A stretch of DNA of 64,000 nt from the NCBI RefSeq assembly GCF_016545825.1, contig NC_052616.1, positions 3,100,001-3,164,000 of the forward strand, in the 5' to 3' direction. This document shows, one piece after another, positions 1-64,000 of the stretch; positions within the stretch are counted from its first letter, which is position 1, and each line of letters begins with the position of its first letter. The notes beneath the pieces were generated by a model. That model ran no database searches and was not told where the DNA came from. It saw only the letters and a list, made by a program, of their open reading frames with translations. This DNA comes from Eucalyptus grandis (taxonomy: Eukaryota; Streptophyta; Magnoliopsida; Myrtales; Myrtaceae). The translations under genes and the position numbers were made by a program.

Positions 1-295
1 TGTCCACTCAAAAGCCTAAACTAATAAGTGAAAGTAGATCACACACACACACACATATATATAGAATATATAAACCTCGTAGATACATAATATGGGATAC
101 TTTAACATTCTACTAAAAATAAAATTAGTAGAAAACTTGTATCACATAATGGATCAATACAATGTGCACATATGAAAAGCACTTAGTCCAATATGACATC
201 AACATGTTAAGACTCGTGAAAATTCTTCCTTCTACCGATATTATGAATAATAAATGTCTTCATCAATTTGAAGCAAAGTCAAGTCCTCATTTAAC
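1..295. other. AT-rich flank, no gene seen
   Basis: AT-rich sequence with a short AC dinucleotide run at about 41-54. I see no coding or RNA feature. Confidence 0.5.
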
Positions 296-497
296 CACCG
301 GGGTTCACCCCGATGACCACCCTTTCAACTTGGAAGGAGGAGGTGGGGGTTCAAATCCCCACCTACAGGGATTATGGTGGGGACGATTTCATTTTAGGAG
401 TGGGTTTTGACTCTCACGCTCTGCAAGGAGGCAAGGGCAAAAGTCTGAGAGTGTGTGTTAGAATAGGATTAGAGTAGGACCAACCAAAAAAAAAAAA
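296..497 (+). mobile_element. Probable tRNA-derived SINE
   Basis: A pol III B-box-like GGTTCAAATCC lies near 347-357, and the segment ends in an A-rich tail at about 485-497. This fits a short plant SINE on the plus strand. The A box is not clear and I did not find a convincing target-site duplication. Confidence 0.45.
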
Positions 498-1012
498 TAT
501 ATCCTCACTTTGTAATAGAGAGATTCTCCAAGTCCTATATATAGTAAAATGTATCTGGATCATTAGATTTGATAAGATTCTTGTGGGGCCAACACTTATT
601 AAATCTAAAGATTCTCAAAATTTAACTCACCGAATATATTATTTAAGATGAATGAATGAAACAAGTGATGGACTGATGAGTAATGTACCTTCCCATAGTC
701 AAGACTAAGGACCACATATTTAAACCTTCCCATAGTTAAGAATAAGGACCACATATTTAAAATAAGTAGAATCAATTTCATTCGTAAAAGAAAATTGTCA
801 GTCAAAAATTTATTTGAGAGGCATGTGTACCATAATATTCCAAAATGGTAATGGTACCTATTGAAAAATTCAAATAAATTCACCTTAAGAAAATATCGTA
901 GTCCAACCCAAGTCCTACATGTACGTGTGCTTTTGTGAATAGCATTTTTCAAATTATGATAAAAAATTTCCTTTGAGAATTTATCAATTGCAAAGTTTCT
1001 AAACTAATACTA

Positions 1013-1747
1013 GAGAAATTTCCAAATAAAGGCTTAAAGAGCTCTTATTTTCTCAAAGTAAAGTCCTAAAATGGATATTATTTCAAATAGAGGCCTAAAG
1101 TAGCCATAAAAGTTTCAACTAAGGACTTGACTCGCCGGCCAACTAAGGGCATTTTTGTCCAATATAATTTTTTTTAAATATTATTTAAGTTATATATTTT
1201 TTAAAATAAAAAGTTCTGATGGTTGTGGGGAATGGCCGATCAAGGGTTGCCAAAGGTCGCCAAGCCTTAGCTAGTGGCCAATGACCCTTGCCAATTGTAG
1301 GCAAGGGCTTGCAGGCCCTCACCCAAATTTGGGCAGGGGTCACAACCCTCACCCAAATTTGGTGAGGGTTATCGGCCCTAGCCTAGAACCGGTCAAGGGC
1401 CGCCACGGCAACCGACCCCCAGTGGCGACCCTCGTCAACCCTTGGCTGACCATCCCCTACCATTGCCAGCCCTTCCCGGCAATGGTGGGACGGCAATGAC
1501 GGCAGCGACGAGGGCTAACCCGATTTCCTTCCCTTCCATTTTTTGAAATTTATTTCTTATCTAATACAAAAAAGAAAAAAAAAAAAGGGGGGGAATAAAA
1601 ATGTAAAGGATAAAAATGCTCTTATCAACCGGCGACTTAGGCCATTTTTTGAAATAAGATTCATTTCAATTCTTTTGAAAAAATGAGGACACTTCAGACT
1701 CTTATTTAAAAATGAAAGCACTTTAGGCCTTTATTCAGAATTTTTCC
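1013..1747. mobile_element. Non-autonomous MULE-like element with GC-rich core
   Basis: The ends form an imperfect inverted repeat: GAGAAATTTCCAAATAAAGG on the left, and GGAAAAATTCTGAATAAAGG reading inward from the right. The flanking 9-mers are ctaatacta (1004-1012) and ttaatacta (1748-1756), an 8 of 9 match, which fits the 9-bp target duplication of Mutator-like elements. The centre (about 1215-1540) is GC-rich and non-coding. Related ends occur at 27170, 28812, 55518 and 61162, so this is a repeated family in the window. Confidence 0.65.
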
Positions 1748-3530
1748 TTAATACTATTATCAATCCTCTAATTTGTGTACTTCTTATATAAAGTTTTGAA
1801 ACTTTTAATACTGATGAATACTCTAATTCCAATGGTTCATGCAATCAAATCCTTTTGTCATGAACACACTTAGTTGTAATGCGGTGGCCATAGGAATTTA
1901 AAAAAAATTAATATTATAGAGAAAACAAACAATTATTTGAATAATCACGAGTATTTCTTCATAACTTTGATAAGCTCTTGAGCAAAAAGAAATAGTAACA
2001 AATATTATTATAACAATAATTGATCGACTAAATTCGAATATGTGGAAAGAAGGAACATTTGTGACGATGGACGTGACTACAGGACAGGATAGGTGCCAAC
2101 GACTAAGGCTAGGGTAGACGTAGAGGGTGACGACACATGGTTACTCTCTCTCCTCCAATTTTCTCACTTCTTATCGATTTTCTTCTTTATTACTCTAAAT
2201 TTTACATTGGTCAAAACATATAAAGCCGAAATTTCAGAATTTTAATTTTCTAGTTATGTTCGTAAATTAAAATTGATTAATTCATCAACAAATTCAAAAT
2301 GATTAAGGGTATGATGATGAAAAGAATCGATTAGAGTCATCTAATTTAGAGGACTTTGCCGCACAAATTACAGGTTCCGCAATCATTTACTTAAAATAGC
2401 ATCTTATTGGAAAAGTTAAGAAACGTAATCATTTACTCAATATAATAAAAGCATAACCAAGCAATTAGTCATTAGCACCAAAATTAGAAATATTATATAC
2501 TTACGCTAAAATTGCATTAAACTATCCAAAACAAAATATTAGACAAATTAAAAACAGTGAAACATTTCACCAATCTTATACCTAGGGTCAACTATAGTTG
2601 AAAATGCTTTTGGTGGGAGAGAAATAAAAAGAGATAACATTAAAATTATGCTATAAAATCGAAATCAAAATGTCAATTTGATTAAATGATCAATAATAGA
2701 TATCTAGGTGATTCAAATCTAAACATAAATCGACTAAACTATATCGCATTGCCATGATAAATTGATGATTAGCGCAAAATGTTATGTTAAAATCCACTTT
2801 ATTATGATATTTTTTCCAATATATTAAGTGAAGCCGCACACATTTTGTCAATTTAATATCATCACTCGTAATGCAATCTTGACATGCTAGCAACGTAAGG
2901 CTACAAGTGCAAAGGTTGCTTCGAAAGGCACATTAAAATCAAGACTGCCATGGATATCGACAAGAAAAGCAAAAATTTGTGTAATCAATTGATATTGTCA
3001 ACTACCATCCATCAACTCTAGTGCTTGGTCCTACATAAATTTAAGAGAATGCATTTTCGGAGTTAGAAATGAAAACATATAACTATTGAAATTCTCAACC
3101 ACCTTGGCTCGTCCTATATAGCTTGTGAAAGTCTAAAACGGAAAAACAGAGACAAAGGCTATCGAAATTTCCAAGAAAGCCACGCCTGCAACTTTCCTCG
3201 TTTTGTTAAGAGCATTTTTCGAAAATAACATATATTTATATGTCATCGGATTGTAAAGAACAAAAATTACGTTAAATTGTTCTAAAACAATCAAAATAGG
3301 ATACTCATGCTAGATATGGATAAAAGATATAATTTGAAAAGTAAAAACGATAAATTCGATGAGATACATAATAAATTGACAACTCATCAGTTAATTGATA
3401 ATTTTATTTTGATTTGGTAGTTTCGATTACACATAATTGACAAATGCATTTCATTCACATGATTAACATTATGAAAATTTAAAAGCAGCTATTGGAGAAT
3501 CAACCGATTATTTAGATAACGGACTAAGAA
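1748..3530. other. AT-rich intergenic stretch
   Basis: Short ORFs only, none resembling a known family. I looked here for the missing downstream exons of the hydrolase copy at 3591-4212 and did not find them. Confidence 0.5.
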
Positions 3531-3590
3531 CCTCTAGATAGAGCAAAGGTTTTCGTGCATGATCTTAGAAAAGTTCGCTTTGGGACGTAC

Positions 3591-4212
3591 CTCTAAAGCG
3601 TGCTTGAAAACACATTTGGGGAGTCTAGGGAAGTGGAAGCTGCCAATTTCTAGCAACTTCTTCAGTGCACTCGCCGAATCAGGCAACAGAACTTCCGACC
3701 ATGTCGGAAACCCCAACCTCTCTAAGCACTCTCGGCTCAGCGACTCTGTCACCACCGGGCCAGAGGACGTCGCCACCACCGACTCGACCAGCTCAGGCTG
3801 CAACTCGGCCAACCTGAACGCCACCACCGCGCCGTAGCTGAACCCGACCACTGTGCACTGTTGCACTCCCAGCTTTGCCAGCCCCTTTGCCAGGCACTCC
3901 GCCTGGAATCCCACAGTCCGGCGGCCGTCGCCGGTAGAGGAACCGCCGAAGAAGAGGAGGTCCGGCACGTAGACCGCATAGTCCTCGCAAGAGCGAGGAC
4001 TTGAACTGCCACGTCAGGATGCCGTCGCCCACGAAGCCGTGGAGGAAGACGACGGCAGGTTTTTTACCGTTGTTGGCATTCTTCTTGGATCGGGTCGGAG
4101 CCCAGATGTTCATGACAGTCCCCGGTTCGACCTCGATCTTTTGAGGTCTCACGCCGGCGAGCTTCATGGTCGCTCGCAACAAGGGTTTGTAAATCTTGAA
4201 AGTGTTCACCAT
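3591..4212 (-). pseudogene. Alpha/beta hydrolase, exon 1 (copy 1), frameshifted
   Basis: First exon of a plant alpha/beta hydrolase of the monoacylglycerol-lipase-like type. It starts MVNTFKIYKPLLRATMKLAG, runs through the oxyanion-side HGFVGDG motif and the PDLLFFGGS strand, and reaches the nucleophile elbow GFSYG (Ser nucleophile). A single-base loss near 3982, relative to copy 2 at 7258-7770, breaks the frame between TWQ and YAVYVPD. The exon ends at KHALE with a good splice donor, GTACGT, at 3590-3585. No exon 2-4 follows on its 3' side. Those exons exist instead at 29.8-33.5 kb, upstream on this strand, so they cannot be spliced to this copy. The catalytic Asp and His would lie in the missing exons. 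I call it a pseudogene unless the frameshift is a sequencing error. Confidence 0.85.
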
Positions 4213-4640
4213 TCTCTCACTCTCTCTCTCAGCCTGATTATGCACGGCGCCGTCCATCTTCGCCATGTACGTCCAGTGGTCATATATTTGTTGGGATATG
4301 TGAAGCCGACGGTGCAGTCTGACCCCACCCCACATCCCTATTATCTTTTTATTTTTCTTTTGTGCTACGTATCATTGGGGGTTGTCTAGTCCCATTCCCA
4401 CCGTTGGAGCTCTCCCCTCCTCTCTCCCGTCTCTCTCCCCCCTTCAATGCCGTCTCTGCAGCCGCAACTTTCGGGTTTATACTTTTCCAATTTCCCCATC
4501 CGCAGTGAGTGGTGGCAAAGAGCATTAGAAGCTCGTTGGTACTTCGATGTTAGTAGATGCCCTTTCTTTACTGTCCCTCTTCCCAAGGCCTTGTGGTTTA
4601 GCAGTCCAGTCCAAAGAGAGAAGAGGAAAGCACAAACTTA
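4213..4640 (-). repeat. Upstream flank duplicated with 7771-8690
   Basis: The 5' flank of hydrolase copy 1 contains blocks near 4478-4540 and 4590-4635 that recur at about 8541-8610 and 8643-8695 upstream of copy 2. Shared landmarks include gcattagaagctcg and gccttgtggtttagca. A CT-rich run adjoins the ATG. This shows that the duplicated unit included the promoter side as well as the exon. Confidence 0.6.
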
Positions 4641-5690
4641 GCTTCTCTGAAATGACCCAAATTTTCGGATCTTCTCTATCTCCACATCAAAATGAAGGCT
4701 CTCCTCATGAATAGTCATGTGGCCAAGCTCGTCCTTGAACTTGATCAGCACGTTGGACGGAAATGTTAAGAACCAAAAGGATAAAGAAGCTTTGAAGTAT
4801 TCGAGGAGAATATAATATTCAAAATGCCTTGCGAAGGCTTAATATGGAGTACACATCACACTCTTACAAACTTAACTATACAAGCTTTGCTAAACTTAAC
4901 ACTTTCTTTCTCTGTTTTCTCTCTATGCGCCTAAAGCTCTCTCACTCTCTCTAAAACCAAAATAACAAACGTAGGTACATATAACTATAAACATCTCCAT
5001 TATCGGACTCCACCGTCTTTGACTTCAAAATACAACAAGTAAAGTTGAACTTTTTCCTCTTGGTTGCCGTCTCCAGCGTGAATGGGAGTTGCCAAAATTT
5101 TATCCAAGGCCAAGTCCAACTTCACCATGCTAACTGACTTCAGTTTGTCAATAAGACGGCTCATGTCTTAAATGTTGGGCCCACCACTTATCTTCATCCA
5201 AGTTATTTTCTCCTTTTTCATCAGAGTTGAAGTCAGTTAAGAGTGGAACTCCAACACAGTCCAATTCTTCCACTTAAACGCCTATGCCATGTACAATGAC
5301 AGTCCAAGTAAAATTTTCTTTGATCTAAATCAATTTTACTACTTCGAACAAGGAAGACCTTGAACTGGCTTGACTAGCTTTCGGATGCTCAGCATAAAGG
5401 ACAACCCCATCTCTAGCAATGTCCCTAACCTTGAGTCCCTCGGCCCGAATGGCAATGTCTCGCTCCAAGATCTTCAGCGAGATTTTGGATAGTTAATAAC
5501 CCCATGAATTTCTTTTTCTTCAATATCAATAGATTTGTTTCTTTAATTACTACAAACATGTAAAATAAATGGTTTTCTACAACAAATTTGTGGTCCGATT
5601 GCTTGATATACACCTAACAAAATGATTGGGCAAATTGTATCATTACTTGTAAAGTAATGGTGCCATTCTCCAAGGGAGGTCCTTTAAGAC
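4641..5690. other. Intergenic, nothing recognised
   Basis: Only short ORFs without family resemblance. No tRNA, LTR or repeat boundary is evident. Confidence 0.4.
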
Positions 5691-6240
5691 TTGTTTGGTA
5701 ACTGTTCTGTCTGCTTGAAATAGTTTTTTCGCATTCTATTTCATGGACAAGTTTTTGAGTATTGGAACGCGTTTAGAAGCTGTACAAAATTATTATTCAT
5801 GAAATAGAAAAAGAATAGGAATATATTTGATACGAGTTAAATTTTTTCGTGACTAAGAATTTCTTTTAGTTTTTTAAAATAATTTTATGAGTTCTTTTAC
5901 TCTTTTCTTTTTTTCTTCTCTTCTTCTTCCTTCTCTAGTTGGCAACCTTGACCCTCACTCAACGATGACGAGGTGGCTTGTCGAGGTCGAGCCCCACCCA
6001 GCCAAGGCAAGGCCGACCTCACCGAGTGTTGGCGAGGCTCTGGTAAGGTTGCTAGACCTTGTCATTGGAGATCGCCAACCATTGCCAAGCCTAGCGACCA
6101 GTTAGAGGAGGAAGAAGAAGAGAATAAAAGAAAAGAGAAAAAAACAAAAAGAAGAAACTAGCTTTATTCTAGAATTGTTCTAGAGAGAAAGTAATTTTGT
6201 TCTATTTTTTTTTTTATTCCGTTCCAAATCTATTCTTGAG
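5690..6240. mobile_element. Probable non-autonomous element remnant with GC-rich core
   Basis: It opens with a gtttggtaactgttctg motif like the one at the right end of the element at 20093-20962. It has a GC-rich core (5940-6110) of CTCGCC/GGCGAG-type repeats and closes in an AT-rich stretch with a T run and ttccgttcc. Ends are too degenerate to place exactly. Confidence 0.35.
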
Positions 6241-6374
6241 GACAAAGTTTAGAGTAAATATATTATAGTGAGTATAATTTAGAATTTTTATAATTTAGAA
6301 TTTTTATATCATAAAAAAAATTAAGATAAATGTATCATATTTAACATAATCTTGAGTATTTTTTATGACTTTCC

Positions 6375-6378
<4 letters not shown>

Positions 6379-6405
<27 letters not shown>
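6379..6405. repeat. TA dinucleotide microsatellite
   Basis: Uninterrupted TA repeats of about 13 units, followed by a T run. Confidence 0.9.
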
Positions 6406-6414
<9 letters not shown>

Positions 6415-6549
6415 TGTATAAATTGTGAGTTCTCTAGTGTGAAAAGAAGATAGGGACTAACATCAGATTAGAAAGAAAAGTACTTGACATCCGCTTTTTT
6501 GTGGAGTTGATTAAGCAAAATGATGGATGCCTAAGTTGAAATAACAGAA

Positions 6550-7080
6550 CAATAATGGCATGTTTGATAACTAGCCAATTTTTGGTTATTTTTGTTCTTT
6601 TCTTCCTTGGAACAAAAAGAAAATAGAAAATCGTTTAGTATTGTTAGCCTTTTCTTCTCTCGGCGATTCAATTGGACTAATTTAGTCATAATCATTTTCA
6701 CATGAGTACAAAATCTGTCTAGTTAGCCAATTAGGCTAAAATTGTTAACATAAATACCGATTATTCTACATGATACATTCAACATTGATATGAATATTTA
6801 AATGATATTTTTGAATTTTATTCTATTTTTAAATATTTTTTCTAATTATTTTATTTTATTTTTTCATTTCCCTTTTCGTTTTACTAGTGTTGAGGCTAGT
6901 CAACGATCACAGGCCATGACCGATGAGGTTTGGCCTCGCATGGGCAAGGAGAGCACCGAAGAGGTCCCCCTCCCTGGATTTGGCAAGGCCAACTCTCACT
7001 TAGGCTAGGACGGCCTCGCCAGTCAACCTCACCGTGCCTCATAAAGCTAGATATAGCGACAGCGACAGCGAGCTCAGAAG
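6550..7080. mobile_element. Possible non-autonomous element fragment
   Basis: It starts with an atggcatgtttgataact motif and ttccttggaacaaaaag, which resemble the 20093-20962 element. A GC-rich core follows at 6895-7070. The right end appears lost at the junction with hydrolase copy 2. Confidence 0.3.
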
Positions 7081-7257
7081 CGGCAACTTCGGTCCAAGCC
7101 AATGCTCGCACTCACAATGTTTGAAGGAGCCGATGAACTAAGCGAGTTTGTCACCGGTTTTGATGAGTGGCGACGCTGGACCATAGGAACTACAAAGGAA
7201 ATCCAAAAGCAAAGGAGGGGACGAGAGGTGTCAAATTTTGATGGACGACGAGGTGCT

Positions 7258-7770
7258 GTCGTCGGAAACCCCAACCTCTCTAAGCACTCTCGGCTCAGCG
7301 ACTCCGTCAGCACCGGGCCAGAGCACGTCGCCACCACCGACTCTACCTGCTCAGGCCGCAACTCGGCCAACCTGAACGCCACCACCGCGCCGTAGCTGAA
7401 CCCGACCACTGTGCACTGCTGCACTCCCAGCTTTGCCAGCCCCCTTGCCAGGCACTCCGCCTGGAATCCCACAGTCCGGCGGCCGTTGCCGGTGGAGGAA
7501 CCACCGAAGAAGAGGAGGTCCGGTGCGTAGACTGCATAGTCCCTCGCAAGGGCGAGGACTTGGAGCTGCCACGTCAGGATGCCGTCGCCAACGAAGCCGT
7601 GGGGAAGACGACGGCAGGTTTTTACCGTTGTTGGCATTCTTCTTGGATCGGGTCGGAGCCCAGATGTTCATGACAGTCCCTGATTCGACCTCGATCTTTT
7701 CAGGTCTCAATCCGGCGAGCCTCATGGTCGCTCGCAACAAGGGCTTGTAAATCTTGACAGGGTTCACCAT
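7258..7770 (-). pseudogene. Alpha/beta hydrolase, exon 1 (copy 2), frameshifted and truncated
   Basis: Second copy of the exon at 3591-4212. It starts MVNPVKIYKPLLRATMRLAG, contains HGFVGDG, PDLLFFGGSS and the nucleophile elbow GFSYG, and stays similar until LERLGFPT. There homology to copy 1 stops abruptly near 7258, so its 3' part and splice donor are gone. Relative to copy 1 it lacks two bases near 7600-7620, one in GGAGGA and one in a T run, which shifts the frame just before HGF. Copy 1 is intact there but broken elsewhere, so the two copies decayed independently. Confidence 0.85.
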
Positions 7771-8700
7771 TCTCTCTCTCTCTCTCAGCTTGATCAGGCA
7801 CAGAGTCGTCCATCCCGAGAAAATGTACGTCTTCGCCATAATTTATTGGGGGGAAATGATAAGCTGACGGTGGAGTCTGACCCCGCATTTTCCCTTTTAT
7901 CTTTATCTCTTTTTTTTTTGTGCTAGATATCATTGAGTGTTGCCTTTCCCACCACTCCAGGGCTTGGGTAGAGTAGGGGCTTCCGGAGGGTAGCGAGGAC
8001 CAGGGGACGACATGGTCGCAGTTGCAGCCATTTCAATACGGACTGCCAGATAGTTTTTACAAGGACACAGCAAAAATATGAGCAAGCAATATTTTTAATG
8101 CAGAAGGTTCGTACAATAAATCACGCACATACCCAGAAAAACAAAGCAAAGATTAGGCAGCAGAAAGAAGCAAGCGGTGCCATTCAACATGCGGGCATCC
8201 TATAAATGATTAGACCATTAGCAGGCACATACATACAATCCGTTAAAGGGGGGGAGAAAAAACCAATCTTGATGCCTCAGATTCAATGCTCAAGCTTCAC
8301 AAATCGCCGCGCAATCGACCGTAGACGCATTAACGCCGCCAAATCGATCATCCCAAATCAAGGGAAACCCCATCCCGACGACAATTGGCGGCGGCTGCAA
8401 ACGACGCGAGCGCTCCGACAAAACCCGAGATCCAAAATCCAACCCCTTTCCCCACCCCACCCAGAACTCCCCGCGAGGGCTACAACGGCGAAATCGAAAC
8501 CTAGCACCGACCGGAGAAATCCCTAGGCGACCCAATGATGCCGGTTTATACTTTTTCAATTTCCCTTCTGCAACCGTAAGTGAGTGGTGGGAAAGAGCAT
8601 TAGAAGCTCGGTGCTACTTTTTCAATTCCTCCCCTTTTCACGCCTTGTGGTTTAGCAATCCTGTCCAAAGAGAGAAGAAGAAAGCACAAATTTAAAGCGC
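7771..8700. other. Flank of hydrolase copy 2 with a 5'UTR-like segment
   Basis: It contains the copy of the 4213-4640 upstream blocks (8541-8695). Between them, about 8180-8560 is higher in GC and looks, on the minus strand, like a plant gene leader with a first exon (ORF 8559-8290). I do not recognise the product and it may be a captured fragment. Confidence 0.35.
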
Positions 8701-9085
8701 ATTTAGTAACGCTATTATTCATGACTTGAGGAATTGGCACCGTAGAACCGTTTGCATATATTTTTTACTAAGTCCTTATGTCAAAGACAACACATATATT
8801 TATTGAGCAAGCTAGGTGTCTTTGATATATATATAAGCTGCCAGCTTGTGAAGGAGTGTTGGAGAAAGGGTTTGAATTGATCTCTTGATTGATTCCCAAG
8901 TCAGATTCCAATTTCGTGATTACTATAGTAAATCGTAGATTTGGAATATTTTTAGGGATATGATATTGTATATATTTCTTTTGATTTCATTTCTTGTACT
9001 ATAAAATACAGACGCATGCTTGTATAGTGAAAGTAACAAGAAATACAGACAAGTCTTTTCTCCACTTTTCCACATTTCCTTTCCA
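8701..9085. other. AT-rich spacer
   Basis: No recognisable feature between the duplicated flank and the third hydrolase fragment. Confidence 0.4.
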
Positions 9086-9205
9086 CGGTTCCCAGTTCGA
9101 TCTCGATCTTTTGAGGTCTCATGCCAGCGACCTTCATTGCCGCTCGCAACAAGGGCCGGTAGAGCTTGATTGTGTTCACCATTCTCTCTCTCTCTCAAGT
9201 TGCCA
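9086..9205 (-). pseudogene. Alpha/beta hydrolase, exon 1 start (copy 3), fragment
   Basis: Only the first 33 or so codons remain: MVNTIKLYRPLLRAAMKVAG, then MRPQKIEIELGTV. They align with the starts of copies 1 and 2, and the CT-rich sequence just upstream of the ATG (9182) is conserved. Homology ends near 9086. This is a third member of the same-strand array of exon-1 fragments. Confidence 0.75.
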
Positions 9206-9755
9206 CCATGCTTAAATTCAGTGACATGGGAATCTAGTTCTTCAATCCATTTTTTTTTTTAATCATGGGGATGAGTTGTCCTACGTAAGCCCCACGTTAC
9301 TTCACGACTACTCGTCATCCATCAATTTATTTCTGTACGTCTTTTTCTTTGCTTTATTTTAAGTCCAAGTCAAATTCCCCAGTACCGAAAGAAAACCTCC
9401 TCGTGCATTTCTTGCTGTATAGTGACATCTCTCTGTTGTTGGTATGTCACAGCTCCGAATGGAAATTCATTGCTTCAATTATTTCTCTGTGATTTGTGTC
9501 AGATGGCCATTCAAATCACTGAACGTTAATAATTAGTTGATTTTTTCTCCTCTGGCCATTATTGGACTCGTAGATACCACCCAAAGCATTTAAACTGCCT
9601 CGACGACTTACTCGACTTCCGTATAGTATAGCACGCATAATTCTGTTTATTTTTTAAAAATGAATAATTTATAAAATATTTTTAAAAAATAATTACTTAT
9701 ATATCTTAAAATAATTAATCAATCAACAATAATTTAAATCAAAATATTTTCATTT
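9206..9755. other. AT-rich spacer
   Basis: No coding or repeat boundary recognised. Confidence 0.4.
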
Positions 9756-9955
9756 GTTCATTTTTTTTTATGATGATCCGAGAACTCCCGCACAGCTAGT
9801 TGACGGAATAAACCAGGGTAAACCGGGGCCGCCACCATAAACCCAGCCATAGGTGAGTCGCGCAAGGGAGACGTGGGGTTTCGAACCCCTCCCTCCTTGG
9901 TGGGGGAGAAAGTTCAAATCATCGTGGCTATTGCGGGTAGTGGTTTCATTCATTT
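9756..9955 (-). mobile_element. tRNA-derived SINE
   Basis: Read on the minus strand it has an A-box-like TAGCCACGATGATTTG near 9930 and a perfect B-box core GGTTCGAAACC near 9880. It then runs about 100 bp of GC-rich body and ends in a short A run at about 9760-9768. Its A-box region resembles that of the SINE at 54091-54330 (TAGCCATGATAGTTGG), so the two may be related. Confidence 0.6.
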
Positions 9956-10850
9956 ATTTTTATAAGCAATATGAGCAATATTTTTTAGAAAAATATTTTG
10001 ATTTAATTATTTGACTTTGTCCAATATTTCAGATATAAATCTTTATTTAATTCCTTTGTTGAGAGTTATTTATCTAAAAGGATTCTTATTAGTGTTTGCT
10101 TACAAATATAGACCGACAAGGATCTTGTAACCTTTATTCTGAATTGGTATTGAGATAAATGATTCATCATCAAGATTCGGCAGAATTTCCCCTTTCCTCT
10201 GTCCTTTCTCTAATTCTCTATCCTCTCTTGCTTTCTCATTTTTCTTCTCTATTTACGATCCTTAACCATGGTTTACTACCATTTTTCTTTCTACCTTAGA
10301 TTGGTGTCAAAGCTAGATTTGTTCTCCATAAATATTTATGATAACATATATTCCCAAGTAATTGTGTTTAGTTTCTTAAACCACAGTCAAAAAATTTTCT
10401 TATTTATTGTATAACAAGTAAAAGCGAAATAATCCTCGTTGGATTTAGGATTTTAGGAGAAAAATCATGGCAACTTTAGAATGATCGTGCACCATTTACT
10501 CATTTCGAGTCACTGATCTAGATGAGCCCATCGCAGATGAGAAAATTACCACCAACATGTCGGGAAGATATTAGTCAATCCAACACAAGGTCTATACACT
10601 ATATGAATCATCAAATGCAAAATGAGGCATGGACTGACAATTTACTAATTACTTGAGCATGTGAGTATTTGGATGTCTTGCACATGCTCATGCAAGAAAT
10701 GGGATAAAAAGACATAAGAAGTGCTAAAAGTTGTATATGGCGCTCACTTTGATGTCAATTTTTTTAATCATTTAAATGCTACTAAAAAAAATGATTACCT
10801 AAATGCCAACTCCGATTTAGATCGTTGAAAATCGGCAAAAGATCTCTTCA
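9956..10850. other. Intergenic with a possible LTR-retrotransposon scar
   Basis: The motif ttggtgtcaaagctaga at about 10301-10317 resembles a methionyl-tRNA primer binding site after an LTR. No paired LTR or reading frame supports it. Confidence 0.25.
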
Positions 10851-11926
10851 AGTGCTACAACTTGGCATAAAGGGACACTTAAGTGTCATAATTTACGAAA
10901 AGTATACTTAAGTGTCACATTTTAAGAAAAGTGGGACACCTAAGTGCCACTTTTGACGAAGTCAGCTGGAAATCATACATGGCAATTCAATATTAATATT
11001 TCTTGCCGAGGTGGCTCGCCGAAGAGCTAACTCAACTCTAATTCACCCAAAACGACGTCGTTTAGGCATAATTTGAATTTTAATATAATATAAAAACTAA
11101 TTAAATGAAATTTAAAATAAAATAATAATATAATTTATATTAATTAAAAATAATTAAAAAAAAACGGAGGAGAAGTAGGAATGCGGCCCGGCCGAGGGTC
11201 GAGCCCTCACCGCCGCCTCGCGTCCTCGCCCTTGTCAAAAGGTGGGGAGGGTCGAGTCGGGGCCGCCAAGCCTAGCTTAGGCCGATGGCCCCGCCGACCC
11301 GGTGGCGAGGGTCGTGGCTCGCTAGATCCGGCAACGGTTGTTGGCCGGGCGAGGGGGCGACCCTCACCACTAGTCGGCTAGGGCCGCAACCCCGGCGGGG
11401 CTTGGCGGCCCCGCCCCGCCGCGGTTGCCTCCTCTTCTCCTCCTTCCCCTCACTAGATCGGGCGAAGGTCGACCTCAAGAAAGTGACCCTTGGCTTGGTC
11501 GGGGTTGCCAACCCTGGCTAGAGCCCGGTGACCCTGACCCTCCTCCGTTGCCGGCCCTTGCTAGCGGCGGCGGGGAGGCTAAGGACGCATCCCTTTTTTT
11601 AGTTTTTTTTTAAATAATTTTTTAAATATTTATATTTAAATGTTTTAAATAAAATTTAATTTTAAATTTAATTTATTAATTTTTATATTAATTTTTACCA
11701 TGTCAACATCAAAATGATATCGTTTTTTTTTTGTTAAGATCAAAATGATATCGTTTTGCACTTGCTTCGCCTAAAAAATTGACACATCAAGTGTTTAGCC
11801 GGATTTTGGCCGGATTTGCACTCAAGTGATCCATTTTGCTCCAATTTTAGCACTTAAGTGTACCTTTCGTAAGTTATGGCACTTAAGTGTCTCTTTTCGC
11901 CAAGTTATGGCATTCGTGGGTCCGCG
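10851..11926. mobile_element. Non-autonomous TIR element with GC-rich core
   Basis: About 100 bp at the left end (10851-10960) is repeated in inverted orientation at the right (11820-11926). Shared motifs are acttggc, gacacttaagtg and acttacgaaa/atttacgaaa. The interior has a strongly GC-rich block (11160-11590) with overlapping ORFs on both strands, which is composition-driven and not a gene. Related ends occur at 19150-19275 and 22030-22524. Confidence 0.6.
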
Positions 11927-13109
11927 TCTCGTTGAAAATCTGATGTGCTAATTTTCATTACTTTTTTGACCCACATGACTCGCCGACATGCTCAATCAGC
12001 ATTGATGTCCCAAATGGCGTCGTTTGCATGTTTCGCCAAATATATACCCTAATTTCATCAGTCCTTTTACGATGGAGGTGGGAATGAGATGCATTAGCAT
12101 CGGGCGCATCATTGCAGTGGTTTCCCTGGGGTGATTGTCGCCATGCCTCGACCTGCTTCTATCTTTGTTGTGACTACTGTTGCTTGAGCCATTGCTTTCG
12201 GAGATGGTGGATGGTCACAAAGTTTGGGAGAAAAAATGGGTTGTCCGACTTTAGATCCTCCACAGAAGCTGTGAGAGAGAGAGAATCATTCCACCCCGAT
12301 CTTCTTCATATTGAAGAAGAATGTGAAGAAAGTGCAAATTGCAAGGGTACGAGAGAGAGAGAAAGTGAGCGAGCGACGAGTCAACATAAAAGCCGGCGTG
12401 GGAGGATTGAGCAAGCCGGAAGCATTTCAAGCTTCTTGGCCTAAAAACAAATAGAACAGAGGCGCTTTCCCGTTGACATTAAAGCAAATGGACGGATTGA
12501 AACGATGCAAGATGTTTGGTTCGACCCAGCAGAGCACTTGCGATGGGTGCTGAACGTCGAGACTCCCTCAAGGACGTGAGACTAAATTCGACCCAAGAGA
12601 TGTATGGAAACGCTGTGGATTGTCAAGGTCGAGACGTACCTCATGAGAACAAACCGCGATGAGCCAAAATCCTTTCTCAAGTTTACTCAAGCACCTCCAC
12701 GATTTCACACCAGCTCATTCATGAGCATTAAATTATTGTTATTCTTTCCCTCAAGTCTTGCCAATCTTGCCTCTTGCCTGCCTTATTTTAGGGGTAAAAA
12801 TATCCCATTGACTTCTCCTCTTGGCTGGCCAAGATCTATTTCACGATTATACTTCCTTGAATCTCCAAAATTTTCTCATTATAGATTTCAAATAAAATTT
12901 CTTAAGTTGACACCGAAGAGAAACATGGTAGAACAAGCTGCTCCTCTATTGCTTCGAGATGACAAATGGCGAAGGTCGAAGTGGCTCTGCAGCGGCTCGA
13001 AAATGGGGAGGAAAGCCATCGTTGGTGGTTGATGCCGGTGAATGAGCTTCAGGCAAACTATAAACTCTTTCAAGCCTTTTTCGCTGGAAAACAGAGCAAA
13101 AATGAGATG
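11927..13109. other. Unrecognised region with two short plus-strand ORFs
   Basis: ORFs at 12112-12444 and 12604-13032 are open but match no family I know. The first has charged, repeat-like composition with ERES stretches. The sequence adjoins the copia 3' LTR and may be the older host of that insertion. Confidence 0.35.
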
Positions 13110-13345
13110 AGTCACAAAAGGAGATGAAGAAGGTTTCGGAGTCGTAGGAAAAGAAGGCATAGAGGAAAATTGTATCACTCTATTGATAGTAATCTTTGTA
13201 CAAGAGTGTGTATTTAATTACAAAGAAAGAATCAATAAAAGGAAAATAAGTATTCTCCTATATTCTCCTATCTTTTAATCCTAAAATAAAATGACTCCCT
13301 ATCAATTTACAATTGATACAATCCACTAAATCATATCTTCCAACA
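13110..13345 (-). repeat. Copia 3' LTR
   Basis: About 236 bp, nearly identical to 18453-18694. On the minus strand it begins TGTTGGAAGATATG and ends GTGACT. The terminus lacks the usual CA. Confidence 0.9.
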
Positions 13346-13356
13346 CTCCCCTCAAG
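13346..13356 (-). other. Polypurine tract
   Basis: Minus-strand CTTGAGGGGAG immediately precedes the 3' LTR start TGTTGG, the expected place for plus-strand priming. Confidence 0.8.
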
Positions 13357-13427
13357 CCGGTGGCTTGTATATGTCCAAGACGCCTAGCTTGTTTAGAAGA
13401 TATGTATGTTGTCTTTGATAAATAGGT

Positions 13428-13679
13428 TTAGTGAATATGTCCGTGGGTTGCTTCGAGGTTTTGATCCCTCTTGTCTCGATAACTCCTTCTTGAATCTTTT
13501 CTCAAGTAAAGTGACAATTGACCTCTCGTATGCTTTGTCCTCTCATGTAGTACAAGATTTGCTACAAGTTTGAGTGCTGAATCATTGTCACAAAAGAGTA
13601 AAGTCGGTCCTTTAACTTGTGCCCCGAGATCTAGAAGTAAACCCCTTAACCAAACTATTTCACAAAAAGTCTTGGCCAT
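13428..13679 (-). pseudogene. Copia RNase H domain fragment
   Basis: The reading frame carries EIVWLRGLLLDLG, LLFCDNDSALKLVAN and HERTKH, the C-terminal RNase H pattern of copia Pol. The frame then shifts, after which no canonical sequence follows. Confidence 0.8.
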
Positions 13680-14239
13680 AGATCAATATTTGACTTTAGC
13701 TAAAGATAAGGACACAGTAGACTGCTTCTTTGTCTTCCATGAAAGTAATGATTCCCCAAATTTGATACGAAGCGGTGATAGATCTCCTGCTCATAGGGCA
13801 AGTGACATAATCCGCATCGCAATAGGCCGTCATTTCCATGTTGCATTTCCGAGAAAGAAGTATCCCTAAGCCTCGGACATGTCTTCAAGTATCTCACAAT
13901 CTTCAAGGCTACATTCATGTGAGACTGTTTTTGGACTCAGTGCATGAATTGACTAAGAGTTTGTACCGCATAGCATATATTTGGTCTGGTCATGGGGAGA
14001 TATATAAGTTTCCTTACGAGTCTCGATATCCTGATGAATCTTTTAATAACGGATCATCATCATCGAAGAAGATATGCCAACATCATAGTCGAGAGAAGTC
14101 AGCTTGGCATTTTGCTCGATAGGAATAATCACTGGTTTGCAGCCCGACGCCCCGCTTCGATATAATCTCCATTACGAATTTCCGCTAGCTTAGTGAGATT
14201 CCTTGATCTAAACAAGCTATCTCAATTCCAAGAAAATAC

Positions 14240-14900
14240 TTAGGCGAGGCCTAAATCTTTGATATGAAAGGTGGAATGTAGATACTCTTTAAGTTTCTTC
14301 ACAATAGAATCATCATTTCCCATGATAAGCGTGTCATCAACATAGATCATCATAAATAGATGACATACCTTTTGTCCAAGTGAATAAAGCATAGTCATAT
14401 TTGGATTGTTTGAATCGAGCAGCCATAAGTGTATTAGTAAACTTGACATACCATTGTCGAGAGGCTTGCTTTAGTCTATAAAGAGATTTGCGAAGACAAC
14501 ATACCTTAGACTCCTCCCCTCCATAATCTTGGTGGAAGATCCATGTAGATTTCTTCTGTCCAGATCACCATGCAAGAAAGCATTATGGACATCCATTTAA
14601 TGTAATGGCTAGTCACGAAAAAGCAGCAACCGATAAAAAGAACGAACTGTGACGTCCTTTGCTACGGGCGAAAAGGTTTCATGGTAGTCAAAATCTTCTC
14701 GCTATGTAAAGCCTTTGGCCACCAACTAGGCCTTATACCTTTCTACAGAACCATCTGCTCTGTATTTAATCTTATATACCCACTTACATCCAATTGGTTT
14801 GTGATGGGCAGGCAATGATACAATATCCCAAGTATGATTTTCTATCAAAGCATGTAATTCAGACTCCATGGCCTTTTGCCAACAAGGATCATCTCTTGCC
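14240..14900 (-). pseudogene. Copia reverse transcriptase fragment
   Basis: The catalytic motif IYVDD is at about 14344-14330, followed by the family's KEYLHSTFHIKDLGLA. Upstream sequence to about 14900 continues the RT in broken frames. Confidence 0.85.
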
Positions 14901-15553
14901 TCGTTATAACTAGAAGGTTATTGTTCTTCAGAAATACGGCTTATGCAACATAAATGTTCCGTGATAGCCTATCAAACGAAATATAAGACGAGATAGGGTA
15001 ACGAGTACCCGATGATCTTGAAGAACCACATATATAATCCTTCGTCCAAGTTGGTGGACGAATAACTCGACTAGAATGCCGTGGTGGCTCATGTTGCATT
15101 TAGGGTGATTCTTCGCAAGGCTTGCTTCAAGGATCCCTCATTGTGTTGGCTCTTCTATAGGAAGGTCTTCAATGGAATCACTAGTAGGGTCCTCAATAGG
15201 CACCGGAGGTAATAAACCAGCTGGTCTTGGAGGAGAAGTAATAATAAATGTTCCTCCGTAAGATAAATCCTCTTCCAATAAGAATGGCTTATTAGTTATA
15301 TTCTCATCTTCGATAAGGAAGTGAGATTTTGGAAAGGAAAAATATTTTCATGAAGACAACATCCCGCTTTACAAAAAAATCTCCTGTAGATGGTGTGTAA
15401 ATTCAATATCCCTTTTGTAGGGTTGGATAGCCCATGAATATGCATTGACGGCCAAGATGTGCCATTTATCTCTCGTGCCCTACCGTAGTCACATAACATA
15501 GACACCCAAAAACTTTGAGATGACTCAGATCCGGTTTCCCTCCATATAACAGC

Positions 15554-16636
15554 TCAAAAGGTGTATTTCTTTTTAGAATGCGTTATGGCATGCGATTGAT
15601 CAGATATGCTGTTGTGACCACACAATTTCCCTAAAAGTTCTCGGGAATAGAAGCTTGAAACTCCAAGGACACGTGCTACTTCTAAGAGGTGACAATGCTT
15701 TCTCTCAACAATTTCATTTATTGTGGTGTATAAGTGCAAGAACTCTCATGCAAGATTCCATTTAGAGAAAATAAAGAAGCACATTCACCATTGAAGAACT
15801 CTATTCCATTATCGTTCGAATTCGATGGATCACTTTTCCAAATTGAGTTTTTGATAAGGAAAGGAAAGTCTTTAGATGAGAAAGGACCTGATTTTTGACT
15901 GCATGAGAAATATCCATGTTGCACGAGAGAAATCATCTACTATTGTGAGGAAAAATTGAGACCCATCATGATTCAGTATGGATTAGAGAAAAAATGTCAT
16001 ATGCTCGGGAAGTACTATTTGGTAAAGGAGCACGTGTTTGTTTTGCCATGGGGGCACATAGGACATTGAGGACAGGGAAATGATGCAGTGTGACCCAATC
16101 TTTTATGATTAAGAAAATTCATATTAATGCGTAGTATTACACAATGATTTATTGAGTTCAACATGAGGTAATTTAAAAAAGTGCAGAAATTCCATCCAAT
16201 AATACAGCCCTTGATTAACTCTACCCAAGCCCATCAGTTTGCCAGATGAAAGGGCCTGAAAGAAACATTTATTAGAACGGAATAGGATACGATATGAATT
16301 TTCTTCACAAGCTCGAGAAACTGATATGAGATTGAAGTGGAAATCAGGGACATATCGCACATTTTGAAGTGTAATGAGGGAACTAAGATTCACAGTGCCT
16401 AACATGGTGACTTTAGTGGTGTTTCCATTTGGAAGTTGTACTGATATGGGGAAAGATAGTTTTTTAATATTGGAAAAGAAAACCTTATCACAGATTATGT
16501 GGTTACTAGCACCTGAATCAATAATCCATGCATTCTTCGAAATTGAGTTCATCAAATAGTAAGATGTACTTATGAAGCTTCCACCCTTACCAGAAGCATC
16601 AAATTTCCTCAATGCTTCCTTCGAAATTGAGTTCAT
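15554..16636 (-). pseudogene. Copia protease, gag-pre-integrase and integrase fragments
   Basis: At 16636-16124 the frame has the protease active-site region AWIIDSGASNHI (D-S-G catalytic motif). LMGLGRVNQGLYYW, the gag-pre-integrase signature, follows. At 15936-15718 GIEFFNGECASLF and at 15739-15554 IVERKHCHLLEVAR match copia integrase core segments. Frames are disjoint. Confidence 0.85.
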
Positions 16637-16730
16637 TCGACGGTGCTAATTTTTCCATTGGTTGGCCCGATACTTGAAAAACTGTCGAAAATTTCACTTT
16701 TTCTTTTTCTCTTGGTTTTCCATGCAATTT

Positions 16731-18104
16731 CTAGCAGTTTTCAATTATATGGTGCGAGTGCTTACAATAATCACAATACATTTTACCTTTTCCTTTTGGG
16801 CCACTATTTTTCGCAGCTGAGGAGGGCTTGATTGTGGGTTGAAAAGCTTGGGCCAAAATTGGCCCATATGACTCGTCCGATCCACCAAAGGAACTGCCGC
16901 ATGGGCCATTCGGCCCATGGAAGTTCACTGAACGTGAGCCATCCGATCCAGTGAGATTGATGCTTCGCGGGTCATCGGATCCGCCTGCTCCCAAGAGTAA
17001 ATGCGAGCCGTTCGATTGTTGAATGAAATCAGCACCGTCGCCTGTTTTCTTGAAAGAATCTAGGATTTTCGTCGAAGAACCCTAGATTTGCCTCTTTTCC
17101 TTTGCCCGTGTTCTTCAAGAGAGCGAAAGTGGCTCCTGCCACCAGACCATTCCGTCTCCTCCTTTCCCATGGTCTACCGTTCTTTGTTAACTCTCTTCTT
17201 GAATGGTGAGTTGATAGATACGGCTAAGGCTCGCATGGGCTTCACGGTCAATATTTGGGAATGAAACAATAGGTTAGTTTCGTTGAGTATGAGGAGAAAC
17301 CTCGTCGCCTTCTCCCTTTCCCGCATGTTCTTGTATTGCTGCTTGTAGTCGGGACAGTCAAATTTCTCTTCGACTGCTTCTGTTTCGTTCCATAGAGTCG
17401 AAAGTTTGTTGTAAACAGCTGCGATAGTCATGTTCCCCTGTTTCAAATTTGAGATTTGTTATGTGAGATAATTTTTTTTCACTTGATTGAGTTTTCCATA
17501 CATCTCTTTAATGTTTTCCCACATTTTCTTTGAATCCTCCGTCAGGGGAAGTCCGATCATGACTTTGGGTGTGATGCAATTCCCAATTCATGTTCTGACT
17601 AATTGGTTGCATCTCCTCCAAAGCCATGCCATTCTCTCGTTGGACGGAATCAGAAACATCCCATTAATGAAAACCTCCTTATGCTTCGTTACCAGTGCTA
17701 GTCGGAATTCACGCAACTGGCTCGAATAATTGTCAGCACCGGTTAACTGCTGACTGATAATCTTCAACTCTAGTTTGTTGCCGTTTGTTGTGTAAAGAGG
17801 GTCGGCGAGTTTTGGCCGGCCGGCAGCAAGGAATTGGTATGGAAAGAAATCGGGCATGGGATTTGGGTAAGGATTTTGCGCCCCGACCCGAACCGCTTAA
17901 CCCAACTCCATGACCCGCATTGTGAAATCCTAGGTAGGGATTCGTTCCCATACCTGGTTCGATCGACCACCCGTCGCTTCCCGGACAGATGGTTGGGCTT
18001 GCCCCATTGTTGGTTGGTGGGCCTCCATCGGCTTGCGCGTTACTCGATAGCTGGGTGATGATGCATTTAGGTCCAACCCATGGTACCATGGATAAGGTAT
18101 CCAC
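16731..18104 (-). pseudogene. Copia gag remnants with CCHC zinc knuckle
   Basis: Near 17857-17588 SQQLTGADNYSSQLREFRLA matches the retrotransposon copia-like N-terminal domain. At 17446-17174 the central gag region carries IAAVYNKLSTLWNE and a RFLLILNETNLLF stretch. At about 16775-16734 the knuckle CDYCKHSHHIIENC has CX2CX4HX4C spacing. Frames are broken between them. Confidence 0.8.
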
Positions 18105-18440
18105 GGGTAAGGATAGCCCAAGAAGGGCTGCCGAGCATTAGACTAAGCTGAGAAGTCGTTGCCACCGCACGTGTTGGGCTTGAGCCCGAATCCGGCTCTA
18201 CCGCTATTTGAATACGTGGATCACAAACAGATGAGTCTTGATTGCTCAAAGTTTGCAGCAATGCTTCTCCCACGATTGGTCGCCAAAGTTGAGGCAAGGT
18301 CTTGTGGCTTGGTCATGGTAAATGGAATCAAAGCCTTGAGGCAATCAAGGCTTTGATTCCTATGGCAACTCTTTTTATGGAGATTAGAGTTCCTTGTGAG
18401 GTAATTGGAGAGGAAACAGAAAATTAGGTCGAACCGTAGA

Positions 18441-18452
18441 GGCTCGATACCA
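18441..18452 (-). other. Copia primer binding site
   Basis: Minus-strand TGGTATCGAGCC sits directly inside the 5' LTR. It matches the initiator-methionyl-tRNA type site TGGTATCAGAGC except for a missing A. Confidence 0.8.
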
Positions 18453-18694
18453 AGTCACAAAAGGAGATAAAGAAGAAGAAGGTTTTGGAGTCGTAGGAAA
18501 AAAAGGTGTAGAGGAAAATTGTATCACTCTATTAATAGTAATCTTTGTACAAGAGTGTGTATTTAATTACAAAGAAAGAATCAGTAAACGGAAAAAAAGT
18601 ATTATCCTATCTTCTCCTATCTTTTAATCCTAAAATAAAATGATTCCCTATCAATTTATAATTGATACAATCCACTAAATCATATCTTCCAACA
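18453..18694 (-). repeat. Copia 5' LTR
   Basis: About 242 bp, paired with 13110-13345. Both copies keep the same start (TGTTGG) and end (GTGACT) with scattered substitutions and small indels. Confidence 0.9.
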
Positions 18695-20092
18695 AATTGA
18701 TCACAGCTTTGCCGGCGACTAGCGATGGTACTTAACAATAGGCAACATCGGTCTATGGCCGGCCTGAGATATTGGTGACCGGTGTTGATAAAAAGTGACT
18801 GCCCATGTCTCTACTCATGCTCACCTAGGTGATGCCTTTGGGAGAATGGCCGAGGCAGCATAGTGATTGATGGTGGCCGTGCGCGAGAATGATAGTGATG
18901 ATGAGCAATGGTGAGCGAGTGACGGTGACAAGGAGAGTTGTGCAATGGTCAATCGGTGTTGAAGACAATTGAGCCCCGTAACATTCCTTGGGTGCAATAT
19001 CGTTTTGCTTGGTTGGATTGAGTGACTTCGTTTATGCCCTACCTAGCAACGTCGATTGAGGGAGACATCCATGTGGACTAGATTAAAAAAAAAAAAATGC
19101 TAACTCATTTTAATATATTAATTATAGTGCCATGTCATACTTTTGGTCGAAAATTATTGCCGAAAACACCTAAGTAATCATCATTTCTCTGATTTGACAC
19201 TTAAGTGAGCTAGCGAAATCTTTTTTGGCACTAAAGTGAATGTCGTACACAATTTTGGCACTACTAATGTCATTTTGGTTAAGAGATGGTATACTGAGCC
19301 GAGGAGAAAATAATGCATATTCCTTGGCTAAGCAATATGAGTGAAAATTTTATAAATTGTAATGTTTAGATCGGTAATCCAATCAACCAAATTTCTTGTA
19401 AGCAGAGACTTCAAATTCAACGTGTAGACAATGCTACAAGGTATTGACATACTCAAAGATACTCAATTAGTCAAACCGTCCAAAAGCTAAGTAAAAGGGA
19501 GAGCTTTAGATCGAGACTCGACAATTGCAATCGCATTTGCAAGCACAAGCACCTAATAACGGTTGGTATTGTAATATGTGGGTGACAAAACTGTGAAAAA
19601 ATGGGAGCCTTGCTAAGCCAATTCAACCATGTATCACAATGCCCGATAAGGGCTTGTGCCTTTCATTCATCAAATCGGACAAGTTTCCATAATTAGGGCT
19701 TAAAATTAAGATTTTATGAAATTTGAGCTAGAAATTGGATTTTTGAGTAGTTGAGCCATGAGATTTCATGGAAATGGTGGATTATGGTTTTGTAGAGCTG
19801 TGGATCTTGACGAGAGTCATTTTAGAACAACGGTTTTGAGGAAGTGAAATTCTAGGACTTCCTGTCTGGGTTTCACATTGCTTATAGATTCGAATAGTTG
19901 CTTCAATTGAGCGATTTGTTAGCGCATAAGATTTGATTTATTAGTGTTTAGACATAATTTAGCCAATTCATAAATGAGGTAGATTTTTACTTGGTTTTGA
20001 TGTTGATTACCATTTAATAGATAGGATTATGAGATTGTTAGCTCGTTTAGCTACTCGTTCCTAGTTTGGACTTTCTCAAGTGAGTGATACTA
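18695..20092. other. Intergenic with one old TIR-element end
   Basis: The sequence at 19180-19275 (gacacttaagtgagc, tttggcac) resembles the ends of the elements at 10851-11926 and 22030-22524. The other end could not be located. The rest is unrecognised. Confidence 0.35.
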
Positions 20093-20962
20093 TGGGCCCG
20101 CATGGTAAAAAGTGTTTCTGCTCTCGGAACAAAATTTGTTCTTTTGTTCCGGGAACAAAAAGGAACAAACGCGTTTATTTGCGTTTTTGTTCCAAAATTA
20201 TTTTTTGTTCTAAACACCTTCTGGAACGGAAACAAGAAACAAAAAGAAGTTGTTTCTTGTTTCGGAACAAAATTTAGAACACTTTTTCTCTCTCTTCCAT
20301 TTTTTTCTTTTTTTCTTCTACTTTTCTTCTTCTTTTTTTCTTTCTTTTTTTCTTTGGCCGGTTTGTCGGCCTCGGCCATGGCTGGCGACCGGCCGTCGAG
20401 GGTCGGCGACCTCGCCGAGGCGTCGCCGCCCTTGCCAAGCTCGGCCTCGCCGGAACTGGCGAGCTCAAGGCTCACCCAGCCAAGGCGAGGCCGACTTGCA
20501 TTGGCCGGGCGAGCCCCGGGATCTCGCCTAGCCAAGGCGAGGTCGAGCTCACCCAGTGGCCGGCGAGGCTTGGCCTGCCGGGCCACCGCTGTCGGCCTCA
20601 CACTCGGCGGTGGCTCCGGCGAGCCCGCCGTGGCTGGGCGAGGCCGGTAGCCCTGTTGGTCGGGCCGCCGGCCATGGCCGAGGCCGCGACCGGCCAAAAG
20701 AAGAAAAAGAAAAAAAAAGGAAAAATAAATAAGAAAAATAAGAAAGAAAATAGAAAAAATAAAATAAAAATATTAAAAATTAAAAGAAATAAAAAAAATT
20801 ATACAAATTTACCAAACATGTTTTTATTCTTTTTATATTTCTGAAAGATTTACCAAACACGTTTTTTTGTTCAAAAAATTGTTCCCCAAGCATAAATACT
20901 TTTTTTCTATTTCTGTTCCTAAAAACAATTTTTAAACAGAAATGTTACCAAACGCACCCTAT
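20093..20962. mobile_element. Non-autonomous TIR element with GC-rich core
   Basis: The ends are imperfect inverted repeats: GGGCCCGCATGGTAAAAAG on the left, and GGGTGCGTTTGGTAACATTT reading inward from the right. Subterminal ggaacaaaa/ttttgttcc repeats follow inside each end, and a GC-rich centre (20360-20700) is open in several frames. Those ORFs are compositional. A possible short duplication (tat) flanks it, too short to assign a superfamily. Confidence 0.55.
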
Positions 20963-21556
20963 CTCTTTTCTATGAATTTCTAAACTCATGTATGAAAATG
21001 ATAAATATTTAAGTATCATATGAGTTATTAAAGCATTGATATTACATAAAAAAAAAAAAACCATCGCTTATATTGTTCGTGATGATTAGCCAATGAAAAA
21101 TAATTTATTATTGTCAACGATTTATATCTATATATTTTCATGAGTGATGAAAATATTTTTCATTCTTTCACTTTGTTTATGATATAAGTGGTCATTTTTA
21201 GGGAAATTTTTCGTTAATCCTTCATTTTCCCAAAACATATGGAGCCCTAGGTTGAGTAGGTTTCGTAATTTGGATTCAACTCTTATCTACATAAAGGAAG
21301 AGTCTTCTTTTTTGAAAGCATTTAAGAGGAGCTTTTGGTCATGAAAGACATCTACAGTGCTTGAAGTTGCGAAAATCTTGTGTTAATATTTCATGTAATT
21401 TCTTTGTGGGATTGAAAGATTTCTTAGTGAAACTTTGTGGGGGCTAAACACTATGAAAGTAATTTGCTGTAATTGGGAGCCAAAAATGTTGAAAGTGTTT
21501 GAGTGACTTGAGTATAGTTGAAATTTCTATTGTATTGCTTAATTTATATTTCCACA
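20963..21556 (+). repeat. Possible copia LTR remnant
   Basis: The last 300 bp or so before 21557 end in ttccacaaca followed by a tRNA-Met-like primer site, ttggtgtcaaag. No partner LTR was seen. Confidence 0.35.
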
Positions 21557-21870
21557 ACAATTGGTGTCAAAGTCAAACTTGGCAGAATTGAAGTGAATTC
21601 AAAGTGACAAAAGAAGGAAAAAATAAAAATCAACAGATTTGAAAGGAATGATTTTATCTTTTAGAAAATGCAAATTACTAGAGGATCTACATGTACCTTG
21701 TCTAGGAGGAACCTAGAGTTAATGAAACAAGTTGGTTGGGAATTGTTGGATATATAAGTGTTGGATGTTATTCGGTAAATGTTAGCTTGTAATGTCATGT
21801 TTTAACATTGTACAAGAAAAGATTACTACGCGTTTGATGATGGTAATGTCATAAATATATAAGTTCACAG
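21557..21870 (+). pseudogene. Copia gag fragment
   Basis: After the primer-site-like motif at 21557, the broken plus-strand frame carries ERNDFIF-KMQI, then VGWELLDI-VLDVIR-MLACNV. This pattern resembles the gag of copia elements. Several stops interrupt it. Confidence 0.5.
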
Positions 21871-22029
21871 CATCGTCAAAGAACAAGGTCCACGCTCCTT
21901 TCTAGGGATAGGATCCGATCATTTAGGAAACTTCATCATAAACCTTTGTGCAATTTTCAGCCAACATATCAGCAATAATCGGCCCTTAATTGATTTTTGT
22001 AGCGTCGTCTCCGCAAGACAAGAATAGTA

Positions 22030-22524
22030 GAAGTGCCATAACTTTTTCTCTCACTTAAGTGTCACAAATTCAAAAAAAAAATCAATCACTTAAGTGCCAT
22101 TGGTGATGAGCCACGCTGAAAATCCTATGAGGATGCCGCTGTTCTACGTGGCATCACCAACGCTAACATAGAACATTTTAAGTTTTTCAATTATTATTTT
22201 CTTTATTTTTTTGTTGTTGTTTTTTTTTCCTTTTCTTCTGCTTTTGTTTTTAGTACCAACAAGGATCATTGGTAACCCTTGCCGGCTATGAAGGCCTTGC
22301 CCTTTGGCTGGTGTGGTTGCAAAACTCGTTGACATTGAAAAATAAAAATTAAAAACCAGGTTGGAATTGAAAATATTTTTTTAAAATCCATATAGGATGA
22401 TTTGTCATAAATGACATCAAATGATTAATTTTATTTTGACGTGACACTTAAGTGAGCCAAAAAAATTATGGACTTAAAAAATTATGGTACTCAAGTGAAT
22501 GTTGTATGAAAGTTATAGCACTTT
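22030..22524. mobile_element. Non-autonomous TIR element
   Basis: The left end gaagtgccataacttttt is mirrored on the right by aaagttatagcactttt. Both ends carry internal acttaagtg motifs shared with the element at 10851-11926. No coding sequence. Confidence 0.5.
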
Positions 22525-22639
22525 TGACGCTCTTATCCCCATCCGTCTACACATCAAAAAACTCTAAAATTAAAATCTTTCACTTGGCCAACTTCCCTAC
22601 CAAGGCAGGTCAATCAAGCATGTATTTGATGGGATCACT

Positions 22640-23440
22640 CTTAGAGACTAGGAACATTTGAGAATTCAGACGCACTAGTGCAGCCTATGTAGTGCCCAGA
22701 CCAATGTAGCACAAGTCTTTTTTAGCTTTGAAATAATTTATTTCCGAGGCATTGAAATTTTACTCATATAGTAAATGGCTTGTTCCTTTCCATTGTCAAG
22801 CCTTTTCTAAGCTAGCATCGCACCCAAGGATTCACTGTGAATCGTGAGCTAAAAAGTTGAGGGTTGCCCTAGTATCGATGGAACAACCGGAGAACTAATC
22901 ATATAACATTTCAATTTGTCGAACGCCTTTCAATAGTCGTAAACCCATTCAATTTGAGCATTTCTTTTTAGGAGTTTGAAGAACGGCTTGGTGGTCTCCG
23001 ATAACTAGGAGATAAAACAGGCTATGTAATTCAACGTTCCTAATAAACTTTAGACTTCTTTCATTATTGACGGAAGTTACAGCTCACATGTGGCCTTCAC
23101 CTTGATGGATCCACTTCAATGCCTTTATTACTCACCACAAATCCCAGTAATTTTACCCCTGGTCGCCCTAGATACATTCCGCTAGGTTGAGGAGGAGTTT
23201 GTGTTTGCGTAATCAAATAACTTCTTCAGGGTATCGACATGGTGTTCTCTTGGTCGAGTCTTAGCGATCATGTCATCGACATAGACCTCGATTTTTTTGC
23301 ACATCATATCATGAAATAGTGTCACCATGGCCCATTGGTATATTGCCTCAACGTCTTTCAAGCCAAGTGGCATGACTCTACAGTGGAAGGTCCCCCACTT
23401 TGACAAGATGCATGTTTGATCATTTGTGCTGAGGCACAAG
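22640..23440 (-). pseudogene. Ty3/gypsy reverse transcriptase and RNase H relic
   Basis: The frame 23439-23182 carries WGTFHCRVMPLGLKDVEAIY, FHDMMCKKIEVYVDDMIAKT (YVDD catalytic motif) and the following REHHVDTLKKLFD. Continuing toward 22640 in broken frames are LLGFVVSNKGIEVDPS, LGTLNYIACFISQLSETTKP and FKLLKRNAQIEW, all typical of the gypsy RT-RNase H linker. No LTR is paired with it. Confidence 0.8.
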
Positions 23441-24078
23441 TGATGTTGTTGTTAAGATTGTTCAATTGAGACCCGTGATCGAAAAAAAGACCGATAAGAT
23501 GATCAAGCATGTTCGAATTGATTGCAACATGAAATTTTTACTCATAGTTGTTAAATTTATTATGATAAAGGAAGGCATGATGAGACATTGCACTATTGCA
23601 AACTTCCTAGAGGTGAAACCACTAGGGGGAAGGCTAATGGACTACTAAATAAGAATGAAGGCTCCTCTCAAAAGGTCATTGCTCATGTTGTACGTGCTCT
23701 CCTAGGCCCTACTAATCGCAACTCAACATTGAATCCGAAATGTACTTAATCTTACCTTTGAAGATGCCACTAACCGGTTATGGGTAATTTAGACACCCAA
23801 GTAAAATATGGTGGGCATACATTAACTTATGTGAACCGATGATTCAATGGATTCGGGAACTTAATTATGCTAAATTAATCTAACGCCCTTTTGGTATCTT
23901 TTCTTTATTCCAAAAATGTTTTGCGTGTAATTTTTATTCATTTTTATCCTATGCCACTAACATTTGAGGGGTGATCGTATAGGGTGCAACAATCAAGAAA
24001 TTAACATCCAATAATCAAATCCATGAATAGATTGTGTAAAAATTCAAGGGCTCTGTTGAAATCGAAAACCCTAATATT

Positions 24079-24111
<33 letters not shown>

Positions 24112-24600
24112 CTTTATCGACGCGTCAACTAAAAATCAAGTGTCAACAACTTATCTTAAAACTACAAGCCTACTAGAGGGGCTCCTACTCTGATATCATA
24201 TTGTGATATTCCTATATTAACTCACTTAAGGTATTGCCCATTTTGACCCGTCACCATTCCGAGCCTCATGATTTTGTCCTTTGGCTTATAGGTAGAACTT
24301 TCTCAAGAGTTCGGCCATCCTGGTAGTGTTCTAACTTGAACATGCTTAACTTTGGAATCCAAAGCAAAACTTACCGTAATATCAAAAGCCACCTCCATGA
24401 GTTAATTTTATTTTTCACACACGCACACACACGCACACATTATATATTCCAAAATCACTCTTTCTCCTATCTAGTGCACAGTTTGGTTCATTTTTAGCCC
24501 CTTCGTCACCAAGAGCAAGAGCATGCTAGGAGTCGCTCCTTATTAAGGTCCTCATGCCCCGACAAAAATTTACTGTTATATCATCCATATAAAAATGCGA
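23441..24600. other. Intergenic; long poly-T tract
   Basis: A T run of about 34 bases occupies 24078-24111. A short AC-rich repeat lies near 24417-24440. One plus-strand ORF at 23466-23648 is not recognised. Confidence 0.45.
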
Positions 24601-26056
24601 AATATAATCTAACGAAATAGAATAGATAGAATTGAACTAAATTGAAATACTAAATAGAATATAGAATAATCGGATTAGAATCTTATTATATATTTTAAAA
24701 AATAGAAATTCTAATCGTTAGAATAGTCATTTTTAATTTAACTACTAATACAAATTAAAATAGAATATGTATTTCTAACTAATATTAATAGTTATTAGTT
24801 ATACATAATAAATAATATTTATCTAAATTAATTAATGTGTTTATATAGTTTATAGAATTCTAAATAATAAGAATTATGTTCTATTTTTAAATTAATGAAA
24901 TGATTTCTTATAGAAAGAAATGATTCGTTATAGATATTATAAATGATTAATGTGTATTAAATAAACAATACAATTTAATAAATATCCAATTTCGATTTCC
25001 TTTTTTTTTTTTTTTTGAGTTATCTTATAGAAGGTCCACTTTACTCTAAGGAAAGGATAAGAAGAAAAATAAAAGATAAAATAAAGATAAATGCATTACA
25101 AACCATAATGAATGAGACATTCCTCTATTGTCATTCAAAAAAAAAAAAAAAAATGACTCTTTGAGTATTCCAAATTGAATAAGAAGAATGAGAGTAAAAG
25201 AGGCATAGATATGTTATCTCGATATAGATTATATACATCTATAATGAATTGCGGATACAGAAATAATAGAATTATTTTTGATTGGATCAAATGGAGGTCT
25301 CTGATAGAGATTAAAGAAGATATGCAAGAAATTTAAAGAACAAAAAACACTTTTTTTTCTCTAGTTTATATATATAATTCGATGTGTAATTCGAATAAAT
25401 GCAGGATTTTAGCATAAATAAATGGGGATAGCAAAATTGGTAGACGCTATGGACTTAATTGGATTGAGCCTTGGTATGGAAACCTACTAAGTGACAACTT
25501 TCAAATTTAGAGAAACCATGGAATTAAAGATGGACAATCCTAAGCCAAATCCTATTTTACGAAAACCAACAAAACAATAATGGCTCATAAAGTGAGAATA
25601 AAAAAAGGATAGGATAGGTGCAGAGACTCAATGGGAGTTGTTCTAACAAATGAAGTTGAGCACGTTGTATTGGGAAAGGAATCTTTTATCGAAGCTTGAG
25701 AAAGGGAAAGGATAAACTTATGTATATACATATATGTACTGAATACTATCTCGAATGATTAATGACTACGCGAATTTTTTATATGAAAAAAGGAAACAAT
25801 TGTTGTGAATCAATTCTAAGTTGAAGAAAGAATCGAATATTCATTGATTAAATCATTTACTCCATGGTTTGACAAATCTTTTGAAGAATTGATTAATTGG
25901 ACGAAAATATTGATAGAGTCCCATTCTACATGTCAATACCAACAACAATGAAATTTAGAGTAAGAGGAAAATCCGTCGACTTTAAAAATCATGAAGGTTT
26001 AAGTCCCTCTATCCCCAAGAAGGACCATTTGACTCCTTAACTTAATGATTTATCCT
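24600..26056 (+). other. Nuclear plastid DNA insertion (NUPT): trnT-trnL spacer, trnL(UAA), start of trnL-trnF spacer
   Basis: The block is collinear with plastid DNA: an AT-rich trnT-trnL spacer, the trnL 5' exon, its group I intron (starting just after ggactt, with the conserved ggattgagccttggtatgg), the trnL 3' exon, and the start of the trnL-trnF spacer. It ends near 26056 at an A run. The left border is approximate. Substitutions such as catgaaggtttaag for cgtgagggttcaag are C-to-T or G-to-A changes, as expected for plastid DNA mutating under nuclear cytosine methylation. Confidence 0.9.
25424..26017 (+). pseudogene. trnL-UAA: Plastid-derived trnL(UAA), split by group I intron, degenerate
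   Basis: The 5' exon (25424-25456) reads ggggatagcaaaattgg and then tagacgctatggactt. It lacks two bases of the usual ATATGGCG region, which damages the D-stem side. The intron runs 25457-25967. The 3' exon (25968-26017) keeps the acceptor complement tatcccc, but the T-loop GTTCAA is gtttaa. It is inside a nuclear insertion, so no function is expected. Confidence 0.88.
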
Positions 26057-26309
26057 ATTCTTTAAAAAAAAAAAAAATTATGGAGTCTAGATAAGACCTT
26101 TCTACCCCTTTGTCTTTTTATTTGACATAGAACCAAGTCATCTAGTAAAATATTGAGAGTACTTGAATTACTCAAATGTGGTTGTAATTTTCGTTGTGTT
26201 GCCTGTTCTCTAGTCAATTTTGTGTTGTTCTCCCAATAGATGTAAGTCACGTTGATCGAACCACATATAAATAATGTCCAATTTATTTTCTTACCGGTTT
26301 ATTTTATTA

Positions 26310-26392
26310 TTTGATTGCTTGTTTCTGCAATATCAAGAAAGCAAGATGGTCTACTTTCTTAATGCACTCCAATGTTGTTTTATTTCTCAATT
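26310..26392 (-). pseudogene. Alpha/beta hydrolase exon 4 relic
   Basis: On the minus strand a TTTTGGCAG acceptor-like site precedes a frame reading LRNKTTLECIKKVDHLAFL. This aligns with the exon 4 sequence LGDNATLVCIEKAGHIVAVE at 29851-29986, with the catalytic His retained as DH. The following 40 bases also resemble the intron beside that exon. It is an older copy than the one at 29.85 kb. Confidence 0.6.
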
Positions 26393-26773
26393 TTCTGCCA
26401 AAAAAAAAGAAAGTAAATGAAAAGGTCAAATTCAAGCCAGAACTTTCAAGGGATTAGGTGCGGCGAGCAGATATCCGCTAATAGTACATGAAATGAGGAA
26501 AATTTCCAGGTGGGATAATAAAAAAAAATAATGCTTAAAAAGATCTTCATATCACACAAGCATTGTTGGATGAATGTCTATGAAATAAATTCACCTTTGT
26601 AACGAGAGATTTTATCTTGCGGAAGAAGGTGCAAAGTGAGTTTCACAACTCAAGTTCGAGAAACCAAAAGAAGGACGTGAAAGCAAACCAAACCAAAATA
26701 CTTATGCCAATTGGATTAGAATATACTGATTGTTGCTCTCAACTTTGAAAAAGCACACCATTAAGCTGCATGA
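26393..26773. other. Intergenic, nothing recognised
   Basis: AT-rich. The first part resembles the intron flank of hydrolase exon 4 (about 29991-30060). Confidence 0.35.
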
Positions 26774-27053
26774 CTTTTGTATGGCGTTCATTTAAATAAC
26801 ATAATTTTTTTATCACTTAAATATCAAATAACTTTTGAATTGATAATTTGAGTGCGATAAATTTGTAAAAATATTTACCATAAATGTTATGCCATGTTGG
26901 ATTTTCAGTATTTGAGTGAATGTTTTAAAAAAAAATTAGCACTCAAATGATCGATCAAAGGTTATGACATTCAACTAAACTATTTTTTTTTAAGTTATAA
27001 TATTCAAATGATAAAAAAAAAATATAATACTCAAATGTTCGAACTCCGTGACA
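26774..27053. mobile_element. Possible MITE
   Basis: The left end (gttcatttaaataacataat, then ttttatcacttaaatat) is mirrored by the right end, which carries atattcaaatgataaaaaaa and atactcaaatg. It is about 280 bp, AT-rich and non-coding. Confidence 0.35.
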
Positions 27054-27169
27054 GTTGTGGTATTTTTATCCACTCCGAACGCATTCCTCGTGGGATTTTC
27101 CTGGCTGGGTAAAGGACATTCCTTTCCTGAGTTCGCGCGCACAACTCCTCATGGAAATTCATTTTTTTG

Positions 27170-28812
27170 GGAAAATTTCAATTAAGGGCCTAAGGTGGAA
27201 CCATTTTCTAAAAAAAAAAAAAAACCTAAAATGGACATTGTCTCAAAAAAGGACCTAAAGTGACCAACTTAATTTCAAATAAGGGCCTCAACTTAAAAGA
27301 CAACCAAATCTTATTTGCATCTAGGGGTATTTTTGTCTAAAGACCTTTTTTCCTTTTTTTTTTTAAAAATTTATTTTCTCCTTCTCTTTCTTTTTTTCAT
27401 CATCATCGTGTCTTCACCTTTTTCACTCTTTAGATCGTGTTCTCCAAAGTCCATCTTATCTTCCTTGTGGAATTAGCCATCAACGCCTCAACCTCATTCG
27501 CCATTACCCTCAACAGCAATTCCAATACCTTTGTTGAAAGATGGAGGTCAATCCAAGCCCTAAATCGAGCACGAGTGGACCAAGATATGATGCTCAGCCG
27601 ATTCGATCCCCATATCTTGTGGTCGTGGTCAAGCACGAAGCATGATGAGGTGTAAGCCATTAGTTTGCTGCCCTTGTGGTCATTGATGCTTGAATTCAAA
27701 TCGGTGCTCACGCAGGCTATGATTGATCTTAGCGAGGAGAAGCTAGATTGAAGTGCCTAAGCCAAATTTATTATAGCTTTTTGAGGAATTTCTGTGATAC
27801 TCATGTGCATTGATTTGTTTAGTGAAATACGTGGTTTTGGGAATTTTTGAGCGATTTTTCACTTTTTTCATCTTGTTATTCTCTCTCAAATATGTGTAGA
27901 TAATATTTTAGAGTTAGAGAGGCAAATTTGTTTGAACATGTGTAGACCGAGTCATTCGTTTTTTAGATTGAGTGCTGTTTGATTTGAATCGCCACTAAAG
28001 GCGAGTATCTTCAATCACAAAGTTAGAATGATTCAACAGCTTTTGAAAATAACCAGCATGCACGACACAATTGACCCCTCTTAAGAAGCCACATATTCCA
28101 CCTCAATGCAAGTTGCGTCTATGAATGTTATGGATAATCCAACCCGGACCCAATAAAACATTCCCAAGAAGCTATGAGTGAAAGTTATCATGGCATAGGC
28201 AATTTCATTGGTGGGGAGAACATGAAACCGTTACTTTAATTGCCATAATACGTTTTTATAAGCAAATTGAATTTAAAAAAACCCGCTGATGGATATTTCT
28301 TGATTCTCAAGTTCATTATCGTCATCGAAGAAGGTGAGTGGTGGCGAATAACTTAAAAGCCAACTTATGCCGAAATCGATGAGTTCTTTGGGTGAGGATG
28401 CAAAATTGCATAATGTAGAGAGCATGCACTTTGAAGTTTGTTGATGGGAGGCCGCAGAACTAAAGCAAGCAATTTGCAGTTATGCAAAATTGCATAATTT
28501 CTCGAATATCTTTTAGTTTTCTTCTTTTCTAAATTATTCAAATTGTTTTGCACGTGTGCAAGCTCGTGAGTGAGGAGTCCGATGCATTTGTCAAGAAGGA
28601 GGTGAGCAAGATGAAAGAAGAAAGAAAAGAAAAGAAAAAGTATTTAGACGAAAATACCCCTAGCTGCAAATAAGATTTGACTGGCTTTCAAGTTGAAACC
28701 CTTATTTGAGACTAAATTGGTCATTTCGGGCCCTTATTTGATACAATGTCCACTTTAAGCATTTTTTTTTTTAGAAAACGATTTCACTTTAGGCCCTTAA
28801 TTAAAATTTTCC
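27170..28812. mobile_element. MULE-like element with about 170-bp TIRs and unidentified cargo
   Basis: The left arm 27170-27346 (GGAAAATTTCAATTAAGGGC) is repeated in inverted orientation at 28644-28812, reading GGAAAATTTTAATTAAGGGC from the right. Both arms share the internal tatttttgtct/agacgaaaata stretch at their inner edge. The flanking 9-mers, atttttttg and ttttttttt, match at 7 of 9 positions but are low complexity. It encodes no transposase. The interior 27420-28620 has ORFs on both strands (27437-27655 plus, 27711-27430 minus) that I do not recognise. They could be captured host sequence. Confidence 0.65.
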
Positions 28813-29850
28813 TTTTTTTTTTAAAACAATAAGTTCTCGTCTCAACAGCCATTGCACACGGAGGAAACCCACCCTCCCGCTGCGTACACGCCGCCGTCTA
28901 ACGCGTGCTATGCCGCCTTGTCCCCTCTCGTCCCTGCCATCTTCGTTAGCACGTGTATTTACCCCGAACGTCCGTTCTTTTTTTCTTTTTAAAGAAAAAC
29001 AAACTTCCATTTACCGTCAATTTCTGAAACATACGGATAAATGCGCGCTTTTTTAAGGAACCGATTTATATCGCAAGATTTTTGCTGGATACGACCTAGT
29101 TCGTTGCCTAAATCCCTAAGTATTCTTCAATTTTATGTTCAGTTCAAACTATGTTACCAACTTTTATATATAAAGGAATCACCAACTTTTACTCAAGTCC
29201 CAAATTTATTCTCGACCTTTTGTTCAAAGTCACTAGTGATCATTTAATATGGCATCCACATTAACAAACTAATGGGGATTTAAAAGTTATTGCTACCATC
29301 ATCTTCCTGGTCCAAGAAAAAGGATTTTGTCTAGAAAATGCAGATTAGTCTCTCTTTCTCTCTCTTCAGCCCTCAATCCTGACCAGTGTGCATCCCTCAC
29401 CGACAACACCTTAGATCTGGTCCGACTCCGCCCGTGACAATCTTCTAGCCAACTCCGCCTCTGAGCTGCCTCCACCACCGGAGCCCCTCTCTCCTATGAC
29501 TATGTCCTCATGGCGGACAGTGACAATAAACAGTCATCTACCACCACTATTCCTCTATCTCTCTCTATATTCTTCTTATATAGTAAAGCAAATCCATAAC
29601 ATAATTCCAAACACTAAGGTTAGAGTATATTGCAGCAACAGAAGCAATCGAGGAAGCAATGTGAGAGGTTTGCTTAGCAAGATTGCCACCAAATAGAATT
29701 GTTATTTATTGTGATAATTAAGTGCATGTGTCTAACTTAAAACAAATTCATCAAGGTGCAAACCATACAAATTGACAATATTTGTAATCTCTTTAACAAA
29801 TTATTCTGCTAATTGTCATAGTAGTCATCAGAAGATATTCTGCGACCCAA
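28813..29850. other. Intergenic, nothing recognised
   Basis: A CT-rich and GC-richer patch at 29340-29520 has no identifiable product. Confidence 0.4.
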
Positions 29851-29986
29851 CTATTTTGTGTGTCCAGTTTTGTAAATAGAGGCCAGAATTTTCTTCAAAC
29901 ATTTATTGTAGACGAAAGGTCTCTCCACTGCAACAATATGGCCTGCTTTCTCAATGCATACCAGTGTTGCATTATCTCCCAAATTT
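29851..29986 (-). pseudogene. Alpha/beta hydrolase exon 4 (last exon), well preserved
   Basis: The exon opens after a TTTTGGACAG acceptor, completes the split Glu codon from exon 3, and reads NLGDNATLVCIEKAGHIVAV, then ERPFVYNKCLKKILASIYKT and GHTK before a TAG stop at 29853-29851. IEKAGH holds the catalytic His of the Ser-Asp-His triad. Length (136 nt, one base plus 45 codons) and phase match exon 3 at 30613-30680 exactly. No exon 1 lies upstream within the window, hence pseudogene by context; the exon itself is undamaged. Confidence 0.82.
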
Positions 29987-30102
29987 CTGTCCAAAAGAAC
30001 ATAACCGAACGAGTCAAATTTCTTCTGAAGATAATTGAACGGAAACCCAGTGGAGCAAACATCTTTTAAGTATGCCTATTTACAGTAATAGCTATCAGGT
30101 CA

Positions 30103-30143
<41 letters not shown>

Positions 30144-30612
30144 ATTTAACGGGAAATTATCAGTGAACCAAGTGCCATAATATAAATAAATCGTTACAAG
30201 TTTATCAATACTTCCCATTAGCTTCATGCAATTTCCCATACAACATATAATAGCTTTATTAGGTCCACAAAACGTGCAAAAGAAAAAAATTAAACTGCCA
30301 TCGTCATAAATTGATGTTATATATCAAAATTCATTTCTTAAAACTCTGATACGAACATATTGCAATCTAATGAGCAGTAACAATCTTCTTGTCTTAATTG
30401 CAAACTAAAATTGGACAAAATAAGAACTGCGGTTAAAGTTTTTGTTAACACATGACTTCTTTCTTCACGATCAATGATAATCGAGCTAAAGGAAATAGCC
30501 AAGACATGCTGATATAACAATATGGTTTTAGCTTTAAAACTTTAGCATGGATAAATAAACAAATAAATATAAATTGATTGACGAACTGTTAAATGAAAAT
30601 CTGTAAACATAC
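29987..30612 (-). other. Hydrolase intron 3 with GA microsatellite
   Basis: GT-AG intron between exons 3 and 4. It contains a GA repeat of about 18 units at 30105-30141. Confidence 0.7.
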
Positions 30613-30680
30613 TCTTTCAGTGATTGGGCTACTTCCAATGGGAAGATCCTGTCATTCTCGCCCCAGACCAGATGCACCTT
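30613..30680 (-). pseudogene. Alpha/beta hydrolase exon 3
   Basis: Minus-strand exon of 68 nt after the acceptor TTTTGCAG. It reads KVHLVWGENDRIFPLEVAQS and then LK, plus two bases, and ends at donor GTATGT (30612). GEND carries the catalytic Asp. Phase is compatible with exon 4 and with an exon 2 ending in PQ. This family characteristically reads W-G-E-x-D-x-I-F here. Confidence 0.85.
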
Positions 30681-33431
30681 CTGCAAAAGATCATATCAAT
30701 CATCAGCCGATTTCCAATTACATTCTACAAATATGACTAGAAGGAGGATAGTTTGAGAAAGTCTTGCGTACACCCGAATAATGTGAGTCCATTCGTATAA
30801 ACTATTTTATTAGCCAATTTATTTGTAGTAATGGAATAAGTTGTAGCGTAATGGCTATTGCATTAATTAGTACATTGTTTGATTTAAGTATTATAATATT
30901 TATTATACTATTTGGTTGTATGAATCACATATAAAATAAAGGGTAAATAGTTTTTTTTATTTTAAGTTATTTAACAATTATGAATGATTATGACTTCAAC
31001 TTAATGGTTTATCCTATTAAAAGACTACTAGTTATCACATAGTTAAAAGTAGATTGAAATAACAATTATAATTTTTTGAGCATTGATTAATTTAATCAGT
31101 AATGATTATTCATTATATTATGAATAATAAACTATTTGATTATAGAAATATAGATAATTGTACCTGATAGTAGGTAACTAATATGATGCTAGTTATTGTT
31201 ATAATTTTAACATAAACCAATATTTTTCTTATAGATAGCATAATTATTATAACATCAATCACATCGATTATATCTAATATTTTATTTATTAACGACATAA
31301 CATATGTATACGTCAAAAAAATATAATTAATGTTATTACTATGTACATAATACAACAAATTTAGTCATAATTCGGAATAATAATCTAACATGGATAATTA
31401 ATGTAGTTTTGGCTATAATAAAAATTATGATGTAACAACTATTACCGCAAACAAAAACTGTAATAGGCAATGAACATGTAATATAATAGACACTATTACA
31501 ACCAAACAATGTTCTACATATTGATTCCATGTAGGGCCACAGGGTCTAATGGTTAGCAATAGCATTAAGTAAGTTCACATGCACAGAGTACACGTTACAA
31601 TTTTGCATGTAACCATTCACTTGGGTTCTAACCTTACTTTCTTTTGCCTTTTCCATTTATGCCCCAAACTCTGTACAAATTCCTACTATAGAATATGTAA
31701 GTTTTTGCATCACGTAAAAGAGATTGACCAAATACAAAAAGAGATTATCAGGTATACAAAGACCGTTAATATAATAAGTGATGTGAGAGAACTTAATGAG
31801 CATTTATCAACTAGATAGTGTTCGAACATCGATAAGAAATATAGCAACTTGATATATCGAGGTAAATATACCTACCATTTCCACTAGGGAATACTAAATT
31901 GAACATGAAAATTATCAATTTCAATGATAAACACGTATTCAAAGGCATGCACATGTAATTACATATGAGATTTTGGCCTAATATATAGATTTATCTAGGG
32001 ATAATTACCAAAAAAGTCTTAAACATATTGCACTAGTGCCAATTCAGTTATAGGCCTTTCAATTATGCTAATTTAGTCATAAATCTTTACACATTTTGCT
32101 AATTAAATCCATGAGATGAATTTTAGCGAAACACAAGCCATTCTATGCGATATGATCGTGCTAATATGGACAATTTTTAATAATTTTTTTCTTTACCTTC
32201 TTTCCTCTTTTTTTTTTTCACCGTATACGATGAGAGTTGTCAAAGCTCGCTAGCCACTAGGCAAGGCTATCAGGGCTTCACTACCAAATCTAGGCAAGGT
32301 CTGCCTTGTCGCTAAGGGCAAGGCCACCTTGCTCATGGCTAGTGAGGGCTTTACATAGTTCTTACCTATAACCAGTGAAGGCTTTTCGACCCTTGCCTAG
32401 TGGCTGACAAGCTCTATTGACCCTCACCAACCACAATGATAAAAAAAAAAAAAAAATGAAAAGAAGCAAAGGAAAATGATTAATAAAAATTTGAAAAATA
32501 TTAATAAACTAAAAATTATCCATGTTAGCACAAGTCATATCACGTAGGATGGCCGTCATCCACGCTTGTGATTTTTACCAAAAAAATGATTAAAATTGAC
32601 TCAATTGATAGAACGTGAGAATGTTTAGTATTAAATTGACATAAATGTAATAAGTTTAGAACTTTTATAATAATTATCCTAAATTATCTTAGTTGTTAGA
32701 TGCACAAGCTCACATGATCCGACAAGATCAAAGGGTTTGGATCAAGTCAATTATGCATATCTTGCATAGGCATGTTATGAATTCACTGTGTATTATCTAC
32801 CTTTGGATTTGGTGAGAACCACAAGAAGTAATTTTATAGGTTGCAAGGACAAGAGTTCTAAGGACTAGCTTTTGGCAAAGTAATTATAGCATATACCGAC
32901 AGTGTGAAAAGTTTTACACAAGATCTTTTATAAACCATCTATCAAGAAGATTAGCTGGTTATGGCCTCAAATAAAAATAAATGAGACATTTGTGTATGTT
33001 TTTCTTAATATAGGTGGTTTTGCATTATTTTTCCTTTTTGTATACTCGAGTAGGTTACAAACACGTCTGGCATTATCACAACAAAACGAATACGAGAGTG
33101 ACATGTAGAATTATTTGATCAAAGTACTATACGTAGAGTCTCTATGTTAGAGAAAATCAACAATGAATGAAAGAAATAATGAATCACATCTCATATTACA
33201 TCCAATAAGAAAGATTTCTCAAGTACTTATTTCGTTCATTACTCCACTCATAAAATGAGTATAAACAGAATTTTTCAACCGTGAAGGCATCATGCATGGT
33301 GCGATTTCACTCATTTATGCTTTGAAAAAATCAGTTATTTATTTATTTATTTAAAAACTATATTTTTTGTCGTAACGAAAATTCGTAGGTTTAAAAAAAA
33401 ACCAACAACCAAGGGAGAAGCTTCATCAAAC
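30681..33431 (-). other. Hydrolase intron 2, AT-rich, with nested TIR element
   Basis: This 2.75 kb stretch lies between exon 3 and exon 2 on the same strand. It holds the inverted-repeat element at 31999-32679 and no recognisable coding sequence. Confidence 0.5.
31999..32679. mobile_element. Non-autonomous TIR element
   Basis: The left end GGATAATTACCAAAAAAGTC is matched by GGATAATTATTATAAAAGTT reading inward from the right. Similarity continues for about 50 bp, and a repeat-rich core lies at 32230-32440. A flanking target duplication is not clear. Confidence 0.55.
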
Positions 33432-33518
33432 CTGAGGGTACCGGGAAAGCGAAATCCTCGTCTGGAATGACCAGAGCCTCCAGCAATTCGACTCTCTCTT
33501 TCTGTAGTCAAATATGAC
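33432..33518 (-). pseudogene. Alpha/beta hydrolase exon 2 with an internal out-of-frame stretch
   Basis: After a GGCAG acceptor the exon opens VIFDYRK, which fits directly after the KHALE end of exon 1. It closes in PQ at donor GTTTGATG, in phase with exon 3. Between these, the family sequence (ERVELLEALVIPDEDFAFPV) is in another frame: a one-base loss after RK and a net two-base loss near the end cancel out. The 87-nt exon therefore stays open but about 19 codons are read wrongly. The matching exon 1 is not found between here and 64 kb. Confidence 0.75.
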
Positions 33519-34500
33519 CTGCCATCCAAATGACAAGAAATGCATATATTTGCTGTAAACCACTCATCTTTACGCGGAGGGTCCGCAGAGATTTCTACAC
33601 ATGCTCATAAATACCACTAACGAAGTCTCTCTTGACAAAAAAAAAAAAAAAGTCTCTCTCTCTGACCACCATCATCGACGAGGACCGCCACCTCCAGTCC
33701 CGCACCACAACGGGCGCCTCCACTTCAACGACAAGACTTGTTTTGACAGATCTCTCTCCCCCGTTATCGGGGCACAATTATCCTGATGATGATCGTTCAC
33801 CACAGAGGAGATGACATCTGAATGTCTCCCACGACAATGGAGACGAGATCTACTTTGTTTTGCTCTGCCCCAACCCCACCATCAATGCTGCCGTGCCCAT
33901 ATCTCACTTTTTGACCTAATATCTACTTCACACCTATATTTATGCACATATTATTGACATACCTCTAAGCAATATCTCACATTTAAAAGATCAAATTGCC
34001 CTTCCTTACAAGCTCATTCTAACATCATGCTTAAAATCTAAGGGATTTGGTTTTTAATTGGTTTTAAGTGTTTTGGATGGGTTTGAGAATTCAGGATTTC
34101 ATGGAGAATATTTTCGGAACAGAAATGTTATGTTTGTATATAGAGACGCAATTATAATTGACGTGGAGGCACAAATTCGTTTCTAAAGGTAAGTACTCAT
34201 GTAGCATTTACTATATTCAAAGGAGTATGTAAATAATCATAAGTTTTTACTAATGCCATGGCTAAAACAGTGGTTTCGCTTATGTAAATGCCACATGACA
34301 CGCAACCATGAGCGAGCCCATTGTGAACCCATTGACTTGCACACACAGAGGATTATGATTTTTTTTTATTGGGTAATATTATATGCACAAAATGGAGTCC
34401 ACCACAGGGAGAGAGTCGCTGATATGTACATCAGTAGCTTCGCCTTCTCATGTGTTTGAAGTACTTTCATTCAACTCACTTCTGCTCTCCTTCAACCACA
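33519..34500. other. Intergenic, no hydrolase exon 1 found
   Basis: I searched both strands of the ORF translations for HGFVGDG or GFSYG-like motifs here and found none. The CT-rich patch at 33650-33760 is not recognised. Confidence 0.45.
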
Positions 34501-36306
34501 CGAGGGCATGCTGATAGCTAGGGTTTCACCCAACTTGGCCGATTGGGCGCCCATTTTCTCCAATCCCCCAATACATCTTCCGTCTGGCTTCCTCCGCAGA
34601 TTCCAAAGAATCGAACTTCTCTCGTGTTCCACCCATGAGCAATCCACGTTGATCTTCGGGCCAGACCCGCTCCGGGAGGTACCTGGCCACGTGGGTTTTG
34701 CGTACGCTCTTCCCTCCTTGGCCGTGGATTGTCCCTTGTAAATAATCCGCTCGCCGATGAGGTGGTGTTGTTTTACTTGCTTAACAAAATCAGATTGTTA
34801 CGTGCCTTCCATATAAGCCAAAGGGAAGTCGCAAAGATCGCTTGGTTTAAGCCGACTGGCCCGAGGCAGTAATCACATACCCATTGATCTACTAAGATAG
34901 GCTTGGGATAACATCTATTTCGACATCATAGTTCAGCCAACATGTTTTTTGTCCATTATCATGTGATAAATAAAGTGTTCGATGATTCTGGCCATTGATG
35001 GCAAAAGGCAAGAGGGCCTTCCCATGATTTTCCTCCCAGATAGATTGGATTCGTGTTGGTAGACCTTCATTACATAGACTCCACATGAAGTGTCCGACTG
35101 GGGTTGATTTGGAGATGCCATATTTCTCTCCATAGTCTTTTCTGAGCTTGATATGAGGATGACGCCTTGTTGTCTGCGGGTTGCCGATGTTTCGTTCTAA
35201 GTCACGGTATCCACTTTTAACATTATAGTTCCCCGCAGTAAGGCCCTATCCATATCGACGATCTGATCCGGGAATAATGTTGAGTGTGGTTTGTTGAATC
35301 TCTTCGATATAGGGCCGTTGAATATCTCTTGTATAAGTTGATTCTTCCATGTACGTGTGTTTGTATCGATGATATCTACCACACATCGGGGTCGCGTTAT
35401 GTTGCTGGTCCCCCAATTGGTCCGTTACATTAGCCACCGATCCTCTCTCAAGTTGATAGATTTACCATCGCCAACTTCCCATTTTAGATCAGGCCTTAGG
35501 GCATCTCTACCTACTAGAATACTTTGCCAACCCCATGATGGTCCGGGGCACCCTGTAGCATTCCATAGGTGCCATGAGGGAAGTAGAGGCCTTTAAAGAT
35601 TCGCTCCATAAGGCCTCGGGAGCTTGATCTAGTCTCAGGCTTGTTTCTCAAAGACGCCTTGTTAAAGTCCACAAGGTCCCTAAATCCCATTCCCCTTGCT
35701 CCTTTCTCTTCTTTCAAAACTTCCCAACTATTCCAATGAACACCTTTTTTTCTGCATTGCTCTTCCACCGTAAAGCTGAAATTTTTCTTTCAATGGCTCG
35801 ACAAATGGATAAAGGAATTTTGAAAATATTCATGGCATATTGGGGTAGAGCCCGAACAACTGTTTTATTAATATTTCTCTCCCGCCTTGATATTAACTTG
35901 CTCTTTCCAACCCTCCAGTTTTCTATCCACTCGTGCCATGATCCAATTAAACATCCGTTTTCTAGTTTGTCCCCAATCGATGGTATCCCAAGTATTTTCC
36001 GGTTTTTTCTAATATGGGGACCCTCATTTCAGCTGCCATGTTTCTTTTTCAAGTCCTGTGGACAACTTGCCCCAAAGAAGAACAGCCGTATTTATTGAGA
36101 TTAATCAACTGACCAGATGCGAAGCAATAACAGCTTTAGTATATTTGCAAGATCCCGAGTTTCCCGATCGTTCCATCCAGAAAAATATAGCATCATCCGC
36201 GAAGAGTAGGTGGGATAAAGTAGGACACCGAGAATTCAGTTTAATACCTTTTAAGCTCCCGTCTGTCATGGCCTTGTGCACCATGTTAGAAAGGACATTG
36301 GCCTAA

Positions 36307-36877
36307 TTATAAAGAGATAAGGTGAGAGAGGATCCCTTGTCTAATGCCTCTAGTTGGCGCGAAACTTTCTCCCCGTTTCCCATTAATTAGAATACGAAAT
36401 TGAGGAGGAGATGCAAAATCGACCAGACTAACCCATTTCTCGTTGAAGCCCATCTTTTCCATACAATCACAAAGAAAGTCCCACTCAACTCGATCGTACG
36501 CTTTCGCATATCCAGCTTCAGCATTGCTTGGAATTTTTGGCGATTTTCTCACTCTAAGTTGATGTAGGACTTCTTGAACTATGAAAATATTGTCCCGTAT
36601 TTGGCGGCCTGCAACAAATGCACTCTGTTTCTTGGGAAATAATGGATGGAAGCCAAGGTTTAAGTCTGCTTGCCATTACTTTAGTGATCACTTTTGTAAT
36701 TAAAATTACACAAACCGATGGGTCGGGTCGGTAATGCTCGGGGTTGGCCACCTTGGGGATAAGTGTGATAAATGTCTCATTTAATCTTGGATCAAAGGAA
36801 CCATCTCTAAAGAAAGCGTCTACCATTTGAAAAATATCTTCCGAATAAGATGCCATTGACTTTGATGAAGAGGCCAC
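36307..36877 (-). pseudogene. LINE reverse transcriptase core
   Basis: Two adjoining frames (36877-36554 and 36552-36307) give RT blocks 1-5, including FITLIPKV, HYRP, YDRVEWDFL, RILINGKRGESFAPTRGIRQ and G. The FADD-equivalent catalytic block follows near 36200 in another frame. Confidence 0.85.
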
Positions 36878-37646
36878 TCAAACCATCTCGGTCCTCGGGG
36901 CCTTAGATGCCCCCATTTGGAAAACAAATTTGCTGCACTTCTTTCTTTGTAATTGGGCTTATCAACATGTCGTTCATTTCTTGAGAAACAACCAGCGGGC
37001 CTTTGCTCTAGGATTGGCTGGTAGTATCTAGTCCCACGAGATGAATATAGATCTTTATAATAGCTTGTGATATGCCGTTTGATAATCGAGGTTCACGGCT
37101 CCATACATTCTCCTCAAGCCGTAACATGCGGATTTTTGTTTCTTTGTCTTCTTTGAATGGTTGTTGCATGAAAGAATTTCGTGTTGGTCCCCCACTTGAG
37201 CCAATTAATTCTTGATCTAATGCCCCAATACATTTCTTCCCGACGCCATAGAGTGCCCAATTTCTCGTTATTCGTTATATTCCTCCCTCATATTTGTCCT
37301 GATTCAGACCATTGGTTATCCGAGTAAGCTGGTTTCGAGTTGATCAAGTTGTATTGATGCATTTTTAAATGCTTTTGGCTCCACTTTCTCAATGCTTGGG
37401 TCACTTGTTCTGTCTTCTTAACCAGGTATCCTTGCTGGCCATGGGATTTCTTCCATGCCTTCTCCACTACATCCGCACACTCGGTGGTGATCTAGCCGTT
37501 AAGCTTCTGAATCAATAATCTTTGGCTGTGTCTTTGTAAGTGAGTGTAAGCATAATAGGATAGGGCCAGTGGATCCTATGGCTGGATATGCAAAAGCTTC
37601 AGCATTAGGAAGAGAAGTCTCCATTCTAAATTGCAAAAATGCTCGA

Positions 37647-38068
37647 TCAAGCCGTTCTTTTGACTAGATCCTCTCCGCCCGTTATTTGTCCACGTGAATG
37701 CACACCCCCGCTTTCCATATCTATTAAAGAGCATGAATCAACAAATTCCCTAAATGTCATCATTCGAAATCTTTCCACTTGACAGCCGGCCCACCTTCTC
37801 CCAATTATATAACACTTCATTAAAGTCACCTAAGCAAAGCCAAGGTAATGATATCATACCGTTTCTAGCTCGAAGTAGGTTCCAAAGAGACTCTCTCTTG
37901 AAAATTAGTAGAGGCGTGTAGAAGGAAATCTTCATTTGAACTCCAGTACCAGATCTCAGTGCATACACTATCAATCATCTCCGGACTGCTATACTCCACC
38001 GTGATGCACCGACTCATCCCAAAATAAGACCAAACCCCCGCAATACCTATAGGATTTATAGCAAACAT
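37647..38068 (-). pseudogene. LINE endonuclease domain fragments
   Basis: Frames at 38068-37865, 37974-37750 and 37829-37647 carry FAINPIGIAG, LCLGDFNEVL and FREFVDSCSLIDM, all landmarks of plant L1 AP-endonucleases. Confidence 0.8.
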
Positions 38069-38441
38069 AGATGAATACTTAAGTCTGTTTTTGATTTTTC
38101 AACCACCTGAAATTGATTCTTCGTTTCCATAAGAAAACCAGATTAGGTCTCTCACGAGCCACTAAGGCTGAGGTGGCTGGATTTGTCAAGGAGAGCCTAA
38201 ACCTGAGTTCAGCCTAATACTTTCATGGCTCTTGGTGGCTTATTAGGGCTAGCCACCGCAGCCTTGCTGATTCGCCTTCCCATATTTGAATGGTGTATCC
38301 AGCAGCTGATCCATATCATCAAAAGTCGTTAGTGAGGCCCTTTTTTCATAAGGGGCAAATCTTTGAGTTTTTGGGTGGTTGTTGCTTTGACTGATAAGAG
38401 TCTAGATTCAAAATGTCAATTTATTACTGAATTAGAAAGAA

Positions 38442-38690
38442 CGATACACTTTAAAGAATCACAATCGACTTCATTGCCCAAAAGAAGAAAATATAGATTA
38501 TTTTTTAATGTAAGAGATTTGGGACCTCTAGGTCCTGAAATTTTTCGTTCTTGCTCTGAAATTAGAAATAAGCATGATTGCTTTTAAAATTATGGAATTT
38601 TTTTTTTTTTTTTTTTGGCTATCAAGAAAATTGATTACGCTGGGTTTTGTTTTTACATGACTAATTTTATTTACAACTACAAAGTTTTAT
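38442..38690. repeat. Dispersed repeat, second copy at 55263-55487
   Basis: About 250 bp beginning gatacactttaaagaatc and ending in gggttttgtttttac, with the same blocks in the same order at 55263-55487. This copy has a T run of about 20 bases inserted at 38596-38616. Identity unknown. Confidence 0.7.
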
Positions 38691-38694
38691 ATAC

Positions 38695-39352
38695 CTATTG
38701 CACGGGGGGTGGGCTTGGTCGCCTATAAGGAGGTGGTGGACTTACATGTTGTATGTGAACTGGTAGAGCAAGTCGACGTCCTGGCGGTGCCGAGCAAACC
38801 GCTCTCGGGGGAGCCGGAGGAGGTTACGGCGTAGGGGGTTGATAAACTGGCGGAGTTGGTTGAAAAACTCGCGGAGGTGATGCAGATGGACGTTGAGGAG
38901 ATCCATATATTGGCGGTGCTCGAGGGGTTGAAGCTGGTTGGCCCCTTTGTGACGGCACACCGTGGCCGGGAGGAGCTGATGGCGATGAACGTAAGACAGG
39001 ATGTTGTCCATAACCAGGAAAAGGCGTTCTAGATACTGGCGCTGCCGTGGGGATCCGAGTGTTGCTGTTGGAGGCGTATCAGCCATGAGGAATGACGGAG
39101 GTGGCGGATGGCCTCCATAATACGATGCAAAGGATGAACGGGTGGAGGATTTGGAGGGCCGTCCATTATATCCACTCGCTACAGCACTGAACGAGATGAT
39201 CAGGATGTACACAGCAATGCTTTTCTTCAACAGCGAAGCACTTGAACTCACTCTAATTCTGGGCAGGAAGCTAAAATGCAGGTTAAAGAGCCGAGCTTTT
39301 GTATGCAACTGAAGCGGCCATACTCGAAAGACGGGATGAGCTTGAATATAGG
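38695..39352 (-). pseudogene. Proline-rich (extensin-like) secreted protein, frameshifted, 5' side split by a solo LTR
   Basis: The first part reads a hydrophobic segment LLKKSIAVYILIISFSAVAS, likely a signal peptide, followed by GYNGRPSKSSTRSSF and HPPPPSFLMADTPPT. After about 39060 the sensible frame changes. The new frame is proline-rich (SAPPGHGVPSQRG, PPIYGSPQRPSASPP, PTPPVYQPPTP) and ends SPPPPYRRPSPPPVQ at a TAG at 38697-38695. One internal stop follows YQPPTP. The composition fits a cell-wall hydroxyproline-rich protein; I cannot name the family. The sequence upstream of 39352 resumes at 42117 on the far side of the LTR insertion. The start codon is uncertain. Confidence 0.6.
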
Positions 39353-39357
39353 ACCAT
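39353..39357. other. Target-site duplication, left (accat)
   Basis: Five bases identical to 42112-42116, directly bordering the LTR. Confidence 0.85.
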
Positions 39358-42111
39358 TGTTGACACCTAAATTTTGGCGATCCGGTCATTTATTTATTAC
39401 ATAGAAAATTAGGGGTTAATTTTATCCTGAAAAATATTAATTGCATAGCATATAATTTTAGATGCATTTATTTTTAATTTGCATTTACATTGGACCGGTG
39501 ACGGATGGATTCGAATTTATGGTTAAAAAACTTTAATTTGATGAGTCGGGCTAAAGCTCACGAAGAAAGCAAATCAGCCCAAGCCCATATTATCGGGGGA
39601 GATTTTACGGATTTATCTTTGTGAGATTTTAATTCAAAAGCGAATATTGAGTTTGGAAAAAGCGAATATGCGTTTGGAAAAGAAATATTCATGGATATGG
39701 TTTTGGAAACTTAAAAACCCTAGTCTGTGGTCTATAAATAGGTTAAAACGCGTAGGGTTTTCGGGTGGCCACACATTGAATACATGGCCTCATAGAAAGA
39801 ACTTTAGAGAGAAAAGTCAAGGAGAAAAAGCGTGAAGAGAGGGTCGGCACTCAGAATAGAGGAGAAAGGGAGACGACGGCTGAACACTTCACAGCCAAAC
39901 ATCCCACTCCATCGACCCACACGGCCACGACTCTAGCGCCGCCTGCTGTTCCCGACGACTTGCTGCATCGACGAGAGTGCAGTTGCTGCAAAGCCCCATC
40001 AACGAGTTGCAACGTCTGCACATTGCATGTTGACTAGTCCCAACCGCACTGCGAGCCCTTGGCGACTTGCTATTGCCTCCTTAAACCGCTGCTGAACTTT
40101 CAGCGATGACCAGTTGCTGCTGCTCCTGTCACCGAGAGCTGCTCAGCCGGGACATCTAGCGAATGAAGTGAACATCAAAGCGGTCCAGCGAGCTTCAGAT
40201 TATTGATGATTTCTCTTGCGATTGGCAAGTTCTTTTGTCTTCTCTGGCGTCTTCGCAATCTCAGTCCATTCCACACTGCTGAACCGTCGATGGCCGAGAG
40301 TTGGTAGAAGATAAGAAGACAAAAGTCAAGTGGTGGATTGAAGATTAAAATAAAAAGTCCAAGAGCATTCCATCGCACGTAGATTTGCTGAAGTTCTCTC
40401 CTGCACTCATCTCTTTCGTGGACTTTTCCATAGAAAAGATAAATAGAAAGTAAAAGAGTTGGAGTGGAATAGAACGATCGATCCTTGACGTGCTCAACCG
40501 AGAAGCTTAGTGAAACAATTTCGTTCTCTTGATGATTTTTTTAGCAGGATTTTCTACTCTCGCCAGCCACCCACGGGCACCTTGGCGACCCACCACCACA
40601 GCCACTGTCCTTGGGCTGTGTACCGCGCCGAGCCCATTATACCATTCGGATTTTGGGAAAAAATTCAAATTTAGTTAGAGATTTACTTTATTTTTAGGTA
40701 GATTTATTTATTATTATTTAGTTTGTTTGTTTTTATATATATATTTTGTCTCGTGGTTTGAAATATTTCTCGATGGAAATCCCTGATGTAGCATTCAATT
40801 TGTAACCGCACGAATTTTTATTTCATTTATAAGGCTTTAGATGGAATAATTATTCATGCGGGGAGTAAAATTGATATATTGATTTTTAAGGTTTAAGATC
40901 AATTTATTGATTTTATTAGTGAAATAATCAAGTTTGAATTTCAATTTGAATGGTGGATAACATTTATGATGACCATGGATGATTTAGTGTTTATCTTTCA
41001 ATTGTTCTATTTATCCCGAAATACAAAAAAAAATTGCATTTGCATTCCATGTAGATTAGAATTGTTTCCTAGATAAGGTATGCATGATAAAATAGGTTTT
41101 TTTTTTTTTTTTTTAAATGCATGTAGTATCTAGGTTAGATAATATTTTTTGGATTGGATTGCATGATGAGATAATTTTCTAGATTAAGATAGGATTCAGA
41201 TTGATCTATTCCTAACTTAAAATAGATAATGTCTCGCTTTAGTTAGATTTTGATTTTTAGCAATTTTAATTACGAATTTTCATAAATATATATATAAATC
41301 ATGCGCATGTCATGTAGGATTATGTTCATGAAATGCACGTCATTTAGTGATTGTTGCTAGGTTCATTTAATTAGAAATTCCCCGTCATTAGAATTAGGTC
41401 ATTTGGTTAATTTAGATTACACATTTAATTATTGCGTTTCTTTATAAATTACTTTACTTATGTCATATAGCTTAGGTCATATTATCATACCATATCATTT
41501 CATGTTAGATTAGTAGCATGGCATTGCATATAGATTAGATTCTTATTGAATAAGTGAAAACTAAAAGTTGAGTGATTGTTTGTTAATTAGAAATCATATC
41601 TAGGACCGTTGATGTGAATTCTAATCAACAACGCAGATGCTTTTGTAGCTATAAGGTAAGTTTTGCAATTTATTCGTTACTTTCTTGGGTGTTAAATTGG
41701 TGGTTTGTGCACCTACTTGATCAGCTCACATGTTAGGAGATAGATTTAAAATCAATTCAAGCTGCCTGCAAAATATTTTTTCGGAAATAAAAGAGAAAGG
41801 TACCGAAAGGGCGTTAAAGAAATCTAACGTAATCAAGTCCCCAAACTCACAATGTCTGATTCGTAGAAGTAAAATAATTCTCCCATTATTTTACTTAAGT
41901 ATCTAATCGACCTACCGTAAACTGTCTAGTGGCAACTCCCTTTTGCATGTGAAATATTTGAACCTAAGTCGCAAATTGGTATGGGCTTGGAAGATCTATG
42001 AAATATTTGAACCTAAGTCGCGAATTGGTATGGGCTTGGAAGAGCCTAAGTGAGACTTAGTAATCCATTAGCTTAATTTTAGGTGGTTCACCCGAAATTT
42101 TGGTCGCGACA
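39358..42111 (+). mobile_element. Solo LTR, probably Ty3/gypsy
   Basis: The 2754-bp element starts TGTTGACACCTAAATTTTGG, ends TTTTGGTCGCGACA and is flanked by a perfect 5-bp duplication (accat), as left by integrase. No internal coding region is present, so it is a solo LTR from recombination between two LTRs. A TATAAATA at 39733-39740 suggests plus-strand orientation of the promoter. A 50-bp direct repeat lies near the right end (about 41946-42045). A second LTR of the same family begins at 61650. The superfamily is inferred from length only. Confidence 0.85.
39733..39740 (+). promoter_or_regulatory. TATA box of the LTR
   Basis: TATAAATA in the first sixth of the LTR, where a U3 promoter is expected. 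Confidence 0.45.
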
Positions 42112-42116
42112 ACCAT
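42112..42116. other. Target-site duplication, right (accat)
   Basis: Matches 39353-39357 exactly. Confidence 0.85.
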
Positions 42117-42669
42117 CTTCAGGATTTGGACTTAATTTAAGGAGGAGATGGCGGCATCTTTCGGCACGGTATTTATGGGTTCGCATCGATACCAATCCAG
42201 ACGCTTCATGAATGTTTTAGTTCTTAGTATTTCCATCGAATGGGAGACACTGGACAAACTCTTACTTTTGTATTTTACTTATTGCATGGCCATTGACATA
42301 ATCAAGTCAACAAACCAGTCGCACAAAATGTTGATAAGAGAAAACCAGCTGCATGAATGAGACACATTGTTGGTCCTTACAAGTATTGAAATTTGTGGCG
42401 TCACTTCCAACTTATCTAAAAGCCATAAACAGAATCTGGAAACGTGATTTTCCCCATCTTTCCCTCCGCATTGAACTCACGTTATAGGTGGAAGAGTAAC
42501 TTTAATTCAATCACTTCAATACCATGCAGCTAAACATCAAAGGTTGATCACGGGAGAAGCAATAATTCTATACTAAAAGAACAACCAGTTCTATAAGTAT
42601 TGTTCACTTTTCGCAGGAGCACAAGCAACTGCACAATACTGTCATCTTCCCATCATTAGTTTTTTTTAG
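42117..42669. other. Spacer between solo LTR and MULE
   Basis: The first bases continue the 5' flank of the proline-rich gene on the minus strand. The short plus-strand ORF 42148-42360 is not recognised. Confidence 0.4.
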
Positions 42670-42949
42670 GGATATGTTCAGCAGAAATCCTAAAACTTGT
42701 CAACAAAGTGCAATTGAGTCCTAAAACTTACAAAAAGTGCAATCAAGTCCTAAAATTTGTCAAGTTGGTTCAATTGAGTCATTTCATTAACACCGTCAAT
42801 TTATATTAACGGAAATTGCTGACTTGGCTTATTTTAATACTTTCTCTCTCCTACGTGGCAATTAGGGCAAGAAAAATTGTGCACGTCAGCAAAACGACGT
42901 AGTTTTGTGGATATTGTCCATTATCAAAACGACGACGTCTCCCCCTCCA

Positions 42950-43380
42950 TTTTTTTTTATGACATTTCCCCCTCTTTTTTTTTATGACATCTCCCCTTGC
43001 ATTTTTCGTCCATCCCTTCTTCCCCTTTCGAATCAATGCAACCCTAAGCCCTAAATCTCGACGCAGATCACCGGTGCCTCGCGAGTTGCAGTTCTTCATC
43101 AAACGCTGGTGCGAGGACGCGTGACACTCATCCCACAAGAGCCTTGGTGGTGGATCGAGCGACGCCAACGATGGAGGCACTCACTATGACCGAGCTTCGC
43201 AACCGATTTCCCTCATAAGAAACAGGATTCATGCTCAAGTTCTGGACAATTCCTGGATGGTTATCCTCTTCCATCGCCTTTTGATGTCCTCACCACCGCC
43301 GATCAACACCAATGGCCGCTCCTCCGCTTGCTCTGTCGAACAGTACAGCAGAAACTTCAGCAACAAATTGTAAATGAGGC
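42950..43380 (+). pseudogene. Captured gene fragment in left TIR (N-terminal-like, possibly PPR)
   Basis: Plus-strand frames carry FFVHPFFPFRINATL-type sequence, then ELQFFIKRWCED, HSSHKSLGGGSSDANDGGTH, YDRAS-PISLIRNRIHAQVL and DNSWMVILFHRLLMSS. The arginine- and serine-rich start looks like an organelle-targeting leader, which PPR proteins often have; the assignment to PPR is inference. One stop interrupts it after RWCEDA. The right arm has the same fragment on the minus strand at 52450-52882. Confidence 0.5.
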
Positions 43381-43460
43381 CTGTGTTCATGAAATTGAAG
43401 TAAGTTCATCAGTTCTTGTTTTCGAGACATAGCAATTCGTGAAACAAATATCTTTTTCTC

Positions 43461-44060
43461 TTAAAATAAACTTGATACTTCTTTTAATTCACCTACCATA
43501 AAATAGTCCTTTAGTAAAGCACAATGAGAAGAAAGTGACAAAGAAGAATTATCTCTCAGCATAGTATCGTTAACTGCAGTTGCTTCAGTAAACCTTCTTG
43601 CTTTGCAAAGAAGAGGAATTAAAAAAACTGAAGCATTCAGATGAGGGAATAGTCCCTTCGCTTGCATGGTATCAAATATACTTAAGGCTTCTAAGTATTT
43701 CTTTTTCCTACAAAATCCCCTTATAAGGTGACTATATGCCCTATACTCTATTAAGCAACCCCTCTTATGCATTTCTTTTGCAAGTGCATATGCAATGGTA
43801 CTTAAACCTGCATCACGAGTTTCTCAAAGAAGACATCAATAACATTAGAGACATGGAAGGCCATAAGAGTGCTTTCAAAAAGCTCTAGTGCTTCAGCGAT
43901 CAATGCATTTTGGATAAGACAACCGACAAGAGGTTCAAGTTCTCTCAGTCCTGGAACCCACTTAGATTCTCTAACCAGATCCAAGCAACCACTTAGTTCT
44001 CCCAGAAATCCTTGCTAAAAAAGACTTGTCATAAAGATGTTATAAGTCTTGTTCTCAATC
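43461..44060 (-). pseudogene. PPR protein fragment in left TIR, frameshifted
   Basis: Minus-strand frames 43984-43802 (LVRESKWVPGLRELEPLVGC) and 43772-43461 (MHKRGCLIEYRAYSHLIRGF) match the continuous right-arm copy at 51698-52354. One base is missing near 43816 (catcacgag against catcacagag on the right), which splits the frame. The 35-residue PPR helical hairpin pattern is clear in the second frame. Confidence 0.8.
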
Positions 44061-44478
44061 ATAAAGATGTTATAAGCCTGCATGTGTAAGATCATCCCTA
44101 GGCAGCATATCAAGTAGGAAATAGCTACCTAACAAGAGGCTGAGTTTATATGCATGATGATTGTTCAGTGACCTGAAATAGGGAGGCTGCTCTGATTAAT
44201 ATAAAACTGAAAAGCAGCATATATAAAATGAAAATGTACCTTTTCTGTGACCAGGAGATGAAACGGTTATACATGTTTTTGCTGAGTTGCATTTTAGTCT
44301 ATCTTTTTTAGTAAAAAAATTGAAAATTGTCGATTGACATCACGAATTAATGGCAGAATAATAGCTTGAGAGCCATCTAGTATAAAAAGCTAAAATGAAG
44401 GAAATCTCTTGGCAATGCTTACATCACAAGAGTAAAGTGATGCGGTTTTGTGCTAAACCAATCTGTGAGATGTGTACA

Positions 44479-44701
44479 TGAAGATTTGATGACTTCCTTT
44501 CTTCTAAATTAGTTCAGTTTACTATCACTTTCAGCTCCTTTTTTGTCGATGCTGGTTGCTAATACTTGTATTTGGAATGAGTTTATTGGAGGGTTGACTA
44601 CTCTTAAGGTCATCCATCAACATGGGTATGTTTACCCTACCCATTTCTCTTTACAAGTGAAGTCATTAGTAATTTTTAGTTGAAATTTTACAATTGAAAG
44701 T
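44479..44701. other. Spacer between left TIR and transposase
   Basis: Single-copy relative to the right arm. No ORF of note. It may hold the transposase promoter. Confidence 0.4.
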
Positions 44702-47399
44702 GCTATTTGTTTTTATTCCTTTATAGGTCCAACGGGCAACAACAAAGTTTATGTCACTTTGTTTTCTTCGGAGGTAAATTTCAAGTTGAACCGCCCTTAG
44801 AATACGTAGATGGAAGGGCTGATGTTGTTGAAGTAGACTTAAGTAAGGGTTCATTATCCAACATAATTGAAGCTGTTGAGGTTCTATGTGGGCGTAAAAT
44901 AGAAAAAAATCTTTTATAGAGTTCTGGATGTAATATTCTTGAAGATGGAATAACTCTTAGGTATTTATGGGATAACTCTGATGTGATAGATCAATTTTAT
45001 TATCATCTTCACTCTGAAAATATTGAATTGTATGTTGAGCATGTCGATGATGAAGAAACACTTGCTAAGATAGGGGGAGTTGAGATGGAAATTGGAGATT
45101 TGTTTGATATGAATATGGAAAGTGTTAACAATCTGGCTGATAATGTGTTTGAAAATATAATTGGAAATGCCGATGGTGATGGGAATCAGGTTGAGGGTGA
45201 AAGTAAGGATTTGGATGATGAGAATGATGATGCATGTAATTTGGTGGATGCTGAACAGTCGAGTGACGATGATGATTTTGAATTGGTTAATGCAAGAAGA
45301 AATTTAAAGGAATTTTTAGCGAGACATAAACTCAAAATTGGAACTAACATTGAAGAAACTTCTCAATTAGACATTGACTCTCAAACTCCATTATCAGTTG
45401 ATCCTCTAATGGTGGATGCTTCTGGGTACGAAACAGAGTATTATGATTCAAATGAAGAAGAAAGTCTTCATTCAGATTTAAATGATGAGAGTGAAAAAGA
45501 AGAAAATGTGTTATTTCAAGAAGGAGGAGTAGGTTTCTATCATATGATCGAAATGATAAGAATCCAGTATTTGTTGTTGGTATGACATTTGAAGATTCAA
45601 GTGAGTTCAAAGATGCAATTTTGAGGTACTTGGTGGCTGAGCAAAGAGCAATTAAATATACCAAGAACACCACTGGATTTGTAAGAGCTAGGTGTGCCTA
45701 AGCTAATTGTAACTGGATGATTTATGGTGCTCTCGATAGCAAAACCGGATTATTTCATTTGAAAAAGTACATTGATAAGCATACATGTGCTATCACTTTT
45801 GAGAATAAGAGAGTTTCCAGTTTTTTCTTAGCTAAACACTTTATGATTCGCATTTCTGCAATGCCTAAAATCAATGCACCTTAGTTGAAGATATTAGTTA
45901 GAGAATAGTTTGGGGTGAATGTCACTGTGAGTCAATGCAGGAGAACAAAGCTAAAAGTGTTCGAGGAATTACAAGGCAATTATAAGAAGAAGTATGCACT
46001 GATGTACGATTACTTGGGAGAGCTTTACATTGTAAGCCGGGTGAGCACATTTAAATTGAAAGTTGAAAGACCACGACCAGATTCCTTACCATTATTTGAT
46101 AGGGCTTACATTTGCTTTGATGCCTGTAGGAAAGGATTTTTGGCAGGGTGTCAAAAGATCATTGGATTAAATGGATGTTTTCTTAGGGGATTAATCAATG
46201 GTGAGTTGTTGTGTGCTGTGGGGAGGGATGCTAACAATCAAATGTATCAAATAGCATGGGCAGTTATAAGAATTGAGAATAAGGACACATGGAGCTGGTT
46301 TATTAACTTGTTGAAAAAAGATCTTGACATGTGCAATAGTAATGGTTGGGCCTTAATAAGTGACCAACAAAAGGTATGTAATACTACTATCGCTCATCTT
46401 GAATTTGTTTGCAACAATGTATATAATGATTTTCAATATTAATATTTTCTTTTCTTTTTTTATATACTGGGGCCTCATCCGTTCAGTAGTTGAACTTTTG
46501 CCAAATGCAGAATATAAAATGTGTGCGAGGCATATATATTCTAATTGGGTCAAAAATACAAAGGAAAGTAATTGATGAAACAATTCTGGAGATGTGCTAA
46601 GTGTACTAATATGTCAGATTTTGAGGTGCATAGACAGAGATTGAAGGAAATGACTCCACAAGGTCATGATGATCTATTTTAGATTGAGCCAAAGCACTGG
46701 TTTAAAGCCTTCTTTGACACCAACATAAAATGTGATGTTGTTGATAATAATCTTAGTGAAGTTTTCAATGGTAGGTGTGTGGAAGCTAGGTGCAAGGCCA
46801 TTGTGAGTATGTTTGAAGATATTAGAATCATGATTATGAATAAAATGCATAGTCAAAGGGATGCATGTGCGAAGTGGATAAGAAATTATGGTCCAAGGAT
46901 TGTGCATAAGTTACATCAGAATACAATGGCTAGTAGATATTGCCATTTGATATGGAATGGAGATCAAAGATACGAGATTATGGAAGATGGTGACAAATAT
47001 GTTGTAGACTTGAATTTGAAGACTTGTTCTTGTAGAGCTTGGGAAGTTAGTGGAATTTCATGTTGCCATGCTATATGTGCAATACACCACAAGAAAAATG
47101 ATCCAAGTGACTACTTAGCCGAGTGCTTCAACAATAACAAATACTTAAGTGCTTATCAATTCATGATGCCTACTGTGAAAGGACATAAATTTTGGGGCAA
47201 AACTAATAAAGAAGCCCCTTAGCCCCCACCGATCAAAAAGATGTCTGGTAGGCCAAAAAGAAGTAGAAGAAAGCAACCACTTGAATTTGTAAGACAGAAC
47301 ATAATGACTAAAGAGGGTAAACGAATGACTTGTTCTACTTGCCATGTGGTTGGACATAATTGCAAAGAATGTCCTATGAAAAAGGCATTTCTTAACTAA
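44702..47399 (+). pseudogene. MULE transposase (MURA-like), broken by stops
   Basis: The N-terminal region reads CHFVFFGGKFQVEPPLEYVD, then an acidic linker at 45050-45500. The MULE DNA-binding and DDE region begins at PVFVVGMTFEDSSEFKDAIL. The transposase core reads FDACRKGFLAGCQKIIGLNG, CFLRGLINGELLCAVGRDAN and NQMYQIAWAVIRIENKDTWS, then ISDQQK. The expected catalytic Asp in GLDGCF is Asn here. A likely intron (about 46375-46460) separates the Q-K block from ELLPNAEYKMCARHIYSNWV. A SWIM zinc finger follows (CSCRAWEVSGISCCH at about 47028-47072), then a CCHC knuckle (CSTCHVVGHNCKECP). In-frame stops near 44920, 45701, 45884, 45908, 46680 and 47221 kill it. Confidence 0.88.
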
Positions 47400-47460
47400 T
47401 TGATTTTGTTGATTCTAAGCTCGTTGTCTTGTCATGAATGCTTACTATGTGCTTTTTAGG

Positions 47461-48356
47461 CCCATGCAAATGCACCTGAAGCTCAATCTCAAGCCAATTC
47501 CAGTGGATCAAGGCCTACAAAAAGACAAGTATTTTGTGATAGATTCATGCATTATAAGTTATAAATGTGAAGGTTTCGATTTACTAATGATGAATATATA
47601 TGCAGGCTAAAGCTACTGTAATGACAAGTACAACTCAAGGAGGATCCAAAGGCCGTGTCATTGCTTCTGCAGAAGCTAGTGCACTTGTACAAGATAATAG
47701 TGGGCAGACGAATTCTTCAGCCAATGCTTTTGCAGAAGCTAGTGCACAAGTAGAAGATACTTCTGCCAATGCTTTTGCAGAAGCTAGTGCACCAATTGAA
47801 GATACTTCAGCCAATGCTTTCGTAGAAGGATGTGCACCAATACATGATACTTTAGCCAATGCTTTTGCAGAAGTCAGTGTACATTTACAAAATACTTCAA
47901 CCAATGCTTTTGCTCAAGTTGATGTGCCAGCACAAGATACTTTAGTCAATGCTTGTACAAAACTTAGTGGATCAGTGCAAGATAATTCAGCCAATGCTTT
48001 TACTCAGTCTAGTGTAAATGAAAGAGGATGTTGGGCTACTGCTAATGTAAGTGGATGTAGTGGACATGCCAATTCTTTTGTTGAAGCTAGTGTTAATCAA
48101 CGACAAATTTTTTTTCATGCTCAAGCCAATGCAATAGCTAGCAGCAGACCTCAAAAAATCCCAGTGAGTAATACATCACCACCCATGCATTCATGTGTTG
48201 TGATTACATTCTCACATTCGATTTTTTTTTCTTTTTCAGTTTAAAAGACTTGCCATTGAAATGGAAATGATACAAGGGCAGTCACAATTGAAGAAGAAGA
48301 AAATGGTAGGGTTGGGTGTTTACACAAATCCTAAAAACAACATTCAAATTCTCAAT
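47461..48356 (+). pseudogene. MULE transposase C-terminal exons with 15-residue repeats
   Basis: Three exons with good splice sites continue the transposase: about 47461-47527 (acceptor ttttag), 47605-48161 (acceptor tatgcag, donor gtgagt) and 48240-48356 (acceptor tttttcag, donor gtgagt). The middle exon holds about seven tandem units of 15 residues of the type ANAFAEASAPIEDTS (45-bp period, about 47715-48010). The last reads KKKKMVGLGVYTNPKNNIQI, then LN, a tail seen in other plant MULE transposases. Confidence 0.65.
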
Positions 48357-48549
48357 GTGAGTATGTTTTAACACTTTACAATGGGAACCGACTGTCTCCT
48401 TGAACTAAAAACATACCCATTCTTTTGTAACTTGGCTCAACTGATACAAGATTATTGAAACAACCAGACATAGGAGTAGTTTTGGGAGCTTCAATGGAAA
48501 AGGTGCTTTCCCAAGCCAGTGCATAGCCTCAATCATCTCTAAGTGCTCT

Positions 48550-48910
48550 TTGAAAGCATGTTGTTGTGAAGTTAAAGCCACCATTGCAACTCCAAGACAG
48601 TTTGCAGCTTCAAGCATTAAGAACTTATCCTCGAAAGCACATCGGTGTAAAGCCAAAGCCACCATTGCACCCCCAGGCAAGTTCTCAGCCTCAATCCTGA
48701 AAACATGTTGCCATAAAGCCGAAGCCGAAGCCACCATCACAACCGCCAGTGAGTTTACAGCCTCAGTCATCTCATACTTCAATTGCTCCCCCAAAGCCTA
48801 TTTAGAAGAGAGTCACAGGAGGCACACCATATACAATGAAAAGCTCACGACTTATGAATCAAGTGCACGTTGAACCTGCTGGACCACCCGAGACAGTAGA
48901 CTTGGATTGA
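48550..48910 (+). pseudogene. Terminal transposase exon, Pro/Gln-rich
   Basis: The plus-strand frame carries three imperfect tandem units starting at 48552, 48633 and 48699, each with a KPKPPL-type core, then PPKPI-KRVTGGTPYTMKSS and a stop at VDLD (about 48909). The minus-strand ORF here (48794-48405) is a shadow of the repeats. Confidence 0.5.
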
Positions 48911-50184
48911 TGTGCTTGCTAAATGTGTCAGGTCTCATGAAAGTTGCAACAAGAAATTCTCCTTTAACATTATCTTAGGTGCTAGTTTTGCTGGCCAATT
49001 TCTTATATGGTTTGTGGTTTGTAGTGTTTTGTAGCAATCAATTTCAGTGATTTTGTAATTATCAAAGAACGTGTTGGGATTGTGTTTAATGACTCGTCCC
49101 TTCTGTTGTATACATTTGAGAATATCCTATTCGTGTCTCTACCTCTTGGCTGCAGTAGTGCAATGTGCAAATTTATCTGCCTAATAAAAGAGCAACTTTG
49201 TTTTGCATCCGTGTATTTGAGGCAGCATGCCGTGGAACGTGCATATTCCTTTTCAGTTTCTTTGTTTGAATAGGAGTTTTATTTCTGTTGAGCACCTCTG
49301 TTGCACAAGGCTACTAGTACTTATGGAATAAGTATCTTTCATTTATCTTTGTATAAACTTCAAGTTAAGTGGTCATGCTTATTACTCAAGCAGTCTATGT
49401 TCAAAACATTTTTCTCATTTCAAAATGTCTATAGATTATTATTGTGCTGATTCTGATGAATGTGACCAAATCTATGCACTACCCGTCTGGCCTTTTCATC
49501 TGCTTCATTTTGATTGCTTGAAAATTGCAGATTCCTTGAAACTCAATAATGATATTTTGTACATGACAAATCACAAATCAGATCCAGCTATCATGGGTTG
49601 CTTCAAGTTCCCAACTTCTGACCTAAGATCTTTGCTGGAGTTGTAATAACTTGTAAATCTCTCTCGCTTTTAACAACGGTACCATATGTTTTTTACTTCT
49701 CCCATCTTTGGAGAATGTAAGAAAGTTTGTACCGTAGATATCACCTCGAAGGACATTAATAAGTTGCTGCATTATTAACGTAGACTCCTGTAATATGTGG
49801 CTCCTATCTAATTCCATCTCCTCTCTATTTTTCAAAGTACACGTATGCCACACTCAACTGTATGTAGTCATGAAAGGCCTGGTTTGCTTTCAAATTCTTG
49901 TGTGCTCTGTCTTTTGTCTATTGCGTTGCTGCTTCCCAGACTTCATTTCCATAAATACATGAGAGTGCTCTATCTTTTTTCCTTTGATGGAACATTTAAA
50001 AAAATCATCATCCAAATAGCATTCACTAAAAGAACACACGAAATGAATTAAGCTTGTTTACATTTCCACGCAACATGAGTTTTCTAATTTTACAGGGCAA
50101 AAGAGAATTGGGATAAAGTAATTAAATACAAACTTAGAAACAAAGTACTATGGAAGACTCAGAAACTTCTCACTAGCTTTCACA
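48911..50184. other. MULE interior, short unrecognised ORFs
   Basis: ORFs at 49425-49646 (plus) and 49853-49623 (minus) overlap antisense. Neither is recognised. Some of this may be captured host sequence. Confidence 0.35.
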
Positions 50185-50633
50185 TTAAATATAATCCCTA
50201 TAATGATATAACACATGCATAGAAAAAATCCCAATTGATAGACCATCTTCTCTTTCTTCACTCGTGCAAGCTCTTCCTTTAAAAGTCCAGTTTTTCGCCT
50301 TTTGCGTCTTCATTTTAGCTATCAGTGAGCTCACATAATCGTCGTTGCATATAGATTGGCTTGACTTCGATAGTGCTTGATTTCTTTCAAGCAATTCGAC
50401 TATCATGTCCCTCACTTGATCCGGTATTTTTGGGTCAAACCACATGAAGAAATTGCAGCAACCTAGACCATCAAACTTAGCACATCCATAAAACCTTATT
50501 CCTGCGTTTTCTTTGTTTTTGCAATAAGAAGTGGTGATTGAAGACCACAATAGCAAGTTAACTCTGATTCGACCTCATTAGGAGTTACACCACTTGATTT
50601 AGAAGTTGTTGGCCTCGTTCTTCTTATCACCAT
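50185..50633 (-). pseudogene. GRF-type zinc-finger protein inside the MULE, one frameshift
   Basis: A start MVIRRTRPTTSKSSGVTPNE leads into ELTCYCGLQSPLLIAKT, after which one base is out. The frame then resumes as ENAGIRFYGCAKFDGLGCCN, then FFMWFDPKIPDQVRDMIVEL. The C-x-C, C and C spacing and the RFYGC and FF-W-D motifs are those of GRF zinc fingers. The rest is a short coiled-coil-like tail with a hydrophobic end. Small GRF proteins of this form are common in plant genomes and may be element-borne. It is convergent with the transposase. Confidence 0.7.
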
Positions 50634-51337
50634 ATTAAAAAAGCATATCACAGTTGCAAACTAGCAAAACCTACACCATAGGAGAATAAAGGCAAGTTAA
50701 TTCATTAAAAAGTATCTTGAGCAATGAGATAAATTGTTTGAATACATTAAGTACCAACAACATTCAAGTTATTCAAAATCTATTGTAGTACAACTCATTT
50801 AGGAAGTTTGTAGGAAGACCAACTTCACATTAGAATCCTCAGCAGTATATCCAGATCGATAAGAACTTATTGAGTCAACCAGATTTGGAGCTGTCTCACG
50901 AAGAATCTCTTGCCTATTAGATAAAAGGTAATGAGGAAAAAAAATTCCCAGCACCTATTAGTCCATCGTTCTTTGACTTGATGATAAATTCTTACAGCAG
51001 CCTTAAATGCTGGATTAGATAAGGCCACAAAAGTGCTAATAGATAATGCTTATCTGATGTAACTTACGTATAGGACAAAACGAGTTCACAGAGTTTACGT
51101 GATGTACAAAAAGCTATACATCTTAGTCCATGCTGAACCATTTCCGCGAACAGACCAGACACTTCCCAAATCGGATTGCAAGAGTGAATTAAGTGGATAA
51201 GGATACAATGTGATGATCTATGTACAATGTAATTTGGATTGGATTTGTTCAACAGAACCGACGCTATCACACCATCCTTCCTGCACTTGCAGACAGAACT
51301 AACTAAAGCACTTGGTAAGGGACATTACAGCAGGGAC
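50634..51337. other. MULE interior spacer before right TIR
   Basis: AT-rich and unrecognised. One minus-strand ORF at 51270-51064 has no family match. Confidence 0.4.
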
Positions 51338-51697
51338 ATATCTCACAGATTGGTTTAGCACAAAACCGCATCACTTTACTCTTGTGATGTAAGCATTCCC
51401 AAGAGATTTCCTTCATTTTAGCTTTTTATACTAGATAGCTCTCAAGCTATTATTCTACCATTAATTCGTGATGTCAATCGACAATTTTCAATTTTTTTAC
51501 TCAAAAAGATAGACTAAAATGCAACTCAGCAGAAATATGTATAACCGTTTCATCTCTCGGTCACAAAAAAGGTACATTTTCATTTTATATATGCTGCTTT
51601 CCGATTTTATATTAATCAGAGCAGCCTCCCTATTTCAGGTCACTGAACAATCATCGTGCATATAAACTCAGCCTATTGTTAGGTAGCTATTTCCTAC

Positions 51698-52354
51698 TTG
51701 ATATGCTGCCTAGGGATGATCTTACACATGCAGGCTTATAACATCTTTATGATTGAGAACAAGACTTATAACATCTTTATGACAAGTCTTTTTGAGCAAG
51801 GATTTCTGGGAGAACGAAGTGGTTGCTTGGATCTGGTTAGAGAATCTAAGTGGGTTCCAGGACTGAGAGAACTTGAACCTCTTGTCAGTTGTCTTATCCA
51901 AAATGCATTGATCAGTGAAGCACTAGAGCTTTTTGAAAGCACTCTTATGGCCTTCCATGTCTCTAATGTTATTGATGTCTTCTTTGAGAAACTCTGTGAT
52001 GCAGGTTTAAGTACCATTGCATATGCATTTGCAAAAGAAATGCATAAGAGGGGTTGCTTAATAGAGTATAGGGCATATAGTCACCTTATAAGGGGATTTT
52101 GTAGGAAAAAGAAATACTTAGAAGCCTTAAGTATATTTGATACCATGCAAGCGAAGGGACTATTCCCTCATCTGGATGCTTCAGTTTTTGTAATTCCTCT
52201 TCTTTGGAAAGCAAGAAGGTTTACTGAAGCAACTGCAGTTAACGAGGCTGTGCGGAGAGATAAGTCTTCTTTGTCACTTTCTTCTTCTCATTGTGCTTTA
52301 CTAAAGGGCTATTTTATGGTAGGTGAATTAAAAGAAGCATCAAATTTATTTTAA
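51698..52354 (+). pseudogene. PPR protein fragment in right TIR, open frame of 218 aa
   Basis: The frame runs uninterrupted with GCLDLVRESKWVPGLRELEP, an ALELFESTLMAF helix, and a clear 35-residue PPR unit around YRAYSHLIRGFCRKKKYLEA, LSIFDTMQAKGLFPH. A further repeat begins DASVFVIPLLWKARRFTEAT. It ends at KEASNLF with a stop. PPR proteins are organellar RNA-binding factors of several hundred residues; this is a short piece with no leader of its own, so a captured fragment. The M at 51698 is only the first Met of the ORF. Confidence 0.85.
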
Positions 52355-52449
52355 GAGAAAAAGATATTTGTTTCACGAATTGTTATGATTCGAAAACAAG
52401 AACTGATGAGCTTACTTCAATTTCACGAACACGGGCCTCATTTACAAGT

Positions 52450-52882
52450 TACTGCTGAAGTTTCTGCTGTACTGTTCGACAAAGCAAGCGGAGGAGCGGC
52501 CATTGGTGTTGATCAGCAGTGGCGAGGACATTAGAAGGTGATGGAAGAGGATAACCATCTAGGAATTGTCCAGAACTCGAGCATGAATCCCGTTTCTTAT
52601 GAGGGAAATCAGTTGTGAAGCTCGGTCATAGTGAGTGCCTTCATCGTCGGCACCGCTCGATCCACCACCAAGGCTCTTGTGGGACGAGTGTCGCACGTCC
52701 TTGCACCAGCGTTTGGCGAAGAACTGCAACTCGCGAGGCACCGGTGATCTGCATCGAGATTTAGGGCTTAGGGTTGCGTTGATTCGAAAGGGGAAGAAGG
52801 GATGGACGAAAAACGCAAGGGGAGATGTCGTAAAAAAACGGAGGGGAGACGTCGTCGTTTTGATAATGGGCAATATCCACAA
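52450..52882 (-). pseudogene. Captured gene fragment in right TIR (N-terminal-like, possibly PPR)
   Basis: The minus-strand ORF starts near MWILPIIKTTTSPLRFFTTS and carries FFVHPFFPFRINATLSPKSR, ELQFFAKRWCKDVRHSSHKS, LGGGSSGADDEGTHYDRASQ and LISLIRNGIHARVLDNS, with a stop at 52559. The left copy reads W at that codon and continues WMVILFHRLL. It lies convergent with the PPR frame at 51698-52354, so the two pieces cannot be one colinear gene. Confidence 0.5.
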
Positions 52883-53117
52883 AACTACATCGTTTTGCTG
52901 ATGTGCACAATTTTTCTTGCCCTAATTGCCACGTAGGAGAGAGAAAGTATTAAAATAAGCCAAGTCAGCAATTTCCGTTAATATAAACTAATGATGTTAA
53001 CGGAAGGACTCAATTGAACCAACTTGACAAATTTTAGGACTTGATTACACTTTTTGTAAGTTTTATGACTCAATTGCACTTTATTGACAAGTTTTAGGAC
53101 TTCTGCTGAACATATTC

Positions 53118-53500
53118 ATTTTTTTTTTATTCCTTCAATCCAGAAGCAATTGTTTGAAAAAAGATCTATCCTTTATCAGGTAATTTCAGCGAGGAAAAGT
53201 AGACGACAACGAATATCCAGAAGGTAATGACAAACATAGTAAAAGCTAAAACATTTCGAGCTTTTCCTGAGAAACTCAAAGAGCAATAATCTGTTAGTCC
53301 AACAAATCCGTCAAGTTATGCATGCAATGCCATAACGCTTTTTCATAAGCGAACAACTAGCAGCAGCAACTACTAGTCTCGAAAGCGACACAATTGATGT
53401 ACTTCCAAATGCCACAAGACCCATCTGAACCCAAGAAGACATGAATTGCGACCCACGAAGAAACCATCAAAATCAGCACCAGAGAAATTGACACATGCAC
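53118..53500. other. Spacer between MULE and DUF538 pseudogene
   Basis: No feature recognised beyond the T-rich insertion site. Confidence 0.4.
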
Positions 53501-54029
53501 TTATGCATCCACACGCATGATCTCTCGCGGATTTACCTCAATTCCTTGCTTCCACGACCCGCTGCACGGACCGGCGACCTTGTCCCGGCACAAGTGGACG
53601 GTCTGGAACTGATCCACGTCCAGCCTCTTTTTGACGAACCCCACCTGGAAGTAGACGGAGTTGGAGGGGGGCAGGTCGACCGCGATCTCGTCGACGTCGG
53701 GCCAGAACAGGAACCGCTGAACCTGGGGATCCCCTTCAAGTTCGTGATGGAGCCGTAGCTGAGCTTCCTGGTGACCTGCCGGTCGTAGCAGACCAGGTAG
53801 TCGAACTGGACGTAGCAGGGGCCCTCGAAGTCGACGGCGAACTGGCCATCGTCGGAGAGGTTGTAGGACCGGATGGAGTTCGGGAGCAGGCCGCCGAGGA
53901 GGCCGAATTTGGGGAGGAGCTCGTAGACTATCGGAGGGGAGCTAGGGTTAGGGATAGAGAGAGAAAGGGGAGGGAAGAGGGCGAGGATGGAGACGAGAGT
54001 TAGAGAGAAAAACCGGAGGGAAGCTCCAT
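53501..54029 (-). pseudogene. DUF538 family protein, frameshifted
   Basis: The minus strand carries the plant DUF538 pattern: a hydrophobic leader (RFFSLTLVSILALFPPLSLS), VYELLPKFGLLGGLLPNSIR, SYNLSDDGQFAVDFEGPCYV and QFDYLVCYDRQVTRKLSYGS, then ITNLKG. After a frame change it continues with VQRFLFWPDVDEIAVDLPPS, NSVYFQVGFVKKRLDVDQFQ and TVHLC. The first break is just after ATG (54029-54027), where two extra bases separate it from the leader frame. The second is at GGGATCCCCAGG, near 53717. A stop lies at 53503-53501, though GAG|GTAAAT near 53537 could be a splice donor. DUF538 proteins are small, mostly secreted and of unclear biochemical role. The family call is firm; loss of function assumes the indels are real. 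Confidence 0.82.
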
Positions 54030-54090
54030 GGCGTCAAATTTGGATTAATGGATCTTAATGATAATCAAAGATAAAAGAACAAGTAATCTA

Positions 54091-54330
54091 CCCACCCGTA
54101 TGTAGCCATGATAGTTGGACTTTATTACCTCATCGTAGAGGAAACAAGTTCAAATCGCTGGATGCTCGCAACTTAAGTGGGGTCCCGGGGTGGTTTACTA
54201 AGCCAGCCCCCGAGGATTTATGTCTAAATAGCTTGTGGTGAGGCCCCACCGGTGCTACCGAGCACTGGAAGGTCGTGTGATCTCTGAAGGGTGATCTCCA
54301 GCGGTCCTTGGTCATAAAAAAAAAAAAAAA
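54091..54330 (+). mobile_element. tRNA-derived SINE with target-site duplication
   Basis: The A box (TAGCCATGATAGTTGG) at about 54104-54119 and B box (GTTCAAATC) at about 54149-54157 are both good. The body is about 220 bp and ends in a run of about 16 A. The flank agaacaagtaatcta occurs at 54076-54090 and again at 54331-54345, a 15-bp perfect duplication. Confidence 0.85.
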
Positions 54331-54510
54331 AGAACAAGTAATCTAATGAATAAATGAAAATCTCTCATTTCATAAAATTCGCTGTAGGGTTGTGTGATTC
54401 CCGAAAGGTGATCTCCGGTGATCCCTTGGTCATAAAAAAAAAAGAAAAAAAAAGAACAAGTAATCTAATGAATAAATGAAAATCTCTCATTTCATGAAAT
54501 TCGCTGCAGA
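54331..54510 (+). repeat. Tandem duplication of SINE tail plus flank
   Basis: The block agaacaagtaatctaatg, continuing through about 54386, is repeated at 54453-54508. Between the copies is a second, diverged piece of the SINE 3' end (tgatctccggtgatcccttg, then cat and an A run). Confidence 0.75.
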
Positions 54511-55262
54511 GGGGATGGTTCGTGTACAAGTCCAATGCGTGCTAAAAATAGATGCACACGGCCTCGTCTTATATGGAAATCGGGCATATTCCTGACGTGA
54601 TTCCGACATGTTCGAACGATGCCCGATGGTGACACTCCATCGGAGAATTTGTTTGCTTTTTGATTAATCCCGACGGAGATCGAAATGCCTCTTGATTTAC
54701 TAGAAATCACACGTATATAAACTTCGAGATTGAAATTGCCCAATCCCGGATCGATCCACGAAAGCCGACCTGACGACGGGGCTCATCCTTGTGTGATCTC
54801 GAATGAGTGCGGCTGTGGGAGAGAGATGCCGGCAATAATGCGGTGGTTGGAGGTTTACTACGGGGATTGATGGCAGCGATTGCAATTAGTGGTGAGGGTA
54901 CAACTGAGTTTTTCAAAGAACATGATGGAAAGAGGAAAAAAAATGGAACAACATTGCAAATGTACCTCGATTATTATTTTTTAAGTGACTCGTTGCATTG
55001 TACTTATAAGAGTGCAAAATTGAAAATGTCAATTTAATACTGAATGGAAAAAAGCCGAGCCCCTATAACATAATAATAACCAACTATTGTTATTACTATC
55101 AACGGTGATGGTGGTCTAACGGCATCAGTTAGTACTTTGTAAATGCAAGATCCCAATCAGTTTTTGGAAGTAGTGAGTTTCGTTAGAGGTTGTTTACTAA
55201 GGTGTACCGTCTTTCCGTTTATGCATAAAACCTTTTATCTTATTAAAGAGAAAAACATATCT
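54511..55262. other. Intergenic with a possible small insertion
   Basis: About 55055-55258 interrupts the dispersed repeat shared with 38.4 kb. It carries ggtggtctaacggcatcag, which is faintly A-box-like. Otherwise unrecognised. Confidence 0.3.
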
Positions 55263-55487
55263 AGATACACTTTAAGGAATCACAATCGATTTCATTACGA
55301 TGACGAAGAAAATACATATTAGTTTTTAATAGAAGAGATTTGGGACCACTAGGCACTGAAATTTCTCCTTGTTGCTCTGAAATTAGAAATAAGCACAATT
55401 GCTTTTTAAATTATGAAAAAATAATTGGCTATCAAGATAATTGATTACACTGGGTTTTGTTTTTACGTCACTAATTTTATTTTTAAT
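55263..55487. repeat. Dispersed repeat, partner of 38442-38690
   Basis: Same order of blocks as at 38.4 kb: gatacactttaaggaatc, gagatttgggacc, gaaattagaaataagca and ggctatcaag. The long T run is missing. Confidence 0.7.
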
Positions 55488-55517
55488 TGCCCAAACTATG
55501 TTTTTCAATAAAAATTA

Positions 55518-55664
55518 GGGAAAATTCCAAATAAGGATATGAAGTGTCATCATTTTCTCAAATAAGGGCTTGAAATTAATTTTGTTTCAAATAAGGACGT
55601 AAAGTTGTTATATTAATCTCAAAGAAAGGCATGAAGTAGTTATCATTGTTTCAAATAGGGAAAA
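55518..55664. mobile_element. Single end of the MULE-like small element family
   Basis: It starts GGGAAAATTCCAAATAAGGA and continues through the ttcaaataagg repeats of that family. No opposite end is next to it. Confidence 0.55.
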
Positions 55665-55681
55665 AACCACCAAAAACCCTA

Positions 55682-55912
55682 AACTGGAATCCCAAGGAAT
55701 AAGTAACATATCATTTACTCAAATATTTTGGATGTTGTCGGGCTCCCTGTTATTGTCTCCGCGATACTTTAATGGAAGATCCTGAAGTTTTTTCCCTGCA
55801 GAATCCAATGAAAAAACTTAGGAGAGCTGCCTGTGTGACATAGCTCACTAGCTGTACGGCTAACAGAATGAGAGAAACTTTGAAAGGGGAAAGCCACCGA
55901 ATATCAAAGGAT
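55682..55912. repeat. Segment X, duplicated at 60048-60266
   Basis: About 220 bp with near-identical sequence, including atttggatgttg-type and gaagttttttcc landmarks. A plus-strand frame (YHLLKYFGCC, then LRDTLMEDPEVFSLQNPMKK and LRRAACVT with a stop) is retained in both copies. I do not recognise a family; it could be a last exon. Confidence 0.75.
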
Positions 55913-56003
55913 GAAGTCTGATATAGCAGGGATATAAGGGTGCAGTGACACACTGCCTCAAAAGAGTTTTCTGCTATGGGTTCAGTTCCGGCTATAGCAT
56001 CAA

Positions 56004-56093
56004 GCGACACCAGGAGTTCCCCCAAACACTTCATTGGGAAGTGCTTTCATAGAAAGTCCCATTGAAGTGTTCGGGGGAACTCTTGGGGACACC
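56004..56093 (-). ncRNA. MIR395: MIR395 precursor hairpin
   Basis: The two arms pair over about 35 bases with a short loop. On the minus strand the 3' arm (complement of 56014-56034) reads ATGAAGTGTTTGGGGGAACT and then C, identical to canonical miR395 from position 2 on. A clean TATA box is about 80 bp upstream on that strand. The plus-strand reading gives TTGAAGTGTTCGGGGGAACT and then C (56062-56082), with a C at position 11, so minus is preferred. miR395 is known to target ATP sulfurylase and low-affinity sulfate transporter transcripts and is induced by sulfate starvation; expression here is not shown. Confidence 0.88.
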
Positions 56094-56169
56094 CGATTCA
56101 TATTGTTCATCTCCTCTTCTAGTGAGTCATCTGCCTTGAGTTGATGAGCAAAAGAAACAATGCAGTGCT

Positions 56170-56179
56170 CTATATATAG
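56170..56179 (-). promoter_or_regulatory. TATA box of the minus-strand MIR395
   Basis: CTATATATAG lies about 80 bp before the hairpin on the minus strand, a normal spacing for a plant MIR promoter. Confidence 0.55.
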
Positions 56180-56260
56180 GAACTGCTCCACTTGAGGTAG
56201 AAGCATTGTGTGTCGGGATAAGGCTCTTGCCATGTACCTAGACGTGCCTCTGAGCAACAT

Positions 56261-57700
56261 GAAAGTCCCCGGAATGCATCGACATGAATTATTGTGGTAT
56301 GCGATTCCTTTCCTTTTTACTTCGTTATCAGTTTCAAGTCGCTTTTTCCTCGTCTTCTGACAATCTAGTGATTAATCTGTGGCTCAGCATGGATTTTGCC
56401 CCTTTTTCGGCCTGCTTCATCTGCCACCGAGCATCCACTTTCTTGGCCTTCAGAATCCAGTTTTCATTAGATGATTACAAAAGTGTTTGTGATTGAAGTT
56501 CCATTTCACCTACCACCAAAGAATATGGTTCTGTCAACTGGACATACTACATAAATGTATGATCTGGATGTTCAGATGTGTACGAGTTGTTTAAGTGAAA
56601 ACCTCTATTAATTCAAAGTTGGAAATCCTTTAAAGTGTTCGAGACATCCTTGACTGATGTAACTACTATCTATAATTTGTAATTCTACGGTCCTTGAGAC
56701 ATCATTTACGACGAGATGTCACAAAATTTTTATTGATGGATTCGTAATTCTACTGGTTTTTGTCCTAGCTCTTTCTGTTTCCTTTTATAGTGGTTATTTT
56801 CTGTATTTTCGTGTTAACTTCCCCTTTTAGTTCCAATACCTAATAAAGCATGAAAGAGCCCCTCAAGTGTAAGGGTAAAGAGAAGACTGGAGGGATGGGG
56901 CAAGCAAGACCAGGCTGGCATGGAGAAAAAAAGCTTGTGGCAGCATGCCATCAGATAATATTCTTGCTGCTCATCTGACGCATGAAGACGACCGGATTCA
57001 TTTCTGTTAATTGCATGGATCTGATCACATCAGATGGTCCAGGTCCCAAAAAGCAAATCATTTCTTGCGTAGAGAGAATCTGCACTTACATTTTTAGGTT
57101 CATGAGATTTGCCTTTGCCACACAAAAGTTCAAATCTTATCTCAAAAAGCATGCTATTCCTTGCACCACAGGAATTCTTGGCGGACTAAAATTTCTAAAT
57201 CAAAACATAACTTGGGTCATAATTGACTTTTAGAGTAATTGGCATCTCGCCTAAAACATGACATTGCACACGGTTAATCACCATACCATCTGAAACAAGT
57301 GAAGTTATCAAATTACTCATAACTCCGGCATTGCTTTTGATGTAAAGCATGCAGTTACCCTCTCAAACTTGTTTCTGAGGTCATTCACCTAACATGTGGA
57401 TTTGAGTCACTCATATTTTCCGCCACATTACCAGGGCTAATTATCCTTTATTCAGAAGCACCGAAAGCAATCCCAGCATCTTAAATGCCAGAAATCTGAA
57501 CGCAGAACTTTCACATCCAAAAAAGGCGATAGCAACAAAACTTGTGGACATTCGGCTTGATATGATTCCTCTCCCCACTTATCGATCTACCCAGCAAATC
57601 TGACCAGGTTCATTTCGGCCAACCTAGGACTGATAAATTTCTCCTCTTTTCCAGTTTCCTCCACCAAACCCAGCCTTCTTTTTCTAAGGAATTACCGGTA
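56261..57700. other. Shared upstream region of the MIR395 pair
   Basis: Both hairpins are transcribed away from this stretch, so it likely holds both promoters. Small ORFs (56284-56496, 56982-57233) are not recognised. Confidence 0.45.
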
Positions 57701-57712
57701 CTATGTTATCCT

Positions 57713-57720
57713 TATAAATA
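57713..57720 (+). promoter_or_regulatory. TATA box of the plus-strand MIR395
   Basis: TATAAATA about 80 bp upstream of the hairpin at 57797. Confidence 0.55.
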
Positions 57721-57796
57721 GCAGCCCTTACTTAGTGCACCCTCAGCATCCAGGCAAAACACAGGGAAGAAGGAAAAGGAGCAAAAAAGAGTCAGC

Positions 57797-57909
57797 TGTT
57801 CCCTGGAGTTCCCCTGATCACTTCATTGGGGCGCATGGTCCTTCATGCAGAATAAAGGATTGTCTCAACTACAGCCCTACTGAAGTGTTTGGGGGAACTT
57901 CGGGGGACA
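57797..57909 (+). ncRNA. MIR395: MIR395 precursor hairpin
   Basis: The 5' arm gagttcccctgatcacttca (57806-57825) pairs with the 3' arm. The 3' arm holds the mature sequence at 57880-57900, CTGAAGTGTTTGGGGGAACT followed by T. It matches canonical miR395 at 20 of 21 positions, differing only in the last base. The arm with the mature product, the star-arm pattern and the TATA spacing all fit a plus-strand MIR395. Loop of about 50 bases. It probably acts with the copy at 56.0 kb as a divergent pair. Confidence 0.92.
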
Positions 57910-58994
57910 TCTGACACTGATCACCGGAGGGTTGTCTTTGTTTTATTTGCAGTGTTTCGTTTGTTTCAATGGTGCAAGAAATGACTTACCTGACTTCGGT
58001 CTCGAGCTTTCTGGGTGAGGTCTCTAACTCGCATCATGTCGAGACCTTATCCGCTCGAAAGCTCCCAAGTCAACCCTGAAGAAATGAAGTTCGGAGTAGA
58101 ACTGAATTTGTTCTTTTAGTTTCTGCTCCTGCGGCGAACTGAGGACATTCCCGCCTGTTTTGAGGAAATTTTTGTGCGGTTGCATGCTTTGTGAATTCAA
58201 TTCTATCCTAGCTGTTCAAACTGTATTCATGCATCAAATTTCAATATCTTCTAAATCCCCACTTTTTGGTATTCTTTGCATTGTATGGCACTGCTTTAAA
58301 TTAGGCACGCTTTGACAAATTCCATCTCTTAGTATGTTTGGTATGGCTCTTGCATGTGACATTGATTCGGCCTCCACATGTCTTGGTTCAACTAATGATG
58401 TGAGACGAGTGATGGTTTGGCGATGTTTAGGGTTGGGAGGTATGCTTCTTCTCTATGAAATTACTGCAAATTCCACTACTTAAATGTGGCAGCCTTTTAT
58501 TTTCTTTTGTTTCTTTTATTGCACTCCCGATCTAATTTTAGATCTAGGAGCTTTTCTCTCTCGATTTTAAATCTGGAAGCTTTTCTCTCCAATCTAATTT
58601 TAGATTTAAGAGTTTTAATGAATAACTACTCCACCTCCAAATTCAATTATGTTCACAGCAACTTCAATGTTAAATTTGCGATCGTTCAACGTTTTTGTGT
58701 TAAAAGTTTTGTCATTTCGTGTCTACTATATATTTATGTTATCTCCGTATGGTGATGGTGTTGGGGACACTAAATCTAGATATACACTGCTAGAAGGCAA
58801 AATTGTAGTTGCAGATGGAGATCGGGTATAAGCTTATTACTAATGAAGATGTGTGATTCAGTGGCAGTCACATATTTGTTCTTGAAGGAAGAAATTAACT
58901 TTTGTCTCATCTCTGCTAGGTTTAAGTTCCAATTCAAATTTTTAGGCGAAACAGAGTCCAAATAGTAATTCCACACACGACAAGACGCTGTTTG
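57910..58994. other. Downstream of MIR395, nothing recognised
   Basis: AT-rich with a short ORF at 58486-58755 of low complexity (Leu/Ser/Phe). No family match. Confidence 0.4.
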
Positions 58995-59395
58995 CACATA
59001 AATCCACAATAGCCATTCCCTGGAACTGCTATTTTAATTGAAAATGAAATATTATTTGACTAAATTATATATGCTAAGTTCACAAGAAGCTCTTTGCACA
59101 TAAATCCACAATAGGCATTCCCTAGAACTGCTATTTCAATTAAAGTTGATATATTACTTGATTTGATTCCACCTGTCAAGTTCACAACAAGCTCTTTGCA
59201 CATAAATTCACTGAAGCCGTTCCCTAGAACTGCTATTTCAATTAAAAATGATATATCACTTAATTAAATTCTACATCCTAAGTTCACAAGGAGCTCTTTG
59301 CACATAGATCCACAATAGCAATTCCCTAGAACTGCTTTTTCAATTAAAAATGAATATTACATGATTAAATTCCGTATGCTAAGTTCCATATCTAG
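58995..59395. repeat. 102-bp tandem repeat, four copies
   Basis: Units begin at 58995, 59097, 59199 and 59301 with cacata-a/g-atcc, share attccctagaactgct and taagttcacaa, and keep a 102-bp spacing with point differences. Confidence 0.85.
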
Positions 59396-60047
59396 CGTTG
59401 CGGACAGCAAGTGAACCTACATAATTTCAAAATCCAAGTAAGTTGGAAACGGGTTTTAAGCTTAACAGACACATTTATTTTAACCTTTGAATTTTAAAAC
59501 CCGTTAAGGTTGTGCTTTTCAATTTTGAAGTGACCCATATGACCCATTTAAAAAAAATTGGGTCATAAATAAGTTTAAAACCCATTTTGACATGTCTACC
59601 TTGCAAATAAGCAGGTAGACCTGCATAAATTTCAGAACCTTGGTCCTCCTAACATTACAGTAGCTAACAATGAGCGATTGGTCCAAGGACTAAATATCTC
59701 AATCCTTGGACGTTTCAACTTATCGAGCAAATAGTAGTACATCTTGAGCTAGATTGTTTCGATTAACAAATCATCTTAGCTTCTTGTGGGTTTTGAAGCA
59801 TCCCGACCAAAAGCCACGGTCAATTTTGCCCTGATCCAAGCTACATGCACCTGAAGACACCTTGTTTATCAGCGAAGGGAAAGAGTGTGCAGAGGAGACA
59901 TTACACCTTCACACCGCTTTCAAGCCAGTCAAATATTCACTTAATAAGAAGCTCACACTGCAATGGTTCTCAAGTTTCTCAATGTAAATTAAATAGTTCA
60001 AGAGTCAGTTCAGCACGTTCTACACAGAAAGAGTCTCCTCCAGCAAC
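59396..60047. other. Intergenic, part of an unrecognised plus-strand ORF
   Basis: The ORF at 59845-60207 fuses unrecognised sequence to the duplicated segment X. Its start is not supported. Confidence 0.35.
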
Positions 60048-60266
60048 TGGAATTCCAAGGAACAAGGAACCATATCATTTACTCAAATATTTTGGATGTT
60101 GTTGGGCTCTCTGTTATTGTCTCCGCGATACTTTAATGGAAGATCCTGAAGTTTTTTCCTTGCAGAATCCAATGAAAAAACTTAGGAGAGCTGCCTGTGT
60201 GACATAGCTCACTAGTTGTACGACTAACAGAATGAGAGAAACTTTGAAAGGGGAAAGCCACTGAAT
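60048..60266. repeat. Segment X copy 2
   Basis: Matches 55682-55900. Homology ends at gaatat, where it runs straight into the TIR of the element that ends at 61162. Confidence 0.75.
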
Positions 60267-61162
60267 ATTAATCTCAAAGAAAGGTTTGAAGTAGTTATCA
60301 TTATTTCAAATAATGACCTAGTTTCATCAACTCGCCGGTTAGCAAAAACCCAAAAGGGTATTTTTGACCAACACAATTTAATTTTTAATTTAATTACATT
60401 ACAACTAAAAAAAAAAAAAGAAAAGGAAGGAGAATAACTAACGGGAGGGCTTTTCGCGCCTTTGGCCGCACATCCCCTTGCTAGTGGGGCCGCGGCAACA
60501 CACGAAGAGGTTGCTAGTGCTTGAGTAAGGGTTGGCACAACGAGGGCTTGTTAGCCCTCGCCAGGGTAGGGAGAGAGTGGCGGCCCTCTCCTAAATTTGG
60601 GCGAGGCCCTCGCCCAACGCCTTCAAACCTAGGCGGTAAGGTTTGGGGGCCCTAGGCGAGGGCCGTCAGGCCAATGTGAGGGTTGATGACCCTTGCCTAG
60701 ATTGATAGAGGGTCGTTGCCCTCTCTTGTCTCTAACTAGGGCTAGCAGGCCCATGCCTCTAATTGACGGGGGTTGTTGGGCCTCGCCCAAGTGCCAGCAA
60801 CCCTACTTGCCATCATCACTACCCCACTGGCGATGGGGCGGCGGCCACAGGCGGGAGGGAGCCTATTTTTTCCCTTTATTTATTTTTCTTAAGTTTTAGT
60901 TTTATTTAGTTCATTTTTTTACGAAAAAAAATAAATAAAGAGGAGAAATTTTAAAAAGATGAAATCATCATTCATAACTGGTGAGTTCAAGCCTTTATTT
61001 GAGATTGATATAGTCACTTCAGATTCTTATTATAAATAATGTCTACTTCAGTCTCTTATTTAAAAAACCGAGACAGTTTGAGTCCTTATTTGAAACAATA
61101 TTCACTCCAGGCCATCATTTGAGAAAATGAAAGCATTTCAGACCCTTATTTAGAATTTTCCC
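60267..61162. mobile_element. MULE-like small element, left end truncated
   Basis: The right end reads GGGAAAATTCTAAATAAGGG inward from 61162 and has the family's repeated aaataagg motifs. The left end starts inside the TIR (atctcaaagaaagg). The GC-rich core (60430-60870) again gives overlapping ORFs without meaning. Confidence 0.6.
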
Positions 61163-61649
61163 TAAAAACCATTTAAAAAATTGCTATCCAAACATAATTA
61201 AACAATCCTCTAGCTTTATGTTGATGAATTGTTTTCTAGCGTTTGTTACTAATATAGGAGACTGTAATTATACATCATGAATTGTGAACAGCTAGAAATC
61301 TTTTTTTAATAAAAAAATGCAATAAAAATTTGAATTTATTATCATACAATCCAAACTTCATATTATCACGAGCTTATCAAATCACTTGTGTTATGAACGA
61401 GAAAAAATCGTGTATCAATTTAGGACCACTATAATACAAAGTTTCATATACATACACGTCGCATCTAATGATTGAGTTCCATTAATAATTCATCTTTCTC
61501 TAAACAAGAAATCGATATATTGTTTTTGTGAAGACGACATCTAATGATCGATATTTTCGGTACAAGGGGGGGATAATTGACATATTACATAATTAATTGA
61601 CTAATTATAAAAGTATAAATAGGCTAAAACTTGAAATACTTTTTCCAGG
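61163..61649. other. AT-rich spacer
   Basis: No feature recognised. Confidence 0.4.
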
Positions 61650-64000
61650 TGTTGACACCTAAATTTTGGTGATTTGTTTAAGTGTTTATTAATTGCATTG
61701 GAAAATTGGGGATTGATTTCTAACCCCTTAACAAAAAAAAATCTTTAAAATCACATCACATATAGACATTAGGAGCATTTGCATCACTGGTTTTAAAATT
61801 TATCAAAAAATTAATTATTTAATTACAAAAAATTTAAAATAAAAAAACTTTGAAAAAAAAAGAAAAGAAAAAGAAAACAAGAAAGAGGGGCAATTAGGCC
61901 AAGTTCGGACAAGCCTTGAGCAGGCTCATTCCTCTCTTTCCTTTCCTCTTTACTTTGTGCTAGGCCTGGCCTAGCCTTTGTTTTTATTTTTCCCTTCAGC
62001 CCAGCCCGTGCACAAGTTGGTCATCTCCCTCCTGCTGTCCTTCGCGCGACGACCTGCAGAGAATAGAAAAGCATGAGCAGCGACTGAGAGTAGGGGTTCG
62101 GGGTAGTAGGCGAGTGGCGTGATCCGCGGGTCGGGGGGGCAGTCCGGCCGGCAAGTTGGCAACTGCAAAGGCCACGCGCGCTGGCCGAGCATAAAATCGG
62201 AGGAGAGGACAGAGAGCGGAGGGGTGGCACCACAAAAACACCAAGCGAAAAACACAGGGAGAAACCAAAGAGAGGACTGGCGCGAGGAAGAGAGGATCCC
62301 TCTGAACGGTCGACCACTACCATTGATCATTACCGGAGTCGCCCTTCGCCTCCAACCCTACCGGAGCCCAATAGACCGCAACACACAAAGAGACGGAGTG
62401 GGAGTTCAAAGGGAAGAGCTCGAACCAAAGAGCTTGAGGGAGTAGCTCGTTGTCACCAGAGGTTCGTTCGCCCGCCATCGTCCGCCGTAGCCCAACACCA
62501 GACAAGGTAGGTCTCCTGAACCCCTTGGTCTTGTTTCTAGAAAACTCCGGACCGAAGCTCGCGGCCAACCGGTTCGCGTCCAACCGCGTGAGCTCCGATC
62601 CATGTTGCTTTTGCATTTTGCTCCCGTCTTCCTCGTACATCATGTTCGAAGACCCCTAAAGCGCGTCGAAGCTCGGTTGAGCCGGAAACCTTTGAGTTTG
62701 GTAGTGCCCAATAGCTGTTCGACGAAATGCCTCTTTGAAACCGCCGAACCCAACCCTCGATCGGAGCTTGGCTCTTGGTTTCTCTGCGTTGCTCGGGATT
62801 ATACTGTTGTCACACACCATTCTCGTTGTTTTCCTAGCTTTTAGTAGGTTCCTTTGTGCTATTTGGGTGAGATGAAGCGCGCGCCTTGCCGGGGTCTACC
62901 CAGTGCCTCTCGGAATGCCAACTAACTAGCAGCCGGTGGTGCTCGGCGTCGGTCGAATAGAACCACCGACGCTAGGTGGTGGCCCGGCGACTTTCTTTAG
63001 GGCGGTCAATACTCATGGCATAGGCGGTGTCGGTCCGGTGGAGGAGCTGCAGTAGCTTCGGCGAGCTGTGGTTGCAGGAGGAGGGCTCGAAGAAGACACC
63101 CAAAAGAAAAAATGCAAAAGAAAATAAAAGAAAAAGAGAAAAGAAAACACAAAAAGGCTGAAAATAGAAAATAGGAAATGGGCTTCGCTTCAGGCCTGTG
63201 CGAATGGCATGATTCATCGCTAGGTTGGGCCCCTCTCTTTTTAGGGAATAAGGTCTAATTTCGATTCGGGCTAGGCTTTTCTTTTTTTTTTTTTTTTTTA
63301 AAAAGAGAGAGGAAATAGGAAAAAAGGATCTCGGGTCAAGCCTGCCCGGCCAGGTCAAACCCGGGTCCGGTCGTGGGCAGACCCGAGCAACAACGTAACA
63401 ACCTGGCTGAACCTCGGGTCGGGTCAAACTAGACAAACTGGTTCGCCAATTTTTTTAATTAAAAAAATTATTGTTTTAAAAAAATTAATTAAAAATTAAT
63501 TAAATTTTTTAAAAAAATTGTAAAATAAAAAATTTATTAATTAAAAGATAAAAAATAAATTTAAAAATTTAAAAAATTTTAAAAAAAAAAAATTTAAAAA
63601 ATTTAAAAAAAAAATTTAAAAAATTTAAAAAAAAATTTAAAAAATTTAAAAAAATTTAAAAATTTAAAAAAAAAAAAAATTTAAAAAAAAATTTAAAAAT
63701 TTAAAAAAATTTAAAAATTTAAAAAAAAAAAAAATTTAAAAAAAATTTAAAAAATTTAAAAAAAAAATTTAAAAAATTTAAAAAAAATTTAAAAAATTTA
63801 AAAAATAAAAATTTTGAAAATTAAAAACGTAGGATTTGGTTAGGAATCGCTATGTATTGCATTTTTTTTTAGTGTAATTAAGCCTTTATTTGCTCGTATG
63901 TTAATTATATAGCATGTTTAATTTGCATATTTAATTATGTTTGTGAATATTCAATTGCACGTGTTTAATTTTATTGCAATTTTACTGCACACCGGCATGA
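61650..64000 (+). mobile_element. Second LTR of the solo-LTR family, running off the window
   Basis: It starts TGTTGACACCTAAATTTTGG exactly like the LTR at 39358 and is at least 2351 bp. The right end is outside the window, so solo LTR or full element cannot be told. The interior is strongly diverged from the first copy. The overlapping ORFs at 62000-62850 are GC-driven and not recognised. Confidence 0.7.
63440..63830. repeat. A-tract/TTTAAA low-complexity array
   Basis: Nearly 400 bp built of runs of A separated by TTT or AATTT, with spacing of about 9-14 bp. It lies inside the LTR. Confidence 0.85.

What the first reader, a model, noticed from the sequence alone, without database searches (positions are those of the whole stretch)
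42670..53117. Autonomous-type MULE whose giant TIRs carry a duplicated PPR gene fragment
The two arms are about 1.8 kb and inverted, and each contains the same PPR coding piece. The element also carries its own transposase between them. Known Pack-MULEs carry captured fragments between short TIRs and usually lack transposase. Here the cargo is inside the repeats and therefore present as inverted copies 8 kb apart. If both arms are transcribed, or one transcript reads through, the result is long double-stranded RNA against a PPR gene family, a possible natural silencing trigger.
Basis: partly seen in the sequence, partly recalled or inferred. Interest (0 to 1): 0.82.

Follow-up and report, generated by a model that had tools for sequence, protein, structure and literature searches.

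The report
Plant transposon arms carrying gene piece
A dead plant "jumping gene" with unusually long mirror-image ends holds, in both ends, a 606-letter piece of a gene from another chromosome, and the joins still show in detail how the piece was probably picked up.

Summary
A Mutator-like element (MULE) lies at 42669-53118; its 1.8-kb inverted arms are 95.2% identical and both hold the same PPR gene piece. The host genome (answered once) allowed a test. The likely parent is an open 1,248-codon PPR frame on contig C9; the piece is 606 bp from its middle. Two relatives lack it and have about 50 bp instead. The junctions show short shared motifs and an 18-base backtracked duplication, as template-switching repair leaves. 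The 5' junction is shared by 4 of 4 known arms, so one capture and then copying to the other arm is likely. Two points of the reading change. Giant arms are a family trait: 10 of 10 other copies examined have arms of 0.9-2.7 kb, and 0 of 10 carry the PPR piece in the stretches read. The transposase is broken, so the element is not autonomous now. The PPR-bearing copy on C10 is a 20-kb segmental duplication, not a second jump. Silencing is untested: PPR reads outward, so inward transcripts from both ends would be antisense to it and could not pair with each other; double-stranded RNA needs read-through, or pairing with parent mRNA.

The parts
42660..42668 (.). left target site duplication TTTTTTTTA
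   Evidence: flank sequence; empty paralogous site on C10
42669..44475 (+). left giant terminal inverted repeat (TIR); terminus GGGATATGTTCAGCAG, subterminal 29-bp tandem repeats at 42688-42763
43463..44064 (-). captured PPR gene fragment, left arm (one premature stop, one frameshift)
44622..47396 (+). mudrA-like transposase gene, decayed: start ATGG|GTATGT at 44622, intron 44626-44726, then DBD_Tnp_Mut, MULE, SWIM and a CCHC-like knuckle (13.1 bits, below cut-off), with in-frame stops and frameshifts
47594..48241 (+). open frame built on a 45-bp repeat (array 47715-48001), no Pfam match
50185..50633 (-). GRF zinc-finger gene, convergent to the transposase, frameshifted (start codon read by eye)
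51336..53118 (-). right giant TIR, inverted copy of the left; its last bases read CATATTC where sister copies have CATATCCC
51747..52352 (+). captured PPR gene fragment, right arm, inside a 223-codon open frame (51683-52351)
53119..53129 (.). right target site duplication, T-run lengthened (T10-A)

Best explanation
A member of a MULE family with 0.9-2.7 kb TIRs suffered a break in one arm, between the outer TIR and the transposase start. Repair lost about 50 bp and filled the gap by copying 606 bp of a PPR gene on another chromosome, entering, slipping back and leaving at short shared motifs. The filled arm was then used as template for the other arm (gap repair after excision, or gene conversion), so both hold the piece. 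The element sits beside a DUF538 gene, was methylated and decayed, and a 20-kb block holding it was later duplicated to C10. Shown by sequence: element, parent gene, relatives without the piece, junctions, family arms, duplication. Inferred: the repair route, the arm-to-arm copying and the methylation. The PPR piece most likely does nothing as protein; an effect of its antisense RNA on the parent is possible and untested.
For: Parent: 1,248-codon frame on C9 with strong PPR matches, 95.7% identical over 607 columns. State without the piece: C2:30.385 Mb and C10:5.730 Mb have arm sequence on both sides of the site (on the outer side only 133 bp in C10) and a similar filler of about 50 bp. Junctions: the 5' junction with its 18-base backtracked duplication in 4 of 4 arms; the 3' junction at TATTTT, shared by parent and the C2 relative, found in 3 of 4 arms (C10_R did not match the search pattern). 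Both arms of the C10 duplicate carry the piece and the flanks are collinear, so the two-arm state predates the duplication unless later conversion intervened; the tree pairs left with left (0.969) and right with right (0.884). Giant arms in 10 of 10 other members, PPR in 0 of 10. Perfect 9-bp target duplications in 4 of 8 other elements scanned for ends (C7a, C1, C8a, C5b). Arm differences of C/T or G/A type at 31 of 108 CG, 13 of 105 CHG, 24 of 526 CHH sites.
Against: The shared motifs are 2-6 bp and can occur by chance; the C10:5.730 relative does not have the TATTTT motif. No relative with PPR in one arm only was found, so the order capture-then-copy is inferred. The broken C9 copy also matches (95.1%), so the exact donor is uncertain. 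By raw distance C5_R is closer to C5_L (0.0288) than to C10_R (0.0347), so the right-arm pairing rests on the tree alone. The window's own target duplication is a T-run and matches 8 of 9.
Confidence: 0.78

Rival explanations
1. The element is a natural silencing locus: read-through of the inverted PPR arms gives a hairpin, or antisense leaders pair with the parent mRNA, and the siRNAs lower expression of the C9 PPR gene.
For: 256 of 582 21-mers of the left arm's piece and 223 of 586 of the right arm's occur unchanged in the parent; the arms share 690 perfect 21-mers in register; both pieces lie antisense to inward transcription; the mutation pattern suggests methylation. Precedents for the idea: antisense PPR capture in a grapevine CACTA (PMC2528002, passages) and Mu killer (PMC3440606, abstract and passages).
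Against: No RNA data here. The arms are 6.86 kb apart with AATAAA motifs between them on both strands. Inward transcripts from both ends have the same polarity and cannot pair. The pieces show no sign of protein constraint, which neither helps nor excludes an RNA role. In Mu killer plants that silence, short antisense RNAs were the main products, though the authors leave a hairpin role open (PMC3440606, passages).
Confidence: 0.12
2. PPR was captured twice, or captured as an already inverted pair, with no arm-to-arm copying.
For: Both arms have it and no one-arm intermediate was seen.
Against: The same 5' junction with the same 18-base backtracked duplication in 4 of 4 arms and the same 3' junction in 3 of 4.
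Confidence: 0.08
3. Ordinary Pack-MULE: a gene fragment between short TIRs, read as TIR by mistake.
For: Captured gene fragment in a MULE.
Against: The fragment is inside the inverted repeat of both ends, a transposase gene lies between, and 10 of 10 other members examined have arms of 0.9-2.7 kb without it.
Confidence: 0.03
4. Assembly artefact: one arm copied by the assembler.
For: Long inverted repeats are hard to assemble.
Against: The arms differ at 85 aligned positions, and the C10 duplicate also has two arms with the piece.
Confidence: 0.02

Closest known systems
Pack-MULEs (rice, tomato, maize)
   Same: MULE with a captured, broken piece of a host gene and a chromosomal parent
   Different: Cargo lies in both TIR arms, not between them; the element also carries its own, now broken, transposase; arms are 1.8 kb against a typical 100-500 bp (PMC3310237, passages)
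Tandem-TIR MULEs, PM-ZIBP of tomato
   Same: MULE with enlarged ends that carries a gene fragment
   Different: There the extra length is a second TIR copy and the gene fragment is internal (PMC3310237, passages)
Cactavine-5 of grapevine
   Same: Transposon with a PPR coding piece turned so that element transcription would give antisense PPR RNA
   Different: CACTA superfamily; the piece lies downstream of the transposase frame (PMC2528002, passages)
MuDR and Abermu
   Same: Transposase gene, in MuDR and some Abermu types also a second gene in the opposite direction; Abermu has mostly A/T-rich 9-bp target duplications
   Different: Hvu_Abermu TIR 138-145 bp; here the second gene matches a GRF zinc finger (PMC9168764: abstract, sections 13, 15, 16 and passages)
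Mu killer
   Same: Inverted duplication inside a Mutator element, proposed source of silencing RNA
   Different: Duplicates transposase sequence and acts on MuDR; here the duplicated piece is a host gene and no action is shown (PMC3440606, abstract and passages)
FARE foldback elements
   Same: Long palindromic ends, classified as MULEs (mention in PMC4486113, passages)
   Different: The FARE paper itself was not read; sizes and contents are not compared

Membership tests
Mutator-like element (MULE) | mudrA-like transposase domains | tested here: met
   MULE and SWIM above cut-off; DBD_Tnp_Mut below cut-off in the window and above it in sister C7a
Mutator-like element (MULE) | 9-bp target site duplication | tested here: inconclusive
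   Window: T-run, 8 of 9. Of 8 other elements scanned for ends: 9 of 9 in four, 6 and 7 of 9 in two T- or A-run sites, not readable in two
Mutator-like element (MULE) | terminal inverted repeats | tested here: met
Autonomous MULE | intact transposase frame | tested here: not met
   in-frame stops and frameshifts; two extra bases in exon 2 against the sister copies
Pack-MULE | captured host gene fragment with a chromosomal parent | tested here: met
Pack-MULE | fragment internal to the TIRs, no transposase of its own | tested here: not met
   fragment inside both arms; transposase remnants between
siRNA-producing inverted repeat locus | 21-24-nt small RNAs from the arms | not testable with these tools
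   no RNA data available

The most novel reading that the evidence does not exclude
In this family the TIR arms work as a ratcheting cargo bay: foreign DNA that repair puts into one arm is copied to the other, so arms grow and cargo always travels as an inverted pair. PPR in the C5 element would be one case; the private 1.28-kb stretch held in both arms of C7a and of C5b a second, of unknown origin.
Probability: 0.35. Interest if true: 0.7.

Novelty: new variant of a known kind. Interest (0 to 1): 0.52.

Why it matters
How MULEs come to hold gene pieces is still called perplexing (abstract start of PMC8277862, seen in the listing). Here the donor gene, the state without the piece in two relatives, the state with it, and the junctions are all readable in one genome, and they point to template-switching repair inside an arm followed by arm-to-arm copying. 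It also documents a group of MULEs with TIRs of up to 2.7 kb, against 14-500 bp among the elements of a survey across eukaryotes (PMC6446971, passages), and gives a defined locus to test whether inverted captured host DNA makes siRNAs against its parent.

Tried and rejected
Intron model: from the window alone I joined an ATG at 43374 through a GTAAGT donor at 43400 to exon 2 at 44727 and got an open frame, which would have put the PPR piece in intron 1. Sister copies refuted it: the true frame of exon 2 is another one, and a start ATGG|GTATGT with a short intron is found in 8 of 10 sequences scanned, the window included (C2a and C8b had no match to the acceptor pattern). The PPR piece lies antisense in the 5' leader; whether the leader is spliced is open.

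The C10 copy first looked like an independent insertion; flanks from window 34388 to 54548 are collinear with it, so it is a segmental duplication.

Selection on the PPR piece: between the window arms 16 amino-acid-changing codons (one a stop) and 0 synonymous, 3 codons with gaps set aside; with 143 of 669 sites synonymous this has p 0.02, noted, not explained. From the parent to the four arms: 16-20 nonsynonymous plus 0-1 stop against 5-10 synonymous, 4-10 gapped codons set aside. No sign of protein constraint. The low divergence of the PPR stretch (K2P 0.029 against 0.075 in 42861-43460) goes with few CpG-context positions: 12 of 600 against 90 of 572.

Searches that gave no relatives: protein database with the PPR piece (none of 1,497 candidates at E 0.001; none of 521 at E 10), viral contigs, bacterial and archaeal genomes. 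PPR pieces beyond C5, C9 and C10 are not excluded: one search scored 40 of 2,045 candidates, and the search with the PPR piece alone did not complete. Pfam scans of inner arm stretches of C8a and C7b gave nothing. In ten paper searches I saw no title, abstract start or passage that reports a MULE with captured gene DNA inside both TIR arms; the library holds open-licence papers only, and two papers of interest were not held.
Full report
What is there. The window holds a Mutator-like element at 42669-53118. Its arms, 42669-44475 and 51336-53118, are inverted and 95.22% identical over 1,779 aligned positions (93.5% with gaps). Between them lie, on the + strand, the remains of a mudrA-like transposase (MULE and SWIM above their cut-offs; DBD_Tnp_Mut below), an open frame built on a 45-bp repeat, and on the - strand a GRF zinc-finger frame. 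Each arm holds a PPR coding piece that reads outward: - strand in the left arm, + strand in the right.

Boundaries. A paralogous locus on C10 (near 23285290) has both flanks side by side without the element. The left flank ends in TTTTTTTTA and the right begins T10-A, a low-complexity target duplication that matches 8 of 9. Sister elements make the case clearer: of 8 others scanned for ends, C7a, C1, C8a and C5b have identical 9-bp duplications, C4 and C8c have T- or A-run sites with 6 and 7 of 9, and C8b (masked flank) and C7b (left end pattern not found) could not be read. The ends that were found begin GGGATATGT; the window's own right end did not match the pattern, its last bases having changed.

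The genome. The genome search answered once: the window is C5:3100001-3164000 of a 616.5-Mb assembly in 36 contigs. The two nearest transposase relatives, both named, are from Eucalyptus globulus (53% identity) and Psidium guajava (52%), so a myrtle-family host is likely (inference).

The family has giant arms. I fetched both ends of 10 further members taken from the hits; weaker hits were not fetched, and four of the ten (C8a, C7b, C5b, C8c) have an unread middle of 0.4-2.2 kb. Inverted arms run from 874 to 2,715 bp: C7a 2,715, C5b 2,709, C7b 2,542, C4 1,809, C8b 1,802, C8a 1,778, C1 1,456, C4b 1,452, C2b 1,290, C8c 874 (in seven of the ten the match comes in more than one main piece, identities 83-98.5%). 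The PPR piece is in 0 of 10. C2b carries a caveat: its inverted match runs past the element ends into the flanks. A survey read in passages gives 14-500 bp for the MULE TIRs it covers (PMC6446971).

The parent. C9 holds an open frame of 1,248 codons (stop to stop) with strong PPR matches (L009:2350-6093). The captured piece is L009:4291-4894, 95.7% identical to the right arm. A second, broken copy on C9 (L010) matches at 95.1% in two pieces and groups with the parent.

Relatives without the piece. C2:30.385 Mb continues into the transposase side, C10:5.730 Mb into the right side; both have the arm sequence on either side of the site (on the outer side only 133 bp in the C10 copy) and a similar filler of about 50 bp. 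Since they belong to different sides, long arms probably predate the capture, and the capture replaced about 50 bp.

The junctions (coding strand of the PPR). On the 5' side the arm reads CAGGCT and runs into the parent at CTTATAACATC: the overlap at the join itself is CT, but the parent also has AGGCTTA a little upstream, which would allow a 5-base entry and a 4-base switch. The copy then holds CTTATAACATCTTTATGA, steps back across TGA, and runs on through the parent including the same 18 bases again (today's parent differs at one of them). On the 3' side the arm, the parent and the C2 relative share TATTTT; the C10:5.730 relative does not have it. The 5' junction with its duplication is in 4 of 4 arms; the 3' junction was found in 3 of 4, C10_R not matching the search pattern. 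This is the footprint expected of template-switching repair synthesis (established knowledge), and it speaks for one capture followed by copying to the other arm.

The order of events. The C10:23.26-Mb element is not a second insertion: window 34388-54548 is collinear with C10 23283201-23261492, at about 93-97% in the long blocks, so a 20-kb block was duplicated after insertion, and both of its arms carry the piece. In the tree the left arms of C5 and C10 pair (0.969), the right arms pair (0.884), and the two C9 copies pair (0.957); by raw distance C5_R is slightly closer to C5_L than to C10_R, so the right-arm pairing is the weaker one.

State today. The transposase has several in-frame stops and at least two frameshifts, read from the three frames, and two extra bases in exon 2 against sister copies. 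Even C7a, with an uninterrupted 575-codon stretch holding two transposase domains, shows shifted frames further on. C/T or G/A differences between the arms fall on 31 of 108 CG sites, 13 of 105 CHG and 24 of 526 CHH, with 17 transversions besides, the pattern that methylated cytosines leave. The PPR piece shows no protein constraint: 16 changed codons (one a stop) and 0 synonymous between the window arms, and a stop and a frameshift on the left.

Silencing. The raw material exists: 690 perfect 21-mers in register between the arms, and 256 of 582 (left) and 223 of 586 (right) 21-mers of the piece unchanged in the parent. But geometry matters. Inward transcription from the two ends, as known for MuDR (PMC3310237, passages), would give the same antisense PPR strand from both arms; these cannot pair with each other. 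Double-stranded RNA needs a transcript through the whole element (6.86 kb between arms, AATAAA motifs on both strands), or read-through from the neighbouring DUF538 gene, which points at the right arm but is itself frameshifted, or pairing with the parent mRNA. Maize data summarised in a review link captured fragments with siRNAs and silencing of donor genes (PMC13317346, passages). Nothing here shows that it happens at this locus.

How it compares. It is a MULE by domains and TIRs. It shares the captured fragment with Pack-MULEs but fails their usual definition on two points: the fragment lies inside both arms, and the element has a transposase gene. Antisense PPR capture has a precedent in a grapevine CACTA (PMC2528002, passages). 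I judge it a new variant of a known kind, made interesting by the before-and-after record.

Noticed in passing
L025:1390-2660 (C7:55148089-55149359) and the matching stretch of the C5b arm (L035): Private 1.28-kb stretch inside both giant arms of two sister elements, flanked by a roughly 180-bp direct repeat; one of six frames gives a weak match to mitovirus RNA polymerase (24.2 bits, below the cut-off of 25). Origin unknown, perhaps organelle DNA with a viral relic. Described only.
   Followed up: partly
window 53504-54033: DUF538 gene on the - strand pointing at the element; the domain is split between two frames, so it is frameshifted or misassembled. A related locus on C10 lacks the element.
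   Followed up: partly
L015 (C2:52665500-52672700): Sister element whose flanking DNA is itself inverted-repeated: the inverted match begins at base 1 of the fetched stretch, outside the element ends.
   Followed up: no
window 3537-4371 and 7077-7842: Two related gene copies (88.7% identical over 702 bp); the second matches alpha/beta hydrolases (Abhydrolase_1).
   Followed up: no
window 16127-16645 and 36313-36675: Retroelement remains: Pol_BBD and RVT_1 matches, both on the - strand.
   Followed up: no
window 43463-44064 against 51747-52352: All 16 scorable codon differences between the arms' PPR pieces change the amino acid (one to a stop), 0 are synonymous; more lopsided than neutral decay predicts (p 0.02).
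   Followed up: no
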